A stretch of 33,573 nt of DNA from a virus, in IMG/VR virus record IMGVR_UViG_3300028027_000007, positions 1 through 33,573 of that record. One strand, given 5' to 3'. How positions within the stretch are numbered: position 1 is the first letter of the stretch; each line of letters starts with the position of its first letter. A program made the translations under genes and the position numbers. The notes under the pieces were generated by a model. The model saw only the letters and a list, made by a program, of their open reading frames with translations, had not been told where the DNA came from and made no database searches. Below are positions 1 to 33,573 of the stretch, piece by piece.

Positions 1-127
1 TTAGTTGGAACAATTCAGCCGTGAGATATTACACTTTGCCAGATGCAACGGGAACGATTGCTTTAGTAGGTGGCTCAGGTGTGGGAACTGTAACAAGTGT
101 AGGTTTATCTGCACCAACAGGTTTTAG
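1..127. repeat. Left copy of 127-bp terminal direct repeat
   Basis: Bases 1-127 are identical to 33447-33573. The repeat lies inside the tail-fibre coding sequence and keeps its reading frame, so it marks the place where a circular molecule was cut open. A length of exactly 127 matches the largest k-mer often used by short-read assemblers, so this is more likely an assembly overlap than a biological terminal repeat. Confidence 0.95.
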
Positions 128-1019
128 CGTATCTGGTAGCCCCGTTACTTCAAGCGGTACTTTAGCACTAAGCTTCGCAAGTGGTTATAGCTTACCAACT
201 GACACAAAGCAAAGCAATTGGGATACTGCTTATAATTCAAGGATAGTAAGTGTTGTAGCTCCTTTGACTTTTTCGCTTAACACTTTAGGAATAACACAAG
301 CAACGGGAAGTTCAAACGGATATTTAAGCAGTGCGGATTGGACTACGTTTAACAATAAGCAAAGTGCTTTAACAAACCCCGTAACAGGAACAGGAACTAC
401 TAACTACATTCCTAAGTTTACAGGTACAAGTACAATAGGGAATAGTCAAATCTTTGATAATGGAACTAACGTAGGTATAGGAACTACAAGTCCTTTGTCA
501 ATATCAGGATATACTATTCTTTCATTAAACAATGCGACCAATGGGGGAATGATAGATTTCCAAACCAATGGAACAACTGCTGGTTTAATGTACGCTTTTA
601 GCAATTCATTAAATATTGGTTCAAGTGGGACTGCTCCTTTAATATTTCTTACTGCTTCAGGAAACGAACGTATGCGCATAACAAGTGGGGGTAACGTAGG
701 TATAGGTACTACATCGCCAAGTTACAAGTTAGATTTATTTGATAGTACTGGTAGCTTCTTGCAACTATATCAAAATGATGGCACATATAATCGTAGGTTA
801 TTAGTTACCGCTGCAACAACAGGTGGAAACGCAGGGATAACTTTAAACGCAACAAGTTCAACAGGTGGTGATAATATGATGTTTCTAACTGCATCAGCCG
901 AACGTATGCGCATAAAATCAAATGGTATAATTAACTTATCTAACGTTCCAAGTTCAAGCGCAGGTTTATCAAGCGGAGATATTTACAAAACAGTAGCAGG
1001 AGTTTTAATGATTGTATAA
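3..1019 (+). CDS. Tail fibre protein, C-terminal part (continues from 31928)
   Basis: This is the 3' part of the gene that begins at 31928. The codon phase at 33446 carries over exactly to base 3, so the joined gene encodes about 845 residues. The apparent start at base 21 is an internal GTG codon. This part holds a second copy of a module also present upstream (GTVTSV, then a SGSPVT..SGTLA segment). It also has two copies of the NVGIGTTSP motif and two ERMRI segments, which are typical of repetitive beta-structured phage fibres. The C-terminus is a short SSGDIYKT-type end, and no S74 self-cleaving chaperone domain is visible. The likely role is receptor binding at the tail tip. The fibre assignment is confident; the receptor is unknown. 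Confidence 0.9.
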   Translation, partial: SWNNSAVRYYTLPDATGTIALVGGSGVGTVTSVGLSAPTGFSVSGSPVTSSGTLALSFASGYSLPTDTKQSNWDTAYNSRIVSVVAPLTFSLNTLGITQATGSSNGYLSSADWTTFNNKQSALTNPVTGTGTTNYIPKFTGTSTIGNSQIFDNGTNVGIGTTSPLSISGYTILSLNNATNGGMIDFQTNGTTAGLMYAFSNSLNIGSSGTAPLIFLTASGNERMRITSGGNVGIGTTSPSYKLDLFDSTGSFLQLYQNDGTYNRRLLVTAATTGGNAGITLNATSSTGGDNMMFLTASAERMRIKSNGIINLSNVPSSSAGLSSGDIYKTVAGVLMIV

Positions 1020-1038
1020 TAAATAAAATAAAATAAAA

Positions 1039-1377
1039 ATGGCAACAACTTACAAATGGGTAGTTAGCAGCTTAGATGCGTACCCAAAAGATGCAGAAGG
1101 TTTAACAGATGTAATCTGCGTAATACACTATCGCTATCAAGCGGAGCAAGTAGAAAACGATAAAACTTACTTCGCTGAGGTTTATGGTACGTTAAGTGTT
1201 CCGTCTCCTGACCCTGCGGACTTCGTACCTTATGACCAAGTAACTTATGAAATGGTATGCGGTTGGTTAGAAGCAGGACTTGACCAAGTAGCATTAGACG
1301 AAAACTTAGATGCACAGATTGAAGACCAAATCAATCCTAAGGTTATATCTTTGCCTTTGCCGTTTCAAAATCCTTAA
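1039..1377 (+). CDS. Small acidic protein downstream of tail fibre, unknown function
   Basis: This encodes 112 residues and starts 19 bases after the tail-fibre stop, so it is probably co-transcribed with the fibre. The protein is acidic, has no signal peptide or membrane segment, and opens with a beta-rich stretch (ATTYKWVVSSLDAYP) followed by an aromatic and acidic middle. Small proteins of this kind commonly follow tail fibres in Bacteroidota phages. By position it could be a fibre-associated or assembly protein, but this is inference only. Confidence 0.8.
   Translation: MATTYKWVVSSLDAYPKDAEGLTDVICVIHYRYQAEQVENDKTYFAEVYGTLSVPSPDPADFVPYDQVTYEMVCGWLEAGLDQVALDENLDAQIEDQINPKVISLPLPFQNP
1346..1353 (+). 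promoter_or_regulatory. Possible Bacteroidota -7 element ahead of the lysis region
   Basis: TATCTTTG matches the TAnnTTTG consensus exactly and is the same octamer as at 4511. A TTG lies at 1319-1321, 24 bases upstream, slightly outside the usual spacing. It sits inside the end of the previous gene, so chance is possible. Confidence 0.25.
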
Positions 1378-1403
1378 TATATCTTTACAAACAAAAACAC
1401 ACT

Positions 1404-1790
1404 ATGAAGTACAAACAACTATTGCAATTAGCAACAACATTAAAGTATGTTATTGGAAGTCAAGAAACAAAAGTTCAAAAAAAGCTATTTAAAATTCAAG
1501 AAAAAATAGCTAAGTATCTTGAGGAATACAATAAACAAGCTGAGGAATTAAGATTAGACAATGCTTCGGTAGACGAAAAAGGTATTTTAATACTTAACGA
1601 GAAAGGAGATTACAAGTTCTCTAAAGAAGGCATTAAGAAGCTTACCAAAGATATTGAAGCCTTAAATGATAAAGAATTTGATTTTCAAATAATTAACGTA
1701 GTGAATCCACAAGGCTTGGAAGATTTTACTTTCTTACAAGATTGGGTAACTGGCGTAGAATTTAACAAACAAGAAGAAGAAGAACTATAA
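1404..1790 (+). CDS. Coiled-coil protein of unknown function before lysis genes
   Basis: This encodes 128 residues rich in Lys, Glu and Gln. The N-terminal half (about residues 18-55) is strongly helical and likely forms a coiled coil. The C-terminal third is more hydrophobic and ends in a run of Glu. Its TAA stop overlaps the ATG of the next gene (TAATG at 1788-1792), which suggests translational coupling to the holin-like gene. I do not recognise the family. Its position between tail fibre and lysis cassette is compatible with either a minor structural or a lysis-timing role. Confidence 0.75.
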   Translation: MKYKQLLQLATTLKYVIGSQETKVQKKLFKIQEKIAKYLEEYNKQAEELRLDNASVDEKGILILNEKGDYKFSKEGIKKLTKDIEALNDKEFDFQIINVVNPQGLEDFTFLQDWVTGVEFNKQEEEEL

Positions 1791-1960
1791 TGGCAAGTAA
1801 CCACCAAGCAGACCAATCAACAATCGTTTCAGTAGTAAGTGCTATTCTTAGCCTTACTTCTATTCAACCGCTATTCACATTGATTGCAAGTTTGGTGGCT
1901 ATTGTTTCAGGTCTTATGGCTATAAGATACTATTACAAAATGACCAAAAAGCTTAAATGA
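1790..1960 (+). CDS. Holin-like small membrane protein (56 aa)
   Basis: This is a 56-residue protein starting on the TAATG overlap with the gene before it. A polar N-terminus (MASNHQADQS) is followed by two closely spaced hydrophobic stretches at about residues 11-26 and 28-46, and then a short basic tail (YYYKMTKKLK). A small membrane hairpin with a charged C-terminus is the classic layout of a phage holin, which would form the inner-membrane lesion at lysis. The neighbours support this: the next genes are a spanin-like lipoprotein and a lysozyme. The stop overlaps the next start (ATGA at 1957-1960). A second holin-like gene lies at 2818-3042, so one of the two may act as an antiholin. Confidence 0.7.
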   Translation: MASNHQADQSTIVSVVSAILSLTSIQPLFTLIASLVAIVSGLMAIRYYYKMTKKLK

Positions 1961-2394
1961 GATTAATTCTTTTAGCCTTATTACTTACTTCTTGCGCTTC
2001 TGTTAAGAAGTTCGAAAAGCGTTATGATAGCACGGGGACAACTAAGATTGACTCCGTGCATCTTACTTTTTATGATAGCGTTACTAAGATTATAGAAAAG
2101 GAGCAAGTATTTACAAAAGAGGTTACTATCTATGACACAATCCGTATTGCAAAGGATAGTATTATAGTCGTTCCCAAAATCGTAACTAAGTGGATATACG
2201 AGACACGCGAGAAGGAGAACAACAATAGCCTTATTAAAAAAGACACAATAGCGTTAAATCGCACAGAAACGGCTCAAATTTCGATTGTAGATAAAAATAA
2301 GGTAACTACACAGAATAACTTTTGGAAGGCTCTAATAGGGCTTATAATAGCGATTATATTAATTTTAGCATATTGGAATAAGTTATGGAAGTAA
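1957..2394 (+). CDS. Unimolecular spanin (u-spanin), lipoprotein with C-terminal membrane anchor
   Basis: This encodes 145 residues. The N-terminus is a lipoprotein signal (MRLILLALLLTSCAS) with the lipobox cysteine at residue 13, which would be acylated and sent to the outer membrane. Residues 14-121 form a soluble periplasmic region with many alternating charges and Val/Ile. Residues about 122-140 are a transmembrane helix with a basic end (NKLWK). A single protein that is tethered to both membranes is the defining layout of a u-spanin, as in phage T1 gp11, which fuses the two membranes at the final step of Gram-negative lysis. It sits between a holin-like gene and the lysozyme. I saw no embedded second (Rz1-type) gene. 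Confidence 0.8.
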   Translation: MRLILLALLLTSCASVKKFEKRYDSTGTTKIDSVHLTFYDSVTKIIEKEQVFTKEVTIYDTIRIAKDSIIVVPKIVTKWIYETREKENNNSLIKKDTIALNRTETAQISIVDKNKVTTQNNFWKALIGLIIAIILILAYWNKLWK

Positions 2395-2831
2395 ACAAAG
2401 CAGGTAAAGACCTAATTAAGAAGTTTGAAGGCTGCAAGTTGAAAGCCTATAAATGTCCTGCCAATATCGACACAATCGGATGGGGGGCAACCTTTTACCC
2501 AGACGGAAGTAAGGTTAAGGAAGGCGATGTAATTACTCAGGAACGAGCAGACGAAATGCTTGATATAATGGTTGAAGGTTTTGCTAAACAAGTTAGACCT
2601 TTAATAAAAAAAGAAATAACGGATAACAATTTTTCAGCGATTGTTTCGTTTGCGTATAATGTAGGAGTAGGCAACTTAAAGAAAAGCACTTTACTTAAGA
2701 AGGTAAATGCTGACCCTAAAGACCTTACAATTAAGGCTGAATTTATGAAGTGGACACGAGCAAACAATGTTGTGCTTAAAGGGTTAGTGAGGCGGAGAGA
2801 GGCTGAGGCTAAACTATATGAGCAACTTTAG
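2385..2831 (+). CDS. Endolysin, GH24 lysozyme (T4/P1 Lyz type)
   Basis: This is a 148-residue muramidase that would cleave the glycan backbone of peptidoglycan. Near the N-terminus it has the family triad in the spacing E-x8-C/D-x5-T: Glu15 (in KKFEG), Cys24 and Thr30 (in DTIGWG). A Cys replaces the Asp of T4 lysozyme, as in P1 Lyz. The later AYNVGVGN and RREAEAKLY segments are also typical. There is no signal peptide or signal-anchor, so export would need a holin. The start overlaps the spanin gene by 10 bases and the end overlaps the next holin-like gene by 14 bases, which makes a compact lysis operon. Confidence 0.93.
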   Translation: MEVNKAGKDLIKKFEGCKLKAYKCPANIDTIGWGATFYPDGSKVKEGDVITQERADEMLDIMVEGFAKQVRPLIKKEITDNNFSAIVSFAYNVGVGNLKKSTLLKKVNADPKDLTIKAEFMKWTRANNVVLKGLVRRREAEAKLYEQL

Positions 2832-3042
2832 AACTATATTAGTCAATTTATTATCAGACGAAAGCAATAGCATTAGCCACAAAAGAGTTGTAGCATTGTT
2901 TGGAAGCTTATGTCTTTTTGTTTCTTTGTTTTTAAATATAATTTTAAAAATCGACCCAAGCGATAAGCTTGTAGATGCCGTGCTATATCTTACGCTATTT
3001 GCTATGGGTTACACCACAATAGATAAATTCAGCAAAAAATAA
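2818..3042 (+). CDS. Second holin-like protein, two membrane segments
   Basis: This encodes 74 residues. A polar and charged N-terminus of about 22 residues (with SNSISHKR) precedes two hydrophobic helices at about 24-44 and 50-66, joined by a short acidic turn (KIDPSDK). The tail is basic (DKFSKK). The size and layout fit a class II holin. The gene overlaps the end of the lysozyme gene by 14 bases, a common holin position in Bacteroidota phages. With the 56-residue holin-like gene at 1790, the cassette has two candidates, and sequence alone cannot show which is the main holin. Confidence 0.7.
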   Translation: MSNFRTILVNLLSDESNSISHKRVVALFGSLCLFVSLFLNIILKIDPSDKLVDAVLYLTLFAMGYTTIDKFSKK

Positions 3043-3045
3043 ATA

Positions 3046-3780
3046 ATGCTAAAATCAAAACGCAAACGCCTCTATTTCGACGTGGAAGTCAGCCCCAACG
3101 TGGGTTTCTTTTGGACTGCCGGTTACAAATTAAATGTAAGTCCAGAAAGCATAATTCAAGAACGTGCCATTATTTGCATCTGCTACAAGTGGGAAGACGA
3201 AAAAGAAGTTTATCACTTACAATGGGACGCAAAGCAAAACGACAAAAAGATGCTTCAAAGTTTTATTGAAGTAGCAAACACGGCTTCGGAGTTAGTAGGA
3301 CACAATGGCGATAAGTTTGACCTTGCTTGGATAAGAACCAGGTGCTTGTTTCACAAGATTGAAATGTTCCCTTCTTACGTTACTATCGACACGCTAAAGG
3401 TAGCAAGGCAAAAGTTTAGATTTAATAGCAATAAACTTAACTACATAGCTGACTACTTAGGGATTGGAACTAAGATAAAGACAGAATATAGTTTATGGAA
3501 GGACATCGTCTTGCATAAGGACAAAGTGGCTATGGCTAAAATGATTAAGTACTGCCAAAAAGATGTTGTGTTATTAGAGCAAGTATTTAACGCACTTAAA
3601 AACCACATAGAACCTAAAACACATTACGGGGTTATCTTCGGTCAAGACCGAGGCTCTTGCCCTGAGTGTGGAAGCGACGACTTAGTTATACAAATGAGGC
3701 GCACAACTGCAACAGGAGTAAAGAAAATATTATACAAGTGCAAAACTTGTTTTAAGATACATAGCAAAACCGACAAATAA
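3046..3780 (+). CDS. DEDDy 3'-5' exonuclease with C-terminal zinc ribbon
   Basis: This encodes 244 residues. The N-terminal part is an RNase H-fold exonuclease. Exo I is YFDVEVSP (Asp12, Glu14), Exo II is GHNGDKFD (Asp92), and Exo III is YCQKD (Tyr169, Asp173), which gives the DEDDy metal-binding set. The C-terminus carries a zinc ribbon with CPEC (Cys205, Cys208) and CKTC (Cys232, Cys235), likely for nucleic-acid binding. It probably trims DNA during replication or recombination, and could partner the ERF annealing protein at 4932. It begins 3 bases after the holin-like gene and is followed directly by the next ATG. No polymerase domain is present, so it is a standalone nuclease. Confidence 0.85.
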   Translation: MLKSKRKRLYFDVEVSPNVGFFWTAGYKLNVSPESIIQERAIICICYKWEDEKEVYHLQWDAKQNDKKMLQSFIEVANTASELVGHNGDKFDLAWIRTRCLFHKIEMFPSYVTIDTLKVARQKFRFNSNKLNYIADYLGIGTKIKTEYSLWKDIVLHKDKVAMAKMIKYCQKDVVLLEQVFNALKNHIEPKTHYGVIFGQDRGSCPECGSDDLVIQMRRTTATGVKKILYKCKTCFKIHSKTDK

Positions 3781-3984
3781 ATGGATAGTAAAATTCTTAG
3801 CTTAGTAATTGAAGATATGCGCAGCCGTGAGCAAGTAGGTAAAAAGAAGTACAACTGCACAATGGACAGGGAAGATTTATCGACAGGCGAATGGATAACA
3901 CATTTGAAGCAGGAACTACAAGATGCGATTTTATATTTAACCAAACTTGAACAAATACACAATGCGCCTCAAAAAGATATTTAG
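3781..3984 (+). CDS. Small helical protein, possible MazG-like fragment
   Basis: This encodes 67 residues and starts on the base after the exonuclease stop. The core (GEWITHLKQELQDAILYLTK) has an E-x-x-D pattern in an amphipathic helix, reminiscent of all-alpha nucleotide pyrophosphohydrolases (MazG/dUTPase-like) and of the N-terminal domain of phage dATP/dGTP diphosphohydrolases. It is much shorter than a complete enzyme of that fold and would need to oligomerise. A nucleotide-pool role is only a suggestion. The end overlaps the start of the acetyltransferase gene. Confidence 0.7.
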   Translation: MDSKILSLVIEDMRSREQVGKKKYNCTMDREDLSTGEWITHLKQELQDAILYLTKLEQIHNAPQKDI

Positions 3985-4390
3985 CTTTGGTAATATCTTA
4001 GATAGAGAAACCTACGAGCAGCTAAGGGAATTAGATTATACCAACCCAAACTTTAAGGGTTGCGGAGACGAGTTCCAGTTCAATCGTGAGTGGTGGGTTA
4101 TGCTTGACGAAGGCGAGATAGTAGCTTATTGTGGTTCTATTTACTCTAAAGGAATTTGCATATTTAATAGAGCGTGGGTTAAGAAATCACATAGAGGGCA
4201 GGGCATACAAAGACGAATGATTAAGACCAGGTTAAAGGCAGCATCTACCTTTTGTCATATAGCTATTACATACACAACGTTAGATAACTTCCCTTCTGCT
4301 AATAACCTAATCTCGTGTGGATTTAGGCTTTACTTACCCGAATATTCATACGGGGGACACGATAAACTTTACTTTCAAAAGCTTTTATAG
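3962..4390 (+). CDS. GNAT-family N-acetyltransferase
   Basis: This encodes 142 residues from the ATG at 3962; a TTG at 3947 would add five residues. The acetyl-CoA binding loop of the GNAT fold is visible as HRGQGIQRRM (residues 77-86), preceded by a beta strand (ICIFNRAWV) and followed by a helix and the SANNLISCGF segment typical of the fold's last strand. It would transfer an acetyl group from acetyl-CoA to an amine, but the target cannot be told. Phage GNATs can modify host proteins or small molecules. It is the last gene before a terminator at 4390. Confidence 0.85.
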   Translation: MRLKKIFSFGNILDRETYEQLRELDYTNPNFKGCGDEFQFNREWWVMLDEGEIVAYCGSIYSKGICIFNRAWVKKSHRGQGIQRRMIKTRLKAASTFCHIAITYTTLDNFPSANNLISCGFRLYLPEYSYGGHDKLYFQKLL

Positions 4391-4411
4391 GTAGTATTTT
4401 TACTACCTTTT
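4390..4411 (+). terminator. Hairpin terminator after acetyltransferase gene
   Basis: A perfect 7-bp stem GGTAGTA/TACTACC (4390-4396 and 4401-4407) with a TTTT loop is followed by TTTT. It overlaps the last base of the stop codon and separates the lysis/exonuclease operon from the next transcription unit. Confidence 0.7.
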
Positions 4412-4457
4412 GTACTTTATTTTGTACGTTTCTATGTACAAATGCAACATTGTTGCA
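4409..4457. promoter_or_regulatory. Cluster of inverted repeats, candidate operator
   Basis: TTTGTAC occurs at 4409-4415 and 4421-4427, with its inverted copy GTACAAA at 4436-4442. Directly after comes a perfect palindrome TGCAACA-T-TGTTGCA (4443-4457). The cluster lies between a terminator and the promoter at 4511, where a regulator of the early genes would be expected to bind. No regulator has been identified. Confidence 0.45.
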
Positions 4458-4510
4458 AAAATAATTGTAAAATATTTTAATAGTTTTTCACTTTGTATTG
4501 TGTATTGTGT

Positions 4511-4518
4511 TATCTTTG
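4511..4518 (+). promoter_or_regulatory. Promoter -7 element for the early operon
   Basis: TATCTTTG matches the Bacteroidota -7 consensus TAnnTTTG. The expected -33 position (about 4485) reads TTTT rather than TTTG, so the upstream element is weak. It lies 17 bases before the ATG at 4536 and downstream of a terminator, which supports a real start of transcription for the ERF region. Confidence 0.55.
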
Positions 4519-4535
4519 TTGAAACAAAACACAAA

Positions 4536-4742
4536 ATGACACACTTAACCACCTACCAAATGTTCCAATATCAGCGATACGGGAACATATTAATTGACGG
4601 GAGCAGGAGTACATCAAATCCTTATGACTCTGCTCTATTGCCTAAAAACTACGATTACGAAGATGACGATTACACGTTTACTCGTTGGGTAGAAAACAAT
4701 GCAGAACTTGAACTTTTAAAAAACGAATTATATGAAGATTGA
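4536..4742 (+). CDS. First gene of early operon, unknown (68 aa)
   Basis: This encodes 68 residues from the ATG at 4536, chosen because it follows the promoter at 4511. The same frame is open back to 4410, but that would read through the regulatory region. The protein is rich in Tyr and Asp, with an acidic centre (YDYEDDDYTF) and a helical Glu/Leu-rich end. No membrane segment or known motif is seen. As the first gene after the promoter it could be an early host-interaction protein, but the function is unknown. It overlaps the next gene by 11 bases. Confidence 0.75.
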   Translation: MTHLTTYQMFQYQRYGNILIDGSRSTSNPYDSALLPKNYDYEDDDYTFTRWVENNAELELLKNELYED

Positions 4743-4929
4743 ATTTGTAAAAGAAACTAAGCCAGACGGCACAATATTCTACTACACTTTAGTAGATAAC
4801 AAATACGATAGCGCAAGTATGTACTTGGAATACTCTCAGGCTTATGAGTACTTTGTAAGCCTAAAGAAAAGACAAGAACCGATTATCGAAATTTTAGAAC
4901 ACTATAACATAGACATACAAAACAAATAA
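4732..4929 (+). CDS. Small early protein, unknown (65 aa)
   Basis: This encodes 65 residues. A beta-hairpin-like N-terminal half (KIEFVKETKPDGTIFYYTLV) is followed by a Tyr-rich helix. The start overlaps the previous gene and the stop lies 2 bases before the ERF gene, so it is translated within the same operon. I do not recognise the family. Confidence 0.75.
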   Translation: MKIEFVKETKPDGTIFYYTLVDNKYDSASMYLEYSQAYEYFVSLKKRQEPIIEILEHYNIDIQNK

Positions 4930-4931
4930 CA

Positions 4932-5465
4932 ATGAGCCTAATTAAAATTCAACAGGAACTAAAAGCACCTAAAAACCAATTCAATGCTTTTGCTAAATAC
5001 AAATACAGAAGTGCAGAAGATATTATCGAAGCTGCAAAGCCTATCTGCCATAAGTATGGCTACGCTTTAATGTTAAGCGACGAGGTAATAGAAGTAGGTG
5101 GTCGAGTTTATGTAAAGGCTACTGCTTGTCTAAGTAACGGAGAAGACAACATTACCTGTACAGGTCTTGCTCGTGAAGAGGAAAACAAAAAAGGAATGGA
5201 TGCTTCGCAGCTAACTGGTGCGTGTAGCTCGTATGCTCGAAAATATGCGCTCAATGGACTTTTTGCTATAGACGATACCAAAGATGCAGACGCTACTAAT
5301 GAACATAAAGACGAAGTAAGCGAAGGGCAAAAGGCATTCTTGATTGAGCAGTTAGACAAGACAAAGTTTACCGAAGACCAAAAGGTAAAGGCTGCGCTGA
5401 AAATCAATGCCATCAAGAGCTTAGACGAATTTAACAAGATTAAAGAAACAATTAAAAAAAGCTAA
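4932..5465 (+). CDS. erf: ERF-family single-strand annealing protein
   Basis: This is a 177-residue recombinase of the ERF family, which anneals complementary single-stranded DNA and can circularise or repair phage genomes. Diagnostic features are the N-terminal YKYRSAEDIIEAAKP segment (about residues 23-37) and the GACSSYARKYAL motif (about 96-107), the family's G-x3-SY-x-R-K-Y signature. The C-terminal 60 residues are charged and helical and likely contact partners. It probably works with the exonuclease at 3046 and the VRR-NUC nuclease at 9817. The TAATG overlap (5463-5467) couples it to the next gene. Confidence 0.92.
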   Translation: MSLIKIQQELKAPKNQFNAFAKYKYRSAEDIIEAAKPICHKYGYALMLSDEVIEVGGRVYVKATACLSNGEDNITCTGLAREEENKKGMDASQLTGACSSYARKYALNGLFAIDDTKDADATNEHKDEVSEGQKAFLIEQLDKTKFTEDQKVKAALKINAIKSLDEFNKIKETIKKS

Positions 5466-5689
5466 TGAAAACCGCAATGCAAGAACATTTTGAATGGTTA
5501 CAAGAGAATCAATTATACTTTGGTATACCTATTGAGGCTATTGATAATGCTGAAGATTTACTTGAAAAAGAAAAAGAGCAGATAATAAATGCTAATAGAA
5601 ATGGAAGATGTACAGATTGCCCATTTATGTATTCAAATGAAGATGCAGAACAATACTACAACCAAACCTATAAACCAGAAACAATATAA
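5465..5689 (+). CDS. Small protein of the MKTAMQE family (copy 1)
   Basis: This encodes 74 residues. The N-terminus MKTAMQE and a following KEKEQI segment are shared with the gene at 6914, including a run of about 20 identical bases at the start. The C-terminal half has a CTDCPF pair of cysteines and ends in YKPETI, an ending also found in the protein at 17476. It may have arisen by duplication or domain shuffling among small phage genes. No function is known. Confidence 0.75.
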   Translation: MKTAMQEHFEWLQENQLYFGIPIEAIDNAEDLLEKEKEQIINANRNGRCTDCPFMYSNEDAEQYYNQTYKPETI

Positions 5690-5716
5690 TTAGGTATTTA
5701 TACTTAATATTAATTA

Positions 5717-5754
5717 AATTAATTAAATGAACTTTGTACTTTATTTAATTAATT
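5717..5754. promoter_or_regulatory. AT-rich dyad around a TTTGTAC motif
   Basis: Two perfect 12-bp arms (AATTAATTAAAT at 5717-5728, ATTTAATTAATT at 5743-5754) flank a 14-base centre that contains TTTGTACTTT. The 14-mer TTTGTACTTTATTT is identical to one in the operator-like region at 4409. The site may bind the same regulator, or act as an easily melted element. It sits in an 80-base gap before the small-gene island. Confidence 0.45.
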
Positions 5755-5769
5755 AAAACCAATAAACCT

Positions 5770-5970
5770 ATGACACCAACAAGAAAACAATTAGTAAAAC
5801 AAATTGAAAATTATCACGAAGAAAATTTAAAACTTAGATTAGAACTAAGGGAAGTTTGCTGCAAACCTGAATCATTATTATCAGTAAAAGTAAAAGCAGA
5901 ACAAAGATATAATCGTTGGTTAGAAGAACATTTAAGCGGTAGTGAAAAAAGTGATAATTTTAGTATTTAA
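5770..5970 (+). CDS. Small coiled-coil protein, unknown (66 aa)
   Basis: This encodes 66 residues. The first half is a likely coiled coil with a leucine pattern (NYHEENLKLRLELREV), then a Cys-Cys pair and a basic helix. It is preceded by the AAACCAATAAACCT leader seen before several genes in this island. It is the first gene after the AT-rich dyad. No function is assigned. Confidence 0.7.
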   Translation: MTPTRKQLVKQIENYHEENLKLRLELREVCCKPESLLSVKVKAEQRYNRWLEEHLSGSEKSDNFSI

Positions 5971-5996
5971 TATATTTAACAAAAACAAATAAACCT

Positions 5997-6146
5997 ATGA
6001 AAAAACTATGGATTGGATTAATGGGAGTAGATAACGATGGTACTATGTATACCCCAAGTGGTAAAAAATTATTTAGATTACCATTAAGATTATCATCTAT
6101 TATTCAAAGTGTGCAGCATAAAATTGCTCGCTTAACACATAACTAA
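5997..6146 (+). CDS. Tiny protein, unknown (49 aa)
   Basis: This encodes 49 residues from the ATG at 5997, which follows the repeated leader (AACAAAAACAAATAAACCT). The protein is basic, with a hydrophobic N-terminus (MKKLWIGLMGV) and a Leu/Arg-rich helix. It does not form a clear transmembrane helix. Support comes from the shared leader, the position in an ordered series of small genes and a sensible composition. Confidence 0.55.
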   Translation: MKKLWIGLMGVDNDGTMYTPSGKKLFRLPLRLSSIIQSVQHKIARLTHN

Positions 6147-6159
6147 TAAAACTAGACAA

Positions 6160-6324
6160 ATGGAAACAGTAATTAATTTAGAAACTTATTTAAGAATTAA
6201 GTTAGACGAAAAAGATGCTAAACAAATTTATGACATATCAACTGATGATGTAAGGGGTTGGATAGATACATATAATGAGTTAATAGAAAAAGGATTTCCG
6301 ATAACCAAAACAAATAACCTATGA
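6160..6324 (+). CDS. Tiny protein, unknown (54 aa)
   Basis: This encodes 54 residues from the ATG at 6160. It is acidic and helical (LDEKDAKQIYDISTDDVRGW). Its last codons read through the repeated leader of the next gene, and its TGA overlaps the next ATG (6321-6324). The reading frame therefore uses the leader sequence as its C-terminus (ITKTNNL), so the leader is both coding and regulatory here. Function unknown. Confidence 0.55.
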   Translation: METVINLETYLRIKLDEKDAKQIYDISTDDVRGWIDTYNELIEKGFPITKTNNL

Positions 6325-6584
6325 AAGAAGCAAATATTGAAGTAGCATTTATGAATAAAGACCCAAAAGAAAATGCAATTTCATACCATATAGAAACTAT
6401 TCAAGATGTAGCAGATTGTGTAACCATTGATAATGTGGAAGGATTTTTACACGATTTTGAATTGTCATTAAATTCTTACTTGTTAGCTAAGTCTTTACTT
6501 GAAGAAAAAATAAAAAAAGGAGAATTGCCTAATGATGCAAAAGTTAAATTTCCATCATTTACTTGGATAGACGATTGGAAATAA
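6321..6584 (+). CDS. Small acidic helical protein, unknown (87 aa)
   Basis: This encodes 87 residues. An N-terminal beta-like segment is followed by a helix with many Leu and Glu (FLHDFELSLNSYLLAKSLLEE) and an aromatic end (FPSFTWIDDWK). It starts right after the leader AACCAAAACAAATAACCT. It is not recognised; its place suggests an early accessory protein. Confidence 0.7.
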   Translation: MKEANIEVAFMNKDPKENAISYHIETIQDVADCVTIDNVEGFLHDFELSLNSYLLAKSLLEEKIKKGELPNDAKVKFPSFTWIDDWK

Positions 6585-6605
6585 TTTAACCAAAACAAAT
6601 AAGAA

Positions 6606-6621
6606 AGCTCAAAATTGAGCT
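6606..6621. repeat. Perfect inverted repeat upstream of tRNA-like RNA
   Basis: AGCTCAA-AA-TTGAGCT forms a 7-bp hairpin four bases before the acceptor-like stem of the RNA at 6625. It has no T tract, so a processing signal or the stem of a larger RNA is more likely than a terminator. Confidence 0.45.
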
Positions 6622-6624
6622 ATC

Positions 6625-6721
6625 CTAATAGCGAAGTGTATGGTTACACCTGCCGTCAACAGTATAATGTCTTATAGTGGTCATAAGAAAAATTATAGGG
6701 TTCGATTCCTATCGCTATTAG
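6625..6721 (+). tRNA. tRNA-like RNA, possibly a degenerate tRNA-Asp
   Basis: The ends pair over nine bases (CTAATAGCG at 6625-6633 with CGCTATTAG at 6713-6721), of which AATAGCG/CGCTATT is a normal 7-bp acceptor stem. A D-arm-like hairpin GTGT-ATGGTT-ACAC (6636-6649) and a T arm ATAGG/CCTAT around GTTCGATT (6695-6712) follow in correct order. The T loop has one extra G. The middle is abnormal: a 3-bp stem CTG/CAG shows loop CCGTCAA with a possible GTC (Asp) anticodon but C instead of T at position 33. It is followed by a second hairpin TCTTAT/ATAAGA with a 7-base loop. At about 94 bases it is longer than a standard Asp tRNA. It could be a decayed tRNA, an insertion-bearing tRNA or a tRNA mimic. 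Confidence 0.5.
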
Positions 6722-6742
6722 TTAATCAAAAACAAATAACAT

Positions 6743-6910
6743 ATGAATAAAACATTAGATGAATTTATTAAAGAATTGGAATTATTAAAAGAAGAATACA
6801 TAAATAGAGGCTATAGAGATTACAATACAACTGATAGGCAATCTTATGGTCAATTTGTAGAATTAAGTCAAATATTAATTGAGTTAAAAAAGATAAACCA
6901 AAAAAAATAA
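6743..6910 (+). CDS. Tiny helical protein, unknown (55 aa)
   Basis: This encodes 55 residues from the ATG at 6743. It is strongly helical and charged, with a leucine-rich N-terminal helix (DEFIKELELLKEEYI) and a second helix near the end. It follows the leader AATCAAAAACAAATAACAT, and its own 3' end forms the leader of the next gene. No function is known. Confidence 0.55.
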   Translation: MNKTLDEFIKELELLKEEYINRGYRDYNTTDRQSYGQFVELSQILIELKKINQKK

Positions 6911-6913
6911 CCT

Positions 6914-7099
6914 ATGAAAACCGCAATGCAAGAATTAAAAGATTGGGCTAATCAATATAAAGGTCAAATGATTTCAGCAGACCAAGTTGTATTAAAAGCA
7001 CATAACTTACTTACAAAAGAAAAAGAAATATGCATATTACTTGCAGAAAAATTATTAGATAATTTAGTAAAAGAAGACATTAACGAAAACAAAAACTAA
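6914..7099 (+). CDS. Small protein of the MKTAMQE family (copy 2)
   Basis: This encodes 61 residues. It shares its start (MKTAMQE, with about 20 identical bases) and a later KEKE segment with the gene at 5465, but lacks the cysteine-containing C-terminal half. It is highly helical. TAATG at 7097-7101 couples it to the next gene. No function is known. Confidence 0.7.
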   Translation: MKTAMQELKDWANQYKGQMISADQVVLKAHNLLTKEKEICILLAEKLLDNLVKEDINENKN

Positions 7100-7338
7100 T
7101 GAAGGAATTGCTACCATTTGAAAGGCAAATATTACTTGCAGAAGTTTACCATTACGCTTGGTATAACGAAGAGGCATACGAGGACTTATTAGCCTTTATT
7201 AAAAAGTATGAAAACAAATTAGACAAACCTGTATTTTTTAACCCAATCAATAACAATGACACAGAAACAACAAATCTTGAACCACTTGCTTTCGGGCAAA
7301 ACATTGACACCAATTCAGGCTCTAACGAAGTACAATAG
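7099..7338 (+). CDS. Small acidic protein overlapping an HTH gene (79 aa)
   Basis: This encodes 79 residues. Residues 1-48 form a sensible acidic and aromatic helical domain (FERQILLAEVYHYAWYNEEAYEDLLAF). The last 28 or so residues are low-complexity, rich in Asn and Thr, and lie over the start of the next gene in another frame (83-base overlap, 7256-7338). That tail is probably constrained by the other gene. Function unknown. Confidence 0.65.
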   Translation: MKELLPFERQILLAEVYHYAWYNEEAYEDLLAFIKKYENKLDKPVFFNPINNNDTETTNLEPLAFGQNIDTNSGSNEVQ

Positions 7339-7462
7339 CCTTCGACTTGCAGCCGTAGTATTTGAATTAAAACGCAAAGGCTACAAAGTACAAACGGAAT
7401 TAATTAACGTAGGTACGAAAAAACAAAGTAAATTAGTAGCTCAATATTCAATTAAAAAGTAA
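7256..7462 (+). CDS. Small helix-turn-helix DNA-binding protein
   Basis: This encodes 68 residues with the pattern of a phage HTH domain (Pfam HTH_39 type): MTQKQQILNHLLSG, then TPIQALTKYNSLRLAAVV as the recognition region, then ELKRKGYKVQTE and a wing-like strand. Such proteins are common in phage early regions and may be regulators or replication accessories. It is translated from within the previous gene and ends on a TAATG overlap with the next. Candidate targets in this genome are the inverted repeats at 4409-4457 and 5717-5754, but this is inference. Confidence 0.75.
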   Translation: MTQKQQILNHLLSGKTLTPIQALTKYNSLRLAAVVFELKRKGYKVQTELINVGTKKQSKLVAQYSIKK

Positions 7463-7716
7463 TGACACCAAAAGAAAAAGCAGAAGAATTAATAGGTAAT
7501 TTTATTGCAATGTATGGTGGGATACTTTCATCAGATTTATATCCATATTGGTGTAAAAAATCTGCTATTAAAGTAGTAGATGAAATTATATTAAGTAGGA
7601 AAGATGATAGTCAATTTGATGATACATTATGGTCAGGTGGAAGTGATATGTATACAATGAATCCTATGTATTTAAAATATTGGCAAGAAGTAAAAAAAGA
7701 AATATTAGCAATTTAA
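7462..7716 (+). CDS. Small conserved phage protein, unknown (84 aa)
   Basis: This encodes 84 residues. It has a helical N-terminus (TPKEKAEELIGNF) and a KSAIKVVDEIIL helix, and it ends in YWQEVKKEI. I recognise the pattern as one that recurs in Bacteroidota phage early regions, but no function is established. The start overlaps the HTH gene stop (TAATG). Confidence 0.7.
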   Translation: MTPKEKAEELIGNFIAMYGGILSSDLYPYWCKKSAIKVVDEIILSRKDDSQFDDTLWSGGSDMYTMNPMYLKYWQEVKKEILAI

Positions 7717-7728
7717 AAACAAATAAAA

Positions 7729-7923
7729 ATGGAACAAAAAAAATGGAGTGCAGGTGCTTGGAAAAAGCAGACCGCTAAAGGAGAAGTAATTAATTTTACA
7801 ATCAATGATGTTAAATACTCAATGTGGGTTAATGCTTACAAGACCGACGATAAGCAACCAGATTTCAAAATTTATGTAAATGATTTCAAACCTAAAGAAG
7901 ACACGGAAGGATTGCCGTTTTAA
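7729..7923 (+). CDS. Small basic protein with SSB-like C-terminal tail
   Basis: This encodes 64 residues. A compact domain rich in Trp, Lys and beta strands (KWSAGAWKKQTAKGEVINF, VKYSMWVNAYK, DFKIYVNDF) is followed by the tail KPKEDTEGLPF. Acidic residues ending in Pro-Phe resemble the tip of bacterial SSB proteins, which recruits replication and repair partners. The domain is shorter than a full OB fold. It lies immediately before the DnaA-domain gene, consistent with a replication role. The protein may bind single-stranded DNA or mimic the SSB tip, but this is inference. Confidence 0.7.
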   Translation: MEQKKWSAGAWKKQTAKGEVINFTINDVKYSMWVNAYKTDDKQPDFKIYVNDFKPKEDTEGLPF

Positions 7924-7925
7924 TT

Positions 7926-8354
7926 ATGCTAAATAAAAAGAAGGATATATCAATAAGACAATTAAAGGAGTTATACTTCGCACAACGTAACACCCATTTG
8001 CAACTTCACGAAATGATGCAGCAACTTGGATTGTTAGGCATAGAAGATAACGAGCCTTTAGGGTTAGACATTGGTGCGAGAACTATTGTCAAATTGGTAG
8101 ACGAAGAATTTGAGTGCGATGTATTAATTAAGGATAGGAGTTTAAAAACAACGTTTGGTCGCAAGGCTGCTGCTTATTTACTCAGGAGATATACCAAGTT
8201 AAGCCTAAAGGAGATAAGCCAGTACACAGGAACAAGCGACCACACAACGGCTATCCATAACATAAAACAAGCGAATAACTTAATAGAAACTGAGGACTGG
8301 TTTAAAACTAAGATAAAAAAACTTTGCTTAAAATTAGAACTTAAAGAAATTTAG
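7926..8354 (+). CDS. Protein with standalone DnaA domain IV (DNA-binding)
   Basis: This encodes 142 residues. Residues about 78-135 match DnaA domain IV: GRKAAAYLLRRYTKLSLKEISQYTG is the helix-turn-helix, and SDHTTAIHNIKQA is the signature that reads DnaA boxes (Asp105-His106-Thr107-Thr108, His111). The AAA+ ATPase domain is missing, and the N-terminal 75 residues are unlike DnaA and may mediate partner binding. It could direct replication to a phage origin, recruit host DnaA or block it. It lies just before the structured RNA and the replication initiator gene. The domain assignment is strong; the role is inference. Confidence 0.85.
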   Translation: MLNKKKDISIRQLKELYFAQRNTHLQLHEMMQQLGLLGIEDNEPLGLDIGARTIVKLVDEEFECDVLIKDRSLKTTFGRKAAAYLLRRYTKLSLKEISQYTGTSDHTTAIHNIKQANNLIETEDWFKTKIKKLCLKLELKEI

Positions 8355-8356
8355 TG

Positions 8357-8466
8357 TATATTCGCAGCATAATAAGACACATTAACGAAGTACGAACCGA
8401 TAATGTGTTTAGTGGTTAAATAATAATAGCCTCGATAGTTCGTACCTATCGGGGTTTATTTTTTTT
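8357..8466 (+). ncRNA. Structured leader or small RNA with terminator before the replication gene
   Basis: A near-consensus -7 box (TATATTCG, 8357-8364) could start an RNA of about 95 bases. Hairpin 1 has arms ACACATTA (8377-8384) and TAATGTGT (8401-8408). Its 16-base loop contains GTACGAAC (8390-8397). The following terminator hairpin carries the exact complement GTTCGTAC (8438-8445) spanning its loop. A kissing or competing pairing of 8 bp is thus possible. The layout suggests an attenuator or a small RNA controlling the downstream initiator. No TTG is seen at a normal -33 distance, so the promoter is uncertain. Confidence 0.5.
8430..8466 (+). terminator. Rho-independent terminator abutting the replication gene start
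   Basis: The stem CCTCGATAG/CTATCGGGG (8430-8438 and 8446-8454; nine pairs, one G-T) with loop TTCGTAC is followed by a T-rich tract through 8466, one base before the ATG at 8467. Transcription into the replication gene must pass this hairpin. Confidence 0.8.
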
Positions 8467-9201
8467 ATGGCAAAAGACCCAGCATTTTTATTTTACCCAG
8501 GCGACTATGTTAGTGGCACAATGGGAATGACATTTGAAGAGAAAGGTGCATATATGGACCTATTAATGCTTCAATTTAATCGTGGTCATATGAATACTCA
8601 TATGATACAACATACGATAGGACACTTGTGGGAGCAAGTGAAATGCAAGTTTATTCAAGATGACGAAGGTTTATGGTACAATGTCAGGCTTGATGTTGAG
8701 AAGGAAAAGCGTAAAACCTTTACTGAGTCAAGGCGAAACAATATGAAACCTAAAAACAAACCTAAAGTTGAACCTTCATATGAAACTCATATGCAACCTC
8801 ATATGGACTCCCATATGGAAAATGTAAATGAAAATATAAATAAAGATATAATTACTAATAAAAGTAAATGTAGTTTTGAACAAGCTTATGAATATATGGC
8901 TAATAAAATTAGTTTAGATAAAGCTAAGATAGAAGCTGAAAAGTTTGTAAATTACTACGAAAGTAACGGATGGAAAGTAGGTAAAAACACTATGAAAAGC
9001 TGGACACACGCAGCAAATAATTGGATAAACAAAGCACAAGAATATGCAAAAGGAACTACAAATAATCAAAGAAAACTTAATAAGCACGAACTCGAAGAAC
9101 TTAGAAACTACAACTTTATCTACTCTACTTCCTATGGAGAAGGAGATTATGACCGCATTTGTAGGGGAAAGAATGAGGAACCTGAACCCTATAATATTTA
9201 A
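8467..9201 (+). CDS. Replication initiator-like protein, DUF1376 N-terminal domain
   Basis: This encodes 244 residues. Residues 1-75 match the DUF1376/YdaU family found in phage replication proteins (FLFYPGDYVSGTMGMTFEEKGAYMDLLMLQ), with the usual tryptophan-containing WYNVRLDVE segment ending it. A linker rich in Lys, Asn and His-Met pairs (about 85-130) follows. The C-terminal domain (about 137-200) resembles that of phage replisome organisers, with KFVNYYESNGWKVGK and a Trp-rich helix (SWTHAANNWINKA). It probably binds the phage origin and recruits helicase or a loader. Two sets of CATATG repeats lie inside this gene, as the lambda origin lies inside gene O. The ATG directly follows a terminator hairpin. 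Confidence 0.8.
   Translation: MAKDPAFLFYPGDYVSGTMGMTFEEKGAYMDLLMLQFNRGHMNTHMIQHTIGHLWEQVKCKFIQDDEGLWYNVRLDVEKEKRKTFTESRRNNMKPKNKPKVEPSYETHMQPHMDSHMENVNENINKDIITNKSKCSFEQAYEYMANKISLDKAKIEAEKFVNYYESNGWKVGKNTMKSWTHAANNWINKAQEYAKGTTNNQRKLNKHELEELRNYNFIYSTSYGEGDYDRICRGKNEEPEPYNI
8587..8616. repeat. Phased CATATG repeats, array 1 (candidate iterons)
   Basis: CATATG at 8587 and 8599 and the variant CATACG at 8611 are exactly 12 bases apart, inside the replication gene. At protein level they encode His-Met or His-Thr pairs every four residues. CATATG is palindromic, so sites on either strand are equal. Confidence 0.6.
8777..8817. repeat. Phased CATATG repeats, array 2 (candidate iterons)
   Basis: Four CATATG palindromes start at 8777, 8788, 8800 and 8812 (spacing 11, 12, 12). 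They encode HM pairs in the linker between the two domains. With array 1 they make seven related sites in 231 bases, a density far above chance. Confidence 0.65.
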
Positions 9202-9802
9202 GCAGAACCTTATTTATTTGATGCAGCTTGTAGGAATTAATACTCCTGGAGACGTTAAGTTAGCTATCTTAGAGGATTGGATAAGAACTGAATACGGAAA
9301 CTTTACAATAAACGAAGTTAAAATAGCGTTTAAGCAAATGGTAGCCAATGACTTTATAGACCATTACCAAAACTTTAGCCCTGCATACTTTAGTCAAGTA
9401 ATGGACAGATATAAGAAAAAAGCAAACGAAGTAAGAAAAATGATGCCACAAGAACGAGTAGAAGCAATCCCACACTTAACCGATTTAGAGATAATAGATT
9501 ACAGTTACCAGGAGTATAAGGTTCTAGAAAATAGAACATTTGATAGGTTGTTTAACCCATTAAGTGTATTTACAAAGCTTAATAGTACAGGCATTAAGAA
9601 GTGGACAAAAGAAGATGGCGCACTTGCTAAAAAGAAACTAATGGAGATTATAACTTACAAAGCTAATAAAATGGACATCATAAGCGCAAAGCAGTACCGA
9701 GACGAATGGACTGAGCAATGGCTTAAGAACCAGGCACGAGCAGTTGCCGTAGCTTTATTTTTTGAGGAACAAATAAAAATTGGTAAAGTTTCATTTTCTT
9801 AA
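9173..9802 (+). CDS. Possible replication accessory or helicase loader, unknown family
   Basis: This encodes 209 residues from the ATG at 9173. Other in-frame ATGs at 9134 and 9149 are possible; 9149 has a GGAG-like site a few bases upstream, but longer forms would overlap the initiator gene more. The protein is helical, with segments such as QNLIYLMQLVGINTPGDVKL and NFTINEVKIAFKQM, no Walker motifs and a basic, tryptophan-containing end. Its position after a DUF1376-type initiator is where phages often encode a helicase loader. That role is inference from position only. Confidence 0.75.
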   Translation: MRNLNPIIFKQNLIYLMQLVGINTPGDVKLAILEDWIRTEYGNFTINEVKIAFKQMVANDFIDHYQNFSPAYFSQVMDRYKKKANEVRKMMPQERVEAIPHLTDLEIIDYSYQEYKVLENRTFDRLFNPLSVFTKLNSTGIKKWTKEDGALAKKKLMEIITYKANKMDIISAKQYRDEWTEQWLKNQARAVAVALFFEEQIKIGKVSFS

Positions 9803-9812
9803 TATAGTTTTG
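9780..9812 (+). promoter_or_regulatory. Bacteroidota-type promoter for VRR-NUC/sigma genes
   Basis: TTG (9780-9782), a 22-base spacer and TAGTTTTG (9805-9812) fit TTG-N17-23-TAnnTTTG. The -7 box ends only four bases before the ATG at 9817, so the transcript may start at or next to the start codon (leaderless). Confidence 0.5.
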
Positions 9813-9816
9813 TAAT

Positions 9817-10122
9817 ATGACCGCAAACGAATTAACCAAAGAAGCAATCAAGACCCTAAATAAAAACGGGTGCTTTGTATGGCGCAACAATAACCTTGCG
9901 GTTAGAGGTCGCACATTTATAGGCTTGAAAGGTGTTCCAGATGTTGTTGGGTTTCATACTCAAACAGGAGTAGCGGTTTATTGCGAGACAAAAGCGATTG
10001 GAGATAAACTAAGCACCTACCAAATAGCATTCTTAAACTTGGCAAAAACTGCAAATTGTTTTTGTTACATAGCAACCGAAGAGAACGGCAAACTAATCTT
10101 AAAAGAATATGAACAAGAATAG
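9817..10122 (+). CDS. VRR-NUC domain nuclease
   Basis: This encodes 101 residues forming a complete VRR-NUC domain, a PD-(D/E)xK fold nuclease often found in phages and related to junction resolvases. The catalytic core is visible: GVPDVVG (Asp42), then a strand with CETKA (Glu57, Lys59), then STYQIAFLN with Gln69. It likely resolves branched DNA or processes ends during replication and packaging. It follows the promoter at 9805 and overlaps the next gene by 14 bases. Confidence 0.9.
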   Translation: MTANELTKEAIKTLNKNGCFVWRNNNLAVRGRTFIGLKGVPDVVGFHTQTGVAVYCETKAIGDKLSTYQIAFLNLAKTANCFCYIATEENGKLILKEYEQE

Positions 10123-10585
10123 CATCATATTAGAACTTTGGGAAAGCCGAGAACTTAAGGAAGCAATAGACAAAATGCAGCCTGAAGATTTAAGAGACGA
10201 TTTAAGAAGCGAATTATTTAAGGTGCTATGCGAAATGGAAGAGGAGCGTTTAATTGATATGCGCACCCGCAACGTATTAAAGTTCTACTTAGTTAGAACA
10301 ATGATTAATATGATGCAAAGTAATACAAGTCAATTTTATAGGACATACCGAAAACCTTTAGAAGTAGAATTAATAGTACACGATAGAGACGAAGATTTAC
10401 TAAACAAAGTAGAAGACGAACTATCAAAGATGCACTGGTACAAAGCGGAACTTTTACGAGTGTATGCAATTAAGCACAACTGCAACGCTAAAGAATTAAG
10501 TAGGGTTACAGGTATTCCTTATATGTCAATACATAGGGAACTTAAATTAACTAAACGAGAACTTAAAAAACAATTACGCAAATGA
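10109..10585 (+). CDS. Sigma-70-like transcription factor
   Basis: This encodes 158 residues. The N-terminal half resembles sigma region 2 (DDLRSELFKVLCEMEEERLID, then LKFYLVRTMINMMQSNTSQFYRTYR). The C-terminal half has a region-4-like helix-turn-helix (NAKELSRVTGIPYMSIHREL). It is shorter than typical sigma factors and lacks clear regions 1 and 3. It could redirect host RNA polymerase to phage promoters, or act as a sigma-like activator. It sits between nuclease genes and the glycan cassette, upstream of late genes, as a middle or late regulator would. The match is by pattern and moderately secure. Confidence 0.7.
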   Translation: MNKNSIILELWESRELKEAIDKMQPEDLRDDLRSELFKVLCEMEEERLIDMRTRNVLKFYLVRTMINMMQSNTSQFYRTYRKPLEVELIVHDRDEDLLNKVEDELSKMHWYKAELLRVYAIKHNCNAKELSRVTGIPYMSIHRELKLTKRELKKQLRK

Positions 10586-10974
10586 GTATCGAAATGACAG
10601 AAGAGATACTCTTTAATAAATTAAAAAGTATTATACCTGATTTACAAACTACAAGCCAAATGAGTTATAGAGATGGGTATAGTCCAAAATATAATTTATC
10701 TATTGAATTAAAATGCAGGAAAATACATTATCAATTATTAATAATTGAGAAAATGAAATGGGATAAACTAATGGCACATTCAAATGTAAGGTATATAAAT
10801 AGTACTCCAATAGGTATATACTCTTTTAATTTAAAAGATATTGCGATACCAAAATGGTTTGAAAAGTTATTACCTGCACAAACTGAATTTAATAATAAAG
10901 AAAAAATTAACAAAATAGTCGGACTGCTAAATATAAATGAAGCAAAAGACATAACTAAATTACTTATAAAATGA
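10582..10974 (+). CDS. Possible PD-(D/E)xK nuclease-like protein
   Basis: This encodes 130 residues. The centre has NLSIELKCRKIHY (Glu42, Lys44 as an E-x-K pair) after an Asp at 31, followed by a strand (QLLIIEK) and a conserved-looking KWDKLM helix. This resembles the active-site core of small PD-(D/E)xK nucleases. The last 30 residues are helical. It overlaps the sigma-like gene by four bases (ATGA). A role in DNA processing is plausible; the evidence is only the short motif. Confidence 0.6.
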   Translation: MSIEMTEEILFNKLKSIIPDLQTTSQMSYRDGYSPKYNLSIELKCRKIHYQLLIIEKMKWDKLMAHSNVRYINSTPIGIYSFNLKDIAIPKWFEKLLPAQTEFNNKEKINKIVGLLNINEAKDITKLLIK

Positions 10975-11204
10975 TAATTATAGCAGCAATATGCTTTGCA
11001 ATTTTTTTTGTAGAGATACACCAATTTCATAGGAAGTGGTATTTAGATTTTAAGCCTTTTAGTTGCACGAGTTGTTTAGCAGCTTGGACAGGTTTAGTTT
11101 TATATTTACTACCTGCAATATGTACCGACATAATTGCGTTTGTATTTATACCAGGAGTGTTAGCACCTTTACTTTCAAAACTAATGTGGAACTTATGGAA
11201 ATAG
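10971..11204 (+). CDS. Small membrane protein with CxxC motif
   Basis: This encodes 77 residues. A hydrophobic N-terminal helix (IIIAAICFAIFFVEI) is followed by a short loop with FKPFSCTSCLAAW, where Cys-x-x-Cys could bind metal or form a disulfide, and then two further hydrophobic stretches (LVLYLLPAICTDIIAFVFIPGVLAPLL region). It is probably an inner-membrane protein with two or three helices. Its function is unknown; it could serve exclusion of other phages or envelope remodelling. It overlaps the next gene by ten bases. Confidence 0.7.
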   Translation: MIIIAAICFAIFFVEIHQFHRKWYLDFKPFSCTSCLAAWTGLVLYLLPAICTDIIAFVFIPGVLAPLLSKLMWNLWK

Positions 11205-11440
11205 AACATCGCAATTATTTAGACCTGCATAGACCAAATTATGAAATGGTGCAGAATGGTTATGTTAGGAATATAGATTTAGACATATTGAAAATGTACG
11301 AGCATATATATCGCAAGTATATGAATGCAGATTTCATATTAACAGTATGGTGCAGCCATTGTATTTTTGATATGATTAAACGCTTGTACGAATGGTACGA
11401 CTTACAACCTAAACCTAAAAATAAAAAAAAGAATGGCTAA
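11195..11440 (+). CDS. Small protein, unknown (81 aa)
   Basis: This encodes 81 residues from the ATG at 11195; the frame is open further upstream but that would lie over the membrane-protein gene. It is rich in His, Tyr and Trp (IEHRNYLDLHRPNYEM, VWCSHCIFDMIKRLYEWYDL) and ends in a highly basic tail (PKPKNKKKNG). A CSHC pair suggests possible metal binding. It overlaps the acyltransferase gene by eight bases. Confidence 0.65.
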   Translation: MEIEHRNYLDLHRPNYEMVQNGYVRNIDLDILKMYEHIYRKYMNADFILTVWCSHCIFDMIKRLYEWYDLQPKPKNKKKNG

Positions 11441-11912
11441 CTTTATCCACCCTACCGCTATAATTGGCGATAACGTAATTATCGGAGATGGCAACTACAT
11501 TGGTGCTTATTGTATTATAGGCGACAAAGCCGAGCATAAGAAGTTATGGAATAAAGAAAAAGGCAAAGTATACATAGGCGATAACAATGTTATTACAGGA
11601 CTTGTAACAATAGACGCAGGTACGGAGATTGATACCTTTATCGGTAATAATTGTTTCATAATGAAACACGCACATATTGGACACGACTGCACAATTTTAG
11701 ACAATGTTACAATAAGCTGCGGAGCAAAAATAGGTGGGCATTGTATTGTAGATAAAAATGCTAATATAGGACTTAATGCAGTTCTACATCAATTTGCAAA
11801 CGTAGGAGAAAATTGTATGATTGGCGCAAGTGCCTTTGTAAAAGGAGATGCAAAGCCAAATACTAAATACGCAGGAGTACCGGCACGAGAAATAGGCTCA
11901 AACATAAGATAA
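11433..11912 (+). CDS. Hexapeptide-repeat (left-handed beta helix) acyltransferase, LpxA/NeuD-like
   Basis: This encodes 159 residues with regular hexapeptide repeats throughout: IHPTAIIGDNVIIGDGNYIGAYC at the start, then VYIGDNNVITG and the HAHIGHDCTILDNVTIS segment that resembles LpxA around its catalytic histidine. It ends with GVPAREIG, common in sugar O- or N-acyltransferases. It probably transfers an acyl or acetyl group to a nucleotide-sugar or glycan. It is shorter than LpxA (about 260 residues) and lacks the helical C-terminal domain. TAATG at 11910-11914 couples it to the glycosyltransferase. The likely job is modification of host surface glycans or of a virion or DNA sugar. Confidence 0.85.
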   Translation: MANFIHPTAIIGDNVIIGDGNYIGAYCIIGDKAEHKKLWNKEKGKVYIGDNNVITGLVTIDAGTEIDTFIGNNCFIMKHAHIGHDCTILDNVTISCGAKIGGHCIVDKNANIGLNAVLHQFANVGENCMIGASAFVKGDAKPNTKYAGVPAREIGSNIR

Positions 11913-12595
11913 TGAAAGTAGCAATCTTATTACTTGCACAAAATAGGCACGATTTAACGCAGCGTGTAATTAACCAAAACTTTTACAATAGCGGTTACAA
12001 TGCTGATTGCTTTTTAATAGATAACGGAAGCGACACGCACGAAACCTTTAATTACACGTTTGCAGGTTATGACTTATCAAAAGAAAAACGAGGCATAGCA
12101 GCAGGAGTTAATGCAGGACTTAGGATAACTCAGGACTATGATGCGGTTTGTTTATTAGCCAATGACATTTTACTTCCTGAGAATTGGTTGGCTAAGTTTG
12201 TATTGTTTGCACAACGTATAGAAAAGACAGGCATAATAGGTATACATTGCGTAGAAGCATTACCGCCAATAGTAGACGGAGTACATAAAACGCATACACC
12301 ATTTGGCGATAACTTTATTACTCGTGAACTTATAGACGCAGTTGGCGGTTATAATGAAGCCTATGACCCTTATGGAATGCAAGACAGAGATTATGGGGAA
12401 CGTGCAACTATCTTAGGCTTTACTAACTATTACCTACCAGATATGCGCTCAGAACATATAGGACACGATGTTGGTAACGGCACGGAGTATAGGAGAATGA
12501 AAGACGAAAGCTTGGCACGGGCGCAAAGCGTGTGGGATAAATACCAAGACATATATCACAACCAAAAGAATATAAGATGCGAATACTTTGTATAA
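11912..12595 (+). CDS. Glycosyltransferase, GT-A fold (family 2-like)
   Basis: This encodes 227 residues. The N-terminal strand (KVAILLLAQNRHDL), the LIDNGSD loop (residues 35-41) and the acceptor-side LLANDILLP segment (81-89, holding the DxD-equivalent Asp85) fit a nucleotide-sugar-dependent GT-A enzyme. A later segment (LIDAVGGYNEAYDPYGMQDRDY) matches the GT2 pattern around the catalytic base. It is soluble, with no membrane helix. It overlaps the next glycosyltransferase by 19 bases, so the three genes 11433-13572 act as one cassette. Confidence 0.88.
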   Translation: MKVAILLLAQNRHDLTQRVINQNFYNSGYNADCFLIDNGSDTHETFNYTFAGYDLSKEKRGIAAGVNAGLRITQDYDAVCLLANDILLPENWLAKFVLFAQRIEKTGIIGIHCVEALPPIVDGVHKTHTPFGDNFITRELIDAVGGYNEAYDPYGMQDRDYGERATILGFTNYYLPDMRSEHIGHDVGNGTEYRRMKDESLARAQSVWDKYQDIYHNQKNIRCEYFV

Positions 12596-13572
12596 CTTCT
12601 GCCAATAGCGGAGTTGGACTGCACCGAATAATGATGCCAATAGTACACTTAGAAAAAGAGTACGCACTTATTACCGATGTGTTGAATGACGAAATACTTG
12701 AACAGGGTTGGGATATTGTGCTAATGAATAGAATGCTTAACGAGATTACGGCAAAGCAGATGGACACCTGGCGCACTAAGTATGGCTTCAAGTTAGTGGT
12801 TGATAATGACGATTACTGGGAACTTAGCGAAACGCATCTATTGTATTACAGATATAAGTACAATAACATAGGCAAACAGATTACCGATTACTTAGAGATT
12901 GCAGACCTTTGTACCTGCACTCACGATAGATTAGCAGGAGAGATAACCCCATTCAATAAGAACGTTCACATCTTACCAAACGCACTTCCTTACGGACAAG
13001 AACAATTTACAGATAATAAGACCGAAGATTACAAGGTTAGATTGTTTTGGTCAGGTAGCGGAACGCACGAGCGAGATTTAGAAATACTAAGGCAGCCTTT
13101 TAAAAGGTTACAAGGTATGAATATAAGAACTGTGATAGCAGGTTACAACGATGCAGAGAAACCTATCTGGGATAAAATGATTGATGCGTTTACTTGCGGA
13201 CTAAAGCTTAACCCTACTATATACAACTATGCAAGAGTAACGGAATATATGGGTGCTTATACGGACTCAGACATTTCAGTTATCCCACTTGTAGATAACA
13301 AGTTTAATGCTATGAAGTCAAATTTAAAGGTATTAGAAACGGCTGCTAAAAAGAACCCTGCCATAGTTAGCCACGTCAATCCTTACTTAGATATGCCTGT
13401 ACATTACGTTAAAAGCCAAAAGGATTGGTACAAACATATAAGAGATTTGGTAAGTGATGCAGATATGCGAAAGGAAAGCGGAGAGAAACTATTTGAGTTC
13501 TGCGAAAAGAAGTATAACTTTGACGAGATAAATTTAGACCGAAAGTATATTTATAGTAAACTATGCCAGTAA
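12577..13572 (+). CDS. Glycosyltransferase, GT-B fold (family 4-like)
   Basis: This encodes 331 residues. The N-terminal Rossmann-like half starts MRILCITSANSGVGLHRI, a glycine-containing loop typical of GT-B enzymes. The second half has VRLFWSGSGTHERDLE and RTVIAGYND strands, and the donor-binding region near residues 230-270 (SDISVIPLVDNKFNAMKSNL, then KVLETAA with the conserved Glu). It would add a sugar to an acceptor selected together with the GT-A enzyme upstream. The target may be the host envelope or phage components. It overlaps neighbours on both sides. Confidence 0.85.
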   Translation: MRILCITSANSGVGLHRIMMPIVHLEKEYALITDVLNDEILEQGWDIVLMNRMLNEITAKQMDTWRTKYGFKLVVDNDDYWELSETHLLYYRYKYNNIGKQITDYLEIADLCTCTHDRLAGEITPFNKNVHILPNALPYGQEQFTDNKTEDYKVRLFWSGSGTHERDLEILRQPFKRLQGMNIRTVIAGYNDAEKPIWDKMIDAFTCGLKLNPTIYNYARVTEYMGAYTDSDISVIPLVDNKFNAMKSNLKVLETAAKKNPAIVSHVNPYLDMPVHYVKSQKDWYKHIRDLVSDADMRKESGEKLFEFCEKKYNFDEINLDRKYIYSKLCQ

Positions 13573-13985
13573 CAAGATGCAGTAACGGAAGGTATAAAAT
13601 CGGACAAGGTGGGTGCATATACGAAACCGAAGAGAAGGCTATGCAAGTTTGGAAGGCTATCCTTGCAGGTGGCAAGTTTGCTGAAAGCTATACCGACTAT
13701 CCTGAGTCAGCTACTAATAACGCAAAGAGAGCTTTAGAGTGGGTAGAGAAACACGGGTGGGGTTCTTGCGGAGAAGCAACAGGCAAAGCAAGGGCAAGGC
13801 AGTTGGCAAATCGTGAGCCGATTAGTAGGGACACTATTGCCCGTATGGCTTCGTTTAAAAGACATCAACAACATAAAGATGTACCTTATAGCGAAGGTTG
13901 TGGCGGTCTTGCCTGGGATGCGTGGGGCGGAACGAGTGGTATTGAGTACGCAATAAATAAGTTAAAAGAAATTGATGGCAAATAG
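13563..13985 (+). CDS. Conserved phage protein with PVTRC and GWGSCGEATGKARA modules
   Basis: This encodes 140 residues in two parts. Residues 1-33 (PVTRCSNGRYKIGQGGCIYE) form a small two-cysteine unit often found alone or fused in phage proteins. Residues about 45-135 contain NNAKRALEWVEKHGWGSCGE, ISRDTIARMASFKRHQQ and YSEGCGGLAWDAWGGTSG. I recall this second module in phage head-region proteins near or fused to maturation proteases, but no function is established. It lies just upstream of the endonuclease and packaging genes. Confidence 0.75.
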   Translation: MPVTRCSNGRYKIGQGGCIYETEEKAMQVWKAILAGGKFAESYTDYPESATNNAKRALEWVEKHGWGSCGEATGKARARQLANREPISRDTIARMASFKRHQQHKDVPYSEGCGGLAWDAWGGTSGIEYAINKLKEIDGK

Positions 13986-14643
13986 TTATTGTATATATAA
14001 CATAATTAGTCCAAGCGGTAAAACCTATATTGGAGTAACAAACTCTTTTAACAGGAGAATGTCTGAGCATTTTTCTGATTGGAAAAATAGAAAACAAAAC
14101 ATAGCTTTACATAATAGTTTTACTAAGTATGGCTTTGAAAATCATTCTAAAGAAGTGATAATATATAATCTTAGTAAGGAAGTTGCATATAAATTAGAGG
14201 AATTATCTATAAATGATTGTAAGACAAATAATTCTAAAATAGGATTAAATTCGAGAACAGGCGGTCAAGGTGGTAATATTATTGATTGGAAAAGTGAAAT
14301 GGGAATTAAAATAAAGCAAAACCAAATTAATAAATTAAAGCAAATCTATAAAAGTATTTGGGATAAAAGATTACCTTTAATATTAGAACATAAAGACATA
14401 AGTACAATATTAGAAATTTCTAAAATGCTTAATTGTAGCACAAGCGCTTTATGTAGATATTTAAAAGACAATAGTATTAAAATTAAAAGAAAACCTAAAT
14501 ATGATTTAAATGATATTGCAAAAGAAATAGAAGTATATTACAAAGAAGGTTATACAAATCATTATGTTATTCGTAAAACTGGTTATAGTAATGGAACTAT
14601 TTGTAGGGCAAAAAAATTAATCAAAAATAATTTGCATACTTAA
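13975..14643 (+). CDS. GIY-YIG endonuclease, probable free-standing homing endonuclease
   Basis: This encodes 222 residues from the ATG at 13975; a TTG at 13972 would add one. The N-terminal catalytic domain has YNIISPSG...TYIGVT (GIY-YIG variant), the nearby Arg pair of FNRRMSEH, and the later Glu in KLEELSIN. The C-terminal half is a DNA-binding region with HTH-like segments (STILEISKMLNCSTSALCRYL and HYVIRKTGYSNGTICRAK). It is more AT- and Lys-rich than the neighbouring genes, and it overlaps the previous gene end, which fits recent insertion as a selfish element next to packaging genes. Confidence 0.88.
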   Translation: MANSYCIYNIISPSGKTYIGVTNSFNRRMSEHFSDWKNRKQNIALHNSFTKYGFENHSKEVIIYNLSKEVAYKLEELSINDCKTNNSKIGLNSRTGGQGGNIIDWKSEMGIKIKQNQINKLKQIYKSIWDKRLPLILEHKDISTILEISKMLNCSTSALCRYLKDNSIKIKRKPKYDLNDIAKEIEVYYKEGYTNHYVIRKTGYSNGTICRAKKLIKNNLHT

Positions 14644-14683
14644 TTTTTTATTATTAACTAACGGAAAATTTAATGGGGAAAGT

Positions 14684-14944
14684 ATGCAGAAACACACGCA
14701 AATATATTTGCAGGGGATGGGTTATAAAACAACGGACTTTATCCCCTGTGAAGTGTGTGGCGCACAGGCAGTAGATGTGCATCATATTGAGGCAAGGGGA
14801 ATGGGTGGGAGCAAAGACAAAGACACGATAGAAAACATTATGGGTTGTTGTAGACAATGCCATATTAAATACGGAGATAAAAAACAATATAAGGAGTTCT
14901 TAAAAGAGATACACTTAAAAAATATACCGAATGGCAAAGATTAA
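14684..14944 (+). CDS. HNH endonuclease
   Basis: This encodes 86 residues. The HNH core is clear: Cys22 and Cys25 (CEVC), the catalytic VHHIEARG segment (His33, His34), Asn51 (IENIMGCC), and Cys56 and Cys59 with His60 (CRQCH). The four cysteines would bind zinc. HNH proteins next to terminase genes in long-tailed phages are often needed for efficient cutting of DNA during packaging. Alternatively it is a homing nuclease. It precedes the terminase small and large subunits by a few short genes, which favours the packaging role. Confidence 0.88.
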   Translation: MQKHTQIYLQGMGYKTTDFIPCEVCGAQAVDVHHIEARGMGGSKDKDTIENIMGCCRQCHIKYGDKKQYKEFLKEIHLKNIPNGKD

Positions 14945-15053
14945 AGAAAATAGTTCAAAAGTAAATTTCGGAAAAAGGAAACGAGGCTCGGCTAAGAAGT
15001 CCTTTAACAAACATAACCCAAGACCTAAACCATACAAAGGACAAGGCAGATGA
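14931..15053 (+). CDS. Very basic small protein between HNH and terminase genes (40 aa)
   Basis: This encodes 40 residues, about a third Lys or Arg (VNFGKRKRGSAKKSFNK, ending PYKGQGR). It starts within the HNH gene end (14-base overlap) and its TGA overlaps the next ATG. The composition suggests nucleic-acid binding. I recognise similar tiny basic proteins at this place in other Bacteroidota phages. Confidence 0.6.
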   Translation: MAKIKENSSKVNFGKRKRGSAKKSFNKHNPRPKPYKGQGR

Positions 15054-15271
15054 GAAAACTAAACGCTATATGGCTACTCCTTACGCACAAAGCGTACTTC
15101 CTTGCGGTATGTAAGACGGGTAAAAACGGAGATGATATGACCACGATAGGACACTACACCTATGCAATGGCAGAAACTTTAATTAACAAACATATAGCAG
15201 ACGTAGATACATACCTTGACCAAGAAGATGCTTTAGACGAAGCAAACGACATAATTAACGGAATACTATGA
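15050..15271 (+). CDS. Small protein, unknown (73 aa)
   Basis: This encodes 73 residues. A short hydrophobic N-terminus (LNAIWLLLTHKAYFLAV) is followed by a charged helical part (AETLINKHIADVDTYLDQEDALDEANDI). It overlaps both neighbours by four bases, so it is a full member of the packaging operon. No family is recognised. Confidence 0.7.
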   Translation: MRKLNAIWLLLTHKAYFLAVCKTGKNGDDMTTIGHYTYAMAETLINKHIADVDTYLDQEDALDEANDIINGIL

Positions 15272-15621
15272 TATTACTATCAAGCCAAATTGAAAGCATT
15301 GCATCACGCAAAGACAAAACAATCAAGCTTACCTTAGCAACACAAGAACTTAGTCCTAAAGACGCAGCTTCTCTTTTTCAGCTTAACCAACAGTTCTGCT
15401 ATTTAGCAATTAAAGAAGAGCCGTTTAGTAAAGAAGAGCAAGACGTAGTAGAAAACCTAAAGGCTGACCCTGACACCTTTAAAACACCGAGCCAAAGATT
15501 AAGGGGCATTTTGTATAGAACATACGAACAAGACAACGAAGGCTACAAAGATTTTAACACATATTACTTGTCAGTAATGGACAGAATATGCCAACACTAT
15601 AAAAACAAGATAGATGGGTAG
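15268..15621 (+). CDS. Conserved phage protein upstream of terminase (117 aa)
   Basis: This encodes 117 residues. The N-terminal part (SSQIESIASRKDKTIKLTLATQEL) forms beta strands; the rest is helical with a TPSQRLRGILYRTYEQ segment and an aromatic end (YYLSVMDRICQHY). The family recurs in Bacteroidota phages next to terminase, but the function is not known to me. It overlaps the terminase small subunit gene by eight bases. Confidence 0.72.
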   Translation: MILLSSQIESIASRKDKTIKLTLATQELSPKDAASLFQLNQQFCYLAIKEEPFSKEEQDVVENLKADPDTFKTPSQRLRGILYRTYEQDNEGYKDFNTYYLSVMDRICQHYKNKIDG

Positions 15622-16024
15622 ACATAAAGCAATAGAAACGCCTGAATTGATGCTTCAATACTTTACTGAGTATTGCGAGTATTGTAAAAGCAATCCTATT
15701 AAAGTACACGACTTCGTAGGCAAAGACGGAGATGAAGTTTATCGTTTAAGAGAACGACCTTTAACAATAGAAGGCTTTGAAAACTACTGTTATAATCAAG
15801 GGGTTATAAGCGATTTAGGTAAATATTTTGCTAATACGGATAATGCTTACGAGGATTTTCGTACCATCTGTTCGCGTATTAAGAAAACAATTAGGCAAGA
15901 CCAAATCGAAGGGGGAATGGCAGGGGTATACAATCCAAGCATAACTCAGCGTTTGAATAGCTTAGTAGAGAAGTCAGAAAACAAACACGAAGTAAGTGAA
16001 ATCAAAATAACTTACGATAGATAA
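15614..16024 (+). CDS. terS: Terminase small subunit (P22 gp3-like)
   Basis: This encodes 136 residues and lies directly before the large subunit, with a TAATG overlap. The pattern fits the gp3-type DNA packaging family: a GRHKAIETPELMLQYFTEYC start, RPLTIEGFENYCYNQG as a helix-turn-helix-like DNA-binding part, and a conserved IRQDQIEGGMAGVYNPSITQ segment. It recognises the packaging site and regulates cutting by the large subunit. The C-terminal residues (EVSEIKITYDR) likely form the barrel that contacts the large subunit. Confidence 0.85.
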   Translation: MGRHKAIETPELMLQYFTEYCEYCKSNPIKVHDFVGKDGDEVYRLRERPLTIEGFENYCYNQGVISDLGKYFANTDNAYEDFRTICSRIKKTIRQDQIEGGMAGVYNPSITQRLNSLVEKSENKHEVSEIKITYDR

Positions 16025-17190
16025 TGCAGACAGTAGGCTTGAAGTTACATAACCCACACCCTGCACAAAAGCAAGTACTTGACTGCGATAAGAGGTTTAT
16101 TGTAATGATGGCAGGTAGAAGGTTTGGTAAGTCATTGATTAGCCAAACTATAAGCATAGAAACTGCCGTTAATAAAAAGCGTGTAGCTTACATAACACCT
16201 ACTTATCAGTTAGGCAAGATATTCTTTAAGGAAATAGTAGACCTATTGCCATTAGAAATATACTCTAAGAACGAGAGCGACCTGGTTATTACATTCATTA
16301 CGGGTGGCTCAATTCGTTTCTTTACAGGCGAAAGGTTAGACAATCTTAGAGGTCTTAAGTTTCACTTAGCCGTAATAGACGAGGCTTCCTTTATACCTAA
16401 CCTTGAAGACGGGTGGCTTAACTCAATAAGACCTACCTTAACTGACTATAAGGGTAAAGCTATATTCTTAAGCACCCCTAAAGGTAAAAACTACTTCTTT
16501 AGTTTGTTTAGCAAAGCCGAACCCGATTGGCAAAGCTTTAAATTCACTACATACGATAACCCATATATTGACCCCAACGAAATAGACGATGCCCGTAGGC
16601 AACTGCCCGAGGTTGTGTTCGAGCAAGAGTATATGGCTAACCCTGCCGAGAATGCAGCAAACCCATTCGGTAGCCAACATATTCGTAATTGTATACACCC
16701 AGTAACAACAATGCCTGTAGTAGCTTATGGGATTGACTTAGCCAAGTCGGTCGATTGGACTGTTATCGTAGGTTTAGACGAAGATGGAAATGTAGCTTAT
16801 TTTGACCGCTTCCAAATGGATTGGCACAATACCAAGCAAACTATCCTTAGGCTCCCTAAATGCCCTATCCTTGTCGATAGTACGGGGGTTGGTGACCCGA
16901 TACTCGAAGACCTACAAAGAGAAGGGGTAATGATACAAGGATTAAAGTTCACAAGTTCAAGTAAGCAGCAGCTAATGGAAGGCTTACAGGCTGCGATACA
17001 TCAAGGGAAGATTGGCTATCCTGAGGGAATAATAAGCCAGGAGTTAGAAGTATTTGAATATATGTACACGGCAACTGGGGTAAAGTACTCCGCACCTTCA
17101 GGCTTTCACGATGATGCCGTAATGGCTTTGGCTTTGGCTTGGCAGAACTTTAGCCTTAAACGTGGCACGGGTAGGTACGCATTCCTATAA
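16024..17190 (+). CDS. terL: Terminase large subunit
   Basis: This is a 388-residue packaging motor. The ATPase domain has Walker A GRRFGKS (31-37), Walker B LAVIDEAS (115-122) and the coupling motif STPKGKNYF (150-158). The RNase H-like nuclease domain shows AYGIDLAKSVDW (Asp238), LVDSTGVGD (Asp285) and GFHDDAVMA (Asp363, Asp364). It translocates DNA into proheads and cuts the concatemer. It is at the short end of the family's usual length (about 400-550). It is the last gene before a regulatory region at 17190-17282. Confidence 0.96.
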   Translation: MQTVGLKLHNPHPAQKQVLDCDKRFIVMMAGRRFGKSLISQTISIETAVNKKRVAYITPTYQLGKIFFKEIVDLLPLEIYSKNESDLVITFITGGSIRFFTGERLDNLRGLKFHLAVIDEASFIPNLEDGWLNSIRPTLTDYKGKAIFLSTPKGKNYFFSLFSKAEPDWQSFKFTTYDNPYIDPNEIDDARRQLPEVVFEQEYMANPAENAANPFGSQHIRNCIHPVTTMPVVAYGIDLAKSVDWTVIVGLDEDGNVAYFDRFQMDWHNTKQTILRLPKCPILVDSTGVGDPILEDLQREGVMIQGLKFTSSSKQQLMEGLQAAIHQGKIGYPEGIISQELEVFEYMYTATGVKYSAPSGFHDDAVMALALAWQNFSLKRGTGRYAFL

Positions 17191-17223
17191 TTTACCGCTT
17201 ATACTTGATATTTACCGCTCATA
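17190..17223 (+). promoter_or_regulatory. Tandem operator-like repeats upstream of late promoter
   Basis: ATTTACCGCTTATA (17190-17203) and ATTTACCGCTCATA (17210-17223) match in 13 of 14 bases and start exactly 20 bases apart, about two helical turns. They lie just upstream of the promoter at 17249-17282 and right after the terminase stop, a typical place for activator or repressor sites. Confidence 0.55.
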
Positions 17224-17248
17224 ACAATTTTAAAAAAAAGTTTGCTCA

Positions 17249-17282
17249 TTTGATTGTGCAATGTGTAAAGGTTGTATATTTG
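17249..17282 (+). promoter_or_regulatory. Bacteroidota-type promoter for the virion operon
   Basis: TTTG (17249-17252), a 22-base spacer and TATATTTG (17275-17282) match the -33/-7 consensus (TTTG, TAnnTTTG) with correct spacing. It lies 31 bases before the ATG at 17314 and is the best promoter match in the window. It probably drives the membrane-peptide cluster and the tail/head genes. Confidence 0.75.
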
Positions 17283-17313
17283 ATATATCAATTAACCACA
17301 AATACAAAACACA

Positions 17314-17400
17314 ATGAAAAAAGAAACCGCACAATTTTTAGCAGTATTAGTAGCAGCTTGTTACCTTTTAGGACAACTTCAAGATTTCTACTCAAAATGA
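17314..17400 (+). CDS. Tiny membrane peptide (28 aa)
   Basis: This encodes 28 residues and is the first ATG after the strong promoter at 17249. One hydrophobic helix (about residues 7-20, TAQFLAVLVAACYLLG) is flanked by basic N- and polar C-terminal residues. Its TGA overlaps the next ATG (17397-17400). It is too short for family recognition. The position right behind a promoter and the coupled stop-start support translation. Confidence 0.5.
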   Translation: MKKETAQFLAVLVAACYLLGQLQDFYSK

Positions 17401-17522
17401 TTTACGCTATCTGCCTTCTGCTAATTGCAACAGGTTTTGTAATGGCAGCATTAACTGACTATTTAATTAAACACAATGAGACAAAGCGCAAAAGAATACA
17501 TAGACAAATATTACGCAAGTGA
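17397..17522 (+). CDS. Tiny membrane protein (41 aa)
   Basis: This encodes 41 residues from the ATG at 17397. A transmembrane helix (IYAICLLLIATGFVMAALTDYL) is followed by a strongly basic cytoplasmic-type tail (KRKRIHRQILRK). It overlaps the previous peptide gene and, by 47 bases, the next gene. The same frame is open further upstream through the promoter, but that start is not credible. Function unknown; holin-like or inhibitory membrane roles are possible. Confidence 0.55.
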   Translation: MIYAICLLLIATGFVMAALTDYLIKHNETKRKRIHRQILRK

Positions 17523-17688
17523 GCCGATTAGTATAATGATGTCTAACATAGATGCTACATATTTGGAAATACTTACCTACTGCAACGAGAAGGGTTACGA
17601 ACCTGCAAAGCGTAGATTAAGGAAACCAGAATATAAGTCAGAAATCGGCTTTTTTGACATAGATAACTACAAACCCGAAACAATATGA
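17476..17688 (+). CDS. Small protein sharing YKPETI ending (70 aa)
   Basis: This encodes 70 residues, with a helical N-terminus (RQSAKEYIDKYY) and a basic middle (AKRRLRKPEYK), and it ends in DIDNYKPETI. The last six residues equal those of the protein at 5465, and the underlying bases are similar too. Its start lies within the previous gene. Four bases overlap the next gene. No function is known. Confidence 0.7.
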   Translation: MRQSAKEYIDKYYASEPISIMMSNIDATYLEILTYCNEKGYEPAKRRLRKPEYKSEIGFFDIDNYKPETI

Positions 17689-17900
17689 GTAAGAAAAAAA
17701 ACGTAAGTACAATAGAGTTATTAGCTTTGTTATTAGCGGATATAGAAATATTTTTACTAATGGAAGCTGACCAAGAAACTTTAAAAGATAAGCTATATAC
17801 ACCAAAAGAAATAACAGACCAATTTCATACTAGTATTATTAAAATGTATAAAGTAATGTCTGAACAAGGTTATGACTTATTTAAACCAATCAAACCATAA
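17685..17900 (+). CDS. Small protein, unknown (71 aa)
   Basis: This encodes 71 residues with a basic start (MSKKKNVS), a leucine-rich helix that may associate with membrane (ELLALLLADIEIFLLMEA), and an amphipathic C-terminal half. It overlaps the previous gene by four bases (ATGA). The next gene follows after four bases if its start is at 17905. Function unknown. Confidence 0.68.
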   Translation: MSKKKNVSTIELLALLLADIEIFLLMEADQETLKDKLYTPKEITDQFHTSIIKMYKVMSEQGYDLFKPIKP

Positions 17901-17904
17901 ACAA

Positions 17905-18369
17905 ATGGAACTACAACAAATCTTCGAAACAACAAAAGAACAAAGAACTGAGTTTACACATCAATTAATTGAACGCTTAAACGCAGGGGAACTTGACCCG
18001 TTAAAAACACATCTTCAGGTTAAAGCCTTAGAGGATATGCTCGAAACCCTAAAGGCAAACAAGGACTACAAAGATGCAGTATTACAAGCAGCCGTACTTA
18101 ATGGTAAAGATTTTGAGTATATGAGCGCAAAGTTCAACATTAGAGAAGTAGGAGTTAAGTACGATTATAGCAAATGCGAAAGCCCACAATACGAGGAAAT
18201 ATTGAACGAGTACAATAGCGCAGCCAAAGCCAAAAAGGATATGGAAGAGTTTTTAAAGAAGGTTCCACATCAAGGACTTGATATTATAAACGGAGTTACT
18301 GGCGAGGTTACAAAAGTTTACCCCCCTGCCAAGAGTAGCACCACAAGTGTAGCCGTATCTTTAAAGTAA
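17905..18369 (+). CDS. Conserved helical phage protein (154 aa)
   Basis: This encodes 154 residues from the ATG at 17905; an in-frame ATG at 17872 would lie inside the previous gene. It is mostly helical and charged, with segments such as TKEQRTEFTHQLIERLNAGELDPLK and MEEFLKKVPHQGLDI, and ends in a Ser/Thr/Val-rich tail. It lies between terminase and tail chaperone genes and may be a virion-assembly or accessory protein. The family recurs in phages but I cannot name a function. Confidence 0.75.
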   Translation: MELQQIFETTKEQRTEFTHQLIERLNAGELDPLKTHLQVKALEDMLETLKANKDYKDAVLQAAVLNGKDFEYMSAKFNIREVGVKYDYSKCESPQYEEILNEYNSAAKAKKDMEEFLKKVPHQGLDIINGVTGEVTKVYPPAKSSTTSVAVSLK

Positions 18370-18464
18370 TAAAAATATTATACTTCTTTACAATTTGCTT
18401 ACCTTTGTTTGCAGTAGCTTACATCGGTGGGCATCTTGTATATATTATAAAACAGTTAAAATGA
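18369..18464 (+). other. Membrane-peptide reading frame with ATA in place of ATG
   Basis: This is an open frame of 31 codons from ATA (18369), placed exactly where a TAATG overlap with the previous gene would put ATG, to a TGA (18462-18464) that overlaps the next gene's ATG. The encoded peptide is a convincing membrane helix (ILYFFTICLPLFAVAYIGGHL) with a basic end. It has no ATG or GTG; a TTG occurs later, at codon 13. Either a rare ATA start is used or the start has been lost. Confidence 0.35.
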
Positions 18465-18541
18465 TACTTTTACCATTCGCAATAATTATAGTACTTTTAG
18501 CTATAATTGAAGTTAGGGATATGTATAACCAAACGAAATGA
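18461..18541 (+). CDS. Tiny membrane peptide (26 aa)
   Basis: This encodes 26 residues with one strong transmembrane helix (MILLPFAIIIVLLAIIEV) and a polar tail. It overlaps the frames on both sides by four bases (ATGA), a layout that would be unlikely by chance in three successive frames. Function unknown. Confidence 0.5.
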   Translation: MILLPFAIIIVLLAIIEVRDMYNQTK

Positions 18542-18654
18542 TAGTAGCAATAATATGTTCTTTAATCTCAGCAACCCTTATATCAATAGTATGGGTTCGA
18601 TTAATTGACCAAAGCAACAAGATGTTAGAACAAGACAAAAAAGAAAACAAATGA
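18538..18654 (+). CDS. Tiny membrane protein (38 aa)
   Basis: This encodes 38 residues. The helix IVAIICSLISATLISIVWV is followed by a charged tail (LEQDKKENK). Its ATG overlaps the previous TGA, and its TGA overlaps the start of the tail chaperone gene at 18651, so it belongs to the same translational chain. Function unknown. Confidence 0.55.
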   Translation: MIVAIICSLISATLISIVWVRLIDQSNKMLEQDKKENK

Positions 18655-19343
18655 CTTGGAACGAATTAACGATTTGGCAGTACCAACAAATTTATCCAAT
18701 AGTTACTAAGCCTGAAAAGGATTGGACTAACTTAGACGTAGAGAGTAAGCTTGTAGGTATAATCTACAATCTAACCGACACCCAGGTTGATAGCCTATCT
18801 ATTCAGCAATTCAATAATCTAAGGGCAACACTTAGCTTTTTAGACGATAAAATAGAAGGTAAGCCTGTTAAGTACACGGAAGTAAACGGCAAACGATACC
18901 GATTTGTTTATGATGTGCAGCAAATCAAAGCCGCCAGATATATCGAAAGCAAGGTATTCAGCACCGATTTAATTAACAACTTACATAAGTTAGCAGCCTC
19001 AATGGTTATGCCTCAGCGCAAAACTTGGTATGGCAGATGGGTAAACGATACCTATGATGCAGCAAAGCATAGCGAGTATGCAGCCGACCTACAAGCCTCT
19101 AACTTTGTACACGTTTATCATTCGGTTGTTTTTTTTTATCAAGTATACAGAAATTGGATAGAGGTTTCTCAGGCTTATTTGATACAGGAAATGATGTCGA
19201 AGGGAATGAGTCCGGAGTCAGCGCAAGAGGCGGTTCAAATTTTATGCAGCACTTTGGATGGCAATATTGCGCCAAATCTGTTGCCGACCACGAAAATATC
19301 ACAGTTGACCAAAGCTATGAACTTTCAACAATCCAGTTCCTAA
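18651..19343 (+). CDS. Tail assembly chaperone (short form, gpG-like)
   Basis: This encodes 230 residues. It begins MTWNELTIWQYQQIYPIV and matches by pattern the tail assembly chaperones of Bacteroidota long-tailed phages, with internal features VGIIYNLTDTQVDSL, GKPVKYTEVNGKRYRF and FVHVYHSVVFFYQVYRNW. Such proteins coat the tape measure before tail-tube polymerisation. A run of nine T (19129-19137) lies in the frame as T-TTT-TTT, a good -1 slippage site, and the overlapping -1 frame (19103-19408) encodes the family's usual C-terminal extension. Both a 230-residue form and a longer fused form are therefore expected. Confidence 0.82.
   Translation: MTWNELTIWQYQQIYPIVTKPEKDWTNLDVESKLVGIIYNLTDTQVDSLSIQQFNNLRATLSFLDDKIEGKPVKYTEVNGKRYRFVYDVQQIKAARYIESKVFSTDLINNLHKLAASMVMPQRKTWYGRWVNDTYDAAKHSEYAADLQASNFVHVYHSVVFFYQVYRNWIEVSQAYLIQEMMSKGMSPESAQEAVQILCSTLDGNIAPNLLPTTKISQLTKAMNFQQSSS
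19129..19137 (+). other. Slippery run for -1 frameshift
   Basis: Nine consecutive T in the chaperone gene; in the zero frame it reads GTT TTT TTT TAT, so a T-TTT-TTT heptamer is present. Slipping back one base enters the frame that stays open from 19103 to 19408. The slip could occur in translation or transcription. Confidence 0.6.
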
Positions 19344-19408
19344 ACACACTTAGTTACCTGAAGGCTAAAGCCGATTACGATAAAGAGCAACATAGGAAAC
19401 TTAAATAG
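19136..19408 (+). CDS. Tail assembly chaperone -1 frame extension (gpT-like part)
   Basis: If the ribosome shifts at 19129-19137, translation continues here for about 90 residues: a Gly/Asp/Ser-rich linker, then FMQHFGWQYCAKSVADHENI and LSTIQFLNTLSYLKAKADYD with a basic end. The GW segment followed by an IQFLNTLSYLK helix is the usual C-terminal module of these chaperones. A separate start (TTG at 19154) is possible but weak. This overlap is the counterpart of the G/GT pair of lambda. The fused protein would span 18651-19408. Confidence 0.75.
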   Translation, partial: LSSIQKLDRGFSGLFDTGNDVEGNESGVSARGGSNFMQHFGWQYCAKSVADHENITVDQSYELSTIQFLNTLSYLKAKADYDKEQHRKLK

Positions 19409-19411
19409 CCC

Positions 19412-19436
19412 CCAAGCCCTGCCATTTTTGGTGGGG
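19412..19436 (+). terminator. Weak hairpin after chaperone gene
   Basis: CCCC and CAA pair with TTG and GGGG with a two-base bulge, followed by a T-containing but interrupted tract. It is a weak terminator at best, and genes continue in the same direction. Confidence 0.2.
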
Positions 19437-19471
19437 TTAGTTATTTTTAGCCCTTGCTTATATTTATTAGC

Positions 19472-20152
19472 GTGAGCATAGCAAAAGCACAAATAAGGGA
19501 ACTTCAGCAAAGCTTTATACAAAGCATAGGAGATACAGAGTTTGACAAGGTCAATCCAAAGGACTTACCTATATTGGAAAGGGTACTTGCTATCTATGGA
19601 CAAGCCTTTAATACAAGAATTACCGAAATATTAGACAAAGAAAATATTACAAGTTCTGGTAAGTTAGCAAACCCGGCAGAACCTATACTAACTAAATTTG
19701 GTACTGGCTACATTTTGAGCGTAGGTTATGAGAAGGGTAGTGAGCAAGACAAGTACTTTAGGTTTATCAATAAAGGGGTTTTAGGTACAACAAACGAAAA
19801 GGCAGACCCTAATACACCCTATAAATTTGATAAGGCAAATAAATATGTCAATATTGGTGCAGTTGAAAAATGGTTAAGTTATAATAAACTTAAAACAGTA
19901 GCAGTTAAAAAATACACAAAGCTTGGAGTAGAAGCTAAAGCGATTGAAAGCAAAAAATCCTTAGCTTTTGTTATAGCCAGAAGTATTCATAGAAAAGGTA
20001 TTACCTCTACATATTACTTTGACAGAGCAGTAGCCCAAATATTCAATAAAGATTTTGTAGCAGATGTTGCCCTTGCAGTTGGTGGCGATGTGCAAATACA
20101 AATAAAACAAATAGTAAACGAAGTAAAGAATGGCAATAACAATAACAAGTAG
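19472..20152 (+). CDS. Virion-associated protein, unknown (226 aa)
   Basis: This encodes 226 residues from the GTG at 19472; a TTG at 19454 would add six. The start MSIAKAQIRELQQSFIQSIGD and the FDKVNPKDLPILERVL segment are helical. The middle (TKFGTGYILSVGYEKGSEQDKYFRF) is beta-rich, and the C-terminus is helical with an Asn/Lys tail. By position between tail chaperone and tail proteins it is probably a tail component. No domain is recognised. It overlaps the next gene by 23 bases. Confidence 0.72.
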   Translation: MSIAKAQIRELQQSFIQSIGDTEFDKVNPKDLPILERVLAIYGQAFNTRITEILDKENITSSGKLANPAEPILTKFGTGYILSVGYEKGSEQDKYFRFINKGVLGTTNEKADPNTPYKFDKANKYVNIGAVEKWLSYNKLKTVAVKKYTKLGVEAKAIESKKSLAFVIARSIHRKGITSTYYFDRAVAQIFNKDFVADVALAVGGDVQIQIKQIVNEVKNGNNNNK

Positions 20153-21344
20153 CCCTGCACCTTATTCGTCAATGCACGATAACCTTTGGTTTGTTTCAAG
20201 TTCTACTAATAGCGGAACTACAAACTTTAAATTTGTGTATGATGTATACATTAACGGAAGCCAAGTAATTAGGTCAAAGGTATTCCCTGCGCCAAGTGCA
20301 GAAGGTAGCTATGGGGTGTTTAACGCATCTCCAATGGTAAGAAGTTTTGTAACTAATTATTTTGAGCCTTCAGGAAACTCAATACTTGTAGCTTCAAACG
20401 ATAAGATTAAAGTAGATTACCAAGTAAGGATAGGCGAAGAGGTTAGCGGTGTTACTACTACAAACTTAGCATCTGGCAGCTACTCAGCCTACAACTTTGT
20501 TCCGCCATTGTTTGCCGATGTATTCTTAACAAAGAACAATACACCTTTAGTGTTATCGGACTATTACGATAATTTACTATTGGAAAACTTTACGGACGAT
20601 TTCTTAACCGAGCGTGATACAGACAACATAACGCTTGAGTATGGCGATAACTTTTACATTACCTTCCTACGCATAGCAACGGGCGGTTATTCTGCTTGGG
20701 TTGAAGTATTAGGCGAAGGCGACGTGGTTACTAATACTGTATCGGGCAACATTACTTTAGGCGGTCAATTTAATATGTTTAACCTACAAGCAGGACACAT
20801 AAACGATTGGGCATCTGGCACGATTATAGATGAGAATACATACGGCTATAACTTCTATTTGAAAAGAGGTGGCGCACAAACAAGGGTAATTAAATTAAGA
20901 CATAAGTGCTATCCTAAATACCAACAATTTAACTTAGAGTTCCTAAATAGATTAGGCGGTTGGGACACTAAAAAATTCGCTTTAGTTAATAGAAGGTCGA
21001 GCGAGTATCAAAGGGCATCATACAGGCGAAGCGACTGGCAGCTTGTAGGTGGGCAAATGACAAATATAGATGGATATAACAGATATAACGAGACAACTTT
21101 CAACTATGCTATTCAGCATAAAGATAAATATAGGCTTACTTCTGATTGGGTTAGCGAACAAGATTATTCTTGGTTGGCTCAACTTGTATCGTCTCCTATT
21201 GTGTATATGGAAGTACTTGGTGCTTATTTCCCTGTTACCATAAGCACGAGCAATTATGAGTACAAGTTAGAAAGTGCAGACAAACTATTTAACTTTGAGA
21301 TTGAAATAGAAGTAGGCAAATACTTAACAAGCCAATTCAGATAA
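20130..21344 (+). CDS. Tail protein, possibly distal tail component (404 aa)
   Basis: This encodes 404 residues, mostly beta structure with many Ser, Thr, Asn and Tyr (ITITSSPAPYSSMHDNLWF at the start; RLGGWDTKKFALVNRRSSEY near residue 290). This composition and the place between chaperone and tape measure fit a tail-tip or distal tail protein. It is followed by the hub-like 684-residue protein with a TAATG overlap. A structural tail role is likely; the exact identity is inference. Confidence 0.75.
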   Translation: MAITITSSPAPYSSMHDNLWFVSSSTNSGTTNFKFVYDVYINGSQVIRSKVFPAPSAEGSYGVFNASPMVRSFVTNYFEPSGNSILVASNDKIKVDYQVRIGEEVSGVTTTNLASGSYSAYNFVPPLFADVFLTKNNTPLVLSDYYDNLLLENFTDDFLTERDTDNITLEYGDNFYITFLRIATGGYSAWVEVLGEGDVVTNTVSGNITLGGQFNMFNLQAGHINDWASGTIIDENTYGYNFYLKRGGAQTRVIKLRHKCYPKYQQFNLEFLNRLGGWDTKKFALVNRRSSEYQRASYRRSDWQLVGGQMTNIDGYNRYNETTFNYAIQHKDKYRLTSDWVSEQDYSWLAQLVSSPIVYMEVLGAYFPVTISTSNYEYKLESADKLFNFEIEIEVGKYLTSQFR

Positions 21345-23398
21345 TGATTAGTACAGAGATATACATCGAGGAACAAAAGATTGATTTATTGCAGGATATA
21401 TCTACAGAGTTCACTTATGCGATTGACGATGTAAGTGAGTTTGGTAGCCGCAATACTTCTTTTAGTAAGACAATAAGCATACCAGGAACGGCTAACAATA
21501 ACCTTGTATTTGGTTACATCTTCGAACTTAACAACGCTAACTTTACGGATAACACCTTGCCAAACGTAGGGTATAATTTTAACGTAACTAAACAAGCTAA
21601 CTGCAAAATCTTTATTGATAAGGTACAGATATTTAAAGGCACTTTGAGAATATTAGAGATAGTAATAGACAAAGAAACTATTGAATACCAATGCAGCGTG
21701 TTTGGGGAATTAGGTGGTTTTATTAACCAGTTAGGCAATCAACGTTTAGAAGATTTAGATTTCAGTTCTTACAATCATACTTATAGCGTAGCCAATATTA
21801 GTGCGAGTTGGGATAACCCCGGCGGTTCTGGTTACTACTATCCGCTTATTGATTATGGTAATGTTAGTACCGGGCAGTACGGAGTTGCTAAAAAGGATTT
21901 TCAATATACAACGTTTAGACCTGCTTTGTATGTTAAAGAATACATACAAAAGATATTTGCAGGTACAGATTACACTTTAGATTGCCCGTTCTTTGATAGT
22001 GCTTTATTTAAGAGGCTTATTATTCCGCATAACCAAACAAACATAACTGCGTTAAACAATACGAGTTTAGATGCCAATGCTGACATACAACTAATCAATA
22101 CAAACCTTAATACGTTTGTAGAGTTCACAATGGTAACGGCAGGTAGCTTTACACTTGACATAACAAAGCAACTATTTACTTATACCGGTACGCCTACAAT
22201 AACAACTGACATTCAATTAACTTTGCGTGGCGATGTAACTACTTACAATCCAAGCCTACCAGCTTTTTCTGTTATCTTGAAAAAAGATGGCGCACAAATA
22301 GGCAGACAAGATTTTGATGCGAGTATTAATGATTTTATGGACTGCAATATTTTAGTAAGCGGCGTAAACTTTGCTACTAATAACACTATGCAGGTCGAGA
22401 TATTAGGCAACGGCATTTTTCTAAATATTATTTTAGGAGAAGTTAAGCTAACTACAACAACACCAACGCAAGTTCAAATTAACTTAGGAGAAACAATAAC
22501 AATAAACGATACAATTCCTAAAGGTATATTTCAGCGCGACTTTTTTATGAGCATTGTTAAGATGTTTAATCTCTACGTTTATGAGAATAAGTTTAATGAC
22601 AAAGAACTTGTTATTAGTCCGTATGTGGACTTTTATCCTACTACTTCAGCTACGGCAGAAGATTGGACAAATAAAATAGACAGAGCAAAGCCTATAAGTA
22701 TAAAGCCAATGAGTGAAGTAAACGCTCGTTACTATAATTATAAATTCAAAACCGATAATGATTTCTACGGGGAAAACTATCGCAAGAAGTATACCGAAGG
22801 TTATGGCGATTTTATTTACGATACCGAATTTGACTTTGTAAAAGAAACCGACAATTTAGAAGTTATATTTGCTGCATCTACTTTATACCAAGCTACCGGA
22901 CAAGACAAAGTATTCCCGGCTATTTATAAGAAGTCAAACACAAATAGCGCAGAGGACAGAATGGATAGCATTATAAGAATTATGCAAACCAAAAAGATAA
23001 CGGGTGTATCAAGTTGGAACATTATGAATACTACTACAAACTTAGCTACTTATACAAGCTATGGTTATGCAGGGCATTTAGACGACCCAATTAACCCTAC
23101 AAACGATATTAACTTTGGCGCACCTAAAGAGATACAATTTAGACCTAATAGCTATCCGACTACTAATGTATTCAACGCATTTCATAGTCCTTACCTTGCT
23201 GAGATAACAAGCAAAGATAGTAAGCTATTAACTTGCTTTGGTTTACTTGATATAGTAGACATTTTTAATTTAGATTTTAGTAAATACGTTTATATTGACG
23301 GGGTATTATTTAGGCTTAACAAGGTCGAAAACTTTAACCCTATGGAATACAACACTACTAAACTATCATTTCTTAAAGTAATAGAAACATCATACTAA
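21344..23398 (+). CDS. Tail hub/tip-like protein (684 aa)
   Basis: This encodes 684 residues. The N-terminal part (about 1-110: STEIYIEEQKIDLLQDIS, SRNTSFSKTISIPGTANN) resembles the base of tail-hub proteins that contact the tube. The central region is a series of beta-sandwich-like stretches, and the C-terminal half has a long FMSIVKMFNLYVYENKFNDKEL segment typical of hub insertions. It probably forms the tail tip that receives the fibre. The TAATG overlap couples it to the tape measure. Structural role likely; no enzyme motif seen. Confidence 0.75.
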   Translation: MISTEIYIEEQKIDLLQDISTEFTYAIDDVSEFGSRNTSFSKTISIPGTANNNLVFGYIFELNNANFTDNTLPNVGYNFNVTKQANCKIFIDKVQIFKGTLRILEIVIDKETIEYQCSVFGELGGFINQLGNQRLEDLDFSSYNHTYSVANISASWDNPGGSGYYYPLIDYGNVSTGQYGVAKKDFQYTTFRPALYVKEYIQKIFAGTDYTLDCPFFDSALFKRLIIPHNQTNITALNNTSLDANADIQLINTNLNTFVEFTMVTAGSFTLDITKQLFTYTGTPTITTDIQLTLRGDVTTYNPSLPAFSVILKKDGAQIGRQDFDASINDFMDCNILVSGVNFATNNTMQVEILGNGIFLNIILGEVKLTTTTPTQVQINLGETITINDTIPKGIFQRDFFMSIVKMFNLYVYENKFNDKELVISPYVDFYPTTSATAEDWTNKIDRAKPISIKPMSEVNARYYNYKFKTDNDFYGENYRKKYTEGYGDFIYDTEFDFVKETDNLEVIFAASTLYQATGQDKVFPAIYKKSNTNSAEDRMDSIIRIMQTKKITGVSSWNIMNTTTNLATYTSYGYAGHLDDPINPTNDINFGAPKEIQFRPNSYPTTNVFNAFHSPYLAEITSKDSKLLTCFGLLDIVDIFNLDFSKYVYIDGVLFRLNKVENFNPMEYNTTKLSFLKVIETSY

Positions 23399-25587
23399 TG
23401 GCAGAAAATCAATTATCGTTTGATATAAAGGTAGGTGGTAACCAAGACCAAGCTATAGGCTCGTTAAAAAAGCAATTAAAAGAAGCGCAGCAAGACGTAC
23501 AAGCGTTATCCGATAAGTTCGGTGCTACTTCAGAACAAGCGATTGAAGCAGCAAAAAGAGCTTCAGAATTAAAAGACAGGATAGGCGATGCAAAAGCTTT
23601 AACAGATGCTTTTAATCCAGATGCTAAGTTTAAAGCCTTAACCGCTTCGCTTAGTGGTGTAGCCGGTGGTTTTGCAGCAGCGCAAGGTGCAATAGGTTTG
23701 TTTGGTGCTGAGTCAGAAGCAGTAGAGAAAACTTTGTTAAAGGTGCAATCTGCTATGGCTTTATCTCAAGGCTTACAATCTGTTGGGGAAAGTATTGATA
23801 GCTTTAAGCAATTAGGTGCGGTTATTAAAAGTACAACTGCGTTTCAAACTGCTTATAACTTTGTTATGGGCGAAAAATCTGCAATTCAAAAGTCAGATGT
23901 TGCAACAACTGTAGCTTCAACTGTAGCAACTAAGGCACAGGCTGCTGCAACTAATACGGCAACTGTAGCAACAACGGCATCGGCTACTGCTATGAAGGTA
24001 TTGCGTGGAGCGATACTTGCAACGGGGATAGGCGCTTTAGTAATTGGACTTATAGCCGTAGTTCAAAACTTTGGTAAAATAAAAACTGCGATACTTAATG
24101 CTATCCCAGGACTTGGCAAATTTGCATCTACTGTTGGTAATGTTATTAATGCCTTTACTGACTTGATAGGCGTAACAAATGCAGCTTCAAGGGCAGAGCA
24201 ACAAAGACAAGCAATCTTTACAAAAGCAGCTGCCGGTACTAAGATAATTAATGAAGGGATTGACAGACAAATTAAACTACTTCAAGCACAGGGTGCGCAA
24301 CAAGAGAAAATAGATGAGCTTAGAAAAAATCAAATTAAAAATGAATTAAACGATTTAAAAAAAGCTGCAAACGAGAAGGGCATTTTATACGGAGAACAAG
24401 CTAAAAAATTCAAAGACCTTCAAAATGACTTGCAGGTAATTGATGCAACGGCACAAAAAACAAGAGAAGATGCAGCTAAACAAGCAGCACAAAGAGGTAC
24501 AGCTAATGCAAATAAATACGGGGAAAGCCAAAAGAAACAAGAAGAGCAACTTGCAAAGGAAAGGTTAGAAGCACAAAAAGAAGCTTTATTAAAACTAAGC
24601 GAATTAAATAATGAAATATTTTTATCTACTTTTAAAGACGAAAATGATAGAAAAAGAGCAGAATTAAATATTGCATTTGATAAAGAAAAAGCAGAGATTT
24701 TAGCTAATACTAAAATAACAGAAGAGACAAAAAATCAATTAATAGTTGCTTTAAGAACTAAACTTAATTCAGATTTAGATGCTATTAAACAAGCTGAAAA
24801 GAATAAACAAGCAGACGCAGATGCAAAGATGCTTGAAGAAGCAGCAGCACAAATGGCTAAAGAAGATGATTTAGAATTTGCTAATTTACAAAAAAAGTTT
24901 TCTAAGACACAAGACGACGAAAAGAAACAAGCAGCAAAAGACCTTGCTGCACTTGATAAAAAATTAGCTAAAAATGAAACTGATTTACAATTAGAAAAAG
25001 ATTTATTAGACCAAAAAGATGCTTTATTAGAAGAGCAATTTGCCAATAGTTTAATTACTGAAGACCAATACACCGCAAATGTTGAAGCAAATGCAAAGGC
25101 AAGAGTAGATATAGCAAAAAAAGAAGCAGACCAAAAGATAGCTTTAGCACAACAAAGTGCTGCTGCTTTAACTGCATTAAGCGATATAGTAGGTAAAGAA
25201 ACGGCTGCCGGTAAAGCTTTGGCAATATCTTCTGCATTAATTAATACCTATTTGGGTATTACTCAAGCTTTAAAATTGCCATTCCCTGCTTCTATTCCTG
25301 CAACTATTGTTGCTGCAACAACTGGCTTTAGTGCGGTTAAAAACATTATAGCAACAAAAGTTCCTGGTGCATCAAGTTCTGGTGGTGTTGGTAATATGTC
25401 TACTCCAAATGTTTCGGCAGCAGCACCAATAGCACCTGCACAACCTCAAGCACAAACAACGAGCCTTAATACTGAAACTATTAACGCTTTAGGCAATCAA
25501 GCTATTAGAAGCTATGTAGTGGAGAGCGATGTAACAAGCAGCCAACAAAGGATTGCAGCTATTCAGCAACGTGCAAGGTTTGGTTAA
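23398..25587 (+). CDS. Tape measure protein
   Basis: This encodes 729 residues. Long Ala/Lys/Gln-rich helices and coiled coils span about residues 10-60 and 300-580 (many AKEDDLEFANLQKK-type heptads). Hydrophobic segments lie near 200-225 (GAILATGIGALVIGLIAVV) and near 625-650 (PASIPATIVAATTGF). This is the standard makeup of tape measure proteins, which set tail length and may enter the host membrane. At about 0.15 nm per residue the tail would be near 110 nm. It is preceded by tail-tip genes rather than directly by the chaperone, an unusual order. Confidence 0.92.
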   Translation: MAENQLSFDIKVGGNQDQAIGSLKKQLKEAQQDVQALSDKFGATSEQAIEAAKRASELKDRIGDAKALTDAFNPDAKFKALTASLSGVAGGFAAAQGAIGLFGAESEAVEKTLLKVQSAMALSQGLQSVGESIDSFKQLGAVIKSTTAFQTAYNFVMGEKSAIQKSDVATTVASTVATKAQAAATNTATVATTASATAMKVLRGAILATGIGALVIGLIAVVQNFGKIKTAILNAIPGLGKFASTVGNVINAFTDLIGVTNAASRAEQQRQAIFTKAAAGTKIINEGIDRQIKLLQAQGAQQEKIDELRKNQIKNELNDLKKAANEKGILYGEQAKKFKDLQNDLQVIDATAQKTREDAAKQAAQRGTANANKYGESQKKQEEQLAKERLEAQKEALLKLSELNNEIFLSTFKDENDRKRAELNIAFDKEKAEILANTKITEETKNQLIVALRTKLNSDLDAIKQAEKNKQADADAKMLEEAAAQMAKEDDLEFANLQKKFSKTQDDEKKQAAKDLAALDKKLAKNETDLQLEKDLLDQKDALLEEQFANSLITEDQYTANVEANAKARVDIAKKEADQKIALAQQSAAALTALSDIVGKETAAGKALAISSALINTYLGITQALKLPFPASIPATIVAATTGFSAVKNIIATKVPGASSSGGVGNMSTPNVSAAAPIAPAQPQAQTTSLNTETINALGNQAIRSYVVESDVTSSQQRIAAIQQRARFG

Positions 25588-25622
25588 ATGATAACAATTT
25601 AAAATCATTAATATTTAGAAAT

Positions 25623-26207
25623 ATGGACTTACCTATTTATTTATTAGACATTAGCGAGGATATGAATGACGATGCCGAGGTCGACTACATAGCGCTCGTT
25701 GATGCCCCTGCCATTAAAAAGAATTGGAATGCCTTTAAAAATCAACAACGCTTTGAAGTGGTTAGCGAAGATAAGCGTATTATCTCTGGTCCTCTTATGT
25801 TGGCTGATATGCCTATTTTTAGGAGCGATGCTACTTATGGCGATTACTATGTGGTCTTTTCTAAAGACACTATATTTAAGATTGCTCAAAAGTTTTTCAA
25901 AAGAGGCTACCAATCAAACGTAAACTTAATGCATTCTCCTGACCAACAGGTTGAAGGGGTTACTATGTTTGAAAGCTTTATAACAGATTCAAGCAGAGGT
26001 ATACAACCAATGAAAGGGTTTGAAGATGCACCGGACGGCTCTTGGTTTGGTTCTTTTAAAGTAGACAACGAAGGCGTTTGGAATGATGTAAAGGAAGGTA
26101 AATTTAAAGGCTTTAGCGTAGAAGGGTTATTTACTTACAAGACAAAGCCGACCAAAGAACAAGAACTTATGAATGCAATAAAGGAAATATTGCAACGGGT
26201 TAAATGA
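25623..26207 (+). CDS. XkdF-like prohead maturation protease
   Basis: This encodes 194 residues that match the putative phage serine protease XkdF (Pfam PF14550): LPIYLLDISEDMNDDAEVDYIALVD at the start, SGPLMLADMPIFR, the SNVNLMHSPDQQVEGVTMFES segment holding a candidate catalytic histidine, and KFKGFSVEGLF holding a candidate catalytic serine. It would cut scaffold and capsid N-termini during head maturation. The neighbours, a scaffold-like and then a capsid gene, support this. It is preceded by a TAATATTTA leader also seen before the scaffold and tail-tube genes. Confidence 0.85.
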   Translation: MDLPIYLLDISEDMNDDAEVDYIALVDAPAIKKNWNAFKNQQRFEVVSEDKRIISGPLMLADMPIFRSDATYGDYYVVFSKDTIFKIAQKFFKRGYQSNVNLMHSPDQQVEGVTMFESFITDSSRGIQPMKGFEDAPDGSWFGSFKVDNEGVWNDVKEGKFKGFSVEGLFTYKTKPTKEQELMNAIKEILQRVK

Positions 26208-26243
26208 TAAACAAAATCTTTTATTAATATTTAAACAAAAAGA

Positions 26244-26834
26244 ATGATGAACGCAAAAGATGCAATTATGCAAATTAGGGCTTTATTCGAAGATATGCCA
26301 CAAGTAGAGGCTCCGGCTCCTATTGAAGCACCTATCGAAGAGGTACCTGTTACATTCGCGGAATATAGCCTTATGGACGGAACAAAGGTTATGATTAGCG
26401 AATTAGCTATTGGCGGTGTAGTTACTTTAGCTGACGGAACACCTGCTCCAACTGGCGAACACCAATTAGCAGACGGAACTCAAATCGAGTTAGACGAAAA
26501 CGCTAAAATTATTTCAATCGAAACTCCAGAAGCAGAAGCGGAAATCGCTGACGAAACTCCTGCTGAAATGGGTAAAAAGATGGACGAGAAAATGGCAGAC
26601 GAAATCGCTGCTTTAGTTTCTGAAAACGAAAATCTTAAAACGCAAGTAGCACAATTAGAGGCAAAAGTTAAGAATGGCTTTAGTCAAGTAGCTGAATTAA
26701 TAGAAGCACTTACAAAGACACCTAACGCTGAACCTATTGCGCAACCAAGAAACAACTTTGGTTCTAACGTAACTACTCATAATATGAAATACGATAGAAT
26801 TGAGAAATTTAGAAACGCTTTATTAAACAAATAA
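26244..26834 (+). CDS. Scaffold-like protein
   Basis: This encodes 196 residues. It is highly acidic, with a Pro/Glu/Ala-rich stretch (about residues 20-35) and a later coiled coil (IAALVSENENLKTQVAQLEAK, about 130-150). The C-terminus is basic (YDRIEKFRNALLNK). An acidic coiled-coil protein between protease and capsid genes is typical for a scaffold that is removed after assembly. There is also a repeated LADGT element (two copies) of unknown meaning. Start is at 26244; an adjacent ATG at 26247 is equally possible. Confidence 0.8.
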   Translation: MMNAKDAIMQIRALFEDMPQVEAPAPIEAPIEEVPVTFAEYSLMDGTKVMISELAIGGVVTLADGTPAPTGEHQLADGTQIELDENAKIISIETPEAEAEIADETPAEMGKKMDEKMADEIAALVSENENLKTQVAQLEAKVKNGFSQVAELIEALTKTPNAEPIAQPRNNFGSNVTTHNMKYDRIEKFRNALLNK

Positions 26835-26846
26835 AAATAAAATAAA

Positions 26847-27800
26847 ATGGGATTTGATGTATCTGCATTAGCAAACTATACAAAAGAAAACGAAGCTCTA
26901 CTTGTAACTTCATCTGTATTGGGTGCAAAAACTGCTGCTCTTATTAAGAGTGCAGGTAACGTTATGGTTGGCGTGAAGTCAAGCGAAAAAATCAACATTA
27001 TGGAAACTGACGCTATCTTCCAAGATGGTGCTTCTTGTGGCTTTAATGCTTCTGGTTCTACTACCTTTACTCAAAGAACTGTAACTCCTGGTAAAATTAA
27101 AGTAAACGAAGCTTTATGTCCTAAAGACCTTGAAGCTAAGTATTTACAAAAAGCTTTACCTACTGGCTCTATGTACGATTCAGTACCTTTCGAGCAAGAA
27201 TATTCTGAGAAGAAAGCTAAGACAATCGCTGCTCAATTAGAAACTGCTTTATGGCAAGGTGACACTACAAGCGTAAACGTAAACTTAAACAAGTTCGATG
27301 GTCTTGTTAAGTTAATCGGTGCTGCTTCAGGTGTTGTAGCTGCAAACGCTTCTACTTTTATCTCTGGCGCTCCTTTATCTTCTATTACTGATGCTAACGT
27401 AATCTCTATCTTTGATGGTGTTTACAAAGCAATCCCTGCTAAAGTTGTAGCTGCTGACGATATGACTATCTTCTGTGGTCAAGATTTATTCCGTACTTAC
27501 ACTATTGCTCTTAAAAATAGCGGTTCTTTCAATTACCAAATTGATGTTAAAGCTGATAGCGAATTCGTACTTCCTGGTACTACAATCAAAGTTGTAGCAG
27601 TTGCAGGTCTTAACGGAACAAACAAAGTTTACGCTATGCGTTTAAGCAACTTGTTCTTAGGTACAGATTTACTTAACGAAGAAGAGAAGTTTGAAATTTT
27701 CTATGCTAAAGAAGCTGACCAAGTACGTTTCGTATCTGAGTTTAAGATGGGTGTAAATATTGCATTCCCTGACGAAGCAGTGAAGTTTATCCTTGCATAA
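26847..27800 (+). CDS. Major capsid protein
   Basis: This encodes 317 residues. It directly follows the protease and scaffold genes. It shows FDVSALANYTKENEALLV at the start, an INIMETDAIFQDGASCGF segment, a P-domain-like helix (FEQEYSEKKAKTIAAQLETALWQ) and a C-terminal part with NLFLGTDLLNEEEKFEIFYAK and VRFVSEFKMGVNIAFPDEA. This layout fits the HK97 fold. Codon use is strongly biased to T-ending and A-ending codons, in keeping with high expression, and a strong terminator follows at 27807. Confidence 0.88.
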   Translation: MGFDVSALANYTKENEALLVTSSVLGAKTAALIKSAGNVMVGVKSSEKINIMETDAIFQDGASCGFNASGSTTFTQRTVTPGKIKVNEALCPKDLEAKYLQKALPTGSMYDSVPFEQEYSEKKAKTIAAQLETALWQGDTTSVNVNLNKFDGLVKLIGAASGVVAANASTFISGAPLSSITDANVISIFDGVYKAIPAKVVAADDMTIFCGQDLFRTYTIALKNSGSFNYQIDVKADSEFVLPGTTIKVVAVAGLNGTNKVYAMRLSNLFLGTDLLNEEEKFEIFYAKEADQVRFVSEFKMGVNIAFPDEAVKFILA

Positions 27801-27806
27801 TTTATC

Positions 27807-27837
27807 GGGTAGGTTGAAATATACCTACCCATTTTTT
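27807..27837 (+). terminator. Rho-independent terminator after major capsid gene
   Basis: A perfect 8-bp stem GGGTAGGT/ACCTACCC (27807-27814 and 27823-27830) with an 8-base loop is followed by A and six T. It likely sets the level of capsid transcripts relative to downstream genes. Confidence 0.85.
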
Positions 27838-27858
27838 CAAACTAATAATATTTAACAA

Positions 27859-28380
27859 ATGAGTTGCGCACTTTCTCAAAATTACACCCTTGATTGTAAA
27901 GATTCATTGGGCGGAATTACCGAGGTTTATTTTGCAGCATCAGCAGACGTTACCTCTACAACCGAGGCAAGTGGTGTTATTACCGCACTTGTTAAGGCAG
28001 CAGGTAAAAAGTTCTTTAAATACGAACTTGTAAAAGGTACTTCTCAAATCGTTGAGAATATCAATGCAAACGTACAAAACGGAACTGTATTCTATGCTCC
28101 AGAATTAACTATCGTATTAAACAAATTACAAGCGAACACAAGAAACGAAATCTTGTTGTTAGCTCAAAACACTTTAGTAGCAGTTGCCAAAGATAACAAT
28201 GGCAAATACTGGTACTTAGGTAAAACAAGAGGCTTAGACCTTACCGCAGGTAACTCTGGTAGTGGTACGGCTGAAGGCGACAGAAGTGGTTACACTTTAA
28301 CTTTTACAGGTGCAGAAGCGGCTATGGCTCCAGAGGTAAACTCTACAGTTGCAGCAGCTTTAACTACTCCTGGTTCTTAG
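27859..28380 (+). CDS. Major tail tube protein
   Basis: This encodes 173 residues. By pattern it fits the tail-tube family of Bacteroidota long-tailed phages: CKDSLGGITEVYFAASADVT, KFFKYELVKGTSQIVENIN, TIVLNKLQANTRNEILLLAQ, and a Gly/Thr-rich DLTAGNSGSGTAEGDRSGYT. It would stack in rings around the tape measure. It lies between two terminators (27807, 28406), so it is probably expressed as its own unit at high level. Confidence 0.82.
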   Translation: MSCALSQNYTLDCKDSLGGITEVYFAASADVTSTTEASGVITALVKAAGKKFFKYELVKGTSQIVENINANVQNGTVFYAPELTIVLNKLQANTRNEILLLAQNTLVAVAKDNNGKYWYLGKTRGLDLTAGNSGSGTAEGDRSGYTLTFTGAEAAMAPEVNSTVAAALTTPGS

Positions 28381-28405
28381 GTTGTTTTGGTTTTGTATAT
28401 AGATG

Positions 28406-28440
28406 CCCTCGTCTTTAATTAGGCGGGGGTTTTTTATTTT
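28406..28440 (+). terminator. Rho-independent terminator after tail tube gene
   Basis: The stem CCCTCGTCT/AGGCGGGGG (28406-28414 and 28421-28429; nine pairs, two G-T) with loop TTAATT is followed by a T-rich tract (28430-28440). Confidence 0.85.
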
Positions 28441-28467
28441 GCAAACAATTACGATAGTTTATATTTA
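28438..28467 (+). promoter_or_regulatory. Candidate promoter for portal operon
   Basis: TTTG (28438-28441), an 18-base spacer and TATATTTA (28460-28467; one mismatch to TAnnTTTG) follow the terminator directly. The -7 box ends five bases before the GTG start at 28473, so the transcript may be leaderless or nearly so. Confidence 0.45.
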
Positions 28468-28472
28468 TAGAT

Positions 28473-28847
28473 GTGATAAGATTAATTAAGGGGCAAACCC
28501 AAAACATAATACTTACCTTGACTGAGAAGCAGCTTTTAACAAGCCCGAACTATCTATTTATATTTGAGAATAGAAGTACAAATACAGACATCAAATTTGT
28601 AAGGCTTAACAATACAGATATAAGCGCATACAAGGAAAGGTACAATGAGTTCACTATCGTAGTTAATAGCTTCTTTAATACGGCTTTAAACGGGCAATAC
28701 ACCTACACAATCTACGAGCAAACAAGTACTACCAACACAAACCCGACGGGCTTAAACTTGCTTGAAACAGGCATTATGGAACTTGAGGGTACAACTATAT
28801 CATTCACAGAATACGAAACAACAAGCACATTCACAATAAGACAATAA
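28473..28847 (+). CDS. Beta-rich virion protein, unknown (124 aa)
   Basis: This encodes 124 residues from a GTG start; the ATG two bases earlier is followed at once by a stop (ATGTGA). The protein is mostly beta strands (RLIKGQTQNIILTLTEK, PNYLFIFENRSTN, ALNGQYTYTIYEQTS), suggesting an Ig-like fold as in head-decoration or tail-associated proteins. It ends on TAATG with the portal gene. The role in the virion is inference. Confidence 0.72.
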   Translation: MIRLIKGQTQNIILTLTEKQLLTSPNYLFIFENRSTNTDIKFVRLNNTDISAYKERYNEFTIVVNSFFNTALNGQYTYTIYEQTSTTNTNPTGLNLLETGIMELEGTTISFTEYETTSTFTIRQ

Positions 28848-30823
28848 TGGAAATACAAGTATTGACATTTGCCGAGGCAAAGCAACCGGAATATAAAGAG
28901 AAAAAAGGCGAAGGGTATATGCAGTATGGTCAAAATAATGACTATCCGCAATACCTATTAGACCTTTTTAATAAGTCAGCAAAGCACAATGCTATCGTAA
29001 GAGGCAAAGTAAACTACATTGTTGGTAATGGTTGGGCAGGAGAGCAGCCTATTGTTAAGCAAGTTAATAGAGAGGAAACTTTAAATGATTTAACTAAAAA
29101 GGTTGCTTTAGATATTGAACTATTTGGTGGTGCTTATATCCAAGTTATTTGGTCTGTAATGGGCGAACAAATCGCTGAGTTATGGCATTGTGATTATACA
29201 AAGATTAGAACTAACAAAGACAACACGCAATTCTGGTATAAAGAAGATTGGAAGGCTACACGCAACCAAGAAAAAGCTGAGATATACAATGCGTTCAATC
29301 CTAAAAACCCTGTAGGTGTTCAAATACTTTATGTAAAAGAATACAGACCGGGTATGAATGTTTATAGCCTTCCGGGTTATTTCGGTGCGCTTAACTATAT
29401 TGAAAGTGATGTAGAAGTAAGTAAGCACGTTTTAGGTAATGCTCAAACCGGGTTTTCTGCAAGTAAACTTATTACTTTACCAAACGGAGAGCCAAGCCCT
29501 GACGAGAAACGTGCAGTTAGCAGACAATTCGACAATATGTACACGGGTGCAGACGGCAAAAAGTATTTACTTGCTTTTGTAAATGATGCAACAAGAAAGC
29601 CTATTGTAGATGATTTGGGTGCGAGTGATTTAACTAAAGAAGATTTTGGACGTGTAGATGAGTTAATACAAAATAACATTTTTAGCGGCCACCAGATTAC
29701 AAGCCCTGACCTTTTCGGTATTGCCGTTCCTGGTCAATTAGGGAATAGACAACAGATGCGCGATAGTTACGAAATCTTTAACAACACTTATATTCGTTAC
29801 AAGCAAATGCAATTAGAAGGTGTATTTAATATGCTTGGACAATATGCAGGGGTAACAGAGGAATTAATGCTACAACCTACCGACCCAATCGGTATTGATT
29901 TTAGCGAAAGCATTATAAAGGAAGTAGCACCAAAAGAATGGATATTAGAGAAGCTTGGTATTGACCCAACTAAATACGGAATGCCTATTGAAACTGAGCA
30001 ACCAATGGCAGCAAGTCCTTTAAGTGTGAACGAGCATATTAAAGGATTGAAAGGTCGCGAGTGGCAAAATATGCAGCGCATTATTCGTGATTTTAACAAG
30101 GGTAAGATTACCAGAGAACAAGCAAGTTCAATGTTAAAAGGCGGTTATGCTTTAAGTGATGAAGAGGTTGCAACTTGGTTAGGTGCTGAAGATTTAGAAT
30201 TTAGCGAACAAGATTTTCAAGTGTTCTTTGAGTTCGGAGAAGACAGAAGTAACTACGAGGTTCTTAAAAGCAAAACAAGATTTAGCGACGATGCTGACTT
30301 TGAAATGTTTGCAGATGTAACACAATTACAAAGCAATATTTTAGATTTAATTGTTAAGGATAAAAGAATTACCCCTGAAGTAATAGCTGACACTTTAAAA
30401 GAAGATGTGGGTGCGGTTAAGCGTGTTATTGATTTATTAATCGAGAAGGGCTTTATTAAGACAAGCGAAGTAAAGCAACGCAAAGGGATTGATAGTAACG
30501 TTATTATTGAAAGGGAATTAACTGCGCCTATTGGTAAAATTGTTGAAGCTATTAAGCCACAAACAACGCAGATATTAATTCGTTACACTTACGAGTGGAA
30601 AGCAGGTTTTAATGATAGCGATTTAGATACAAGCAGACCTTTTTGCAAATACTTAGTTACTGCTAATAAGTTTTATACTCGTAGCGATATAGAACAAATG
30701 AGTGCAAGGCTTGGCTATTCTGTGTGGGATAGACGAGGCGGTTGGTACACTAAGCCGGGAACAAATACACATTCTCCAAGTTGCAGACACGAGTGGCGCA
30801 GCAATATCGTGAAAAGAAAATAA
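28847..30823 (+). CDS. Portal protein with internal winged-helix and MuF-like C-terminal domain
   Basis: This encodes 658 residues. Residues 1 to about 390 are a portal: GQNNDYPQYLLDLFNKSAKH, VDYIVGNG-type and KVALDIELFGGAYIQVIW segments, and RQQMRDSYEIFNNTYIR near the clip. Residues about 491-540 look like a winged helix (ILDLIVKDKRITPEVIADTL, then GAVKRVIDLLIEKGFI). Residues about 580-658 resemble the C-terminus of MuF-type minor head proteins (DTSRPFCKYL, YTRSDIEQMSARLGYSVWDR, SCRHEW). At 658 residues it is longer than most portals (about 420-550). It forms the DNA entry ring; the fused tails may bind packaged DNA or a neighbouring protein. Confidence 0.85.
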   Translation: MEIQVLTFAEAKQPEYKEKKGEGYMQYGQNNDYPQYLLDLFNKSAKHNAIVRGKVNYIVGNGWAGEQPIVKQVNREETLNDLTKKVALDIELFGGAYIQVIWSVMGEQIAELWHCDYTKIRTNKDNTQFWYKEDWKATRNQEKAEIYNAFNPKNPVGVQILYVKEYRPGMNVYSLPGYFGALNYIESDVEVSKHVLGNAQTGFSASKLITLPNGEPSPDEKRAVSRQFDNMYTGADGKKYLLAFVNDATRKPIVDDLGASDLTKEDFGRVDELIQNNIFSGHQITSPDLFGIAVPGQLGNRQQMRDSYEIFNNTYIRYKQMQLEGVFNMLGQYAGVTEELMLQPTDPIGIDFSESIIKEVAPKEWILEKLGIDPTKYGMPIETEQPMAASPLSVNEHIKGLKGREWQNMQRIIRDFNKGKITREQASSMLKGGYALSDEEVATWLGAEDLEFSEQDFQVFFEFGEDRSNYEVLKSKTRFSDDADFEMFADVTQLQSNILDLIVKDKRITPEVIADTLKEDVGAVKRVIDLLIEKGFIKTSEVKQRKGIDSNVIIERELTAPIGKIVEAIKPQTTQILIRYTYEWKAGFNDSDLDTSRPFCKYLVTANKFYTRSDIEQMSARLGYSVWDRRGGWYTKPGTNTHSPSCRHEWRSNIVKRK

Positions 30824-30834
30824 AGAAAATAAAG

Positions 30835-31416
30835 ATGAGTTTAAACACATTATTCATAAGCGTACAGAATATTAAAGACCGCTCTGGCTTACACGCTAAC
30901 GTAGACGAGAAACTTGTATTGCCTGAGATTAAAACTGCGCAGGATATTTATATCTTACCGGCTTTAGGAAGTGCTTTATACAACCGACTACAAGCAGGTA
31001 TTACAGCAAACAACTTAAACGCTAACGAGGTAATTTTATTAGACCAATACATAGCTGACACTTTAGTGCATTATGTACTTAGTGAATTACCAATGGGTTT
31101 GTCTTATCAATTCTATAACAAAGGCTTGTTAAGGAAGACGGGAGAGAATACGGAAAGCCCTTCAATGCAAGATATGATTGACGTGGCGAATAGATACAAG
31201 ACCCGTGCTGAGTTCTACAAGCAGAGAATGATTAAATACCTAAAAGAATATTCTACACTTTATCCTGAGTACTTGAACCCTGGAAGTGGCATTGATGCAA
31301 TACACCCTGAGAATGATGCTTACACAACGAGCATTTGGTTAGGCGACTATGATTGCTGCGCAGGTAAAAGCTTTGAGGAATTATACCAAGGAGACAAAGG
31401 GTGTAGCGATTGCTAA
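30835..31416 (+). CDS. Head-tail connector-like protein (DUF6712-like)
   Basis: This encodes 193 residues from the ATG at 30835; the frame is open upstream but that lies inside the portal gene. The helical pattern (LNTLFISVQNIKDRSGLHANVD, DIYILPALGSALYNRLQAG, LLDQYIADTLVHYVLSELP) fits the small helical adaptor proteins that sit under the portal. The end is Cys-rich (CCAGKSF, GCSDC). Position right after the portal supports a connector role. Confidence 0.75.
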   Translation: MSLNTLFISVQNIKDRSGLHANVDEKLVLPEIKTAQDIYILPALGSALYNRLQAGITANNLNANEVILLDQYIADTLVHYVLSELPMGLSYQFYNKGLLRKTGENTESPSMQDMIDVANRYKTRAEFYKQRMIKYLKEYSTLYPEYLNPGSGIDAIHPENDAYTTSIWLGDYDCCAGKSFEELYQGDKGCSDC

Positions 31417-31418
31417 AT

Positions 31419-31550
31419 ATGAGTAAAGTAACAACAATTAAAAACCAAAATAAACTGCGTGTTTATTTAGAAAAAATTAAGAATGAGCCTGAGCTTAAAC
31501 CAAATCGTCAAACAAATAACGACACTCGGAAACGACCACGAACAAATTAA
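31419..31550 (+). CDS. Small basic protein overlapping the next gene (43 aa)
   Basis: This encodes 43 residues starting just after the connector stop. It is basic (KVTTIKNQNKLRVYLEKIK). The second half overlaps the next gene by 68 bases in another frame, and its tail (NNDTRKRPRTN) looks like overprinted sequence. It fills a gap that would otherwise be empty. Translation is plausible but not certain. Confidence 0.4.
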   Translation: MSKVTTIKNQNKLRVYLEKIKNEPELKPNRQTNNDTRKRPRTN

Positions 31551-31926
31551 CTTTGTTTACTTCGGAGATGTGTGGGAACGTTTAAGCAACGGAGAGGTAA
31601 CTTACCCTGCTATGTTCTTTACATTAACAGGTGCTAACATTCAAGCAAAGCAAATAGAGTTTCAATTTAGTTTGTACTTTATGGACAGAATGCTTATGGA
31701 GGAAAGCAACGAAACCGAAGTTCTTAGTGATATGACTTTAGTAGGTCAAGACATAGTTGCTCAGTTACGTTACCCTAAAGCTATTTGGGATATTGGCGAT
31801 AATGCAGCTATGACTTACTTTACTGAAAGCGACCCTGACTATCTTGCAGGAGTTAAGATAGATATTACAATGCAATTACCTTACTTAAACGATAGATGCC
31901 AAGTGCCTTCTATTTATACATACTAA
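31483..31926 (+). CDS. Tail terminator/completion-like protein
   Basis: This encodes 147 residues with alternating strands and helices (SLSLNQIVKQITTLGND, EVTYPAMFFTLTGAN, IEFQFSLYFMDRML, LVGQDIVAQLRYPK), consistent with tail terminator or head-tail joining proteins that cap the tail tube. It follows the portal and connector genes and precedes the tail fibre by one base. The identity is inferred from size, secondary structure pattern and position. Confidence 0.7.
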   Translation: MSLSLNQIVKQITTLGNDHEQINFVYFGDVWERLSNGEVTYPAMFFTLTGANIQAKQIEFQFSLYFMDRMLMEESNETEVLSDMTLVGQDIVAQLRYPKAIWDIGDNAAMTYFTESDPDYLAGVKIDITMQLPYLNDRCQVPSIYTY

Positions 31927-31927
31927 A

Positions 31928-33573
31928 ATGATAGGAAAAAAGATTAACCAATTAGCGACCGAGTTAGCACCAGTTAGCACTGATTTAACTATTATAGGAG
32001 ACCCTACAACGGGAGTAAGTAAGAAGATTACACTTGCTCAATTAGGTGCGATATTTAGCGGTGCAGTTAGCTTCTATACAAACTATGCTTCGTTCCCTGC
32101 AACAGGAGATATTAACGTTATCTATTGCGCTAAAGACACGCAGAAACTTTATTTATGGAGTGGCTCGGCTTATGTAGAAGTATTCCCTTCACAGGCTTTA
32201 TTAGATACTTATCAATTAAGAAGCGAGAAGGGCAACGCTAATGGTTATGCTTCTTTGGATAGTCAAGGTAAAGTTCCTATTAGTCAGCTACCAAGTTCTA
32301 TTATGGAATACAAAGGAACTTGGAACGCAGCAACTAACACACCGACTTTAGCAAATGGAACGGGCGACACGGGAGATGTTTATATTTGTAATGTAGCAGG
32401 AACAGTAAACTTTGGCGCAGGTCCTATTACTTTTGCGGTTGGCGATTATGTAGTTTATAGCGGTACTATCTGGCAGCGTTCAAGCGGTGCGGTAGGTACA
32501 GTTACAAGCGTAGCTGCATCTATTACGGGTGATGCGATTGGCATAACAGGAAGTCCAGTAACAACAAGCGGAACTTTAGCTTTTGCCTTTGGCGGCAATA
32601 GTACTCAGTATATTAACGGAGCAGGTAACTTAATTACGTTCCCTTCTATTATTAGCCAAGCTGCTAACTTAGTTACTGAGGTTTATAATAAAACAGGAGC
32701 GACTTTAACAAAAGGAACAATTGTTTATATCAATGGCGGTCAAGGAAACTTACCAACAGTTACTAAGGCTATTGCAACGGGTGATAGTACAAGCGCACAA
32801 ACATTCGGTATTGTTCAAGCGGACATTACTAACAACAATAATGGATATGTAGTTATTGCAGGTCGTTTAAGCGATTTAGATACACAAGCTTACACTGAGG
32901 GTACTCAACTTTATTTGAGTAGCACAACGGCAGGTACTTGGACTTCTACAAAACAATACGCACCTGCTCACTTAGTTTATGTTGGTATCGTAGTGAGAGC
33001 GCACCCGACACAAGGTATTGTAGAGGTTAAGATACAAAACGGATATGAGTTAGACGAGCTTCATAACGTAGCAGCGCAAACACCTTCAAACAACGATGGG
33101 TTATTTTATGAGAGTTCAACAGACCTTTGGAAAAATAAAAGCATAGCTACTATTTTAGGCTACACACCACAAGCGCAGTTAAACGGGACGGGCTTCGTAA
33201 AAGCATCGGGTACAACTATCACTTATGATAATAGCACTTATGTAACTACTGACACGTTCCAAAATATCAGTGCAAGTAAAACATTTGCAGTAGGCTTTAA
33301 TATTGCGTCTGCAGGTGGAACAAACCAAATAAGTGTTTTTGCAAATACGAATAGTTTATTTAGCGGTTCTGGTGGCTCTAATGTTTTTGGTTTTAACTCA
33401 GCTAACAATATTTATTTTGGTAAAGGGTTAGACAATGGCGGTGTACTTAGTTGGAACAATTCAGCCGTGAGATATTACACTTTGCCAGATGCAACGGGAA
33501 CGATTGCTTTAGTAGGTGGCTCAGGTGTGGGAACTGTAACAAGTGTAGGTTTATCTGCACCAACAGGTTTTAG
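31928..33573 (+). CDS. Tail fibre protein, N-terminal part (continues at base 3)
   Basis: The frame starts at 31928, one base after the previous stop, and stays open to the window end; with bases 3-1019 it encodes about 845 residues. The N-terminal 60 residues (GKKINQLATELAPVSTDLT, then PTTGVSKKITLAQLGAIF) form the unit that attaches fibres to the tail in many Bacteroidota phages. A YASLDSQGKVPISQLPSSI segment and a first GTVTSV..SGSPVTTSGTLA module follow. A domain near 32680-33040 (IVYINGGQGNLPTVTKAIA, TQLYLSSTTAGTW) resembles those found in other phage fibres. Confidence 0.92.
   Translation, partial: MIGKKINQLATELAPVSTDLTIIGDPTTGVSKKITLAQLGAIFSGAVSFYTNYASFPATGDINVIYCAKDTQKLYLWSGSAYVEVFPSQALLDTYQLRSEKGNANGYASLDSQGKVPISQLPSSIMEYKGTWNAATNTPTLANGTGDTGDVYICNVAGTVNFGAGPITFAVGDYVVYSGTIWQRSSGAVGTVTSVAASITGDAIGITGSPVTTSGTLAFAFGGNSTQYINGAGNLITFPSIISQAANLVTEVYNKTGATLTKGTIVYINGGQGNLPTVTKAIATGDSTSAQTFGIVQADITNNNNGYVVIAGRLSDLDTQAYTEGTQLYLSSTTAGTWTSTKQYAPAHLVYVGIVVRAHPTQGIVEVKIQNGYELDELHNVAAQTPSNNDGLFYESSTDLWKNKSIATILGYTPQAQLNGTGFVKASGTTITYDNSTYVTTDTFQNISASKTFAVGFNIASAGGTNQISVFANTNSLFSGSGGSNVFGFNSANNIYFGKGLDNGGVLSWNNSAVRYYTLPDATGTIALVGGSGVGTVTSVGLSAPTGF
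33447..33573. repeat. Right copy of 127-bp terminal direct repeat
   Basis: Identical to bases 1-127 and in the same reading frame of the tail-fibre gene. It shows that the molecule is circular or circularly permuted. Confidence 0.95.

Follow-up and report, generated by a model that had tools for sequence, protein, structure and literature searches.

Phased CATATG arrays as candidate iterons of a phage replication origin within a DUF1376-type initiator gene

Inside a protein-coding gene, a repeated hexamer may simply be a repeated peptide. The stretch of DNA considered here, designated the window, comprises 33,573 bases from an IMG/VR virus record and contains, inside a gene for a putative replication initiator of the DUF1376 type, two groups of CATATG hexamers (Table 1). 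The question raised by this locus is whether these hexamers are kept as DNA or as peptide and, in the former case, which function they serve. Judged by comparative sequence analysis, the CATATG arrays very probably represent the iterons of a phage origin that is embedded in its own putative initiator gene.

Table 1 Features of the initiator locus (positions in the window)
Feature	Position	Strand	Remarks
Small protein with DnaA domain IV (DNA-binding helix-turn-helix)	7926-8354	+	PF08299, E 2.1e-11
Candidate promoter element TATATTCG	8357-8364	+	Sequence; TATATTTG in most relatives
Leader RNA	8377-8466	+	Hairpin 8377-8408; terminator-like hairpin 8430-8454 and T-run to the ATG
Replication initiator gene, 244 amino acids	8467-9201	+	DUF1376, PHROG matches, AlphaFold
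Array 1: CATATG at 8587 and 8599, CATACG at 8611	8587-8616	.	12-bp pitch; within the code for the winged-helix domain
Array 2 (main candidate iteron array): CATATG at 8777, 8788, 8800 and 8812	8777-8817	.	Linker; frames 1, 0, 0, 0
AT-rich tract, putative DNA unwinding element	8818-8870	.	87% A+T; starts GAAAATGTAAATGAAAATATAAAT

The initiator is composed of an N-terminal winged-helix-like domain (residues 1-94), a disordered linker (residues 102-130), and a C-terminal domain (residues 137-232). PF07120 (DUF1376) matches its N-terminus with an E-value of 1.2e-5 and 26 bits, which is under the curated gathering cut-off of 30.1 in Pfam. The protein also matches phrog_3992/9327, a primosomal protein, and in the comparison with DnaD-like helicase loaders phrog_8489 gave an E-value of 0.014. 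An AlphaFold model based on 64 sequences consists of a confident N-terminal winged-helix-like domain (pLDDT 91-98 at residues 21-80), a disordered linker with pLDDT values below 50 over most of its length, and a second helical domain. Structure comparison with VIA-align returned only generic winged helices, the N-terminus of DnaD among them, with weak similarity (Z 4.8), and the score for 2v79 (Z 4.8 over 72 residues) did not exceed those for other winged helices. Foldseek gave no match to the model at E ≤ 0.001, and a comparison of the family profile with the sequences of solved structures yielded nothing useful. By its predicted fold, the initiator is likely to bind DNA. Initiators sharing the N-terminal domain have very diverse C-terminal domains (alignment A1; window residues 130-244), and the divergence begins right after the array and the AT-rich tract, as if modules had been swapped at this point.

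All sites of the two arrays lie inside the initiator gene, with spacings of 12 and 12 bp in array 1 and of 11, 12, and 12 bp in array 2, and the site positions and spacings of 11-12 bases given in an earlier note on this DNA were correct throughout. Array 2 falls into the code for the disordered linker (residues 102-130), as does the first part of the AT-rich tract, and array 1 into the winged-helix code. The number of CATATG hexamers in the window is ordinary (7 vs 8.1 expected) and it is their clustering which is unusual. In a scan of all 64 palindromic hexamers, the sites at 8777-8812 formed the sole array in the window with at least three identical copies at distances of 10-13 bp; in dinucleotide shuffles of the whole window, any such array occurred in 1 of 300 and a four-site array in 0 of 300. 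All window sites, CATACG included, are identical in 37 of 37 distinct full-length ungapped sequences (window and relatives), a set of protein-query matches for which the peptide patterns of the query also included HM stretches, and in these same sequences the spacers of array 2 are 81% conserved vs the invariant sites. The claim that the sites encode His-Met pairs holds for five of the six CATATG copies and fails for the one at 8777, which is read in frame 1 (tCA TAT GAa) as Ser-Tyr-Glu, and CATACG at 8611 encodes His-Thr. The different reading frame of the copy at 8777, compared with the copies that encode His-Met, provides a hint that the DNA rather than the peptide is kept. The proposal that all sites face one side of the helix is valid roughly and not strictly, as a helical repeat of 10.5 bp implies a drift of about 120 degrees over the sites at 8777-8812.

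The relatives of this phage allow a distinction between both levels of selection. A pattern search for three CATATG hexamers in viral contigs, which was blind to gene content, returned at least 120 stretches; among the matches listed, the array was located within a DUF1376-like ORF in 84 of 120 stretches, and 8 of 8 matches in genome contigs lay within or beside such an ORF. In hundreds of related phages, the repeat and the adjoining easily melted stretch are kept and the encoded protein varies. For 54 non-redundant initiator genes, codons were shuffled synonymously within each gene, which leaves protein and codon usage fixed. The genes contain 246 CATATG hexamers vs 143 ± 5 in the shuffles, a total that is enriched by construction because the set was derived partly from CATATG-pattern loci. 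The tests on frames and codons allow for the protein, but not for the CATATG-based choice of the 54 genes: every frame is used (134/59/53), 112 out-of-frame copies were seen vs 30 expected, and phased pairs numbered 147 vs 55 ± 4, with adjacent spacings of nearly always 11 bp (75) or 12 bp (72). The 37 sequences obtained with the protein query agree with this result. The His codon preceding Met is CAT in 134 and CAC in 3 cases, vs 106:64 elsewhere; relatives keeping the same His-Met residues with other codons, which the earlier note had named as the refuting case, were looked for and not seen. In relatives, a shift of the pitch from 12 to 11 bp turns the peptide HM..HM..HM into HM..IC..TY..HM, and three loci (L071, L106, and L117) retain the CATATG site through Gly-Ile-Cys or Arg-Ile-Cys. 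The expectation that relatives keep the spacing while the protein varies was confirmed in this way, with CATATG present in all three frames at 11 or 12 bp and sometimes outside ORFs. The CATATG array is a DNA element. Since array 1 is not recognisable in L408 and L412, it cannot be a general requirement and may serve another purpose.

A similar conclusion holds for the sequence next to array 2. The AT content of positions 8818-8870 is equalled or exceeded by only 0.25% of all 53-bp stretches in the window. In the 54 relatives, the AT content of the tract is 81.5%, compared with 74.8 ± 0.4% in synonymous shuffles, and exceeds that of all 200 shuffles. Asn is encoded in the tract by AAT in 235 cases and by AAC in one (480/302 elsewhere), and for Glu GAA is favoured by 189:5 (678:233 elsewhere). 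The AT-rich tract is selected at the DNA level, and its AAT and GAA bias together with the excess of AT is the pattern expected of an unwinding element that is read through as protein. Positions 8818-8851 of the tract form a 12-bp tandem repeat (GAAAATATAAAT) with 2.8 copies. The tract is also kept where the array is non-coding, as an array with a GAAAATGAAAAT tract occurs outside coding sequence in some phages. Contig IMGVR_UViG_3300006147_000072 (G001; loci L010 and L414) encodes a DUF1376 initiator at 3592-4161, the linker of which contains neither the array nor the Glu-Asn tract; near 33.1 kb, about 29 kb from the initiator, three CATATG hexamers followed by GAAAATGAAAATATAAATG are present in non-coding DNA (L010:11505-11532). 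In this phage, the origin apparently lies apart from the gene for the initiator. The initiator ORF of G006 ends just upstream of the array, leaving array and tract untranslated, and the incomplete contigs of L080, L097, and L105 contain non-coding arrays with the tract, too.

Origins located within the gene for the initiator are already known for lambda, SPP1, Tuc2009, and TP901-1. In ori-lambda, iterons are followed by an AT-rich element inside gene O, with four 18-bp iterons and an AT-rich part of 38 bp (PMC3349717). The window resembles lambda in having iteron-like repeats and an AT-rich element within the initiator gene, but possesses 6-bp palindromes on an 11-12 bp lattice instead of four 18-bp iterons and, in addition, a second array in the code for the DNA-binding domain. 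The oriL of SPP1 is situated within gene 38 and comprises direct repeats and an AT-rich unwinding element, a distant second copy being oriR (PMC6316719); its likeness to the window, repeats plus an AT-rich element in the initiator gene, concerns the layout, and the distant non-coding array of G001 is reminiscent of the oriL/oriR pair. Tuc2009 rep (orf16) and TP901-1 orf13 encode replisome organizers, each gene containing the origin, and experiments identified the Tuc2009 origin, as reported in PMC8965321. Tuc2009 rep, which is annotated 'contains origin of replication', carries CAACCA at 341, 352, 363, and 374, i.e. at a pitch of exactly 11 bp and in frames 2, 1, 0, and 2 (L662:2438-2476). This layout is that of the CATATG arrays in the window and its relatives, with phased repeats in a comparable part of an initiator gene, and in the lactococcal phages, where the initiator is DnaD-like, the in-gene repeats act as origin; in contrast to CATATG, CAACCA is not palindromic, and the Tuc2009 and TP901-1 proteins are annotated as DnaD-like, whereas the window protein has its match, below the cut-off, to DUF1376. 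In the same scan, TP901-1 contained no hexamer array at 10-13 bp. As an independent and experimentally based case, Tuc2009 is the strongest reason for reading the window array as an origin.

Three sequence properties of in-gene iteron origins are found in the window and its relatives, namely regularly spaced repeats, frame-independent conservation of the DNA, and adjacent AT-rich sequence. The frame-free conservation of CATATG and the non-coding copies with an AT-rich tail support, at the level of sequence, the candidate iteron origin suggested in the earlier note. In the mechanism we propose, the winged-helix (DUF1376) N-terminal domain would bind the CATATG palindromes, each of them probably being occupied by a dimer, and several copies bound at intervals of about one helical turn would assemble into an ordered complex over 8777-8817. 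This complex would melt the adjoining AT-rich tract at 8818-8870, and the C-terminal domain, either alone or with the products of the next genes, would bring in the helicase. Array 1 may be a second contact or control site.

The region upstream of the initiator gene bears on the question of regulation. The leader RNA (z -3.4) is predicted to form kissing loops in which 8390-8396 pairs with 8439-8445 (GTACGAA/TTCGTAC). Seven pairs of the RNA show two-sided changes, five of them in the loop-loop helix, and among 14 relatives a compensatory change is present in five of the seven pairs of this helix with 99.4% of cells paired. An Rfam scan of the window, leader RNA included, gave no match. By eye, this layout recurs in leaders whose sequences are unrelated, e.g. 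in L012 with GTCGGAT/ATCCGAC. The leader RNA probably controls the supply of the initiator, and the candidate promoter at 8357-8364 resembles the -7 box of Bacteroidota. Operators can look like arrays of short palindromes, and autoregulation through iterons is common among initiators, so that the CATATG arrays might be operators for self-repression by the initiator or by another phage regulator, with no origin at this place. However, the arrays are located 120-350 bp downstream of the start codon and past the candidate promoter, they are tied to an AT-rich tract with its own DNA-level selection, and in G001 the pair of array and tract lies away from the gene. We therefore regard operators as a highly unlikely explanation.

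Alternatively, host DnaA or the DnaA-domain protein of the neighbouring gene might open the origin, with the initiator serving merely as helicase loader, and the gene for a DnaA domain IV protein directly upstream would fit this reading. In the clade of the window, a stand-alone protein of this kind is encoded at that position. Both neighbours described in the earlier note are present, i.e. a DnaA domain IV protein (PF08299) and a leader RNA that is structured and shows compensatory changes, but the arrangement does not depend on the DnaA-domain gene, as 43 of the 107 initiator loci that could be tested lack it within 2.5 kb. Moreover, no DnaA box (TTATNCACA, up to one mismatch) occurs between 6750 and 10470, and, as described below, the class of the repeat goes with the type of N-terminal domain in the initiator. 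Opening by DnaA is in consequence extremely improbable, and the DnaA-domain protein is at most an accessory factor. The GC skew, suggested as a check of the origin, is monotone with no turning point and uninformative in a one-directional gene set.

The relationship between repeat and initiator is illustrated by L177, which is similar to the window upstream and in the C-terminal domain, but differs in the N-terminal domain and is devoid of a CATATG array. Where array 1 would lie, AGGTT/AGGTT/CGGTT follow each other in steps of 11 bp, and the linker contains AACCTATAGGTT..AACCT. Its relatives contain the class AGGTT/AACCTA and a third class, TGCCRCGGCA, at the same two places, and other initiator classes have their own repeat at the array-1 codons. 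The two arrays of one gene share hexamers (551 vs 361 ± 20 in synonymous shuffles), also in genes of the non-CATATG classes (117 vs 50 ± 8). In the sequences compared, the iteron class is exchanged together with the N-terminal domain; the count of iteron classes was made with simple word rules, of which the GGTT/AACC rule is loose, and is a rough guide, and since array 1 is part of the code for the DNA-binding domain, some of the domain difference could stem from the repeat itself, which limits the inference of exchange. Partition and packaging sites can likewise be built as arrays of short repeats, but it is exceedingly unlikely that the arrays are such a site, centromere-like or for packaging, placed within the initiator gene by chance, given that a different N-terminal domain comes with a different repeat class and that 84 of the 120 blind matches listed place the array in initiator genes.

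Other hexamers were searched in the same manner. GATATC, which was chosen as a negative control, marks a different initiator family (phrog_26426/186; phrog_26426 is a replication protein), with 113 phased pairs vs 2.8 ± 1.7 in synonymous shuffles and sites at a pitch of exactly 11 bp in three frames (L210-L329). A second GATATC array is present about 183 bp upstream in L229, L237, and L240. GTATAC marks DnaD-like loaders, as in a sample of 45 ORFs about half had matches to PHROGs of DnaD-like helicase loaders, and its arrays have spacings of 11/11 bp in 44 of 120 cases among the matches listed (L421-L540). That GATATC and GTATAC mark further initiator families was unexpected. The true negative control is CTAATG, a scrambled and non-palindromic hexamer, for which 88 of 120 of the matches listed were in-frame 12-bp repeats in scattered unrelated genes; a few matches again fall in initiator linkers. 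That the His-Met linker is selected as a peptide and the DNA pattern is a by-product has almost no probability left, because, common as His-Met and Glu-Asn stretches are in these linkers, out-of-frame copies encode Ser-Tyr or Ile-Cys, G001 lacks the peptide and keeps the DNA elsewhere, codon choice is skewed only at array and tract, and a protein-repeat pattern looks like that of CTAATG, so that out-of-frame and non-coding copies refute this explanation for most of the signal.

A search of the open literature, with subscription papers mostly outside its range, found nothing that ties DUF1376 or CATATG to phage origins, and as far as this literature shows, the proposed role of DUF1376 at an origin, the frame-free palindrome lattice across a large group of uncultured phages, and the exchangeable repeat classes are new. 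On balance, we favour the generalisation that phage initiator families share a plan in which 6-bp, often palindromic sites are arranged on an 11-12 bp lattice through the code for the linker, in any frame and often beside an AT-rich coding tract, the site sequence being an exchangeable specificity that changes with the DNA-binding domain. If this plan is true, it would amount to a readable recognition code by which origins could be deduced directly from raw sequence, and in phages of Bacteroidota and Clostridia DUF1376 would be a large family of origin-binding proteins. As initiators that share a C-terminal domain have naturally exchanged their repeat class, the specificity of initiator and origin is directly testable. 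The iteron origin proposed here would explain why the linkers contain low-complexity His-Met and Glu-Asn stretches, these being the translation of origin DNA, provide a sequence signature to locate replication origins in metagenomic phage genomes without experiment, and assign a likely function to DUF1376, a domain of unknown function in many uncultured phages.
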